A stretch of 38,790 nucleotides of DNA from an uncultured Verrucomicrobia subdivision 3 bacterium (GTDB lineage: Bacteria > Verrucomicrobiota > Verrucomicrobiia > Limisphaerales > UBA11358), in assembly GCA_903918885.1 (NCBI GenBank), contig CAIXFY010000032.1:1-38790 (forward strand), given 5' to 3'. Positions 1 through 38,790 of the stretch are shown here, piece by piece. The translations under genes and the position numbers were made by a program. The stretch's first letter is position 1, and each line of letters starts with the position of its first letter. The notes under the pieces are model-generated. The model searched no databases. It was not told where the DNA came from and saw nothing but the letters and a program-made list of their open reading frames with translations.

Positions 1-707
1 GCGAGGTCGCAGCGGTCGGCGCGCGTCTCGCCCATGCCGATGATGCCGCCGGAACAAATCTTGATGCCGGCCTTTTTCAGATAGCCGATGGTTTCGAGGC
101 GGTCGTCGAACGTGTGTGTGGAGCAGGTCTGCGGAAAAAAGCGGCGCGAGCTTTCGAGGTTGTGGCCGTAACATTCGAGGCCGGCTTCCTTCAAGCGGTT
201 GGCGACTTCCTGTTTCTTGATGATGCCGAGCGAGGCGTCCGGGCGCGTCTTGCCACCGGCTTTCAATTCGCGTATGCGGTCGCAAACTTCATCGAGCATC
301 GGGCCTTCATTGAGCCCTTTCCACGCGGCGACGAGGCCGACGGCAGTGACATTGTTGAGATTTGCCTCATTCGCCGCCTCAGAAACCGGTTCGGGTTCGA
401 TGAAACCGTATTTCGGCGAGCCGGTTTGGTAATGGGATGATTGCGAGCAGAAACTGCAATTCTCCGAACACGCACCGGCCTTGGCGTTGACGATGGAGCA
501 GAGGTGAATCTTGTTGCCTTTGAATTGTTCGCGGATGCGATTCGCCCACGACAGCAAATCCAGAATGTCGGCGGACGTTTCTAAATTGAACAGCCACGTC
601 GCTTCGTCACGGGTGATGTGTCCGCCGCCGAGCACGCGCTGGCCGAGTTCGGAAAGTTTCTGGTGATTGGTCGCGTCAACCAAGTTGGCTGTCATGGTTG
701 ACAGCAT
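1..707 (-). CDS. bioB: Biotin synthase, partial (C-terminus beyond window)
   Basis: Radical-SAM enzyme that inserts sulfur into dethiobiotin, the last step of biotin synthesis; cytoplasmic. The visible 235 residues are the N-terminal two thirds and run off the left edge without a stop. The radical-SAM cluster motif CxxxCxxC is seen as CSENCSFC (Cys80, 84, 87), and later blocks read YGHNLESSRRFFPQ and CSGGIIGMGET, all typical of BioB. A TAA lies two codons before the ATG at 707; a second ATG at 695 is equally possible, and neither has a clear Shine-Dalgarno. It lies 34 nt after the small coiled-coil gene and is probably the distal gene of the leuA operon. Identification is firm; operon membership is inferred from spacing. 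Confidence 0.95.
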   Translation of the reverse strand, partial: MLSTMTANLVDATNHQKLSELGQRVLGGGHITRDEATWLFNLETSADILDLLSWANRIREQFKGNKIHLCSIVNAKAGACSENCSFCSQSSHYQTGSPKYGFIEPEPVSEAANEANLNNVTAVGLVAAWKGLNEGPMLDEVCDRIRELKAGGKTRPDASLGIIKKQEVANRLKEAGLECYGHNLESSRRFFPQTCSTHTFDDRLETIGYLKKAGIKICSGGIIGMGETRADRCDL

Positions 708-741
708 AACTTACGGAAAGAAAACCGCAAGTCGCCAGCAT

Positions 742-1017
742 TTATGCCCCAGTCTGCCGCACCCGTTCCTTTTGCGCCTCCAAATCCGACTGGATTTTCC
801 GCCGGTCGCGGGCCAACTGTTCGCGCAGCGCGGACACCTGCTCGGGGTCGTCAGCGACTTTTGAAATCTCGGCATTGAGGGCGATTTCCCGCTCGGCGAT
901 TTTTGCGGTGGAGCGGGATTCCAGTTCGGTAATTTCCCGTTTTTGTGCCGCCGAAAGTTTGACGGCCGGAGCGGTCTTGTTCAGGCGCTCCATCGCCAGT
1001 TCAAAGGATGACTTCAT
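742..1017 (-). CDS. Small charged coiled-coil protein, unknown function
   Basis: A 91-residue soluble protein without signal peptide or membrane segment. About residues 20-85 are rich in Glu, Lys, Arg, Gln and Ala with heptad-like spacing, so a helical coiled coil is expected. I do not recognise a named family. The ATG at 1017 is 9 nt after the stop of the DUF1573/cytochrome gene and the stop is 34 nt before bioB, so it is probably co-transcribed with both. The tight spacing and lack of any longer competing frame support it as a real gene. Function cannot be assigned from the sequence. Confidence 0.7.
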   Translation of the reverse strand: MKSSFELAMERLNKTAPAVKLSAAQKREITELESRSTAKIAEREIALNAEISKVADDPEQVSALREQLARDRRKIQSDLEAQKERVRQTGA

Positions 1018-1026
1018 GGACGCGAA

Positions 1027-2025
1027 TCACTTTGCCGCCGGCGCGTTGGTGGCGTGCGACGGATTGACGGCGTTTAGATACGCCGCCAACGAGGCGATTT
1101 GAAGATCGTTCAGTGGTCCGCCCTGCGAGGTGGCAAAGGCGGGCATCAGCGTGCCAGCCTTGCCAGCGGTAATCCACGCGCGCCAAAACTCCTCGTTGGT
1201 CGGGTCTTTAATGTTGTGAAGGTCGGCCACCATCGTGCCGCGATGCTTCGCCTCGTGACAGACGGCGCAAACCGCATCAAACAATTGCTGGCCGTATTTG
1301 CCCTCGATTTTCGGAAGGTGGCAGCTCGCGCAATCGCCTTTTAAAACGGCCTGCCGGTCAACTGTCGCCGCCGCGATGCCGGCCTGGCGTTGCGCCTCGG
1401 TCATTTCGGGTGTAGGCGGCGGCGGCAAAATATTGATGCGCAGGAGCAAATCTCTTTTGCCACGTTCGGTGGCGACATTGACCGTCTTGAACAGCGTGCC
1501 GGACTTGCCCGCGAGGTTGACGCTCAATTTGATCTGGCCGTTGGAACCGGATTGAATTGTCCACGGAACCGGCGGCAATTCAGCGGTGGTGCAACCGCAT
1601 GACGGATGCACATTCAAAATGGTCACCGCTGCCGGAACGTAATTGGTGATGTTGAAGACGTTGGTAGACTTCGTGACGCTTGTGACATGGGAAATTGATT
1701 TGATCCAGAAAATTTTGTTGGTGATGGCGTGCGCATTGGTCATCGCCACCACATTCGTTCCCAACGAGATGCTAATTGCCTTGTAGATATTGGTGAAACT
1801 AAAAGTGAACCGCGCAAAGTCTTGGCCATTGGTCGCGTCAATTGACTTGGTGGTGGCGTCCCAAGCCAACACGCCCTCCGGCAACGGGTCGTTCTGGTGC
1901 GTGGTGTCCGGCACATAAACCGGCGCAGTCGCCACGGCGTTGGTGGACTGGGCGAGGGTGGAAATTGTTGCGCCGAAAACGGCCAAGGCCATCACGGCAG
2001 CAAAAAATATCTGGAACGGCTTCAT
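1027..2025 (-). CDS. Secreted DUF1573 - dihaem cytochrome c fusion protein
   Basis: A 332-residue exported protein. Residues 1-26 form a signal peptide ending near LAQ. Residues about 130-200 match the DUF1573 Ig-like domain, including the hallmark HPSCGCTTAELPP (residues 140-152). A Pro-rich linker (about 200-207) leads to a C-terminal cytochrome c region with two haem-binding motifs, CASCH (232-236) and CAVCH (253-257), and a candidate distal ligand Met294 in GTLMPAF. It probably carries electrons outside the cytoplasmic membrane; its partner is unknown. It sits between leuA (58 nt upstream) and a small coiled-coil gene (9 nt downstream). The two haem motifs are only 16 residues apart, so the first may be a mini-haem site rather than a full domain. 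Confidence 0.85.
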   Translation of the reverse strand: MKPFQIFFAAVMALAVFGATISTLAQSTNAVATAPVYVPDTTHQNDPLPEGVLAWDATTKSIDATNGQDFARFTFSFTNIYKAISISLGTNVVAMTNAHAITNKIFWIKSISHVTSVTKSTNVFNITNYVPAAVTILNVHPSCGCTTAELPPVPWTIQSGSNGQIKLSVNLAGKSGTLFKTVNVATERGKRDLLLRINILPPPPTPEMTEAQRQAGIAAATVDRQAVLKGDCASCHLPKIEGKYGQQLFDAVCAVCHEAKHRGTMVADLHNIKDPTNEEFWRAWITAGKAGTLMPAFATSQGGPLNDLQIASLAAYLNAVNPSHATNAPAAK

Positions 2026-2083
2026 GTGGAAGTGGATTTTACTGACTTGCTATTGTTTGACGAGCTTGAAAATGGGGTGCAGC

Positions 2084-3751
2084 TCACAGCCGGTTCAGCG
2101 CGCTCAACACGGCTTTCACCGAGGCAAGTTCGATATTCGTGTCCACGCCCGCGCCCCAGCGAGATTTGCCATCGGCGGATTTAATCTGGATGTAGGCAAT
2201 CGCCGCCGCCCCTTCGCCGGAGCTCAAGGCGTGCTCGCTGTAGTTGGTGATTTCAAATTGCGCCGCGTATGAAATCTGGCAAATGCCATTAACCAATGCT
2301 GCCAAGGGCCCGTTGCCGTTTCCATTTATTCCAGTTTGAACTTCTTTGAAATAGAGACTTCCCTGACAATTTACTTTCCCATTTTTACTATAAGTAGAGA
2401 AGTTTTCGATATTCCACGGCGAGGTTCGTTCGATGTATTCTTTCCAGAACATCGCCTTCAACTCTGCTCCGGAAACTTCGCGACCGAGCTTGTCCACCGC
2501 GTCGTTGGCAATTGGGCCGAACTCGCGCTGCATATCTTTTGGCAACTCGATGCCGAATTCACTTTCGAGCAGATACGCCACGCCGCCCTTGCCGGACTGC
2601 GAATTGACGCGGATGACCTCGCGGTATTCGCGCCCAATGTCCGCCGGGTCAATCGTGAGATACGGCACGTCCCAAGGGGAGCTGGAATTTTTCTCGCGCT
2701 CGGCGAGGCCTTTCTTGATGGCGTCCTGATGCGAGCCGCTGAACGCGGTGAAGACCAATTCGCCCGCGTAGGGCTGACGCGGCGGCACGGTCATGCCAGT
2801 GCTGCGTTCATAGACATCAATGATTGAACCGAGATTGGAAAAATCCAACTTGGGATCAATGCCGTGCATGTAGAGATTCAGAGCCACGGTCACGATGTCC
2901 AAATTGCCGGTGCGTTCACCGTTGCCGAATAATGTTCCTTCCACGCGGTCCGCGCCGGCCAACATTCCCAATTCCGTCGCCGCCACGCCGGTGCAACGGT
3001 CGTTGTGCGTGTGCAAGCTGATGATGAGCGAATCGCGATTCTTAATGTTGCGGCAAATCCATTCAATTTGATCCGCGTAAACGTTCGGCATCGCGACTTC
3101 GACCGTGTCAGGCAGATTCAAAATCATTTTGTGTTGCGGCGTAGGCTGCCACACATCCATGACGGCTTCGGAAATTTCCTTCGCGTATTCCACTTCGGTC
3201 ATGCTGAAACTTTCCGGCGAATATTGCAGCATCACTTCCGTGCCGCCAGCGGTGAGACGATGCAACCGATCCTTGATCATCCGCGCGCCGTTGACAGCGA
3301 TGGCTTTGATCTCGTCCTTCGACTTACCGAACACGACGCGGCGTTGCGCGGGTGAGGTCGAGTTATACATATGGATGATGACTCGCTTTGCGCCAATCAG
3401 CGACTCGACGGTGCGCTCAATCAAATCCTCGCGCGCCTGCACCAAGACCTGCAACCAGACGTCGTCCGGCGCGTGGCCTTTTTCAATGAGCAATCGGTTA
3501 AAAGCAAATTCTGTGTTCGACGCGGACGGAAAGCCGACTTCGATTTCCTTGAACCCGATCTTCACGAGCGTCTGAAATAATTCCAGTTTCTGCGAAATGT
3601 TCATCGGCACGGCGAGCGCCTGATTGCCATCGCGCAAATCCACACTCGCCCAGCGCGGCGCTTGCGTGAGCGTGCGGCGCGGCCACTGGCGGTCGGTCAA
3701 CTTCGGCGCGTGTTGGAACGGCTGGTATTTTTTAGACGGGTCGTTTTGCAT
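2084..3751 (-). CDS. leuA: 2-isopropylmalate synthase (long type)
   Basis: Catalyses the committed step of leucine synthesis, condensing acetyl-CoA with 2-oxoisovalerate. The protein (about 555 residues) is of the long LeuA class. It shows the HMGL-type TIM barrel with SVDLRDGNQAL near the N-terminus, the metal-binding HTHNDR motif, GNGERTGNLD, and a C-terminal LeuA allosteric domain ending in a conserved GxGVDTNIELAS-like block. The start at 3751 (MQNDPSKKYQPF) fits the family N-terminus; an in-frame ATG at 3778 would add nine residues, and neither has an obvious Shine-Dalgarno. Expression is probably controlled by the leucine leader/attenuator at 3792-3952. It heads a minus-strand run with the cytochrome, coiled-coil and bioB genes. 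Confidence 0.95.
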   Translation of the reverse strand: MQNDPSKKYQPFQHAPKLTDRQWPRRTLTQAPRWASVDLRDGNQALAVPMNISQKLELFQTLVKIGFKEIEVGFPSASNTEFAFNRLLIEKGHAPDDVWLQVLVQAREDLIERTVESLIGAKRVIIHMYNSTSPAQRRVVFGKSKDEIKAIAVNGARMIKDRLHRLTAGGTEVMLQYSPESFSMTEVEYAKEISEAVMDVWQPTPQHKMILNLPDTVEVAMPNVYADQIEWICRNIKNRDSLIISLHTHNDRCTGVAATELGMLAGADRVEGTLFGNGERTGNLDIVTVALNLYMHGIDPKLDFSNLGSIIDVYERSTGMTVPPRQPYAGELVFTAFSGSHQDAIKKGLAEREKNSSSPWDVPYLTIDPADIGREYREVIRVNSQSGKGGVAYLLESEFGIELPKDMQREFGPIANDAVDKLGREVSGAELKAMFWKEYIERTSPWNIENFSTYSKNGKVNCQGSLYFKEVQTGINGNGNGPLAALVNGICQISYAAQFEITNYSEHALSSGEGAAAIAYIQIKSADGKSRWGAGVDTNIELASVKAVLSALNRL

Positions 3752-3791
3752 GGTGTCTAGCTTTCGTATTATTGCCATCCGGCGGCGCGGT

Positions 3792-3828
3792 TAAAACAAA
3801 AAACCCACCGCCGTTCGGCAGTGGGTTT
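3792..3828 (-). terminator. Intrinsic terminator of the leuA attenuator
   Basis: On the minus strand AAACCCACTGCC (3828-3817), loop GAAC and GGCGGTGGGTTT (3812-3801) form a 12-bp stem with one G-U pair. It is followed by TTTGTTTT (3800-3793), a typical U tail. It lies between the leader peptide stop (3849) and leuA, so it would stop transcription before leuA when the hairpin forms. Confidence 0.88.
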
Positions 3829-3865
3829 CGTTAAATCTTTAGAACGAATCAAAACCCGACCGCCG
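3816..3865 (-). promoter_or_regulatory. Antiterminator competing with the leuA terminator
   Basis: The last codons of the leader frame, CGGCGG (3865-3860) and GGGTTT (3857-3852), can pair with CTGCCG (3821-3816) and AAACCC (3828-3823). An inner CGTT/AACG stem (3846-3843 with 3832-3829) closes the loop. The 3' side includes the whole 5' arm of the terminator, so the two structures exclude each other. A ribosome stalled at the Leu codons would leave the 5' arm free; one reaching the stop codon would cover it. Confidence 0.75.
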
Positions 3866-3917
3866 CGCGGCTAAGCAGCAGCGCGTTCGTAATCAGCAGG
3901 TTCAGATTTTTGTTCAC
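3849..3917 (-). CDS. leuL: Leucine leader peptide (attenuation peptide)
   Basis: A 22-codon frame begins with GTG at 3917 and ends with TGA at 3849-3851. The peptide begins MNKNLNLLITNALLL and has six Leu codons (5, 7, 8, 13, 14, 15) plus one Ile and one Val. The run of three Leu codons (3881-3873) is placed 7 to 13 nt before the antiterminator arm. An in-frame TAG four codons upstream (3927-3929) rules out a longer peptide. No Shine-Dalgarno is visible; the likely promoter would place the transcript 5' end at or next to the GTG, suggesting leaderless translation. Leu-rich leaders before leuA are established regulators in other phyla; the assignment here rests on composition, position and the two alternative hairpins. 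Confidence 0.82.
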   Translation of the reverse strand: MNKNLNLLITNALLLSRAAVGF

Positions 3918-3923
3918 GGCGTC

Positions 3924-3952
3924 AAACTAGTGGCGTTGCCTCTGGCGGTCAA
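3924..3952 (-). promoter_or_regulatory. Probable sigma70-type promoter of the leu leader/leuA operon
   Basis: Minus strand TTGACC (3952-3947), a 17-nt spacer and TAGTTT (3929-3924). The -35 matches 5 of 6 consensus bases; the -10 matches 3 of 6, at T1, A2 and T6. Only six bases separate the -10 from the GTG of the leader frame, so initiation would fall at about 3918-3916. Confidence 0.4.
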
Positions 3953-4014
3953 CATTTTTGTCTGGCTGGAAATGAGGTTGCCGCTGTTTGCGGTTTTGGC
4001 CTAACCTCACCGCA

Positions 4015-5736
4015 ATGAAAAATTTTCTGAAGCGCGACGGCGACGCCATTTTTCCAGCCGCGCTGGCCGTGGCACTGCTGGCCGGAATTTTTTTGCGGAC
4101 GTATCTGTTTACCGCCCAGGTTTTCATTGATGACGAGTGGCATGGTTTTTATTACGCGCTCGGCAAATCCCCGCTGTGGCTGCTGACACATTTCTCGATT
4201 CCGGGCGCGACGTGCATCCCGCTGAATTTTTACACCTGGCTCCTCGGCTTCTGCGGTGGATGGTCGGAAATGTGGCTGCGATTGCCATCGCTGGCTTGCG
4301 GAATTTTGTGTGTGTTGGTCTGCCCGCTGCTCGCGAAAAAAATAATCGGAACGCGCCAGTCCGGTTGGCTGGCATTGCTTTTAGCAATTTCGCCGATCCT
4401 GATTTTTTACAGCCGCATTTGCCGCCCATATAGTGCCGTGGCCCTGCTCGGCGGTGCCGCTCTGCTCGGCGCGGCGCGCTGGCAACAATCGGGCGAATTT
4501 CGTCCAGCGCTGCTTTTTGCCGTGTCCGGCGTGCTGGCAGTTTATTTTCATCTGTTCGCCGTCGTCACAGTAGCCACGCCGGTGCTGGTCGCGATAATTT
4601 TCCACCTGTTCGCGCGAGTGATGAAAAAGAAAACGATAGCCGGGCCGTCGCTGCGCCAATGGCTATTGGTCGCGGCCGGCATGGCGCTCGCGGGTGCGGC
4701 GCTGGTTTTGCCCGCGCTGGTGCATTCGATGCAAAGCACTTTTTTTACAATCGCATTGAAAGGAACATTCAGGCTGGAATCGCTGCCGCGCGCGGCGATG
4801 CTCGTCAGCGGCACGGGGTCGCCGGTGCTGGCATTAATGTTCTGGTTGCTCCTGCTGGCGGGCGCAGTTGAACAATGTCGCCGCAACCTGTGGTTTGGCG
4901 TCACGCTGGTGAGCCTTTATCCACTGCACGCGTTGGCATTGATATTTTCACGACCTGACGGGACACAAAGCGCCATCGTGCTGGCGCGTTATTGCATTCC
5001 GCTCGTGCCGGTCAGTCTGTTGCTAGTCGCCTGCGGTTTACAATGGAGCCTAAATTTTCTGGCTAGGCACGTCGCTTTGCGGCCAGCTTCACAAATTTTG
5101 CTGGCCGGTGCCTGCATCAGCGCGCTGGTCTTTGCCGGGCCGCTGCCGCAAACCTACGTGTCGCCTAATAATTTTACGAGTCACGGAGCCTACCAGCATC
5201 GCTACGCGCCGATTGATTGGAGCCAATCATTTTATAGTGATTTCACGCCGGTAGATTTCACGCTCGTCACCACCATTCGCGCGGATGAAATTTCTCCGTT
5301 TTACAGCCAGCTGGCAACCGAGCGGAATCATCGGCCGGTCATCGAATATCCGATGCTGATCGGCGACCATTTCAACCCGTTTTATTATTACCAACATTTT
5401 CACAAACGTCCGGTCTTGGTCGGTTACGCGACCGATGTGGCACTGTCACACGGTTTGGCGGCGGGAAATATTTTCGGCAACACATACGTTGACCAGGTCT
5501 TGAGCTTGGTAAAGAATCCGAAGCAACTAAAATTCCGCAACCTAGTTCCACTCGACAATCTCACAGCGATGCGTTCGAGCGATGCGGAATATGTCATCCT
5601 GCACAGACATTTTGAGGCTGACCTATCGCTGGTCGCGGCGACGCTGCCGGATGTGGAACGCTTAAGCCGCGAGTATCGCGCAAAAATTGGCGCTCCCGTT
5701 TATGAAGATGCGAACTTAATCGTGTTCCGACTTTGA
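4015..5736 (+). CDS. GT-C membrane glycosyltransferase (GT39/ArnT-like)
   Basis: A 573-residue integral membrane protein with an N-terminal transmembrane helix followed by FIDDEWHGFYY (acidic pair at residues 39-41), the acidic first-loop motif of GT-C enzymes that use polyprenyl-phosphate sugars. Many further hydrophobic helices follow up to about residue 385, then a soluble C-terminal domain of about 190 residues, presumably outside the membrane. It most likely transfers a sugar from a lipid carrier to a protein or glycan. The ATG at 4015 gives a normal N-terminus; a TTG at 3988 would add nine residues. It is divergent from leuL and convergent with another GT-C gene, only 24 nt away. Substrate is unknown. 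Confidence 0.75.
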   Translation: MKNFLKRDGDAIFPAALAVALLAGIFLRTYLFTAQVFIDDEWHGFYYALGKSPLWLLTHFSIPGATCIPLNFYTWLLGFCGGWSEMWLRLPSLACGILCVLVCPLLAKKIIGTRQSGWLALLLAISPILIFYSRICRPYSAVALLGGAALLGAARWQQSGEFRPALLFAVSGVLAVYFHLFAVVTVATPVLVAIIFHLFARVMKKKTIAGPSLRQWLLVAAGMALAGAALVLPALVHSMQSTFFTIALKGTFRLESLPRAAMLVSGTGSPVLALMFWLLLLAGAVEQCRRNLWFGVTLVSLYPLHALALIFSRPDGTQSAIVLARYCIPLVPVSLLLVACGLQWSLNFLARHVALRPASQILLAGACISALVFAGPLPQTYVSPNNFTSHGAYQHRYAPIDWSQSFYSDFTPVDFTLVTTIRADEISPFYSQLATERNHRPVIEYPMLIGDHFNPFYYYQHFHKRPVLVGYATDVALSHGLAAGNIFGNTYVDQVLSLVKNPKQLKFRNLVPLDNLTAMRSSDAEYVILHRHFEADLSLVAATLPDVERLSREYRAKIGAPVYEDANLIVFRL

Positions 5737-5760
5737 AATAACTTTCCACAGCGCAAAATT

Positions 5761-7584
5761 TCAGCGCAGAATTTTTTGTAATGGTTCCGCTAAAGCCGAG
5801 TATTCCGCTTCCAGACCAGCCATTTCTGCCCGCACATCCGGCGGCGGCAGTCGGTCACGAAAGGCGAGTTGAATGTATTCAGCAAACCGGTCGCGTGCAG
5901 CACGGAGATAGTTTTCGCGCTGGCTGGAAGCTTGGGAATTTTCTGCTAGCTTGTGATAAAGCCGCGACAAATTGAGATTCGTCGAATCGAACCGCGGATG
6001 CAATTGGTCGGATATCAAAAGGCTCGTCAGCGCGGCTTCTGATTCGCCGCGCACTTCTTCAACAAGCGAGCGCAAAAAAAACAGGAAGAAAGTGTCCGGC
6101 GGCGGCGACTGTTGCCGATCTGACCAAAAGTCTACCAGCCCCGCGTCGATGACAATCGTCAGCTTATGCAAGGCCGCCGCCATGCGCGGCTGATTCCGGT
6201 GGGCAAAGGCATCGGTAAATTCTGCGTAATAATAACCGCCCAAATTGTCGTATGCTTTCACGCGATGATGCGGCAGGAGGATATGATTCTGCCACAAGGC
6301 TTCGCCGTTTTGCCAGACGGGTTGATACGAAATAATCTGATTTATTTGGTTCACCAGGAAACCTGCCACCAACACCACACCAACCAGCCGGAGCGTTTTC
6401 TGCAAACGTTGCCAGAGTTTTTCCGCCACGGAAACGGCAACTGCCAGAACGCAGAACGCAGAAAAATAAATGTAGCGGTCAGCCACCCAAATCCCGATGT
6501 AAATTAAATTCAAATACGGAATCATCAGCACAAAAAATGCTGCGTAATAAAAAAACAAATCCTTGCGGCGGCAAAACATCCAACCACCGGCCACCACCGC
6601 GCCGATGACGGTGGCGAGCGAAACCGCCAGTTGCCACGGCGCATACGCTAGTTGCAACGTCGGCCAGGAATAAAGCACGGCGAGCTGGGTTGGCAAAAAA
6701 ATCTGGCGCAGGTAAAGCCACAACCCGAGCGGATTCACCATCAGCAGATTCCACAAGTGACCAAGCCCGTGCGCGGTGTAGCCACGGTCAAAAATTCCCA
6801 TCTGCGCCAACGTGTGTTGATACCAGACATAAATCACCCCGCTCACCGCCAGCGCGGGAAACAGCAAAACCACTTCGCGTAATACAAGCCGCCCGAACAC
6901 TAAGCGCGCGTCAGGCGGCTGTTCACCGCGCAGATATGGCAGTAAGACCGCGTGCAAAAACAGAACGAGCGGAAATGTCAGCACGCTGATTTTGGAGAGT
7001 AATCCAAGAACGAAGCAAACAACGGTGACGGCATACCACAAATATTTCGCTGCGGTTTTTGTGGTCGTCAGACGTTGTGCTTGTGCGCAAAGCGCGAACA
7101 ACATGAATAGCGCGGACAATATATCTTTGCGCCCCATGATCCAATCCACCGGCTCCACATGCACCGCCAGCAGCAGATACACCGTCGCCGTGGCCAGCGC
7201 AAAATTGTAACGCCGCGTTGTCCCGAGCAAAAAGGCGAACAACATGGCCACTACCATGCCGTGCAGCAAAACATTGCCAAAGTGATAGCCAAACGGATTG
7301 CCGAACCCAAAAATACGGCTGTCAATCGCCCAGCTCACATCGCGCACCAGCAAAGGTTCTTCGCGCGGAAAGCTGGTCAGGAAAATGGCTTTGCAATCCG
7401 CAAGCAGATTCGGCTGCCCGTAAATTTCCGGGTGATCCTTGAGCACCCGCACATCGTCATAATATACAAAACCGTATTGCGTGGACGGAAAATAAATCAT
7501 CCAAGAGAGCACCGCCAGCAACACGCCGGTCAAAAAATTCCGGTGGCGTTGAAAAAAAATTGGTTGCGAATTATCCGCAGTCAT
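5761..7584 (-). CDS. TMTC-like GT-C membrane protein with helical C-terminus
   Basis: A 607-residue membrane protein. The first loop has FVYYDDVRVLKDHP (Asp43, Asp44) and a later loop HVEPVDWIMGRKDILS, both typical of the TMTC/O-mannosyltransferase-like GT-C group. About ten hydrophobic segments follow, then a helical TPR-like C-terminal region of about 150 residues. The likely role is transfer of a lipid-linked sugar in the envelope. The open frame extends further upstream to 7917, but that part is antisense-quality sequence inside the methyltransferase gene; the ATG at 7584 overlaps the preceding stop as ATGA, implying translational coupling. It is the last gene of a GT2 - methyltransferase - GT-C set. 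Confidence 0.78.
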   Translation of the reverse strand: MTADNSQPIFFQRHRNFLTGVLLAVLSWMIYFPSTQYGFVYYDDVRVLKDHPEIYGQPNLLADCKAIFLTSFPREEPLLVRDVSWAIDSRIFGFGNPFGYHFGNVLLHGMVVAMLFAFLLGTTRRYNFALATATVYLLLAVHVEPVDWIMGRKDILSALFMLFALCAQAQRLTTTKTAAKYLWYAVTVVCFVLGLLSKISVLTFPLVLFLHAVLLPYLRGEQPPDARLVFGRLVLREVVLLFPALAVSGVIYVWYQHTLAQMGIFDRGYTAHGLGHLWNLLMVNPLGLWLYLRQIFLPTQLAVLYSWPTLQLAYAPWQLAVSLATVIGAVVAGGWMFCRRKDLFFYYAAFFVLMIPYLNLIYIGIWVADRYIYFSAFCVLAVAVSVAEKLWQRLQKTLRLVGVVLVAGFLVNQINQIISYQPVWQNGEALWQNHILLPHHRVKAYDNLGGYYYAEFTDAFAHRNQPRMAAALHKLTIVIDAGLVDFWSDRQQSPPPDTFFLFFLRSLVEEVRGESEAALTSLLISDQLHPRFDSTNLNLSRLYHKLAENSQASSQRENYLRAARDRFAEYIQLAFRDRLPPPDVRAEMAGLEAEYSALAEPLQKILR

Positions 7585-8222
7585 CGGGTGGCGCAGATGA
7601 GCATTTGTTTGCCGAGCGGTTTGAACGGACTGGCGAGATATAGCCGGATTAGCAGTGGATGCACCGGCGCGCCGGTCTTGATGGTGAGCGGCAAAAAGCG
7701 CGGCTCGCAGCGCGTGATTTGGAAACCGTTCGCGGCCAGCAGATCGCACAGGCTGCGCTCGGTATAAATGGCGACGTGTGTGTAGTCGTCGAAATATTCG
7801 CGAAAGGCGTATTTGAAATTGGGCTGGACGATGGTGAGCGTCGCACCGCGTTTCATTTTGCGCTGCAATTGCGCGAGACAAGCCACCAAATCTTTTTGCG
7901 TGATGTGCTCGAAACAATTGCTGCTGAAAACATAGTCCACTGAATCATCCGCCACGGCATCAAGTTGCGTGACGCTGGTCACCAACCCTTCGACGCCCGG
8001 CTCCAGATGCGCCGTCATTCCATCCCAACAGTCCACCGCGATTCGGTGTTTGGCTTTTACCGAATTGATGAAGTCACCGTAGCCCGCGCCGAGTTCCAGC
8101 ACCGTGGCGTCCGGCGGAATTTGCTTTTGAAACACGCAATCCACCAAGGTTCGCCACAGCACGCGGCGACGCGGATCGGCGGTGAAACGTGTTTTGTGAT
8201 AATTATCATCGGCCATGACCAA
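7581..8222 (-). CDS. Class I SAM-dependent methyltransferase
   Basis: A 213-residue cytoplasmic protein of the Methyltransf_11/25 type. The SAM-binding motif I is VLELGAGYGDF (about 41-51), an acidic motif II lies near AVDCWDG, and the VDYVFSSNCFEHI block is the usual motif around the end of strand 4. It overlaps the upstream GT2 gene by 17 nt (11 nt if the ATG at 8216 is used) and overlaps the downstream GT-C gene by ATGA. This places it in a translationally linked cell-surface polysaccharide or glycolipid set; the acceptor is unknown. Confidence 0.85.
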   Translation of the reverse strand: MVMADDNYHKTRFTADPRRRVLWRTLVDCVFQKQIPPDATVLELGAGYGDFINSVKAKHRIAVDCWDGMTAHLEPGVEGLVTSVTQLDAVADDSVDYVFSSNCFEHITQKDLVACLAQLQRKMKRGATLTIVQPNFKYAFREYFDDYTHVAIYTERSLCDLLAANGFQITRCEPRFLPLTIKTGAPVHPLLIRLYLASPFKPLGKQMLICATR

Positions 8223-9258
8223 ATCCTTTCCAGTCTGCGAAAATGCCGTAGAGCATCCGCATTCCCAACCGCGTGGCGATGCGGTTGTTCACGTTGCCGC
8301 CTTTGCTCGTGCCGACGCGCGGATAAAATGTGATCGGACATTCGAGGATGCGCAGTCCGGCCTTCAACGCGGTATCGAGAAAGTAAGCGTTGAACTCCAG
8401 ATTCACTTCCGGGTTCAGCTTGGTCATCAATTCGCGCAGCGGCGCATTGCGACAGAGTTTGTAAGTCGTGCCCACGTCGGTGAGGGATACCATGCCGAGG
8501 TGTTTTAACTCCAGCACTTTTCCGGCGAACAAATTCCCGTAGTGCATGAACAACGATAACTGCGTGTTGCGATCCTGCAATTGCTCGACGATGCGGCTGC
8601 CATTCACCACGTCGGCGTGCGGGATGTAGGCGAGAAATTTTTCAATGTCCGCCGCACGAAATGTCAGGTCGCCTTCGCACAGCAACGTCAGTTCGGTATC
8701 GGTGTGCGCCAACGCCTCCCGCAACGCGCGATGCACACAAGCGCCATAGCCCTGACGCGTTTCGTTGAACACGATGGCTCCGGCTTTCTCCGCGATTTCC
8801 ATCGTGCGGTCTTTGCTGTTGTTGCTGATGACGATCACGCGTTCTACTTGAGCGTGGCCGCTGAAATCTTTCACCGCGCCGCCGATGCTGCGTTCGTCGT
8901 TGTAAGCGGTGAGCACGACCGTAAGGCGGAGATTTTTTGGTGAATCCTGACGGATGGATTTGAAATTGCGCGACCGGCGGACATGGCCAAAAAGATCCCA
9001 GCAAATCAGCAGCGTGCCGACGACGAGGGGAATTCCGCTATACCAAACGATGATTTCATTGAAGTGACGGAACCAAGGCGGATTTAGGAACAACCAGCGC
9101 ACCGGCCCGAGCGCCACGCCCAACCCATAAGCCGTCAACGCGATTGAAACTAGTAGGAAGCCATACAGAGCGCACCAAGTTGTCTTGATGGCGCCGGGTT
9201 TTTCGGACGCGGGATTTTTTGCCTCGGCGGGCGGGCCGGACGGCGGTTCGTGAGCCAT
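8206..9258 (-). CDS. GT2 family glycosyltransferase (polyprenyl-phosphate sugar synthase type)
   Basis: A 350-residue protein with two N-terminal transmembrane helices (about 30-50 and 70-95) and a cytoplasmic GT-A domain starting LTVVLTAYNDERSI. The nucleotide-sugar motif is partly altered: the usual DxD-like site reads LLCEGDLTF. Later blocks NGSRI, DVGTTYKL and ECPITFYPRVGTSKGG resemble dolichyl/undecaprenyl-phosphate mannose or glucose synthases. It probably charges a lipid carrier that the neighbouring GT-C enzymes use. ATG at 9258 is preferred to a TTG at 9264. First gene of an overlapping trio. Confidence 0.85.
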   Translation of the reverse strand: MAHEPPSGPPAEAKNPASEKPGAIKTTWCALYGFLLVSIALTAYGLGVALGPVRWLFLNPPWFRHFNEIIVWYSGIPLVVGTLLICWDLFGHVRRSRNFKSIRQDSPKNLRLTVVLTAYNDERSIGGAVKDFSGHAQVERVIVISNNSKDRTMEIAEKAGAIVFNETRQGYGACVHRALREALAHTDTELTLLCEGDLTFRAADIEKFLAYIPHADVVNGSRIVEQLQDRNTQLSLFMHYGNLFAGKVLELKHLGMVSLTDVGTTYKLCRNAPLRELMTKLNPEVNLEFNAYFLDTALKAGLRILECPITFYPRVGTSKGGNVNNRIATRLGMRMLYGIFADWKGFGHGR

Positions 9259-9341
9259 TGGCAAACGACATTATTCCATGACTGCGCCCGGTCAAGCGCC
9301 GAATTAAAACCGCCAACCTTCCTCGCAAAATAAACTTGGCA

Positions 9342-9372
9342 TGACCACGATAACCACTTAAACGAATGGTCA
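9342..9372. repeat. TGACCA/TGGTCA inverted repeat before the GlcG-like gene
   Basis: TGACCA (9342-9347) and TGGTCA (9367-9372) are separated by 19 nt and end 3 nt before the start codon at 9376. They could be operator half-sites or a weak hairpin, but 6-bp arms are easily due to chance. Confidence 0.2.
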
Positions 9373-9375
9373 CTG

Positions 9376-9786
9376 ATGAATCAATTCAACGAAATCGCTG
9401 ACTTGGCGTTGCGAGCCATAACTAAACGAGCCAAGGAACTGAACATGAAAGGCACAGCCATCGTGGCCGTCAGCGAAGGCGACCCGATTCGATCATGGAC
9501 GTCAAAAATGTTGGTGCTGGAAACCTTCAAGAAAGTTCCCGCCGGAGACGAACCTGCTATGAATACAATCGCGGTGGCGTATTCCAAGGCGGCGGAAATG
9601 GCGGATACGTTGCAGGCCAGTGGCAGTGGTGTGCGCCCGCCGCTGATCGGTGAATACGGCTGGCCGGGCGGAGTCGTCGCCCGCGGCAAGATCGGATTTT
9701 TATTCGCCGCCTTTAGCGGCGGCCCCGGCGAGGATGATGCCAAAGCCGCCCAAGTCGGCCTGACCGTTCTGCTGGAAAAACTTTGA
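9376..9786 (+). CDS. GlcG/HbpS-like protein
   Basis: A 136-residue soluble protein resembling the GlcG/HbpS (haem-degrading domain) family: an N-terminal helix with regularly spaced Ala/Lys, a central VAVSEGDPIRSW strand pair, a helix containing SKAAEMADTL, then GGVVARGKIGFLFAAFSGGPGEDDAKAAQVGL, which fits the family's glycine-rich C-terminal block. Members bind haem or cobalamin in some bacteria and are of unknown role in many. The gene stands alone between divergent and convergent neighbours, so context gives no further clue. Confidence 0.7.
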   Translation: MNQFNEIADLALRAITKRAKELNMKGTAIVAVSEGDPIRSWTSKMLVLETFKKVPAGDEPAMNTIAVAYSKAAEMADTLQASGSGVRPPLIGEYGWPGGVVARGKIGFLFAAFSGGPGEDDAKAAQVGLTVLLEKL

Positions 9787-9793
9787 ACCGACT

Positions 9794-11011
9794 TCAGCCG
9801 ATGAACGCCGCGTGAACGGCCCTCACCGCAGCTTCGCCTTTCGCGAGATCAATGACGACGGAGATTTTGATTTCGCTCGTGGAAATCATGTCAATGTTCA
9901 CGCCTTCGTTCGCGAGCGTTTCAAATAATTTACCCGCCACGCCGGTGTGTGATTTCATGCCGACGCCGACGATGGACAGTTTTCCAATCTTCTCGGCGGT
10001 GATGACTTCTTTGAAACCAATTTCGGCTTTCAAGCCATCAATGACCTTCTGCGCCTTGAGCAAATCCGGCTTGTCGGCGGTGAAGGAAATATCGGTCGAG
10101 GGCGTGCCGGTGCCATGGCTGATGTTCTGGATGATCATGTCCACGTTCACGGTCGCGTCGCCGAGCGCCTTGAAAATTTTTGCGGCCACACCGGGTTTGT
10201 CGGGCACGGCGACGAGCGTGAGTTTGGCCTGATTTTTGTCGAGCGCAACGCCGCGCACGACGACGCCTTCCATGCTTTTGGTTTCTTCTTTCACAATAGT
10301 TCCGGGGTTGTCGTTTAAACTGGAGCGGACTTCAAACACCACGCCAAATTTTTTGGCAAATTCAACCGAGCGGCTCTGCATCACCTTCGCGCCGAGGCTG
10401 GCAAGTTCGAGCATTTCGTCGTAGGAAATTTCCGAAAGTTTTTTTGCCGTCGGCACGATGCGCGGGTCGGTGGTGTAAACGCCATCCACGTCCGTGTAAA
10501 TTTGGCAGAGATCGGCCTTCAACGCCGCCGCGAGCGCAATCGCCGTCAAATCCGAACCGCCGCGACCGAGCGTGGTGATTTGGCCGCTCGCGGTTTCGCC
10601 TTGAAAACCGGCGACGATGACGACGTTGCCAGCGTTAAGCGCAGTGTGAACTTGCTTCGGCGTGATGTTGTGAATTTTTGCCTTCGTGTGGACGCCGTCG
10701 GTGACGATGCCCGCCTGCGCGCCGGTCATGGAAACGGCAGGAATGCCAATCGTATGCAGCGCGATGGCCGTGAGCGCGATGGTCTGCTGCTCGCCGGTAG
10801 CGAGGAGCATGTCCATCTCGCGTTCGCTGGGCAGCGGCGCGATGTCTTTCGCCAGTTTGATCAAGCCATCCGTCACGCCGCTCATCGCGGAGACGACGAC
10901 GACAATTTGGTCGCCTTGCGCGTGATATTTCGCCACGCGCGCCGCAACATTCTTAATGCGGTCGGGGTTGCCGACCGACGTGCCGCCATATTTTTGGACA
11001 ATCAATGCCAT
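9794..11011 (-). CDS. lysC: Aspartate kinase
   Basis: Phosphorylates aspartate, the entry step for lysine, threonine and methionine. The 405-residue protein has the amino-acid kinase domain with KYGGTSV (7-13) and TTLGRGGSDLTA, followed by two C-terminal ACT domains (from about residue 265) expected to bind lysine and/or threonine for feedback inhibition. It is monofunctional; homoserine dehydrogenase is encoded separately at 33.9-35.2 kb. No lysine riboswitch or leader is visible in the upstream gap (11012-11194). Confidence 0.96.
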   Translation of the reverse strand: MALIVQKYGGTSVGNPDRIKNVAARVAKYHAQGDQIVVVVSAMSGVTDGLIKLAKDIAPLPSEREMDMLLATGEQQTIALTAIALHTIGIPAVSMTGAQAGIVTDGVHTKAKIHNITPKQVHTALNAGNVVIVAGFQGETASGQITTLGRGGSDLTAIALAAALKADLCQIYTDVDGVYTTDPRIVPTAKKLSEISYDEMLELASLGAKVMQSRSVEFAKKFGVVFEVRSSLNDNPGTIVKEETKSMEGVVVRGVALDKNQAKLTLVAVPDKPGVAAKIFKALGDATVNVDMIIQNISHGTGTPSTDISFTADKPDLLKAQKVIDGLKAEIGFKEVITAEKIGKLSIVGVGMKSHTGVAGKLFETLANEGVNIDMISTSEIKISVVIDLAKGEAAVRAVHAAFIG

Positions 11012-11118
11012 GTGAAATTTTTCTGGAATCGCGTGCTTTCGCCCTCGCCGAAGTCCAATGGAAACGGAAGCATAGTCAGAGAACGTCTGTTTGAAAAGTG
11101 CGGAATTGTTCGAGCAAT

Positions 11119-11173
11119 ATCCTAATCGTAATTCTAATCTTAATCATTTGTTCCAGCCGATTGCGATTAGGAT
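11119..11173. repeat. Imperfect inverted repeat between lysC and the adenosyltransferase
   Basis: ATCCTAATCG (11119-11128) is perfectly complementary to CGATTAGGAT (11164-11173), and a related TCGTTAGGAT is at 11192-11201. The intervening sequence is made of TAATC-like units. It could fold as a hairpin after the adenosyltransferase gene, but has no U tail. A dispersed repeat or terminator are both possible. Confidence 0.4.
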
Positions 11174-11194
11174 TACGAACTCCCAGCCATATCG

Positions 11195-11731
11195 TTAGGA
11201 TTTGACCTGCGTTTCCACCCAACGGGCGAAAAGCCACAGCAGATCCGACAGTCGGTTCAGGAAAATGATGATTTCGTCGTTCTTCATCTCGCCGGCGGTC
11301 TGCAAATCGCACACGCGGCGTTCCGCGCGGCGGCAGACGGTCCGCGCCACGTCCAGCGCGGCGGAATTCTGCGTCGCCCCCGGCGTCGCCCAACCTTTGA
11401 AGCTCACGTTTTGCGATTCGATTTCTTTGACTAGCACGTCGAGCTTCGCGGTCATCGTCGGCGTGACGAGCGTGAATCCGCCTTTGACGTAGCGCTCTAA
11501 ATCTTCGTTCGCCACCGCGAGTTCACCCATGAGAATCACGAGGTCGAGCTGGATGGCCAGCAGGTTGGCGCGCACGAAATCATGTTCCGCCGTGGCGCGG
11601 GCGAGGCCGAGCGCGGCGTTCAATTCATCCACCGTGCCGTAGGCTTCCACGCGCGGATGGTTTTTGGCGACGCGACGGCCATACATCAAAGCCGTCGTGC
11701 CGTTGTCGCCCGTTTTAGTTGCAATGCTCAT
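11195..11731 (-). CDS. Cob(I)yrinic acid a,c-diamide adenosyltransferase, PduO type
   Basis: Transfers the adenosyl group of ATP to cob(I)alamin to make coenzyme B12. The 178-residue sequence has the PduO-type N-terminal signature TKTGDNGTTALMYG, then VEAYGTVDELNAALG, a central RTVCRRAERRV block with conserved arginines, and the C-terminal LNRLSDLLWLFAR motif. Length matches the family. It is followed after 183 nt by lysC; no cobalamin riboswitch is seen nearby. The gene implies a B12-dependent enzyme such as methylmalonyl-CoA mutase elsewhere. Confidence 0.93.
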   Translation of the reverse strand: MSIATKTGDNGTTALMYGRRVAKNHPRVEAYGTVDELNAALGLARATAEHDFVRANLLAIQLDLVILMGELAVANEDLERYVKGGFTLVTPTMTAKLDVLVKEIESQNVSFKGWATPGATQNSAALDVARTVCRRAERRVCDLQTAGEMKNDEIIIFLNRLSDLLWLFARWVETQVKS

Positions 11732-11775
11732 TTAGGAAATGATGAAGGAAGAATGCAGAATGCAGAACGAAAAAA

Positions 11776-12861
11776 TCACCGTGGCTTCCGAACCGTGGAA
11801 ACTTTGTTCGTCAGGCTGGTCGTCGGCGCACTGGGCGGTGCGGTCAGTTTCTGATACGCTAAAATTCCCTTCACAATCGCCGCCGCCGTCTGTTTGCGAT
11901 AGGTGGAATCGAAAATCTTTTTGCCTTCCACCGGATGCGTCATGTAGCCGCTCTCAACGAGAATCGCCGGCATTTCGCAATCACGCAGCACGGCAAACCG
12001 CGCCCGGCGCACACTGCGATCTTCCACACCGAGATTTTTTACGAGCGACCTTTGCACCTGATATGCGAGCAGCAGACTTTTGATTTCGACGGTGTTTGCG
12101 GGCGTCGCGCCGTAGTTCGCGCCCTTGCCCTCTGCGTTGCTGGAACTAGCGCCGACGGGCGTGATGCAATACGTCTCCGGGCCGTTTACATCAGCTTTGC
12201 CCACCTGCGTGGCGTTGAAATGCAGGCTGACGAACAGATCGGCGTTCTTGCGATTGGCGATGTCCGGGCGCAATGGCAGTTCAACGAAAGCATCTTTGGC
12301 GCGCGTCAAAATCACATTGAAGCCGGCGGCCTGCAGTTGCTTCTGCAATTCCTGCGCGAGCAGCAGCGTGTAGGTCTTTTCGCTGTGACCGAAAAAACCG
12401 AAGCCGACGCGGTTGCCGGTATCTTTGCCGCCGTGGCCGGGGTCGAGCACGATGGTGGAAATTTTCTTTTGCCAAGCCGGCTTGAACACCAGCGGCTCGA
12501 TGGTTTTTGCCAGATCTAGCTGCGCCACGAGCGTTTCGCCCTTGTCGTAGGCGGCGGGAAAAGACATCGCCACGTTCACGCCGTTGATTTTGGCCGTGCG
12601 CGAATCCTTTTCAAACGCCAGCCGCAGCTCGGCGCGATTGGTGTAGCTCACCGAACCGCCGTTCCGCGCCTGCAACCGGAAACCGTTCGCCGCCGACCAG
12701 CCGGACATCGCGGTGTAGGCGCGGCCATTGACGAATGCGGCTGACGCTGGCAACGCACAAAGCAGGGCCGGTAGCAGGACAAAAAGGGAAATTCGCAATT
12801 TCAACGCGGCGCAAGTTGCCACACGTGGCGGTGGTTTCAAGGGAAATGACAGTTTGGCCAC
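11776..12861 (-). CDS. N-acetylmuramoyl-L-alanine amidase (Amidase_3)
   Basis: Periplasmic zinc amidase that cleaves the bond between MurNAc and the stem peptide during cell separation or wall turnover. The 361-residue protein starts with GTG, has a signal peptide (hydrophobic 23-41, ending LPASAA), an N-terminal copper-amine-oxidase-like or AMIN-like region, then the catalytic domain: TIVLDPGHGGKDTG (zinc His), FVSLHFNA (second His) and AILVESGYMTHP (catalytic Glu). It is divergent from sucC with a 56-bp gap. Confidence 0.9.
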   Translation of the reverse strand: MAKLSFPLKPPPRVATCAALKLRISLFVLLPALLCALPASAAFVNGRAYTAMSGWSAANGFRLQARNGGSVSYTNRAELRLAFEKDSRTAKINGVNVAMSFPAAYDKGETLVAQLDLAKTIEPLVFKPAWQKKISTIVLDPGHGGKDTGNRVGFGFFGHSEKTYTLLLAQELQKQLQAAGFNVILTRAKDAFVELPLRPDIANRKNADLFVSLHFNATQVGKADVNGPETYCITPVGASSSNAEGKGANYGATPANTVEIKSLLLAYQVQRSLVKNLGVEDRSVRRARFAVLRDCEMPAILVESGYMTHPVEGKKIFDSTYRKQTAAAIVKGILAYQKLTAPPSAPTTSLTNKVSTVRKPR

Positions 12862-12871
12862 TGGTTAAAAG

Positions 12872-12900
12872 TTGATTTTTCGCTCCAATGGTTTTTAATG
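12872..12900 (+). promoter_or_regulatory. Possible sigma70-type promoter of sucCD
   Basis: TTGATT (12872-12877), a 17-nt spacer and TTAATG (12895-12900) lie 17 nt upstream of the sucC start in the divergent gap. Match is moderate, and no other candidate is better placed. Confidence 0.3.
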
Positions 12901-12917
12901 TCCGTCTTAATTTTTGC

Positions 12918-14123
12918 ATGAACATCCACGAATACCAAGCTAAGCAGTTGCTCGCCCAATACGGCGTCAACGTTCCTTTCGAAATCCCCGCCAAGTCGCT
13001 CGCCGAAGTGCGCCCGGCCGCGGAGAAAATCGCCGCCAGCGGCAGCGCCAAGGTGGTCGTCAAATCGCAGATCCATGCGGGTGGACGCGGTAAAGGCACT
13101 TTCAAAAGCGGCTTCCAAGGCGGCGTGAAAGTAACTTCGTCCGTAGACGAAGCTGTGGAGGTTGCCGGCAAGATGTTCGGCCAGACGCTCGTCACCAAGC
13201 AAACCGGCGCGGAAGGCCGTCAGGTGCAGACGCTGCTCCTCGCTGCCGGTGCGAAGATCAAAAAGGAATTTTATCTCGCCGTTCTCCTGAACCGCGAAAC
13301 CTCCCGCCCGCTCATCATGGCCAGCACCGAAGGCGGCATGGACATCGAAGAAGTCGCCGAGAAGCATCCGGAAAAGATCTGCAAAGAAACGATTGATCCC
13401 GCCGTTGGCATCATGCCGTATCAAGCGCGCAAGGTTGCCGCCGCTCTCGGCCTCAAGGGCGATTTGTTCAACGCGGGCGTGAAACTGATCACGGGCGTTT
13501 ACAACACGTGGTGGGAATGCGACGCCGCGATGGTGGAACTGAATCCGCTCGCCGTGGTTGAACTTGCCGACGGCAAAGAAACCGTCATGGCGCTCGACGC
13601 AAAAATTTCTTTAGACGACAACGCGCTCTATCGCCACAAGAACATCATGGAGATGCGCGACCTGAACGAAGAAGCGCCGCTGGAAATCGAAGCCAGCAAG
13701 TTCGCCCTCAATTACATCAAGCTCGACGGCAGCATCGCCTGTCTCGTGAACGGCGCGGGCCTCGCGATGGCCACGATGGACATCGTCCAGCATTTCGGTG
13801 CCATGCCGGCCAACTTCCTCGATGTCGGCGGCGGCGCGAGCAAGGACCAGGTCACGGCGGCGTTCAAGATCATTTTGAGCGACCCGAATGTGAAGGGTAT
13901 TCTCGTCAATATTTTCGGCGGCATCATGGATTGCAACGTCATCGCCACCGGCATCGTCGCGGCGGTGAAGGAAACGGGTCTGAAACTTCCGCTCGTCGTC
14001 CGCCTCGAAGGCAATAACGTCGCGGCCGGTAAAAAAACCTTGGCCGAATCCGGCGTCGCCATCATCAACGGCGACACCATGTCCGATGCGGCGCAGAAGA
14101 TTGTCAAAGCGGTTGGCAAATAA
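12918..14123 (+). CDS. sucC: Succinyl-CoA synthetase beta subunit
   Basis: Beta subunit of the TCA-cycle enzyme converting succinyl-CoA to succinate with formation of a nucleoside triphosphate. The ATG at 12918 gives [17 protein letters not shown], the standard N-terminus; a GTG or longer start upstream is not needed. An ATP-grasp domain ([13 protein letters not shown] near residue 52) is followed by a CoA-ligase domain with [11 protein letters not shown] and [11 protein letters not shown]. It is 401 residues, usual for the family. sucD follows after 30 nt, so the two subunits are co-transcribed. Confidence 0.97.
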
Positions 14124-14153
14124 ACCCTAACGAAACCGAAAACCAAATTTCTC

Positions 14154-15056
14154 ATGGCCATTCTCGTTACTCCCCAAACCAAGGTTCTCGTTCAAGGCAT
14201 CACCGGCAGCTTTGGCGCGAAGCACGCGCAACTCTCGATTGATTACGGCACGCTCATCGTCGCCGGTGTCACGCCCGGCAAGGGCGGCCAGTTCTTCGAA
14301 CATGGCGGCAAGAAGGTTCCGATCTTCGACACCGTGGCCGAGGCAGTGAAACAATCTGGCGCGACCGCCAGCGCCGTGTTCGTCCCGCCGCCGTTTGCGG
14401 CCGACGCGATACTTGAAGGCGCGGATGCCGGACTTGAACTTGTTGTCGCTATTACGGAAGGCATTCCCGTCCGCGACATGGTGCGCGTGAAACGTGCCAT
14501 GCAAGGCAACACCAAGACGCGCCTCATCGGCCCGAACTGTCCCGGCCTCGTGACGCCCGGCGAAGGCAAAGATTCTCACGGCGGCTGCCGCATCGGCATC
14601 GCGCCCGGTTACATCCACAAAAAAGGAAACATCGGCGTCGTCTCGCGCAGCGGCACGTTGACTTATGAAGCGGTGTGGCAACTCACGTCGCGCGGCGTTG
14701 GTCAGTCCACCTGCGTCGGCATCGGTGGCGACCCGGTGAACGGCACGTCGCATCTCGACGTCATTAAGCTTTTCAACGCCGACCCCGAAACGACGGGCAT
14801 CATCATGATCGGCGAAATCGGTGGCAGCGCGGAAGAAGAAGCCGCCGAGTGGATCAAAGCGAATTGCAAGAAGCCGGTCGCCGGCTTCATCGCGGGTGCC
14901 ACGGCTCCTCCGGGACGCCGCATGGGTCACGCAGGCGCGATCGTCAGCGGTGGCAAAGGCACGGCTGAAGCGAAGATCGCCGCGTTCAAGGCTGCCGGCA
15001 TCGGCGTTGCGGTGACACCGAGCGAGATGGCCGACACCCTTTTGAAGATGATGTAA
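14154..15056 (+). CDS. sucD: Succinyl-CoA synthetase alpha subunit
   Basis: Alpha subunit that binds CoA and carries the phosphohistidine. The 300-residue protein starts with the CoA-binding Rossmann fold ([16 protein letters not shown]), has [12 protein letters not shown], and ends with [21 protein letters not shown], in which the His is the phosphorylated residue. It forms a two-gene unit with sucC; an imperfect hairpin follows the stop. Confidence 0.97.
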
Positions 15057-15072
15057 AACTTTTCGACTTACG

Positions 15073-15114
15073 AATTGCGAATTTGGAATGATGGTTCATT
15101 CTGGATTCGCAATT
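15073..15114 (+). repeat. Long imperfect hairpin after sucD
   Basis: AATTGCGAAT (15073-15082) pairs with ATTCGCAATT (15105-15114), and GAATGA (15086-15091) with TCATTC (15096-15101) around a TGGT loop; three G-U pairs can bridge the gap. It lies between sucD and the YggT-like gene. No U run follows, so it may be an RNA stabiliser or a relic of a small repeat rather than a terminator. Confidence 0.5.
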
Positions 15115-15125
15115 TGTGTTTTCGC

Positions 15126-15953
15126 ATGGGCTACGTTGATTTCATCCTGAACCTCGCCGGGCTGCTTTTGTGGCTCAACTGGCGTTCCATCCGGTTCGAC
15201 CCGCTGGCGAAACGGCGACCGGCGACGCTGATGGGCACGCTGCGTCCCGCCGCACCACAAAAACTCTACCGCTGGCATCTGTTGGCATTCATTGGCGTTT
15301 TGCTCGTGGTGCGTGCATTGATTTACTGGTGGATGGGTTCTTCGGCGTGGGTCGGCAAACTGGATTTGGGCGTGACCGTGCTTTCATTCCGAAGCGATTG
15401 GTTTTTGCGGATGCTGTTTTTTTCCTTCTTCAGTTTCGGACTGATGCTCGGAATTTTTTACGTCGGGCTGCTGGCGCTGTCCCTGTTGGCCGGACCAGAG
15501 CCAATTCATTCGCTTGTGAAAATTCCGTTGGGCCGCGTGGACGACTGGCCGCGCTGGGCAAAAATTCTATTGCCAACCGTCGTCGCGGCAGCGGTGTGGT
15601 GTGTGGCAAGCTGGCTGCTGGTCTGGCTGCAAATCATGCCGCCACCGATCTCAATGGCGCAGAGGCTGGAACAATCGCTGGTCGTCGGGCTTGGTGGCTA
15701 CCTGATTTGGAAAATTCCAGTCGGACTGCTGCTGGCGCTGCATCTGTTAAACAGCTACATCTACTTCGGCAAACATCCGTTCTGGAAATACGTCAACGCG
15801 ACGGCGCAAAAAATTCTCCGGCCATTGCAGGCGCTTCCGTTGCGGCTCGGCAAGGTGGATTTCGCGCCGGTGGTGGGAATGGTGATTTTATTTTTGGCTG
15901 CGGAAGGTGTCGCGCGCTGGCTGACCTGGCTTTACGCGAAACTACCGATTTGA
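15126..15953 (+). CDS. YggT-like multi-spanning membrane protein
   Basis: A 275-residue inner-membrane protein with about six hydrophobic segments. The C-terminal part (FWKYVNATAQKILRPLQALP, then KVDFAPVVGMVILFL) resembles the YGGT repeat, in which a short amphipathic region with a Pro-Leu-Arg type motif precedes a D-x-SP-like motif and a helix. The first half may be a diverged second copy. YggT proteins are linked to cell division or osmotic tolerance in some bacteria, but the exact role is unknown. The ATG at 15126 (MGYVDFILNL) is chosen; an earlier start would read through the hairpin. It is probably not tightly coupled to sucD. Confidence 0.65.
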   Translation: MGYVDFILNLAGLLLWLNWRSIRFDPLAKRRPATLMGTLRPAAPQKLYRWHLLAFIGVLLVVRALIYWWMGSSAWVGKLDLGVTVLSFRSDWFLRMLFFSFFSFGLMLGIFYVGLLALSLLAGPEPIHSLVKIPLGRVDDWPRWAKILLPTVVAAAVWCVASWLLVWLQIMPPPISMAQRLEQSLVVGLGGYLIWKIPVGLLLALHLLNSYIYFGKHPFWKYVNATAQKILRPLQALPLRLGKVDFAPVVGMVILFLAAEGVARWLTWLYAKLPI

Positions 15954-15956
15954 AAA

Positions 15957-17060
15957 TTAGGCGGCCTTGACCGTCGGCAGCTTGATAGTCACGGTCGAGC
16001 CGTCGCCTTGACGGCTTTCGATGGTGAGCGAGCCGCCATGCAGTTCCGCAAGTTTTTTGGCGATCGCCAGACCAAGACCGAGTCCCTGTTCATCCTGCAT
16101 CTTCCGCTCGAACTGGACATACGCATCAATGTTACGAATGTGTTCGCTGGAAAATCCACGACCGCGGTCGCTCACTGATAAAATCACCTGCGCGTCGGCT
16201 AGCTTGAGCGCGACCTTGACCGGTTTCCCCGCGGGGGAAAATTTGAAGGCATTTCGCACGACCTCGGCAACGATTTTTTTTACATAATCCTCCGCCATCG
16301 GCAACGATATTCCCCCCAGATCCAGCACCAAATCAGTCAAGCGCGAGGCAGTTTCGGCTTCGGTCGCGGCGACGATACGGACAACATCCGCCGCCTTGGC
16401 CGTCTTGGCGGAACGCAGCGCGCCAATGCTTTCAGCATCGGTGGCGACAATCTCCAACCGCGCGTAAAAAAGAAAGTTTTCGATCAACCGCTCCAGACGC
16501 TGGCCGGATTGGGAAATTTCCTGACCAATTTCCGTGATGGTTTTGGTGTCCAAGGTTCCCGCGCCGGTTGCGAGAATTTCCGCGTTGGAAATAATGCCGT
16601 TCAGCGGCGTGCGCATCTCGTGCGGCAGCATGAGAGAAATGTGCGTGCGGAGGGTGGTGAGTTTTCGCTCGGCGTCTTTGCGCACGGTTTGCGCCTTGTG
16701 CAGTCGCGCATTCACAGTGGCGTAAAGTTCATCGACGGTGAATGGCTTGGGCAGGTAATCATCCGCACCAAGTTCCATGCCGTGCCGCATGCCGGCGGTG
16801 TCCGCCATGCCGGTCATCAAGATGAATGGAATCGCGGCGGTGGCCGCATCGGCGCGCAGTTTGGCCAGCGTGGTGAAACCGGCGCCGGCCTTATCCATGT
16901 TGATGTCGCAGAGGATAAGGTCGGGCAGATGGGTGCGAGCCATGGTGTCGCCTTCGACACTGTTGGCGGCTTCGATGACTTCGAATTTCCGCAACTCCAT
17001 GGCCACGCGAATCAACTCGCGCATCCAAGGCTCATCATCAATGACCAGAATTTTGCTCAT
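15957..17060 (-). CDS. Hybrid response regulator - histidine kinase
   Basis: A 367-residue cytoplasmic signalling protein with an N-terminal receiver domain (acidic pocket Asp8/Asp9, phospho-acceptor Asp52 in LILCDINMD, Lys105 in LPKPF), a coiled linker, a HisKA dimerisation helix with the phosphorylated His147 in LPHEMRTPLNG, and a HATPase domain with N box VVRNAFKFSPAG, G1 SDRGRGF and G2 GLGLGLA. No membrane segment or sensor domain is present, so it is probably activated by another kinase and passes phosphate on. The genes next to it are metabolic, so its target is not evident. Confidence 0.93.
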   Translation of the reverse strand: MSKILVIDDEPWMRELIRVAMELRKFEVIEAANSVEGDTMARTHLPDLILCDINMDKAGAGFTTLAKLRADAATAAIPFILMTGMADTAGMRHGMELGADDYLPKPFTVDELYATVNARLHKAQTVRKDAERKLTTLRTHISLMLPHEMRTPLNGIISNAEILATGAGTLDTKTITEIGQEISQSGQRLERLIENFLFYARLEIVATDAESIGALRSAKTAKAADVVRIVAATEAETASRLTDLVLDLGGISLPMAEDYVKKIVAEVVRNAFKFSPAGKPVKVALKLADAQVILSVSDRGRGFSSEHIRNIDAYVQFERKMQDEQGLGLGLAIAKKLAELHGGSLTIESRQGDGSTVTIKLPTVKAA

Positions 17061-17139
17061 GGACAGTTGTCCGAAAGAAAGCAGTTACTGTGCCTTGTTT
17101 AGCAAGACGCCCGCCAAGTAGCAATTGTGAATGCTCAAA

Positions 17140-18435
17140 TTATTTCCGCTGTTCGAGCGGGACGTAGGAGTTGATAGTCTTGCCCGTGTAAATCTGGCGG
17201 GGCCGGTAGATGCGGCTCTTCGGCTCTTCCATGATTTCCTTGTAATTCGCAATCCAACCCGGCATGCGGCCGATGGCAAAAATCACCGTGAACATTTCCA
17301 CTGGAATGCCGATGGCGCGCATAATAATGCCGCTGTAAAAATCCACGTTCGGATACAGCTTGCGTTCGACGAAGTAGGAATCCTTCAGTGCCGCTTCTTC
17401 CAATTTCTTGGCGATGTCCAGCAACGGGTCGGTGATGTGCAGTTTGGCCAGCACCTCGTCGCACGCTTTTTTGATGATGTTGGCGCGCGGGTCGTGGTTC
17501 TTGTAGACGCGATGGCCGAAGCCCATGAGTTTCTTGCCGCTGTTCTTGTCCTTCGCCGCCGTTATGAACTTCGAGCCGTCGTCGCCGGACGCGTGAATGT
17601 CATCGAGCATTTCCAGCACCGCCTGATTAGCACCGCCGTGCAGCGGCCCCCAGAGTGCGCAAACACCCGCCGCGCAACTGGCGAAGAGATTTGCCTGGCT
17701 CGACGCCACCATGCGCACGGTTGAAGTGGAGCAATTTTGCTCGTGATCCGCGTGCAACAGGAAAATCAAGTCCAGCGCCTTCACCACTTCCGGCTTCAAT
17801 TCAAAGTCTTCATACGGCATCGAGAACAGCATGTGCAGAAAGTTCGCCGTGTATTTGTAGGATTGCTTCGGATAAATCAGCGGCAGCCCCTTGGACTTGC
17901 GGTAGGAATACGCCGCGATGGTTCGCACCTGCGAAATCAGCTTGGCCACATAAGTTTCAAACTGCTTGTTCTTACCCCATTTCCAGCGCATCAAGCCCTC
18001 GTCGAAGCAACTTGCCGCATTAATCATCGAAGACAGGATTGCCATCGGGTGCGCGCCCGTGGGAAAGCCCTCGAAGTGATACTTCATGTCCTCGTGCAAA
18101 TACTGATGGTCGGAAAGCAAATCGGAAAATTCTTTCAACTGCGCCTGGGTCGGCAGCGTGCCGTAAATAATCAGATACGCGGTCTCGATGAAATTGGATT
18201 TCTCCGCCAGTTCCTCGATCGGAATGCCGCGGTAGCGCAGGATACCTTGATCGCCGTCAATGAACGTGATGTTGCTCGTGCACGAGCCGGTGTTGCCGTA
18301 GCCGTCATCGATGGTGATGTAGCCGGTGTTCGCGCGCAAAGCCGACACGTCCACCGCTTTTTCGTTTTCGCTACCCATGAGGGTCGGCAGCGTGTAACTC
18401 TTTCCGTCCAGTTCCAGTTTGGCTTGGTTACTCAT
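17140..18435 (-). CDS. gltA: Citrate synthase (type II)
   Basis: Condenses acetyl-CoA and oxaloacetate, the entry reaction of the TCA cycle. The 431-residue length is that of the hexameric, NADH-regulated type. Catalytic landmarks are [18 protein letters not shown] (His), [15 protein letters not shown] (second His and substrate Arg) and a C-terminal [16 protein letters not shown] (Asp). The N-terminal extension from residue 1 to about 60 fits this type. It is a single gene, preceded by the small zinc-ribbon gene on the same strand 109 nt away. Confidence 0.97.
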
Positions 18436-18544
18436 GGCTCCTTCAATCAGTTAATTTTATTTCCAATGGAAGAAAATTTGCCGGTGAAAAGAAAAATTGC
18501 AAGCCGTGAAAGCGAAAATCGGTAAAATTTCCGGCCTGAAACCG

Positions 18545-18700
18545 TCAGTCCGCATCCGACGCACTATTTTCCGCACAGCCACAACCGGCAAGTTGAATGC
18601 AATCCATGCAAAGCCATTGGCCGCCAAATTCCCGTGCATCAAAGCTGCTGCAGCGTTCGCATGCGATGGCTTGAGTTGGACTGGCAGGTTCGGATCCCAT
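18545..18700 (-). CDS. Small zinc-ribbon protein
   Basis: A 51-residue frame, ATG at 18700 and TGA at 18545-18547, lying in an otherwise empty 335-base gap between trpE and gltA. It contains two CxxC pairs (Cys14/Cys17 and Cys31/Cys34) separated by 13 residues, with the block FDAREFGGQWLCMDCIQLAG between and after them, and two more cysteines at 40 and 42. The spacing is that of a treble-clef or ribbon zinc-binding fold. Longer frames across the same region on either strand have no recognisable composition. I believe it belongs to a family of very small CxxC...W-L-C-x-x-C proteins, but do not know a function. No clear Shine-Dalgarno is seen. Confidence 0.65.
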   Translation of the reverse strand: MGSEPASPTQAIACERCSSFDAREFGGQWLCMDCIQLAGCGCAENSASDAD

Positions 18701-18770
18701 GATTTTTCAACTAAGAAATACGCGAAAACAAATTTTAATTTTTGCGTTCGCGGATTTAGCATGGTCACGG

Positions 18771-20279
18771 TTAATCCGCTTTCCCAAACCCCGCCGCCAT
18801 CGCGATCGCTTTGCGCATGGCCATGGATTTGTTGACGGTCTCCTGAAATTCACCTTCAGGTGTGGAATCATTCACCCAGCCGCCGCCAGCTTGCACAAAC
18901 GCTTTACCATCTTTTATCAGCGCGGTGCGAATCGTGATGCAGGTGTCGAGGTTGCCGTTGAAGGAAAAATATCCGACGCAGCCCGCGTAAGTGCCGCGCG
19001 TCGTGCCTTCGAGTTCAGAAATGATCTGCATTGCGCGGATTTTTGGTGCGCCGCTGACCGTGCCGGCCGGAAACGTCGCGCGCATGAGGTCATAATTCGA
19101 TTTGCCAGCGGATAATTTCCCCTCGACCTGCGAAACGATGTGCATGACGTGGCTGTATCGCTCGATGAACATCAAATCCTTTACCTGCACGCTGCCGAAA
19201 TCGCAAACGCGGCCGATGTCGTTGCGCGCGAGGTCCACGAGCATGACGTGTTCGGCGCGCTCCTTCGGGTCGGCGAGCAGTTCCTTCTCCAGCGCGGCAT
19301 CCTCGTCCTCATTTTTGCCGCGCTTGCGCGTGCCAGCGATGGGTCGGATTTCCACTTTGCTTTCCTCGCAGCGGACGTGCAATTCCGGCGACGCGCCGAC
19401 GAGTGCAAAGCCGTCCAGCTCCAGCAAGAAAAGATACGGCGACGGGTTGATGTTCCGCACCGCGCGGTAAATATCCAGTGGAGACGCCGTCACCGGCGTT
19501 GACCACCGCTGTGAACCAACCGCCTGAATAATATCGCCTGCCGTGATAAAGTTTTTCGCCGCCTCGACGTTCGCGAAAAACTTTTCTTTAGTTTGATTAG
19601 CTTCAAAAGCAATAGGCGGCATTACTTCGGGTTGAGCGCCCACCGCAATATGTTCGCTCGGTTGCTCGAGCAGCGAGACGAGCCGGTCAATTTCGCCGGT
19701 GGCATTTTCGTAAGCATCGGCGGGGCTTTCCGCATCATCGAGAATCGCGTTGACCAGAATCGTGATGGTCTGCTGCACGCGGTCGAAAATTAAAATCTGG
19801 TCAGCGATGACAAAATACATCACCGGCGTTTTCAATTCATCGTGCTGCGGACGCGGCACGGACGGTTCCACGTCGTGGATGAATTCGTAGCCAATAAATC
19901 CGACGGCGCCGCCGGTAAAACGCGGTAATCCCGGCACCGCCACCGCGCAATATTTTTTCATGATGCGCTCGACGATTTCGAGTCCGTCCTTCACATCCTT
20001 GCCGACGATGGCGCTTTCAATGATGCGGCCGTTTTCAACGACCTGCACGTGCGAGCCGTCCTGCCGAATGACCGCGCGCGGATTGCAGCCGACGAACGAA
20101 TAGCGCCCGATGTGTTCGCCGCCCTCGACGGATTCAAAGAGAAACGATTCGCCCTGCCCACGGATTTTGCGATAGGCAGAAAGCGGCGTTTCGAGGTCAG
20201 CTAAAATGCGGCGGGCAACGGGAATGAGATTTCCCTGCGTCGCGAGCTCCTGAAATTCTTCCAGCGTGGGCGAATACAT
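18771..20279 (-). CDS. trpE: Anthranilate synthase component I
   Basis: Converts chorismate to anthranilate with ammonia supplied by component II (TrpG). The 502-residue protein has the N-terminal Anth_synt_I_N region with the feedback-site-like LLESVEGGEHIGRYSF-type block, written here as FLFESVEGGEHIGRYSF, and a C-terminal chorismate-binding domain with PIAGTRKRG, LVDLARNDIGRVC, and FPAGTVSGAPKIRAM. The gene is alone; trpG is not visible in the window. No Trp-rich leader or terminator is seen in the 104-nt upstream gap. Confidence 0.96.
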   Translation of the reverse strand: MYSPTLEEFQELATQGNLIPVARRILADLETPLSAYRKIRGQGESFLFESVEGGEHIGRYSFVGCNPRAVIRQDGSHVQVVENGRIIESAIVGKDVKDGLEIVERIMKKYCAVAVPGLPRFTGGAVGFIGYEFIHDVEPSVPRPQHDELKTPVMYFVIADQILIFDRVQQTITILVNAILDDAESPADAYENATGEIDRLVSLLEQPSEHIAVGAQPEVMPPIAFEANQTKEKFFANVEAAKNFITAGDIIQAVGSQRWSTPVTASPLDIYRAVRNINPSPYLFLLELDGFALVGASPELHVRCEESKVEIRPIAGTRKRGKNEDEDAALEKELLADPKERAEHVMLVDLARNDIGRVCDFGSVQVKDLMFIERYSHVMHIVSQVEGKLSAGKSNYDLMRATFPAGTVSGAPKIRAMQIISELEGTTRGTYAGCVGYFSFNGNLDTCITIRTALIKDGKAFVQAGGGWVNDSTPEGEFQETVNKSMAMRKAIAMAAGFGKAD

Positions 20280-20383
20280 GAATCATATTTAGCCGAAGCC
20301 AGACAAAAACAAAAGCAGGAAGCCACAACCAAACCGCGCCGAAAAGTCGGGACAGAAATCGTGGAACGTATAAAATCCATCAC

Positions 20384-21361
20384 ATGAATACCCTTGCCCT
20401 CAATAACCGAAAGGCGGTGACGGCGTTTCTTTTGCCGGCTTTTTTTGTGCTGGCTAATCTGGCAGCGGCTGAAATGAGCGGCGGGACGAATCTCCCGCCC
20501 AGGGTCGAATCCGCCCAGACGCGACATGCCTTTGTCTGCACAGATTACACGCAGGGCAAGGTCTTCATCATTTCGGCCCGCGGCCAAATTGAGTGGGAAT
20601 ATGACGGTGCGACCAATTGCAATGACCTATGGGTTCTGCCCAACGGCAATTTTCTTTTCAACACCGGTCACGGCATAAAGGAAGTAACCCGCGAAAAAAA
20701 AGTGGTGTTTGACTACGAATCCGCCAGTGAAATTTACGCGTGCCAGCGGCTGGCCAACGGCAACACGTTCATCGGCGAGTGCAGCGCGGGACGATTGTTG
20801 GAGGCAAACCCAGCCGGGCAGATTGTAAAGGAAATCAAACTGCTACCGCCCGGCACAAACGGCGGACACCTGTTCATGCGCAACGCGCGGCAACTGGCCA
20901 ACGGCAATTATCTCGTCACCCATTATGGCCCACAAGTCGTCCGCGAATATGACCCGACCGGCACCATACTCCGGGAAATCCCCGCCGCCGGCGGCCCGCA
21001 CAGTGTGGTGCGCTTGCCGAACGGCAACACGCTCATCTCCTGCGGCGACCTCTCGGGCAACCCGCGCGTGGTCGAAGTGGATGCTGCCGGAAAAACTGTC
21101 TGGCAGGTGGCGAGCAACGAACTGGCCGGCGTCCAGTTGAAATTCATGGCTGGCTTGCAACGGCTACCAAACGGAAACACGTTGATGGCAAACTGGCTGG
21201 GACACAAACAATTTGGCACCACGGCGGACTTAATTGAAGTCACTCCGGACAAACAGGTCGTCTGGAAATTCTATGGCGGCGACAAAATCCGAACCGTCTC
21301 AAACGCGGTCCTTTTGGACGAACTGCCCGATGAAACGGCTCGCGGGGAAATTTTGCATTGA
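20384..21361 (+). CDS. Secreted beta-propeller protein with LPNGNTL repeats
   Basis: A 325-residue exported protein; residues 1-29 are a signal peptide (hydrophobic core FLLPAFFVLANLAAA). The rest consists of about six repeats of 40-50 residues each carrying a variant of LPNGN(T/F)L/I followed by hydrophobic strands and often a G-x-V/I-x-W/E motif, which is characteristic of PQQ-like or arylsulfotransferase-like beta-propellers. No catalytic residues can be assigned, so binding or structural roles remain possible. It is a single gene, divergent from trpE and convergent with hisI. It may act in the periplasm on small molecules or polysaccharide. Confidence 0.7.
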   Translation: MNTLALNNRKAVTAFLLPAFFVLANLAAAEMSGGTNLPPRVESAQTRHAFVCTDYTQGKVFIISARGQIEWEYDGATNCNDLWVLPNGNFLFNTGHGIKEVTREKKVVFDYESASEIYACQRLANGNTFIGECSAGRLLEANPAGQIVKEIKLLPPGTNGGHLFMRNARQLANGNYLVTHYGPQVVREYDPTGTILREIPAAGGPHSVVRLPNGNTLISCGDLSGNPRVVEVDAAGKTVWQVASNELAGVQLKFMAGLQRLPNGNTLMANWLGHKQFGTTADLIEVTPDKQVVWKFYGGDKIRTVSNAVLLDELPDETARGEILH

Positions 21362-21388
21362 TTGGTTTGTCCGGAAGAAAAGCTAAAT

Positions 21389-21781
21389 TCACCCTTTCTT
21401 TTTATACATCATCTCTGGTGAGACAAGAACCGGTTCGGTAATTTTGAAATTTTGTCCATCGCTTTCGACCGAGCGGAAGAAACAGGAATTGTAACCTTCG
21501 TGGCAAGCGGGACCTTTTTGTTCAACTTGAATCAGCAGCACGTCGCCGTCGCAATCGAACGCGATATCTTTCACAGTTTGCGTGTTGCCGCTCTCCTCGC
21601 CCTTCATCCAGTATTTCTGGCGCGAGCGGCTCCAGAAATGCGTCTTACCAGTCTTGATGGTGTCTTCCAGCGAGGCGCGATTCATCCACGCCATCATCAC
21701 CACGCGGCCAGTTTTCTGCTCCTGAATGATCGCGGGAATCAAGCCCTGCGCGTCAAACTTCAATTTGTCGTAGAAACTCAT
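21389..21781 (-). CDS. hisI: Phosphoribosyl-AMP cyclohydrolase
   Basis: Opens the purine ring of phosphoribosyl-AMP, the third step of histidine synthesis. The 130-residue sequence shows VVMMAWMNRASL, the THFWSRSRQKYWMKGEESGNTQ block, the metal-binding DCDGD aspartates and the C-terminal ACHEGYNSCFF motif whose cysteines bind zinc. It lacks the HisE pyrophosphohydrolase domain, so HisE must be separate. The ATG at 21781 (MSFYDKLKF) is chosen; the frame is open to 21817, but the extra residues have no family support. It follows a TPR gene by 57 nt. Confidence 0.95.
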   Translation of the reverse strand: MSFYDKLKFDAQGLIPAIIQEQKTGRVVMMAWMNRASLEDTIKTGKTHFWSRSRQKYWMKGEESGNTQTVKDIAFDCDGDVLLIQVEQKGPACHEGYNSCFFRSVESDGQNFKITEPVLVSPEMMYKKKG

Positions 21782-21838
21782 GCGGGAGAATTTAACCACC
21801 AAGACACCAAGGCACAAAGCCTGAATTTGCCGAATCCA

Positions 21839-22915
21839 CTACGGCTTTTGTCCGCGCAACGGAATGGGAGCGCTCAATAGATTCGAGGACAGGTCGGTGG
21901 CGTTGGTTGCGCCAGAATCGTGTCTAATTTCAAGCTGCGGAATTTTATCAAGCAGACTGGTTTCGCTCGGTGCCGGGGAATTGGTGGGCGGAAACTGGTG
22001 ATCCACGAGCGAGCGGTAGAGCCGTTGCTTCAATTCCGCATACGCTCCGTTGGTCACGGTGGCGAGATGGTTACTGACCTGCTCATAAAGTCCGGCGGCA
22101 ATTTTCACGCGCGCGAGATGCAGTTGGACACCCTGCCGCTCGCCTTCGGTGCGGGCGATTGACAGCGCGTTCGTCCACGCGACCAGCGCGTCATTCGTGC
22201 GGAGCGGCTTGATACCGTAGTAGCTTTCCGCGTAATCGGTCGCGAGCGTGAAATTGCTAGGCGTGAGTTTCAGTGCCTGCTGATACAAGCCGAGCGCCTT
22301 GTCGAAAACCTGCTGTTCGTCGATGTGGTAAAATTCCCGCGCGTCCTTGCGGTAAAGATAAACCGTCGTCGCAAAATTTTGGTAATACACCGGCTCGTCC
22401 GGCTTTAGCTTGATGGCTTCGGTGTAATACTCAAACGCCTTCGTCAGTTGCCCGTATTCTCCGTAGTAATTCGCAAGGTTGTTCCAGACGGCGGGATTTT
22501 TCGGGTCGAGCTGCTTGGAGTTTTCGTATTGCAGATGCGCGCCTTCCTCATCTCCAATGTCATTGAGGAAACTGCCGTAGGCCAGAAACCCGCGCGCGTT
22601 ATTTGGATGATTTTTTAGAAAACGATTGTAACATTCGCGCACTTCATCAAAGCGCGTGCGGATACGGCGGGTCAAATCTGCCGAGGCGGCGGCGGTCTGG
22701 TTTGTGGCGGACTGCGCATCATAGGCGCGCAACCAACTGTTCACCTCATCCTGCGCTGCGTCATCAGCCAGCATCGCATCACGCAACTCGCGGGTCTCCG
22801 AATCAGCAGCGACCGGAACCGCGAGACCGGTCTGCTGCTGAATGACATTGCTGACGGCCAACGGCTGATTGGTGGCCAGCAACGCGCCGAGCAAGCCGAT
22901 GGTGAGTTCGTTCAC
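21839..22915 (-). CDS. TPR repeat protein
   Basis: A 358-residue protein starting with GTG. The N-terminus has a weak hydrophobic stretch (LTIGLLGALLATN) that may be an uncleaved or short signal. The middle (about 100-260) contains at least four tetratricopeptide repeats, seen in AYGSFLNDIGDEEGAHLQYE, NNLANYYGEYGQLTKAFEYY and ALGLYQQALKLTPSNFTLA. TPR proteins mediate protein-protein contacts; partner unknown. The C-terminal ~60 residues are Pro/Ser/Asn-rich and probably disordered. It is upstream of hisI on the same strand, but a functional link is unlikely. Confidence 0.82.
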   Translation of the reverse strand: MNELTIGLLGALLATNQPLAVSNVIQQQTGLAVPVAADSETRELRDAMLADDAAQDEVNSWLRAYDAQSATNQTAAASADLTRRIRTRFDEVRECYNRFLKNHPNNARGFLAYGSFLNDIGDEEGAHLQYENSKQLDPKNPAVWNNLANYYGEYGQLTKAFEYYTEAIKLKPDEPVYYQNFATTVYLYRKDAREFYHIDEQQVFDKALGLYQQALKLTPSNFTLATDYAESYYGIKPLRTNDALVAWTNALSIARTEGERQGVQLHLARVKIAAGLYEQVSNHLATVTNGAYAELKQRLYRSLVDHQFPPTNSPAPSETSLLDKIPQLEIRHDSGATNATDLSSNLLSAPIPLRGQKP

Positions 22916-23150
22916 GCGGAGAAAATAGCAGCTCCGAAATCAAAGGACAGAATTTACGATTGCCTTTCGGACAAGCGGTTGGGTTGGGGCAAATCCGATT
23001 TGGAAAATCAGACAAGGATTTGAACGAGGAAAAAAATTCGCTTTGTGGTGCTGTTGCGCGATACGGACTACGGCCATAACCACATCAGCGCGTTGCAAAC
23101 TTTTGACGTAGATGCCGTAATTCCCTGCGAAACGTTTAAGGCAGTTTAAA

Positions 23151-23762
23151 TCACGCCGTAGTTGTTTTCGGGGTTGCGGCTTGTTCAGCGGCAAATTTTT
23201 CTATCAGCTCGCGGCGACCCAGAAATTTTATGGGGTGATGTTCAGCAAACGTCTTGGCTTCGGTATTCGGCAAACCGAGGCTGACAATATAGGCGATGTC
23301 GGCAAAGACTTTCTTGCGGTTGGCTTCCGTGCATTCGGTGTGAGCCAAATTAATGATGGGCTCCTGCCAGCGGCCGGTTTCAAAAACCATTGTCCTTCCG
23401 GCTTTCACGGCACGCACGCCGAAACCCATTTCTTTTTCCGCTGGCAGATTGATTTCAACGGAAAAATCCTGACGTCGCAACACCTCCGCGAGCGTCTGGT
23501 TGAGCTGCTCCGTGGGCAAACCTTGAATCCACTGGAGGGCATTTGGTGAATCACTCTTGCGATAACGCCGCGTCTCAATACTGGCGAGTGTCATGACGAC
23601 CGCGAAACAACCGCCTTGGGCATTGCCAACGAACCGACTGCTTGCTCCCCAAGTGAGCAGCGCGATGCTGTAAAAAGTGCACCATCCGGTCAAACCGAGT
23701 CCGATGAGTTGCCACGATTTGACCCGGCTCAAGAGCGGGGCGGAATTTTTTATTTCTGTCAT
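23151..23762 (-). CDS. Membrane protein with degenerate Mrr-like endonuclease fold
   Basis: A 203-residue protein with two hydrophobic helices near the N-terminus (about 20-38 and 45-60) followed by a soluble domain (about 75-195). This domain has the order of elements of Mrr-type restriction endonuclease domains: a helix ending LAEVLRRQDFSVE, a strand pair at MGFGVRAVKAGRTMVFE, helices, then AYIVSLGLPNTEAKTFAEHHPIKFLGRRELIEKF, which resembles the family's C-terminal 'A...i.l.....L' block. The catalytic Asp and the QxK motif of the family appear to be missing (GFGV and VFETG in their places), so it is probably not a nuclease. Start at ATG 23762; a TTG at 23783 is possible. The Mrr relation is my inference and uncertain. 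Confidence 0.5.
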   Translation of the reverse strand: MTEIKNSAPLLSRVKSWQLIGLGLTGWCTFYSIALLTWGASSRFVGNAQGGCFAVVMTLASIETRRYRKSDSPNALQWIQGLPTEQLNQTLAEVLRRQDFSVEINLPAEKEMGFGVRAVKAGRTMVFETGRWQEPIINLAHTECTEANRKKVFADIAYIVSLGLPNTEAKTFAEHHPIKFLGRRELIEKFAAEQAATPKTTTA

Positions 23763-23853
23763 AACCCAGAAATGTTTGAGCAAATTTTAAGCCAACCAGT
23801 GAAACAGTTTGGGGATAAAAAGCGTCATGGAAACACACTCGTGTCGGCCGAGA

Positions 23854-23886
23854 AAAAATAAAACTGCCTTAAAATGAGTTTTTTTT
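23854..23886. terminator. Possible bidirectional intrinsic terminator
   Basis: AAAACT (23861-23866) and AGTTTT (23878-23883) form a 6-bp AT-rich stem with an 11-nt loop, flanked by an A6 run on one side and a T run on the other. On the minus strand it follows the hexapeptide-transferase stop by about 30 nt. The short stem makes it a weak candidate. Confidence 0.4.
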
Positions 23887-23913
23887 GTAATTATAGATTT
23901 CAACAACGTTAAC

Positions 23914-24600
23914 CTAGTCATTTTTTGGCTGTATGGTGAGAACTTCGATTTTTGTCTTGTTCTTGGCTATGTTGTTAGCTGGCAAAAAACCTCGCCAGTT
24001 GACGCCGGGATAAATGATTGCGTCCTGGCCAATGATACTGCCGGGGTTGAGCACAGTGTTGCAGCCTACTTCCGCGCCGTCACCAACGAGCGCCCCAAAT
24101 TTGCGGAGGCCGGTGTCTAACCGCCGTCCGTCCACCAGTATGCTCACGTTGCCGGATAGGGATTTGAGGTTCGAGCAGATGACGCCCGCGCCAAGGTGCG
24201 CTTTGTGTCCGAGAATAGAATCGCCGACATAGTTGTAATGCGGAACCTGCGCACCATTGAACAGCAGAGCGTTCTTGAGTTCAGAGGAGTTACCCACCAC
24301 ACAGTCGTCGCCGATGATGACATTCTCGCGGATGTAGGCATTATGCCGGATCTGGCAGTTTTTCCCAATAATGGCTGGGCCTTTAATCATTGCGCCGGGT
24401 TCTATGACCGTGCCCACGCCGATGAGGACGCGCTCGCCAATCGTCGCACCGGGAAAGCGTGGTGGCGGATTCTGGCGAGGGACTTTGGACAAATAGGGCG
24501 CAATTTTCCCCAGCGCTTCCCAAGCGTAGTTGCAGCCATCAAAAAGCGCGGCGTGTTCGGTTTGCGCGAGGTCGAAAATGGATTTGGCGGTGAACTGCAT
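23914..24600 (-). CDS. Left-handed beta-helix (hexapeptide) sugar-nucleotide transferase-like protein
   Basis: A 228-residue protein that begins with a helical cap (FTAKSIFDLAQTEHAALFDG) and then contains repeated hexapeptide turns such as IGERVLIGVGTVIEPGAMI, IGKNCQIRHNAYIRENVIIG and GNSSELKNALLFNGAQVPHYNYVGDSILG. The last block is very like the acetyltransferase half of GlmU and related nucleotidyltransferases. It has no nucleotidyltransferase domain, so it could be a stand-alone acyltransferase or the C-terminal half of a two-protein UDP-sugar pyrophosphorylase. The ATG at 24600 is used. It is alone on the minus strand. Confidence 0.82.
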   Translation of the reverse strand: MQFTAKSIFDLAQTEHAALFDGCNYAWEALGKIAPYLSKVPRQNPPPRFPGATIGERVLIGVGTVIEPGAMIKGPAIIGKNCQIRHNAYIRENVIIGDDCVVGNSSELKNALLFNGAQVPHYNYVGDSILGHKAHLGAGVICSNLKSLSGNVSILVDGRRLDTGLRKFGALVGDGAEVGCNTVLNPGSIIGQDAIIYPGVNWRGFLPANNIAKNKTKIEVLTIQPKND

Positions 24601-24646
24601 GTGGAAAAATTAAAGGAAAGTTGGGCGCGGGCAAAGGGAAATGGCG

Positions 24647-24667
24647 AGTGTCCGCCCACGGGACACT
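24647..24667. repeat. Hairpin in the gap between two divergent genes
   Basis: AGTGTCC (24647-24653) and GGACACT (24661-24667) are perfect complements around a 7-nt loop, with a TTT run following on the plus strand. It lies 47 nt upstream of the hexapeptide gene start. It could be a weak plus-strand terminator or a protein-binding palindrome. Confidence 0.4.
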
Positions 24668-24841
24668 TTTGAGACAGTTTGTGGACATTTAGAATCAGAC
24701 ACGGGTGCAAGCGTCAAATTGGTTTTGGTTTTCCTTTGATTTCGTAGTGGCAGAAGATTTTCAAAAATTATTTCAAGACTTGGCCTATGTTGTGCTTTTC
24801 CATTGGGTGAAGTTAATAAAATCGGAATAAAGACGAAGTTT

Positions 24842-25789
24842 ATGCCAGTCAAATTACAATTCCAGTTTGCAGGGGTGGATTTAAACCGTCCGAGTTCTCC
24901 GCATTGCAAATGGTTTCGCGGCGGTTTGGTGGTCATGGGTATATTAATTTCTTCGTTGTGCTACTGGTTTTTTCTTCATCATTTGACTCATGGTCGCACG
25001 GTGGCGGCAAAAAATCCCCATAGCGCACCAGTCATCGCAGAAGTGGTGAAATCTACGACCGCCCCAACGGCTCCAGTTCCGATGACATCTTCGGTGGTTT
25101 CTGAAACCGCAGCTACACCGACTCCGGTGGTAACGGCGGCTAAAGAATCAGTTCCAGCTATGCCGACTGAAGTTACCTCGGAAACGCCAGCAAAAGCGGT
25201 TTCCGCTCCTGCGCTCGGAGTGCAGATTTCATTTACCAAACCAGCACACCAAGCCCCCACTCGGGCGCGCACGGAACAGGAGCTTTTATTAATGGCGGCT
25301 ATGACTGGGTTGGGCAACGTGCTGGCCGTGGCCAACAAATATCCCGACGCCTATGGATTTATGGCGGGCGATTTTCTTGAAGATGCAAAACTGGGGGAAC
25401 CTATTCCCGTTTACATCATTGATGAATCTGCCCGGGCGAATTACCGGTCTGGCCAGCCAATCAATCCGCTGCTTAAGCAAAGTAACCGCTGGGTTTTCCC
25501 TGTGACATTAGGTGACCGGATTTGCTGCATGGTGCAAGTGAAGAAAGTAGGCAAAGAATTTGTCCCCGGCACGGGTTCCAAAGCACTGGCGATGGCTTGG
25601 TCAAAAATTCTTGAAAATTGGCCGATGGATCAAGGGTATCATCCACGGCTGGTAGTCAATCCGCAAATACCCGGATATTATTTTACCGTGCCCGAATTGC
25701 CCATGCCGAACATGACTGATACGGTGATGATGACATACTTCAATCCCTGCACCTCGCCGGCGGATGTGATTTTGGCAAGTTGGCGCTGA
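24842..25789 (+). CDS. Membrane-anchored Pro/Thr/Ala-rich protein, unknown
   Basis: A 315-residue protein. A single transmembrane helix lies near residues 30-46 (GLVVMGILISSLCYWFFL). It is followed by about 90 residues rich in Ala, Pro, Thr, Ser and Val, probably disordered and extracytoplasmic, then a compact domain of about 185 residues starting at the MAAMTGLGNVLAVANKYPDAYG segment with several aromatic and glycine-rich stretches. No family is recognised. The ATG at 24842 is preferred; a TTG at 24803 would add 13 residues. The gene is bounded by the hexapeptide-transferase gene and the tRNA locus. Confidence 0.65.
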   Translation: MPVKLQFQFAGVDLNRPSSPHCKWFRGGLVVMGILISSLCYWFFLHHLTHGRTVAAKNPHSAPVIAEVVKSTTAPTAPVPMTSSVVSETAATPTPVVTAAKESVPAMPTEVTSETPAKAVSAPALGVQISFTKPAHQAPTRARTEQELLLMAAMTGLGNVLAVANKYPDAYGFMAGDFLEDAKLGEPIPVYIIDESARANYRSGQPINPLLKQSNRWVFPVTLGDRICCMVQVKKVGKEFVPGTGSKALAMAWSKILENWPMDQGYHPRLVVNPQIPGYYFTVPELPMPNMTDTVMMTYFNPCTSPADVILASWR

Positions 25790-25809
25790 TCTTATCAGAA
25801 AACTTCGTT

Positions 25810-25885
25810 TGGTGCTCCCACCCGGAATTGAACTGGGATCAACGGTTTAGGAAACCGCTGCTCTATCCATTTGAGCTATGGGAGC
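25810..25885 (-). tRNA. tRNA-Arg(CCU)
   Basis: A complete cloverleaf is visible on the minus strand: acceptor GCTCCCA/TGGGAGC, D arm GCTC/GAGC with a GG-containing loop, anticodon arm with loop TTCCTAA (anticodon CCU, reading AGG), variable TGAT, T arm with loop TTCAATT and one A-C mismatch, discriminator A and an encoded CCA. Total 76 nt. Confidence 0.95.
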
Positions 25886-25908
25886 TATCCGATAAAATTA
25901 ATTCTATA

Positions 25909-25946
25909 TTATGAATCCTCTGCTCTAACCATTGAGCTACAGTCCA
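25909..25946 (-). pseudogene. 5' half of a truncated tRNA-Met(CAU)
   Basis: The minus strand shows a 7-nt acceptor 5' strand (TGGACTG), TA, a D arm GCTC/GAGC with loop AATGGTTA, A26, anticodon stem GAGGA and loop TTCATAA with anticodon CAU. The complementary 3' stem (TCCTC) is missing: the sequence becomes TATAG and continues directly into tRNA-Arg after 23 nt. The 3' half is not found nearby. The fragment keeps a perfect TATAAT at 25969-25974 upstream. Confidence 0.85.
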
Positions 25947-25968
25947 AACTACCAGAATCGTAGCTAGA

Positions 25969-25974
25969 ATTATA
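25969..25974 (-). promoter_or_regulatory. Possible -10 box of the tRNA locus
   Basis: TATAAT on the minus strand, 22 nt before the truncated tRNA-Met. The expected -35 position does not carry a good match to TTGACA, so this is only a candidate. It would serve tRNA-Arg because the fragment and tRNA-Arg are on the same strand. Confidence 0.35.
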
Positions 25975-26210
25975 ATATTTCAACTTGTTGGGAGATTATT
26001 TTGCGCGGGTAAAAGTCGGCGGCAAGTTAATTCGAGAGGCAATCCAGTAAAAGATGAAAAGGGTTCAGTCTAGTCTTCGAGCTAAATCACAAAGACCGAT
26101 ACATTTCAACCCCGTGTAATTTTGCCCGGAATGCCACCCAATTTTCCGAAGCCGGTTGGGGTGCTCAATTAAGAGCATCTTTCCAATCAGAAGCTAAACT
26201 GTCAGTTGAT
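25975..26210. other. Intergenic stretch, nothing recognised
   Basis: No coding frame with supporting features, RNA gene or clear promoter. A 16-nt near-palindrome TGCTCAATTAAGAGCA (26162-26177) is the only structure seen. Base composition is more AT-rich than in neighbouring genes. Confidence 0.4.
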
Positions 26211-26606
26211 TTATGGCTGACGCTTTGGCTTCCAAAAGTATTGAACTCCTGCAAAAGCCAGCAGCATGGCCGCAAAGATTCCTAACGACATGGACGCCGG
26301 CTCCGGCACCACTGCCAAATTCAGCGCCCAGCCATTCAAGGTCGGTGCTGATTCAGCTCCCGCGCCGATTTCCGTGAGATACAGCGTCCAAATTCCATTC
26401 GCCTGAGACCCGGTCGGATTAAACTGCGGTCCGCCAATCGTTCCGCCAAACGAGTTTAAAGGATTATAGATTCCGCTCAAGACGCCCCCCGCCGCCACGT
26501 CTTGAATTGATCCGTTAAGCGTTGTCGAAGTATTCGGAGATAGCAGCGGTGTCGATGCCAAGCCAGGCGTCACGGTCAAATCCGTATCTTGCAACCGGAT
26601 GTTCAT
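26211..26606 (-). pseudogene. C-terminal remnant of a protease: P-domain and PEP-CTERM
   Basis: A 131-residue frame starts with ATG at 26606, overlapping the stop of the pro-domain fragment as ATGA. Residues about 70-97 (NGIWTLYLTEIGAGAESAPT and the following LNGWALNL) resemble the end of a proprotein convertase P-domain. It ends with VPEPASMSLGIFAAMLLAFAG and a KPKR tail, a complete PEP-CTERM sorting signal for exosortase. There is no signal peptide and no catalytic domain, so it is probably the 3' part of a gene that has lost its middle. Confidence 0.65.
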
Positions 26607-27172
26607 CCCCGACCCATACGCATCGCGTAATTGTTCAAGCCGCTCACCTGTAGCAACGGCAGTTGCGCGCTCACCGTCGGCTCCACGTCCGGCGCATAAA
26701 AATCCCGCGCTTCCTGCGGATGGTGATAGGTCCGCAACGCAACATGAAAGGCCTGCTCGATGTTCGCCACCGGGCCAGCCACGTCCAAGACAAGCCGGTT
26801 GGAATGTTGCTCAATGACCCGCAGACCGTTGGTGGTGGCATAATTCGCGACCGCTTCATAATCCGTCGCCGTCGCACCGAAGCGCGCGGTGAATTCTTCC
26901 GGCGTCAGGTAGTGATGAAAATTTGCGCTCGCCGGATCATAGACGTCCACCAGCATGGCCGAGAGCTCCTCCGGATTGCGCAATGGCAGACTGAGCGCCA
27001 GACGCAATTCACTCGACGCGGGCAACCGCCCGGACGGAGTCAATGATTTCCAAGCCTCGGCGACATGGTCTTTCAACTGTTTCATACCGGCGGCGACGGG
27101 GGCGGACGGTGCGGTTTGAGCCGGCAGCGAAATCGTGACGGCGACCACGAGGAGGGCGATTATATTTTTCAA
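26603..27172 (-). pseudogene. Pro-domain of a kumamolisin-type (S53) peptidase, catalytic domain lost
   Basis: A 189-residue exported fragment: signal peptide (MKNIIALLVVAVTISLPAQ), then a Pro-kumamolisin activation domain with LPLRNPEELSAML, DPASANFHHYLTPEEFTARF and SNRLVLDVAGPVANIEQAFH. It ends at VSGLNNYAMRMGRG, just where the S53 catalytic domain, with its Ser-Glu-Asp triad and SGTS motif, should begin. The next frame starts in a different register. The simplest reading is a deletion of the catalytic domain, leaving this and the C-terminal remnant side by side. An alternative is that the pro-domain is now a separate secreted protein. Confidence 0.72.
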
Positions 27173-27203
27173 GGGCGTTAGGTTTTTTTGGCTGATAAAT
27201 AAA

Positions 27204-27245
27204 TGGGAGGCTCACGGCAAAACATCATTTGTTGCCATCCTCCCA
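27204..27245 (-). repeat. Two-stem hairpin before the peptidase remnant
   Basis: TGGGAGG (27204-27210) pairs with CCTCCCA (27239-27245), and GGCAA (27216-27220) with TTGCC (27232-27236). On the minus strand it ends 32 nt before the ATG at 27172, in the probable 5' untranslated region. It may be an RNA control element or a leftover terminator; no U run follows immediately. Confidence 0.5.
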
Positions 27246-27471
27246 AGCCGCTGATTAAACCATGGTTTTTAACTCCGGTCAAAATATGCGAAGTAACATT
27301 TTGGTTACAGTCAAGGCAGCTTGATGGCCACGATTAAGTTATTGTCGCGCGCCGGAAACTGTCTGATCAAAAGTGAAATGACTAGTGGGGGGCAATCAAT
27401 TGCCTCAAGCATTCCCTCCCGTCCACCAAATCGAGACAACACCAAATACAAGTATTTCCCCGAAAAGTGAT
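27246..27471. other. Divergent intergenic stretch
   Basis: Between the peptidase remnant and the pilin operon. No reading frame has family features on either strand. The only signals seen are the hairpin to its left and the promoter-like boxes to its right. Confidence 0.4.
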
Positions 27472-27500
27472 TTGCCAACATTCCCTTTAAGATGTAATAA
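27472..27500 (+). promoter_or_regulatory. Probable sigma70-type promoter of the pilin-like operon
   Basis: TTGCCA (27472-27477), a 17-nt spacer, and TAATAA (27495-27500), 38 nt upstream of the TTG start at 27539. Both hexamers match the consensus at 4 of 6 positions or better and the spacing is ideal. Confidence 0.42.
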
Positions 27501-27538
27501 TAACGCGAAGGTGCGGCGGTTATGCCGGTTTTCAACTC

Positions 27539-28012
27539 TTGAAAACAATATTTCAAAATCAAAATGCAATCCGCCGTCGCCCGCGCGGACAAGGTGGCAT
27601 GACTTTGGTAGAAGTGGTAATCGCGCTGGCCATCGCTGGAGTGACGATGGCTGGCATCGTTTCCGGCTACGTTTATTGCACGAATCTTTCCGTGAAAGAT
27701 TCGCTTTTCATGGCGGCCAATGCGCGGGCAATGGAGCAGATAGAAGAAGTCCACAGCGCCAAGTGGGACACCTCCAGCTACCCAGTGGTGGATCAATTGG
27801 TGTCCTCAAATTTTCCCGACCAATCGGTCACGTTAAACAAGTCCGGCACGATTTCCACAAATCCGATTTACGCTACGATTAAGACCACGATTTCCAACAT
27901 CAGTTCCACCCCGCCGATGCTGCGACGCATCCGGGTGGATTGCATCTGGCAATTCAAAGGCGTTGAAACCATCACCAATTCAGTTGAAACCTGTCGCGCT
28001 CCCGATCAATGA
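27539..28012 (+). CDS. Type IV pilin-like prepilin (PilV/GspI-like)
   Basis: A 157-residue minor pilin. A short basic leader is followed by the prepilin-peptidase site GQGG/MTLVEVVIALAIAGVTMAG, with the conserved Glu at +5 and a hydrophobic helix that anchors the pseudopilin. The C-terminal globular part contains two cysteines (in VDCIWQ and VETCRAP), which may form a disulfide. The start is a TTG at 27539; an in-frame ATG inside the cleavage motif would remove the leader, so TTG is favoured. The next gene overlaps its stop by ATGA. The product is probably a tip or minor subunit of a pilus or type II-like secretion fibre. Confidence 0.87.
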   Translation: MKTIFQNQNAIRRRPRGQGGMTLVEVVIALAIAGVTMAGIVSGYVYCTNLSVKDSLFMAANARAMEQIEEVHSAKWDTSSYPVVDQLVSSNFPDQSVTLNKSGTISTNPIYATIKTTISNISSTPPMLRRIRVDCIWQFKGVETITNSVETCRAPDQ

Positions 28013-28617
28013 AATTTAGTTCCCCAGTTTTGGGTTCGCAGTCACACGCCCGCCGGAAGCGTATGTTGGGTTTCACCTTGGCAGAAGTGGCCGTCGCCAT
28101 GGCGGTTTTTATTCTCGTCATTGCCGGCATCCTCACCGCTCACTTTATGGGGATGAAACTGTTTCAACTCAACCGCACCAAGCTCACCTCGACCGAATGG
28201 TCACGCAAGACTTTCGGCAGAATTGCGAATGAAGTTCGCGCCTGTAATTCCGCCAAAGTAGGTAACGTTACCAACGGCGTCTTCACTACTTTGCTCGATG
28301 GCCAGACGCAACTGGGCAATGGCCTTTTGATTTATCCCACCACGAACGCAAGCAATTATGTGGTCTATTATGTCAACACCTCCGACCAAACTTTCCGGCG
28401 AGCCACGGATCAAGCGGGCACGGCTGTCATTCTGGCCAGTTCAATCACTAACAACTTGGTATTTACCGCCCAGAATTTTTCCGGAACCGTAGTGACTAAC
28501 AATTTGAACAATTCAGTTTTCCATCTAAATCTTCAGTTTTACCGCCCGAAGTTGCTCCAGCAGGATGCGTATGATTACAAGCTGGAAACCTCGATGACCC
28601 GCCGCGCCATGCAATGA
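28009..28617 (+). CDS. Type IV prepilin-like protein (PilW/GspJ-like)
   Basis: A 202-residue protein with a basic leader and the prepilin site MLG/FTLAEVAVAMAVFILVIAGIL (Glu at +5). The globular part is rich in Asn, Thr and Val with several VT/SN strand repeats, typical of minor pilins. Overlap ATGA with the preceding gene and another ATGA with the following one (28614-28617) shows a tightly coupled three-gene operon. Function as a second minor pilin is inferred. Confidence 0.87.
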   Translation: MKFSSPVLGSQSHARRKRMLGFTLAEVAVAMAVFILVIAGILTAHFMGMKLFQLNRTKLTSTEWSRKTFGRIANEVRACNSAKVGNVTNGVFTTLLDGQTQLGNGLLIYPTTNASNYVVYYVNTSDQTFRRATDQAGTAVILASSITNNLVFTAQNFSGTVVTNNLNNSVFHLNLQFYRPKLLQQDAYDYKLETSMTRRAMQ

Positions 28618-30344
28618 ACATGAAAACAATATCTCCAACCCGCAAAAGGCAGTCCGCTGGGAGCGCCCTGATGTTGACGCTGATTATGAGCGCGGTGGCG
28701 CTGGGTATTTTGGCTAGTGTGATGGCGTGGTCTTCGGCCAGTGCAAAGTTAACGCGCCGCTCAATCGAATTTAACCGCTCAATCGCCGCCGCCGAGGCCG
28801 CCACGGAAAAAGTTCTAGGGCCGATGACCCATGATTTTCTGACTGGTGGCGAAATTACTGTCTCCAATAATCTGACCACTTATCGGCAGAGCACGCTCCC
28901 GGCCTCGTCCGACTCCTCGTATTGGGGCAGTTGGAGCTTCACGGACGGAACCACTTCCAATCGGACTTATGTGAACCTGTTACAATGGCAACAATATACC
29001 GTGCTAGGCTCGGTCTACGCTGGACTGTCTGGCTACGTCACCAGTTTTGCGGTGGTATCTCATGCCAACGATACTGGCAGTTCGCAAAACGTCGGCGCGG
29101 GGGTCTATCAGGAATTACAACTCACCAGCATCCCGATTTTCCAATTCGCCATGTATACCTCGGGGAATATGGAAATCAGTTGCGGTCAGGCGTTCTCCAT
29201 CGGCGGACGGGTGCATTCCAACCAAATTCTTTATGTCGAGCCAGATAGTTCATTGACGTTTCAATCCGGCGTCGAAGCGGTGGTGAGCATTCTCTTTCAG
29301 CGAGATCCGCTGGATACGCGTGGCGCTCCGGGAGGCACGGTTACATATACGCATCCCGAACTCAAAAGTTCACCGGTGGCCGCGTTGACCCTGCCCATTG
29401 GAACCAACAATACCCCGACTGCGATTCGCGAAATCATTGAGCCGCCGCCCGCAGGAGAAGACCCGGCCTCGCCGCTCGGCAAGCTGCGGTATTACAACAA
29501 TTCCGACATTCTGTTGGTTGTTTCAAATGCCGGCATCTACGCCAGCAGCCGCTATTTGACCACCAACCTGCCCAGCACCGAATTATCAAACTTCGTGTCC
29601 ACCGCCAGCAGTTTTTCGGAAGCCCGGGAGGTCATAAGTTCTGGAACCCCTAAGACAGCCCTACCCGTTGATATCAATATCGGCAACTTCAAGACTTGGA
29701 GCCAGACCAACCGCAACCTGCGGCTGGTCGGCGGTGGCACCAACACCATCGCGAGCTCCATTTATGTCGTGGACAACCGCACTTTTACTTCGTCGCAACT
29801 CGGCGTGGTGCGCGTGCTCAACGGCGCACAATTACCGAACAGCGGGCTGACCGTGGCTACCGGCCGGCCGCTGTATGTTCAAGGCAATTACAACACAACG
29901 AATTTGCCTGCCTCGCTGGTAGGCGATGCCATCACCGTTCTTTCCGGCAGTTGGTCAGATGCTAACAGCGCCCTCGCAGTCGGTTCACGGAATGCATCAT
30001 CCACCACCGTCAATGCCGCCTTTTTGACCGGCTCGGTAACGACGACTTCCGGACACTACAGCGGCGGCATGGACAACTTCCCCCGGTTTCTTGAAACCTG
30101 GGGCAGCGCCAATGTCTTCACCTACAATGGTTCCATGATTAATATGTTCCCCAGTCTTTACGCCACCAACTACTGGAACAACAATGGTAATATTTATGGC
30201 CCGCCCGCTCGTAACTGGAGCTATAACGTCAATTTTGACAATCCCTTTCTATTGCCACCCCTGACACCAAGGCTGTGCAAAGCCATCCGTGCCCGCTGGT
30301 CCACCGCCGCCCCCGGAACCAACGGCCCCACGACCTACTATTGA
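28614..30344 (+). CDS. PilX-like large pilus-associated protein
   Basis: A 576-residue protein. Residues about 13-42 (QSAGSALMLTLIMSAVALGI and the following helix) are a PilX-type N-terminal membrane segment without the classic Gly/Phe-Thr-Leu cleavage site. The following ~500 residues are rich in Ser, Thr, Asn and Gly and probably form a large beta-rich surface domain; there is no recognisable enzyme motif. As the third gene of the pilin-like operon (ATGA overlap) it is likely exported with the minor pilins and to be an adhesin or tip component. The C-terminus is a plain TTYY end, so no sorting signal is present. Confidence 0.7.
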   Translation: MNMKTISPTRKRQSAGSALMLTLIMSAVALGILASVMAWSSASAKLTRRSIEFNRSIAAAEAATEKVLGPMTHDFLTGGEITVSNNLTTYRQSTLPASSDSSYWGSWSFTDGTTSNRTYVNLLQWQQYTVLGSVYAGLSGYVTSFAVVSHANDTGSSQNVGAGVYQELQLTSIPIFQFAMYTSGNMEISCGQAFSIGGRVHSNQILYVEPDSSLTFQSGVEAVVSILFQRDPLDTRGAPGGTVTYTHPELKSSPVAALTLPIGTNNTPTAIREIIEPPPAGEDPASPLGKLRYYNNSDILLVVSNAGIYASSRYLTTNLPSTELSNFVSTASSFSEAREVISSGTPKTALPVDINIGNFKTWSQTNRNLRLVGGGTNTIASSIYVVDNRTFTSSQLGVVRVLNGAQLPNSGLTVATGRPLYVQGNYNTTNLPASLVGDAITVLSGSWSDANSALAVGSRNASSTTVNAAFLTGSVTTTSGHYSGGMDNFPRFLETWGSANVFTYNGSMINMFPSLYATNYWNNNGNIYGPPARNWSYNVNFDNPFLLPPLTPRLCKAIRARWSTAAPGTNGPTTYY

Positions 30345-30382
30345 AATGGGTGTTGGAAACGTTTACGCTGCTCTAATCTTGC

Positions 30383-32569
30383 ATGACCAAGCGATCGGAA
30401 CCGACCACACTGCTTGTCCGCATGACCATTTTCAGTTTTTTTCAATTGGCGTCCGTATTTAATTTCAAAAAATTTGCCGGAAAATTTTTCCTCACGTTAT
30501 TCATTTTTGGAATTTGTGTCGCCCCGATTCATAGCGCGGTCGTTCAGGACAAATTAAAATACGAGTATCCGCCCCCGAAAATCGGCTCGCTCAAATGGAG
30601 CGACATGCAGGCCAGCAATCATGCTCAACAGGAGCTTTACCGTCCGCGCGTAGCCGTCCCGGACGCGGTTGATGCCGATGTCCCTTACATCCAAGATGCG
30701 CTGAATTACAGTCCGTCCGCCAATCTGGAAGAATTCGCCCCCCGCCCCATTCCGCCTATTTTGGATTGGCTGATTAAACTCCCTTTTTACTTGGCAATTT
30801 TTTTTCTCACGGGAATTTTGATTCTCAAAAAGTTTGCGCCCCAAATTTTGATTAACCTCAACCAGCGATACAACCCGTGGCTGACGGCCTCAATCTCCGA
30901 ATTGATCCTATCCGAGACCATGCTCAAAGAGGCGGAGGTGTTTGCCGAATTTGCATCCAAATTCAAAACCGGCGCGCCCGCCGTCATTGACGATTCGCCG
31001 GTTCACCTCGTCCGCGTCACAGAATTTTACAAACAGGCGGCTGGGCGGATTGAACTACTGCGGTCAATGCTCAAAGAATTTGTGCAGAACCCGGAGGATT
31101 CTGCCCGCAAAACAGTTCTCGCCGACATGCTCGGCGCCATGAAACAGCTCAAAGAACAGGCTGACTTTCCGGAATTGATACCTTTCTGGCGGATGGCCTG
31201 CGTGCTGGAAGGTTTGCTGAAACAACTCGCGGAAAAAATCCGCGCCGCCACTCCCTCGGCGTTGCGAACCGTTGACGGTGGATTGGGGCTACTGGCGGAA
31301 CTGTGCACCGCTGCGCTGCCGCCGCAATCGTTCACGGAGCGGCCATTGAGATTTCTCGTCGTAGATGATGACCTGTTGAGCCGACACGCCCTGACGCTGG
31401 CATTGAGCAAAGCCTTCAGCAAACCGGATGTTTGCGAAGATGGCGAAACCGCTTTGAATCGAATTCGGAGTCAGGAATACGATGTCATTTTTCTCGATGT
31501 GGAAATGGACGGTATGGACGGCTTTGAAGTATGCACCAAGATTCGCCAAACCGCCCTCAACCGCGCCACGCCGGTGGTTTTTGTCACCGGCCATGAGGAT
31601 TTCAGCGCGCGCGCCAAGTCAACCTTGAGCGGCGGCAACGACCTGATGGGAAAACCGTTCCTGATTTTCGAAGTCACAGTAAAGGCGCTCACCCTCGCCA
31701 CGCAATCGCGATTGCAGTCGTTCACAAAAACCACGCCGCCGGAAGACGCTACGGTGGCAACGCCAGCATCGGCAAAAACTTCCACGCCAACTGCGACCAC
31801 CACCACTACTTCCCCTGCCCCGTCAATCACGGTGGAGCCGGATAATTTGACCAAATCATTTCTCGATCGCGCCAAAACCATCGTCCATCAACTGAAAGAA
31901 ATCTGCCGGAAATTGCCAACGGCCGAAAACAACGAAGAACAACAGGCGTTGCTGGCCGAAGGTTTCCTCCTGATTAACTCGCTGGTTTCATCCAATCGCG
32001 ACCGGATTATCCACCCCGCCCATCAAGTCAGCACCGCCTTGGAAGGTCTGTTTAGAAAACTGTTGGAAGACCCCAATCATTCCTCAGTGTCAACGTCGAG
32101 CACCATCACTGCGGCCGTAAGCATCATCGACGACTTGAGTGCGCCCGGCTGGCGCGATGACCTCGCCATAAATCCCCCCATCTCGCTCCTCGTGGTAGAC
32201 GATGACCTTGTGTCCCGCCGCGCCCTCACTATCGCGCTACAAACAACTTTCAAACGACCGGAAAACGCTGACAGCGGCGAAGCTGCGCTGAAACTGGCAG
32301 ACGAACAATCATTCGACGTGATTTTTTTGGATGTGATTATGCCCGGCATGGATGGCTTTCAGACCTGCGCCAAAATCCGTGAAATGATTCAGAACCGCAA
32401 CACGCCGATCATCTTTGTGACCTCCAAAAACGATGCCGAGGCCAAAGAAGAAATCATCCTCAGCGGCGGCGACGACCTACTTGGCAAACCTTTTCTGAAT
32501 GCAGAAATCACCCTCAAAACCCTGACCTTCGCCCTCCGCGCCCGGATTAACCGGCTCAATAATTATTGA
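30383..32569 (+). CDS. Membrane-anchored protein with two helical-REC modules
   Basis: A 728-residue protein starting 39 nt after the PilX-like gene. A signal-like hydrophobic segment (about 35-52, ending IHSA) is followed by about 75 extracytoplasmic residues, then a transmembrane helix (about 132-149). The cytoplasmic part has two units: a helical bundle (about 205-315) with receiver 1 (about 322-440; Asp328-330, Asp372, Lys424), a Thr-rich linker (450-482), then helical bundle 2 (about 488-590) with receiver 2 (about 600-725; Asp606-608, Asp650, Lys702). No output or kinase domain is present. It may receive phosphate from kinases and control pilus assembly; that link is inferred from position only. 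Confidence 0.87.
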   Translation: MTKRSEPTTLLVRMTIFSFFQLASVFNFKKFAGKFFLTLFIFGICVAPIHSAVVQDKLKYEYPPPKIGSLKWSDMQASNHAQQELYRPRVAVPDAVDADVPYIQDALNYSPSANLEEFAPRPIPPILDWLIKLPFYLAIFFLTGILILKKFAPQILINLNQRYNPWLTASISELILSETMLKEAEVFAEFASKFKTGAPAVIDDSPVHLVRVTEFYKQAAGRIELLRSMLKEFVQNPEDSARKTVLADMLGAMKQLKEQADFPELIPFWRMACVLEGLLKQLAEKIRAATPSALRTVDGGLGLLAELCTAALPPQSFTERPLRFLVVDDDLLSRHALTLALSKAFSKPDVCEDGETALNRIRSQEYDVIFLDVEMDGMDGFEVCTKIRQTALNRATPVVFVTGHEDFSARAKSTLSGGNDLMGKPFLIFEVTVKALTLATQSRLQSFTKTTPPEDATVATPASAKTSTPTATTTTTSPAPSITVEPDNLTKSFLDRAKTIVHQLKEICRKLPTAENNEEQQALLAEGFLLINSLVSSNRDRIIHPAHQVSTALEGLFRKLLEDPNHSSVSTSSTITAAVSIIDDLSAPGWRDDLAINPPISLLVVDDDLVSRRALTIALQTTFKRPENADSGEAALKLADEQSFDVIFLDVIMPGMDGFQTCAKIREMIQNRNTPIIFVTSKNDAEAKEEIILSGGDDLLGKPFLNAEITLKTLTFALRARINRLNNY

Positions 32570-32582
32570 GCAGCAAACCCAT

Positions 32583-33935
32583 TCAATGCCGCGCCAGCAA
32601 GTAGTTTTTGAACTTCGCGTAGTCCGCATCCATTCGGTCGAAATCTTCCGGCAACTTCAGCGCGGCGAGCATGTTCTCCGGCACATCTGGCGGCCAGCCC
32701 ACAACTTTTTCAACTTCCTCGGGAAATTTTGCCGGGTTCGCGGTTTCGACGATGACCGCCGGCGCGTCACCAAGCGGTTCCACGGCGTTCCAGTCCAGAA
32801 AACCCTGCCACGCCACCGCGCCGTGCGGTTCGAGCAGCAATTGAAACTTGTTCCAAAAATCCCGCACGCCGGCCACCGTGCGCGCGTCGCTGACGGAAGT
32901 GGAAAACAGATCGCGGCGCATCGCGGCGAGGTCAGGCTGCCTAGAAATTTTACCGGTCTCGTCCATTTGCCCGCCATAAACAGCCACCAGCCGCGCGAGG
33001 TTGCTCGGATGGCCGACATTCATCGCGTTGGACAGCGAGTTGCGCGATGGACAAATCTTCTGGTAGCTACCGGTGGCCAGAAATTTCGGGAACGCGTCGT
33101 TGTCGTTGACTGACGCGATGATTTTCTTCACCGGCAAACCCATCTCGCGCGCGACGATGGCGCCCATCATGTCACCGAAGTTGCCGCTGGGAACGGAAAA
33201 CACAATCGGCTCGCCGTCCTTGGCCAGCCGTGACGCGGCGTAAAAATAATAAACGCTCTGCGGCAGCAACCGACCAATGTTGATGGAGTTGGCCGACGAC
33301 AGCGCGATGTGCGCGAGATCGGGATCGGCGAATGCGCGTTTCACCATCGCCTGGCAGTCGTCAAACTTGCCATCAATCGCCACCGTGCGGACATTGTCCT
33401 TGAGCACCGTCATCAATTTGCGCTGGCTCTCGCTGACTTCCGCAATGGGAAACAGCACGATGACTTGCACGCCGGGAATCTTGTGAAACGCGTGCGCCAC
33501 CGCCGCGCCGGTGTCGCCGCTCGTCGCGGTGAGAATTGTCAACTGTTTGCCGTCCTCGCGCAAAAATCTGCCGAACATGCGCGCCATCATCTGCGCGGCA
33601 AAATCCTTGAACGACGCCGTCGGGCCTTGATCTAGCCGCATCAGGTGGACGCGGTCGTAAATCTTCTCCAGTGGGATGCTGAAGTTGTAAGCCTCGCGGC
33701 ACATCGTCGCCAGCGCGTCATTGGGGATGATCCCGTCGGTGTATTTCGCTAGCACGCGAAAGGCGATTTCGTGATACGGCAGTTGTGCGAACGCCGCGAT
33801 TTCGTCGCACGTCAGCTTGGGAAACTTTTCCGGGAAATACAGTCCACGATCCGGCGCTTGGCCTTCCAGCAGCGCCTCGCGCAAAGTGACGGCGGGCGAT
33901 TGTCCGTTGGTGGAGCGAAACAGAAGCGTGCTCAT
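32583..33935 (-). CDS. thrC: Threonine synthase
   Basis: PLP enzyme that converts O-phosphohomoserine to threonine. The 450-residue protein belongs to the longer, E. coli-like class: N-terminal domain with APDRGLYFPEKFP, the PLP lysine (Lys110) in GPTASFKDFAAQMM, the ATSGDTGAAVAHAF glycine-rich loop and VPSGNFGDMMGA. It begins one base after the stop of hom, so the two are translated together. thrB (homoserine kinase) is not visible in the window. Confidence 0.96.
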   Translation of the reverse strand: MSTLLFRSTNGQSPAVTLREALLEGQAPDRGLYFPEKFPKLTCDEIAAFAQLPYHEIAFRVLAKYTDGIIPNDALATMCREAYNFSIPLEKIYDRVHLMRLDQGPTASFKDFAAQMMARMFGRFLREDGKQLTILTATSGDTGAAVAHAFHKIPGVQVIVLFPIAEVSESQRKLMTVLKDNVRTVAIDGKFDDCQAMVKRAFADPDLAHIALSSANSINIGRLLPQSVYYFYAASRLAKDGEPIVFSVPSGNFGDMMGAIVAREMGLPVKKIIASVNDNDAFPKFLATGSYQKICPSRNSLSNAMNVGHPSNLARLVAVYGGQMDETGKISRQPDLAAMRRDLFSTSVSDARTVAGVRDFWNKFQLLLEPHGAVAWQGFLDWNAVEPLGDAPAVIVETANPAKFPEEVEKVVGWPPDVPENMLAALKLPEDFDRMDADYAKFKNYLLARH

Positions 33936-35240
33936 TTACTCAAAACTTTCCACGCGCAGCATCACCGGTTTGCCTTTAACGGTCGGCAGCTTGGCGATTT
34001 TCGCGAGCGCCTGCAACGCGACGCCGTTGGTCGCATAGTGCAGCATGAAAATGAGCGGCACGCTTTCGCCTTCTTCGCCTTCCGGCTGGATAACGGACGA
34101 GATGCCGATGTTGGCCTGACCGAAAATTGTGGCAATTTTCGCCAGCACACCGGGCTTGTCCACGACATTAAGCCGGACGAAATATTGCGAAACCACTTCG
34201 CTGATGGGGGCGACCGCGCCGGCGCAATCATGCGGCACAAACGCCGGCAAACGGTTTTTGATGCCGGTCTTCAAATCCAAAACCGCGTCGCCGAGGTCGC
34301 TCAAAACGGAACTCGCCGTGGCGTCTTTGCCCGCGCCGCGACCGTAGAACAGCGAGTCGCCAACGATGTCGCCGCGCACGAAGACGGCATTGAACACACC
34401 GTTAACACTGGCTAAAACATGTGCATTCGGCACGAGCGTTGGATAAACCGAGACTTGCACGCGGCAGGAATCCTTCAGCCGTTTAACCGTGCCGATGAGC
34501 TTGATGGTGTAGCCGAGTTCGCCGGCGTATTTGATATCGAGCGCCGAAACATGGCGGATGCCTTCGACAAAAACTTTTTTTGGTTTCACCCAGAAGCCGT
34601 GCGCGAGCGAGGCAAGAATGCCGATCTTGTGCGCCGCGTCGTGACCGTCAATATCCAAGTCCGGCGGTGTTTCGGCGTAGCCCAACTTCTGCGCGTCGGC
34701 GAGCACCGCGCCAAAATCCGCGCCTTCGAGCTTCATACGCGTGAGGATGTAATTGCAGGTCCCATTGACAATGCCGTAAAGCGCGCTGATGCGGTTGCCG
34801 ACAAAACCCTCGCGTAACGACTTGATGATGGGAATGCCGCCACAAACGCTGGCTTCGTAATAAAGATTCGTGCCGTATTTCTTGGCGGCGGCGAACAGTT
34901 CTTCGCCGTGCGCGGAAAGCAACGCCTTGTTCGCGGTGACGACGGGTTTGCCGAGTTTCAATGCGGCCAAAATGATTTCGCGCGCGGCGGTCGTGCCGCC
35001 GATGAGTTCGGCGACGAGCTGGACTTGCGGGTCAAAGACGACTTCGCGCCAGTCGGTTGTGAGCAGGGATTTTGGAATTGCTGTGGCGCGCTTTTTATTC
35101 AAGTCGCGCACGGCGACGCGGTGGACTTTGACCGACGCGCCGATGCGGGAAGCGAGCAGCGCGCCGTTGCGCTGCAACGCTTCGTAAACGCCGCCGCCGA
35201 CCGTGCCGCCGCCGATGATGCCGAGATTGACCTGCTGCAT
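33936..35240 (-). CDS. hom: Homoserine dehydrogenase
   Basis: Reduces aspartate semialdehyde to homoserine. The 434-residue protein has the N-terminal Rossmann motif GIIGGGTVGGGVYEAL, the catalytic domain with NGTCNYILTRM and GYAETPPDLDIDGHDAAHKI, and a C-terminal ACT domain (VVDKPGVLAKIATIFGQANI), expected to be the threonine feedback site. The ATG at 35240 is preferred to a GTG at 35252. It is adjacent to thrC, with no gap. Aspartate kinase is separate, so flux is split between two loci. Confidence 0.96.
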   Translation of the reverse strand: MQQVNLGIIGGGTVGGGVYEALQRNGALLASRIGASVKVHRVAVRDLNKKRATAIPKSLLTTDWREVVFDPQVQLVAELIGGTTAAREIILAALKLGKPVVTANKALLSAHGEELFAAAKKYGTNLYYEASVCGGIPIIKSLREGFVGNRISALYGIVNGTCNYILTRMKLEGADFGAVLADAQKLGYAETPPDLDIDGHDAAHKIGILASLAHGFWVKPKKVFVEGIRHVSALDIKYAGELGYTIKLIGTVKRLKDSCRVQVSVYPTLVPNAHVLASVNGVFNAVFVRGDIVGDSLFYGRGAGKDATASSVLSDLGDAVLDLKTGIKNRLPAFVPHDCAGAVAPISEVVSQYFVRLNVVDKPGVLAKIATIFGQANIGISSVIQPEGEEGESVPLIFMLHYATNGVALQALAKIAKLPTVKGKPVMLRVESFE

Positions 35241-35304
35241 ATTGAAGCGCACAGTTTGCCGCGAAACGGAGCAAGGGACAATTCAATTTTCAGGTAGGCG
35301 CGAT

Positions 35305-36642
35305 TCAACCATTGATTGTCCAGCCTTCGCGGTATGGCTTGCTCAAGTATTGGTTGGCTTCGGCAAAGTTCGTCACTCGTCCGGCGGTCGCATCCCATTC
35401 GATGCGCTGGCCGGCCCGATAAGCGACGAGGCCGAGCAGCATTTGCTGGATCATCTGGCCGGCGTAATCGAAGTCGCACGATGTTTTTAAATTTCCTTTG
35501 CAAGCATTGAACCATTCTTTTTGGAAATGGCCGAGCGGTGGCACTAGTTCATTTTTGGTGCGGCGTTTGTAGTAGGTCAAATCCGCGTCATCGCCATACG
35601 GAATGAGGATGCGATTTTCAAAGCCAGCGATGAGAAAACCCTTTGTGCCCTTGAACATCGCGCCGTGATCGATTTTATTTAGATCAATGTAATCGCGCGG
35701 TGATTTCGGTAGCGCGCCACCTTGATACCAGCCCACCTTGATTGGGCCGCGCCAACTGTTGGCAGGATGTTCAAAGTGCGTTTCCAAGGTGACGGGACTG
35801 ACTTCGGGATTGACCGCTTCGCCCTTGGCTTCGGCGGCGGTCGGCGGTTCTGCGTCAATGGCGTTCCAAACCAAGTCCATGGTATGGCTGCCCATGTCGC
35901 CCACCTGGCCGTTGCCAAAGTCCCAATACATATTCCACTGGAGGCAATTCGCCTGCGACTTGCCGGTGAAATAACCTGGATTGTAAGGATGAAATGGCGC
36001 CGGGCCGAGCCATAGGTCGTAATTCAAAGTGGCGGGCGGCGTGCCTTGAGCCGACAGGTAGCCCGGTCGGCGCAACTGCCGGTTGCCCCACGCATAGGCG
36101 GCCTGCAATTCACCGATTGCGCCATCTTGCACCAGTTCGCGCACACGGTTGAAATTTTGAAAAGCATGCCGCTGAGTGCCGACCTGCGTGGCAAGTTTTT
36201 TCCGGTTCTTCAGATAATTCGCTCGCACGATGCGTGCTTCTTCAATTGTGTTTGCCAGCGGCTTCTCGCAATAGACGTGGAGACCACGATTCAGCGCCCA
36301 GTTGGTGATGAACGCATGCGTGTGATCCGGCGAGCAGATGACGATGCCATCAAGGCCAAGCGTCTGGTGATCGTCCAGCAACTTGCGCCAGTCTTCGTAA
36401 GTTTTTGCGCCGGGAAATTTTTTAAGGCCGAACGCAAGGTGATTCGAATTCACATCGCAGAGCGCAACGACATTCTCATCGGCCAGCGCATCAAAATGAG
36501 CCGAGCCGCGCCCCCAAGTGCCGATGAGCGCGAGGTTAAGTTTGTTGCTCGGCGCGTCCGCTCCGAAAAGCCTGAAGTTGGTCAGGACGAGCGGCGCAGC
36601 GGCGGCCAGTGCGGTGGAAGCGATAAATTTTCGGCGATTCAT
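35305..36642 (-). CDS. Tat-exported Gfo/Idh/MocA family oxidoreductase
   Basis: A 445-residue NAD(P)-dependent oxidoreductase of the Gfo/Idh/MocA family. The N-terminus (MNRRKFIASTALAAAAPLVL) is a twin-arginine signal, so the protein is exported folded. The Rossmann domain shows LALIGTWGRGSAHFDAL, DVNSNHL and the EKPLANTIEEA signature with its catalytic Lys. The C-terminal part with GDMGSHTMDLVWNA is typical of the verrucomicrobial/planctomycetal exported subgroup. The substrate is likely a sugar or inositol derivative. An ATG 18 nt upstream (36660) is possible but would extend the signal. Neighbour is an isomerase with a near-identical signal sequence. Confidence 0.9.
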   Translation of the reverse strand: MNRRKFIASTALAAAAPLVLTNFRLFGADAPSNKLNLALIGTWGRGSAHFDALADENVVALCDVNSNHLAFGLKKFPGAKTYEDWRKLLDDHQTLGLDGIVICSPDHTHAFITNWALNRGLHVYCEKPLANTIEEARIVRANYLKNRKKLATQVGTQRHAFQNFNRVRELVQDGAIGELQAAYAWGNRQLRRPGYLSAQGTPPATLNYDLWLGPAPFHPYNPGYFTGKSQANCLQWNMYWDFGNGQVGDMGSHTMDLVWNAIDAEPPTAAEAKGEAVNPEVSPVTLETHFEHPANSWRGPIKVGWYQGGALPKSPRDYIDLNKIDHGAMFKGTKGFLIAGFENRILIPYGDDADLTYYKRRTKNELVPPLGHFQKEWFNACKGNLKTSCDFDYAGQMIQQMLLGLVAYRAGQRIEWDATAGRVTNFAEANQYLSKPYREGWTING

Positions 36643-36685
36643 GATATTGCGGGCGTTCAGGATTGAATGGATTTTTTGGAAAAAG

Positions 36686-37567
36686 CTACACGTCGCAGAG
36701 TTGGATTGATTGCCGCAAGGCGGGCATCCGGGCGGCGGCTTTGGGTGTGAACTCCTGCGCCACGACCCCTTTGAAACCCGTTGCGACAATCGCCCGCATG
36801 ATGGCGGGATAATGCAATTCCTGCGAGTCGTCAATATCGTGTCGCCCCGGCACGCCAGCGGTATGGTAATGCGCGAAGCATTCATGATTCTCGCGGATGG
36901 TGTCGCAAATATCACCCTCCATGATTTGCATGTGGTAAATGTCGTAAAGCAGCCTGAACCGTTCCGAGCCGATGCGCTTGACGAGTTCTACACCCCACGC
37001 GCTGTGGTCGCACTGGTAATCTTTGTGGTTGCGCTTGCTGTTCAATAATTCCATGCACAACGTTACCTTCAACTTTTCTGCGAGCGGCAAAATCTTTTTT
37101 AAACCGATTTCGCAATTCTTCAAACCCGTCTCATCGTCCATTCCACCACGGTTGCCGGAGAAACAAATCAACTGCTCGAAACCCGCGTCCGCTGTTTCCT
37201 GGATGCGCTTCCCGTAAATCTCCGCCAGCGTGTCGTGATGTTCCACGCGGTTGAATGCCTTGGTAATGCTGCCAATGCCGTCCTTGGACGGAAAGCTGAC
37301 CATCGTGCAGACGAGGTCGTATTTTTTGAGCGTTGCAAAGTCAGACGGATTCAGCAGGTCAATGCCCACGAGACCAAGTTCCTTGGCCATACGGCACGCT
37401 TCGTCCAGCGACACCTTGCCAAAACTGCTGCGACAAATCGCGTGGTTAATATTGCCTTTGAGTTTCGCCGGTTCCGGCGCGGCCGCTTGGGCGCGAATAT
37501 TTTTGGAAAACAGCGGCGTGACAACCACCGCCAGCGCGGCGGATTGAATAAATTTTCGGCGGTTCAT
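36686..37567 (-). CDS. Tat-exported sugar phosphate isomerase/epimerase-like protein
   Basis: A 293-residue TIM-barrel protein of the AP-endonuclease-2/xylose isomerase-like family, closest to hydroxypyruvate isomerase-like members. After the Tat-type signal (MNRRKFIQSAALAVVVTPLF) come LGLVGIDLLNP, VTLCMELLNSKRNHKDYQ (metal Glu), LLYDIYHMQIMEGD (Asp and His) and a final VVAQEFTPKA (Glu). It is followed 43 nt later by the oxidoreductase gene on the same strand, suggesting that the two act on one sugar outside the cytoplasm. Exact substrate unknown. Confidence 0.87.
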   Translation of the reverse strand: MNRRKFIQSAALAVVVTPLFSKNIRAQAAAPEPAKLKGNINHAICRSSFGKVSLDEACRMAKELGLVGIDLLNPSDFATLKKYDLVCTMVSFPSKDGIGSITKAFNRVEHHDTLAEIYGKRIQETADAGFEQLICFSGNRGGMDDETGLKNCEIGLKKILPLAEKLKVTLCMELLNSKRNHKDYQCDHSAWGVELVKRIGSERFRLLYDIYHMQIMEGDICDTIRENHECFAHYHTAGVPGRHDIDDSQELHYPAIMRAIVATGFKGVVAQEFTPKAAARMPALRQSIQLCDV

Positions 37568-37601
37568 GTTAACGCTGTGGGATGCTATGTCGGACGCAAT
37601 C

Positions 37602-37629
37602 AGAAGTGAAAAGTTACACTTCTTTTTTT
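37602..37629 (+). terminator. Plus-strand intrinsic terminator without an upstream plus-strand gene
   Basis: AGAAGTG (37602-37608) and CACTTCT (37617-37623) form a perfect 7-bp stem with an 8-nt loop, followed by a T7 run (37623-37629). It is positioned between two minus-strand genes, so it can only stop antisense transcription as read on the plus strand. On the minus strand the hairpin has no U tail. Confidence 0.55.
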
Positions 37630-37640
37630 GCTCGTAAAAA

Positions 37641-38790
37641 TCAGGCGGCGTGGGTCAGCAGTTTCTGCCATTGCCGCCGCCAGTTGATGAGCAATAGCAC
37701 CGCGACGCCAAAGTGCGCCGACAAAATGCAAAACGGCAGAGACGAGCAGTCATTGCTGTGGTCGGACAAAGCGATGAATCCCGGCGCCAGCAGTGAGGTG
37801 TGCGCTAGGGCTTCATAAGAAAAAACGCCCGCTAAAATAAACGGAATTATGCACAGCACAAACAGCCAGAGCGCTACAAATCCGAGCGAGCGCCGCTGGT
37901 GGCGCAGCCGGCAGAACTCTAGCAGCAGCGCGAAGATGAGAAATATTTCCACAAGATTGACCGCCACCACGACAAAAGCTTGCCAGGAATTTTTTAGGCC
38001 AAAGGCGAATTGCGTCAGCACCGCGATGCTGGCAACCCCACCCAACGCCAGCGACAGCGACACCGCGCTGCGGGAAAAAATCGCGCCGAGGTTTTTGAAG
38101 CCAAGGCGCAGGGATTCGATGCGGACGTGTTCCGGCGGCGGACTGGCCATGAAAACCAGCAGTGCGCCGATGAAAAGTGTGCCGCCGTGAACGATGGGCA
38201 GGAGCGCTTCGTGGTCAAAGTTTTTGCCGCTGGTTCCAATGATGGCCGGAAATTTTCCGCGCCATAAATCCCACAGTAGTGCGTGTTGGGAGAGAATCAG
38301 GATGCCGAACAACGCGAACGCTTCCCAGCGCAGGAGCAGCGGCTGGAACGGGTTTGCCGTTTTTCGCGTGAGTGCGCGCCAGACAAAAAGACCGATGACG
38401 AGTTGTAAAACCAGGCTCAACAACACCGGCGGAACAGGCAGGCCGAAAATTTCCGGCGGGCTGTTCCAATCGGTTCCGTAATCGTGTTTTCCCGGCGGAT
38501 GTTCGCTAAAAAGATTTCCAATACCGTAGATAGGCAAGAGAAAATCAAACAGCATCCGGCTGGGAGCCATGAACGTAAAGGGCCACAGAAAAAACAATCC
38601 TAGAAAAATCAGCAGCCCCGGCGAGCGTTGAAACGCCATGCCGCAGAGCAGTCCGAGCAGCCCGAAAAAGAGAGCCGTGCTGGCGACAATCGTTTGCGTG
38701 CCGATCCAAAGCGTGATAGGCAACCGTCCTAGAAGAACGATAATCAAGCCGAAACCGGCGAGCGCCAGCGCCATGTAAAATTCCCGCAGC
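37641..38790 (-). CDS. Multi-spanning membrane protein, partial (N-terminus beyond window)
   Basis: The frame is open to the right edge, so the N-terminus is missing; the first visible Met is at 38774. The 380 or so visible residues have about ten hydrophobic helices separated by short charged loops, and no catalytic motif. The pattern resembles ABC-2-type permease subunits, but I cannot confirm this. The C-terminus reads WRRQWQKLLTHAA. It lies 73 nt upstream of the Tat-exported isomerase gene on the same strand, in the same general transcription direction. Confidence 0.6.
   Translation of the reverse strand, partial: LREFYMALALAGFGLIIVLLGRLPITLWIGTQTIVASTALFFGLLGLLCGMAFQRSPGLLIFLGLFFLWPFTFMAPSRMLFDFLLPIYGIGNLFSEHPPGKHDYGTDWNSPPEIFGLPVPPVLLSLVLQLVIGLFVWRALTRKTANPFQPLLLRWEAFALFGILILSQHALLWDLWRGKFPAIIGTSGKNFDHEALLPIVHGGTLFIGALLVFMASPPPEHVRIESLRLGFKNLGAIFSRSAVSLSLALGGVASIAVLTQFAFGLKNSWQAFVVVAVNLVEIFLIFALLLEFCRLRHQRRSLGFVALWLFVLCIIPFILAGVFSYEALAHTSLLAPGFIALSDHSNDCSSLPFCILSAHFGVAVLLLINWRRQWQKLLTHAA

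What the first reader, a model, noticed from the sequence alone, without database searches (positions are those of the whole stretch)
3792..3952. Complete leucine attenuator before leuA in a probable verrucomicrobial genome
Seen directly: a 22-codon frame with six Leu codons, a 12-bp intrinsic terminator with a U tail, and an antiterminator formed by the leader's own last codons and the terminator's 5' arm. The arm CGGCGG-TC-GGGTTT in the leader nearly copies the terminator's 3' arm GGCGG-T-GGGTTT, so both compete for the same partner. The Leu-Leu-Leu run lies 7-13 nt before this arm, the right place for a stalled ribosome to leave the arm free. It uses three RNA segments rather than the four of the enterobacterial leu and trp leaders. 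Leucine leaders are established in proteobacteria and actinobacteria; I am not aware of one described for this phylum, but cannot check.
Basis: partly seen in the sequence, partly recalled or inferred. Interest (0 to 1): 0.85.

Follow-up and report, generated by a model that had tools for sequence, protein, structure and literature searches.

The report
Leucine attenuator before leuA
A short leucine-rich reading frame and a premature stop signal sit in front of a leucine-making gene, so that shortage of leucine should let the gene be read; the same kind of switch stands before this gene in most examined genomes of one order of Verrucomicrobiota, in front of either of two different enzymes for the step.

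Summary
The minus strand carries GTG leader VNKNLNLLITNALLLSRAAVGF (3917-3849), a 13-bp terminator (3829-3800) and leuA (3748-2084). Leader plus terminator precede leuA in 103 of 108 upstream regions read from the genus and the rest of the order (Limisphaerales). Arms of all three competing helices pair better with their own partner than with partners from other families (47 families); shuffled arms do not. The element has four segments, not three. Two further results. (1) A TTGACC-17-TAGTTT promoter ends 6 nt before the start codon, a spacing shared by many relatives, so the leader mRNA is predicted leaderless. (2) Genomes with the other enzyme, LeuA1 (about 28% identical), carry the same leader before that gene: 53 of 53 such loci read, chosen for an RNA-model hit. 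ilvB of the window's genome has a parallel valine leader. Ribosome-mediated attenuation is a known kind, and leaderless leucine leaders are in print for Streptomyces. Ten searches of an open-access library gave no paper that I recognised as describing one in Verrucomicrobiota. Regulation is inferred; nothing was measured.

The parts
3924..3952 (-). Promoter-like site: -35 TTGACC (3952-3947), 17-nt spacer, -10 TAGTTT (3929-3924); ends 6 nt before the leader start codon
   Evidence: Sequence; the spacing to the start codon recurs in relatives. The standard scan did not flag it
3849..3917 (-). Leader peptide frame, GTG start, VNKNLNLLITNALLLSRAAVGF, TGA stop; six Leu codons
   Evidence: conserved frame in relatives
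3856..3896 (-). 1:2 hairpin: Leu-codon segment 1 pairs with segment 2; predicted to shield segment 2
   Evidence: Fold; leader more stable than synonymous recodings; arms matched within families
3850..3864 (-). Segment 2: 5' arm of the antiterminator, coded by the leader's last codons
3817..3830 (-). Segment 3: 3' arm of the antiterminator and 5' arm of the terminator
3800..3829 (-). Intrinsic terminator hairpin (segments 3:4), 13 pairs
   Evidence: pair counts over 75 sequences
3792..3799 (-). T-rich tail of the terminator
   Evidence: Sequence
2084..3748 (-). leuA, 2-isopropylmalate synthase, yeast type (NCBIfam PRK03739, leuA_yeast); the controlled gene
   Evidence: 805.6 and 721.1 bits, both above cut-off

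Best explanation
A ribosome-mediated transcription attenuator that senses charged leucyl-tRNA and controls leuA. RNA polymerase starts at or within a base or two of the leader's GTG, so that a ribosome loads directly on the 5' start codon (inferred from promoter position). When leucine is plentiful the ribosome reaches the stop codon and covers segment 2, segments 3 and 4 form the terminator, and transcription ends before leuA. When charged leucyl-tRNA is short, the ribosome stalls at the Leu codons and breaks the 1:2 hairpin, segment 2 captures segment 3 as it emerges, and the polymerase reads on into leuA. Shown: the parts, their conservation, and co-evolution of the three helices. Inferred: translation of the leader, stalling, read-through, transcript start.
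For: Leader plus terminator in 40 of 41 leuA upstream regions read in the genus (the 41st has Ns) and 63 of 67 read in the rest of the order. Own arms pair better than arms from other families: 2:3 by 1.44 kcal/mol, 33 of 47 families; 3:4 by 3.49, 47 of 47; 1:2 by 1.96, 40 of 47; permutations as low as observed 0-3, 0 and 0 per 1000 in ten draws. Shuffled or reversed arms give differences near zero, the largest -0.77 for reversed 3:4. The leader folds better than the mean of synonymous recodings in 100 of 103 and 2:3 in 101 of 103. The upstream gene is divergent (3988-5736, plus strand), so the terminator serves no upstream operon. Promoter-to-start distance: 82 of 153 leaders have a promoter by a strict rule, 67 of them ending 6-8 nt before the start codon; shuffled sets give 0.4 at 5-8 nt. 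RNA model R1: 137 of 146 order genomes at E 1e-4, a few of them only through the related ilvB leader.
Against: No expression data. Five of 108 upstream regions have no readable leader: four judged by eye to have neither part, one with Ns. In the full-length RNA the terminator is part of the lowest-energy fold even with a ribosome masked at the Leu codons, so antitermination must be kinetic; and without a ribosome, at the end of segment 3, 2:3 is already preferred in the window, so 1:2 too must win kinetically. Column-wise covariation is weak for 1:2 (outer 82.5%, inner 89.7% paired against 81.5% and 89.1% in shuffles; 37 and 44 of 500 shuffles as high), modest for 2:3 (1 of 500), clear only for 3:4 (0 of 500). 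RNAalifold did not draw the 1:2 hairpin. With a codon pool from the same family's leaders the 1:2 excess shrinks (94 loci, mean z -1.10, 83 negative, window -0.83). 71 of 153 leaders show no promoter by the strict rule.
Confidence: 0.9

Rival explanations
1. The terminator simply sets a constant level of read-through, and the leader frame is an accident or codes for a small peptide with a function of its own; no leucine sensing.
For: No expression data; a short hydrophobic peptide could have its own function.
Against: Leu-rich frames at 15-26 nt from the terminator in the 156 leaders analysed; their last codons pair with the terminator's 5' arm with matched differences between families; ilvB has a Val-rich frame in the same position.
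Confidence: 0.05
2. A T-box, riboswitch or protein-bound leader such as the actinobacterial LEU element.
For: The LEU element also precedes leuA and has Leu-rich frames (PMC1262725, passages seen).
Against: No Rfam family reaches its gathering score in this region; 13 sub-threshold matches up to E 10 (best E 0.035), no T-box among them. The LEU element is described as a pseudoknot at the translation start; here an intrinsic terminator is nearly universal.
Confidence: 0.03
3. Three-segment attenuator: no functional 1:2 hairpin, only leader arm versus terminator.
For: In the window the outer 1:2 stem is weak and 2:3 is preferred at the end of segment 3 without a ribosome; column covariation of 1:2 is weak.
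Against: 1:2 arms are matched within families (40 of 47; 0 per 1000 permutations) and the leader folds better than synonymous recodings in 100 of 103, less strongly with a stricter codon pool.
Confidence: 0.1

Closest known systems
Enterobacterial leu operon leader (classical four-segment attenuator; Rfam Leu_leader; both from recall)
   Same: Leu-rich leader peptide, competing antiterminator and terminator before leuA, protector hairpin
   Different: Not among the Rfam matches even at E 10; predicted leaderless start; heads either of two enzyme types
Leucine leaders LeuL1 and LeuL2 of Streptomyces lividans (PMC8079986, passages seen)
   Same: Short Leu-rich leaders reported as transcribed leaderless, LeuL1 before leuA; -10 TAnnnT on average 6.3 nt from the transcript start
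   Different: LeuL1 is reported to lack a typical terminator; here the terminator is present in nearly all
Sinorhizobium meliloti trpL (PMC7298713, passages seen)
   Same: Attenuator whose RNA starts with the leader's start codon
   Different: Tryptophan, another phylum, different RNA
Actinobacterial LEU element (PMC1262725, passages seen)
   Same: Upstream of leuA, carries candidate Leu-rich frames
   Different: Described as a conserved pseudoknot, held unlikely to work by classical attenuation
Leucine-rich attenuator peptide of Staphylococcus aureus branched-chain genes (PMC5794164, search listing only)
   Same: Leucine-rich attenuator peptide
   Different: Another phylum; not read

Membership tests
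Ribosome-mediated transcription attenuator | Leader frame rich in codons for the end product, before the biosynthetic gene | tested here: met
   6 Leu of 22 codons; at least 4 Leu in the last 20 codons of 155 of 156 leaders
Ribosome-mediated transcription attenuator | Intrinsic terminator between leader and gene | tested here: met
Ribosome-mediated transcription attenuator | Mutually exclusive antiterminator kept by matched changes | tested here: met
   column counts weaker
Ribosome-mediated transcription attenuator | Leader is translated and stalling causes read-through | not testable with these tools
   Needs ribosome profiling and reporters
Rfam leader families | Match at the family's gathering score | tested here: not met
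   a tRNA elsewhere is the window's only match; 13 matches up to E 10, none at its gathering score
T-box | Match to a T-box model | tested here: not met
   No T-box in the answers
Actinobacterial LEU element | Conserved pseudoknot at the leuA start | not tested
   No alignment of the LEU element was held
Leaderless leader mRNA | Transcript starts at the start codon | tested here: inconclusive
   Promoter position only: 67 of 82 promoters found among 153 leaders end 6-8 nt before the start codon; no 5'-end data

The most novel reading that the evidence does not exclude
The leader is a control cassette that has outlived its enzyme: across Limisphaerales one homologous, leaderless leucine attenuator stays while the gene behind it changes between two distantly related 2-isopropylmalate synthases (LeuA1 or LeuA2), by repeated replacement under the same leader, and sometimes it travels with the gene between families.
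Probability: 0.45. Interest if true: 0.6.

Novelty: new member of a known kind. Interest (0 to 1): 0.45.

Why it matters
It adds an order of a poorly studied phylum to the groups with a leucine attenuator, with enough sequences (156 leaders, 47 families) to see three competing helices co-evolve. The same leader in front of two different enzymes for one step lets one ask whether the regulation or the enzyme is the older unit. The predicted leaderless start makes a clear test of how a ribosome on a 5' start codon keeps pace with the polymerase.

Tried and rejected
Rejected: T-box, riboswitch and Rfam leader families. Rejected: terminator of an upstream operon (the upstream gene is divergent). 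Rejected as the whole story: three segments. RNAalifold on 75 sequences drew the terminator and three stray pairs but not the 1:2 hairpin; I then used duplex energies and synonymous recoding. Not shown: in-place replacement of the enzyme; flanking genes of G078 and G109 did not match each other, and the tree of leaders is too short to resolve (20 changes of enzyme type against 44 in shuffles, but only 2 forced by supported branches). Tried without result: the asd-like gene with a Thr-rich leader, 0 of 58 order genomes at E 1e-60; its own genome G131 was not in that draw, so this shows little. The standard sigma-70 scan did not flag the leader's promoter. Weaker R1 hits in the window's genome (E 0.003 and above) were looked at in three cases and not claimed.

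Full report
What is there. On the minus strand, between a divergent gene (3988-5736, plus) and leuA, lie a 22-codon GTG frame with six Leu codons (3917-3849), a 13-bp terminator with a T-rich tail (3829-3792) and leuA at 3748-2084. The gene product matches the yeast-type 2-isopropylmalate synthase models above cut-off. A scan of the window on both strands for a Leu-rich leader plus terminator finds only this place, and finds none in 2000 shuffles of the intergenic region.

Where it comes from. Contigs of genus and order mates have the lengths and content of named records titled 'Limisphaerales bacterium', 'Verrucomicrobia subdivision 3 bacterium', 'Pedosphaera sp.' and the like (for example G002:C265 and PKZR01000369.1, both 17,774 bases), so I take the order to be Limisphaerales. 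This is not a formal placement of the window.

Conservation. Of 49 genomes of the family (all one genus), 43 match this leuA at E 1e-60. I read 41 upstream regions, the window's included: 40 have leader and terminator, and one (L010) has the terminator but Ns in the stretch before it. The other two matches begin inside the gene and were not read. In the order, 76 of 146 genomes (drawn evenly, at least 85% complete) have this leuA. I read 67 of the 68 outside the genus; 63 have leader and terminator, four (L070, L085, L089, L100) have neither by my eye. Total 103 of 108. A few of the accepted ones were also judged by eye (L076, L087, L093 with a poor T tail, L105).

RNA model. R1, built from 75 of these leaders, scores 111.8 bits in the window. 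At E 1e-4 it has one other place in this genome, before ilvB (31.7 bits); weaker ones start at E 0.003. It hits 137 of 146 order genomes at E 1e-4. That number includes genomes whose only hit is the ilvB leader, such as G040. In a draw of 194 genomes over the phylum it hits, at E 1e-6, the window's own and one other, G347 (36.4 bits, before a LeuA1 gene); the genomes listed there belong to other orders, 172 were not listed. The two thresholds differ, and large draws use stricter filters.

Helices. Duplex energies of own arms were compared with arms from other families over 156 leaders (103 LeuA2, 53 LeuA1) and 47 families. For 2:3, 3:4 and 1:2 own arms are better by 1.44, 3.49 and 1.96 kcal/mol, in 33, 47 and 40 of 47 families; 0-3, 0 and 0 permutations per 1000 reach that. 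With the 3' arm reversed or shuffled the differences lie between +0.19 and -0.38, except -0.77 for reversed 3:4. Leaders fold better than the mean of synonymous recodings in 100 of 103 cases, and 2:3 in 101 of 103; with a stricter codon pool the 1:2 excess is smaller. Column counts are clear for 3:4, modest for 2:3 and weak for 1:2, whose columns hardly vary. The best single case is a matched change in all three segments (alignment column 64 G to A, 126 C to T, 138 G to A) in two loci of one family, L072 and L086.

How it works. Masking a ribosome at the stop codon leaves only the terminator. Masking it at Leu codons 13-15 leaves segment 2 free, and 2:3 forms when the polymerase has passed segment 3. 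In the full-length RNA the terminator is in the lowest-energy fold in every case tried, so the choice must be kinetic. The third codon position varies more than the first two in codons -20 to -13 (1.79 against 1.46 and 1.50 bits), as expected of a translated frame, but not in codons -12 to -1, where the RNA pairs.

Predicted leaderless start. In the window TTGACC-17-TAGTTT ends 6 nt before GTG. Of 153 leaders with 55 nt upstream, 82 have such a promoter by a strict rule; the gap to the start codon is 6, 7 or 8 nt in 48, 13 and 6 of them. Dinucleotide shuffles give 3.8 promoters per set, 0.4 of them at 5-8 nt. A Shine-Dalgarno-like word stands before the start in 3 of 153 (9.1 in shuffles), but also before only 12 of 156 leuA genes, so its absence alone says little. 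Start codons were chosen by peptide length near 22 (GTG 109, ATG 44 of 153). In Streptomyces lividans leaderless transcripts show the same -10 form and a mean distance of 6.3 nt, and LeuL1 and LeuL2 are reported leaderless (PMC8079986, passages).

One leader, two enzymes. LeuA1 (NCBIfam leuA_bact, above cut-off) is 26-30% identical to LeuA2. LeuA1 is in 69 of 146 order genomes, LeuA2 in 76, both in two (G096, G142). Of 60 R1-hit loci that I fetched to see what follows, mostly in genomes without LeuA2, 53 are before LeuA1, six before ilvB, and one before a gene cut short that begins like LeuA2. All 53 have a leader and terminator of the same build; they were chosen by R1 hit, so this is not a rate. 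As a rate: of the 69 LeuA1 genomes, 52 are among the 53 read, in nine more the listed coordinates put the R1 hit directly upstream, seven have no R1 hit, and G073 could not be placed. R1 was built from LeuA2 leaders only. In family f31 the leader of G078 (LeuA2) is nearest to that of G109 (LeuA1), 81% identical. In G142 and G096, of different families, LeuA2 is 97.5% identical, which suggests transfer of gene and leader together. Repeated replacement is my reading; the tree of leaders is too weak to count events.

Parallel valine leader. Before ilvB of the window's genome lie MLKVSSQAFSLVVVVVSDAVRAC and a terminator. Of 42 genus genomes with ilvB, 30 loci were read; 29 have a Val-rich leader, the 30th (L273) is cut by the contig end. 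In L275 the terminator next to the leader was not the top-scoring hairpin.

Other groups. Of 80 named LeuA2 loci, 45 upstream regions were scanned. Leu-rich frames followed by terminators also occur in MAGs labelled Nitriliruptoraceae (L144), Spirochaetaceae (L149, L161) and Desulfocapsa (L155), and Verrucomicrobiaceae-like loci (L126, L127, L128, L148) have a conserved Leu-rich frame without an evident terminator. So leucine leaders before leuA are not peculiar to this order; this RNA seems to be.

What is in print. Ten searches of an open-access library listed no paper that I recognised, by title and start of abstract, as describing a leuA attenuator in Verrucomicrobiota; the few listed papers that name the phylum were not opened. 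The main text of one broad attenuator survey (PMC2965389) holds neither leuA nor the phylum's name. Most subscription papers are not held. A 2010 survey by Lopatovskaya and others, cited in PMC4833913, was not read and could contain one.

Noticed in passing
L112 (G000:C15:32845-32926, minus): Val-rich leader and terminator before ilvB in the window's own genome; Val-rich leader in 29 of 30 genus loci read.
   Followed up: yes
L307 (G131:C184): Thr/Lys-rich frame MTRLLTSKTNTKTTKTTTKTTLVFGRQAERT and a terminator before a gene that looks like aspartate-semialdehyde dehydrogenase (named from recall, not scanned); 0 of 58 order genomes matched that gene at E 1e-60.
   Followed up: partly
L114 (G000:C20:53917-54037, plus); similar in L309 (G006): Short frame with an IW-R-RR stretch and a terminator before a small protein of unknown function, in the window's genome and in G006; no run of one amino acid.
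   Followed up: no
L126, L127, L128, L148, upstream of leuA: Conserved Leu-rich frame in Verrucomicrobiaceae-like loci with no evident intrinsic terminator; perhaps another mechanism.
   Followed up: no
L321 and L323 (G142, G096): LeuA2 97.5% identical between two families that also keep LeuA1, suggesting recent transfer of gene and leader.
   Followed up: partly
L316 (G347:C59:30517-30628, minus): Weak R1 hit outside the order, before LeuA1, with a Leu-rich stretch.
   Followed up: no
L128, L129, L138: Records titled Akkermansia muciniphila carry leuA only 67-75% identical to the window's; the labels look doubtful.
   Followed up: no
25813-25885, minus: tRNA gene, the only Rfam match in the window at the gathering score.
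   Followed up: no
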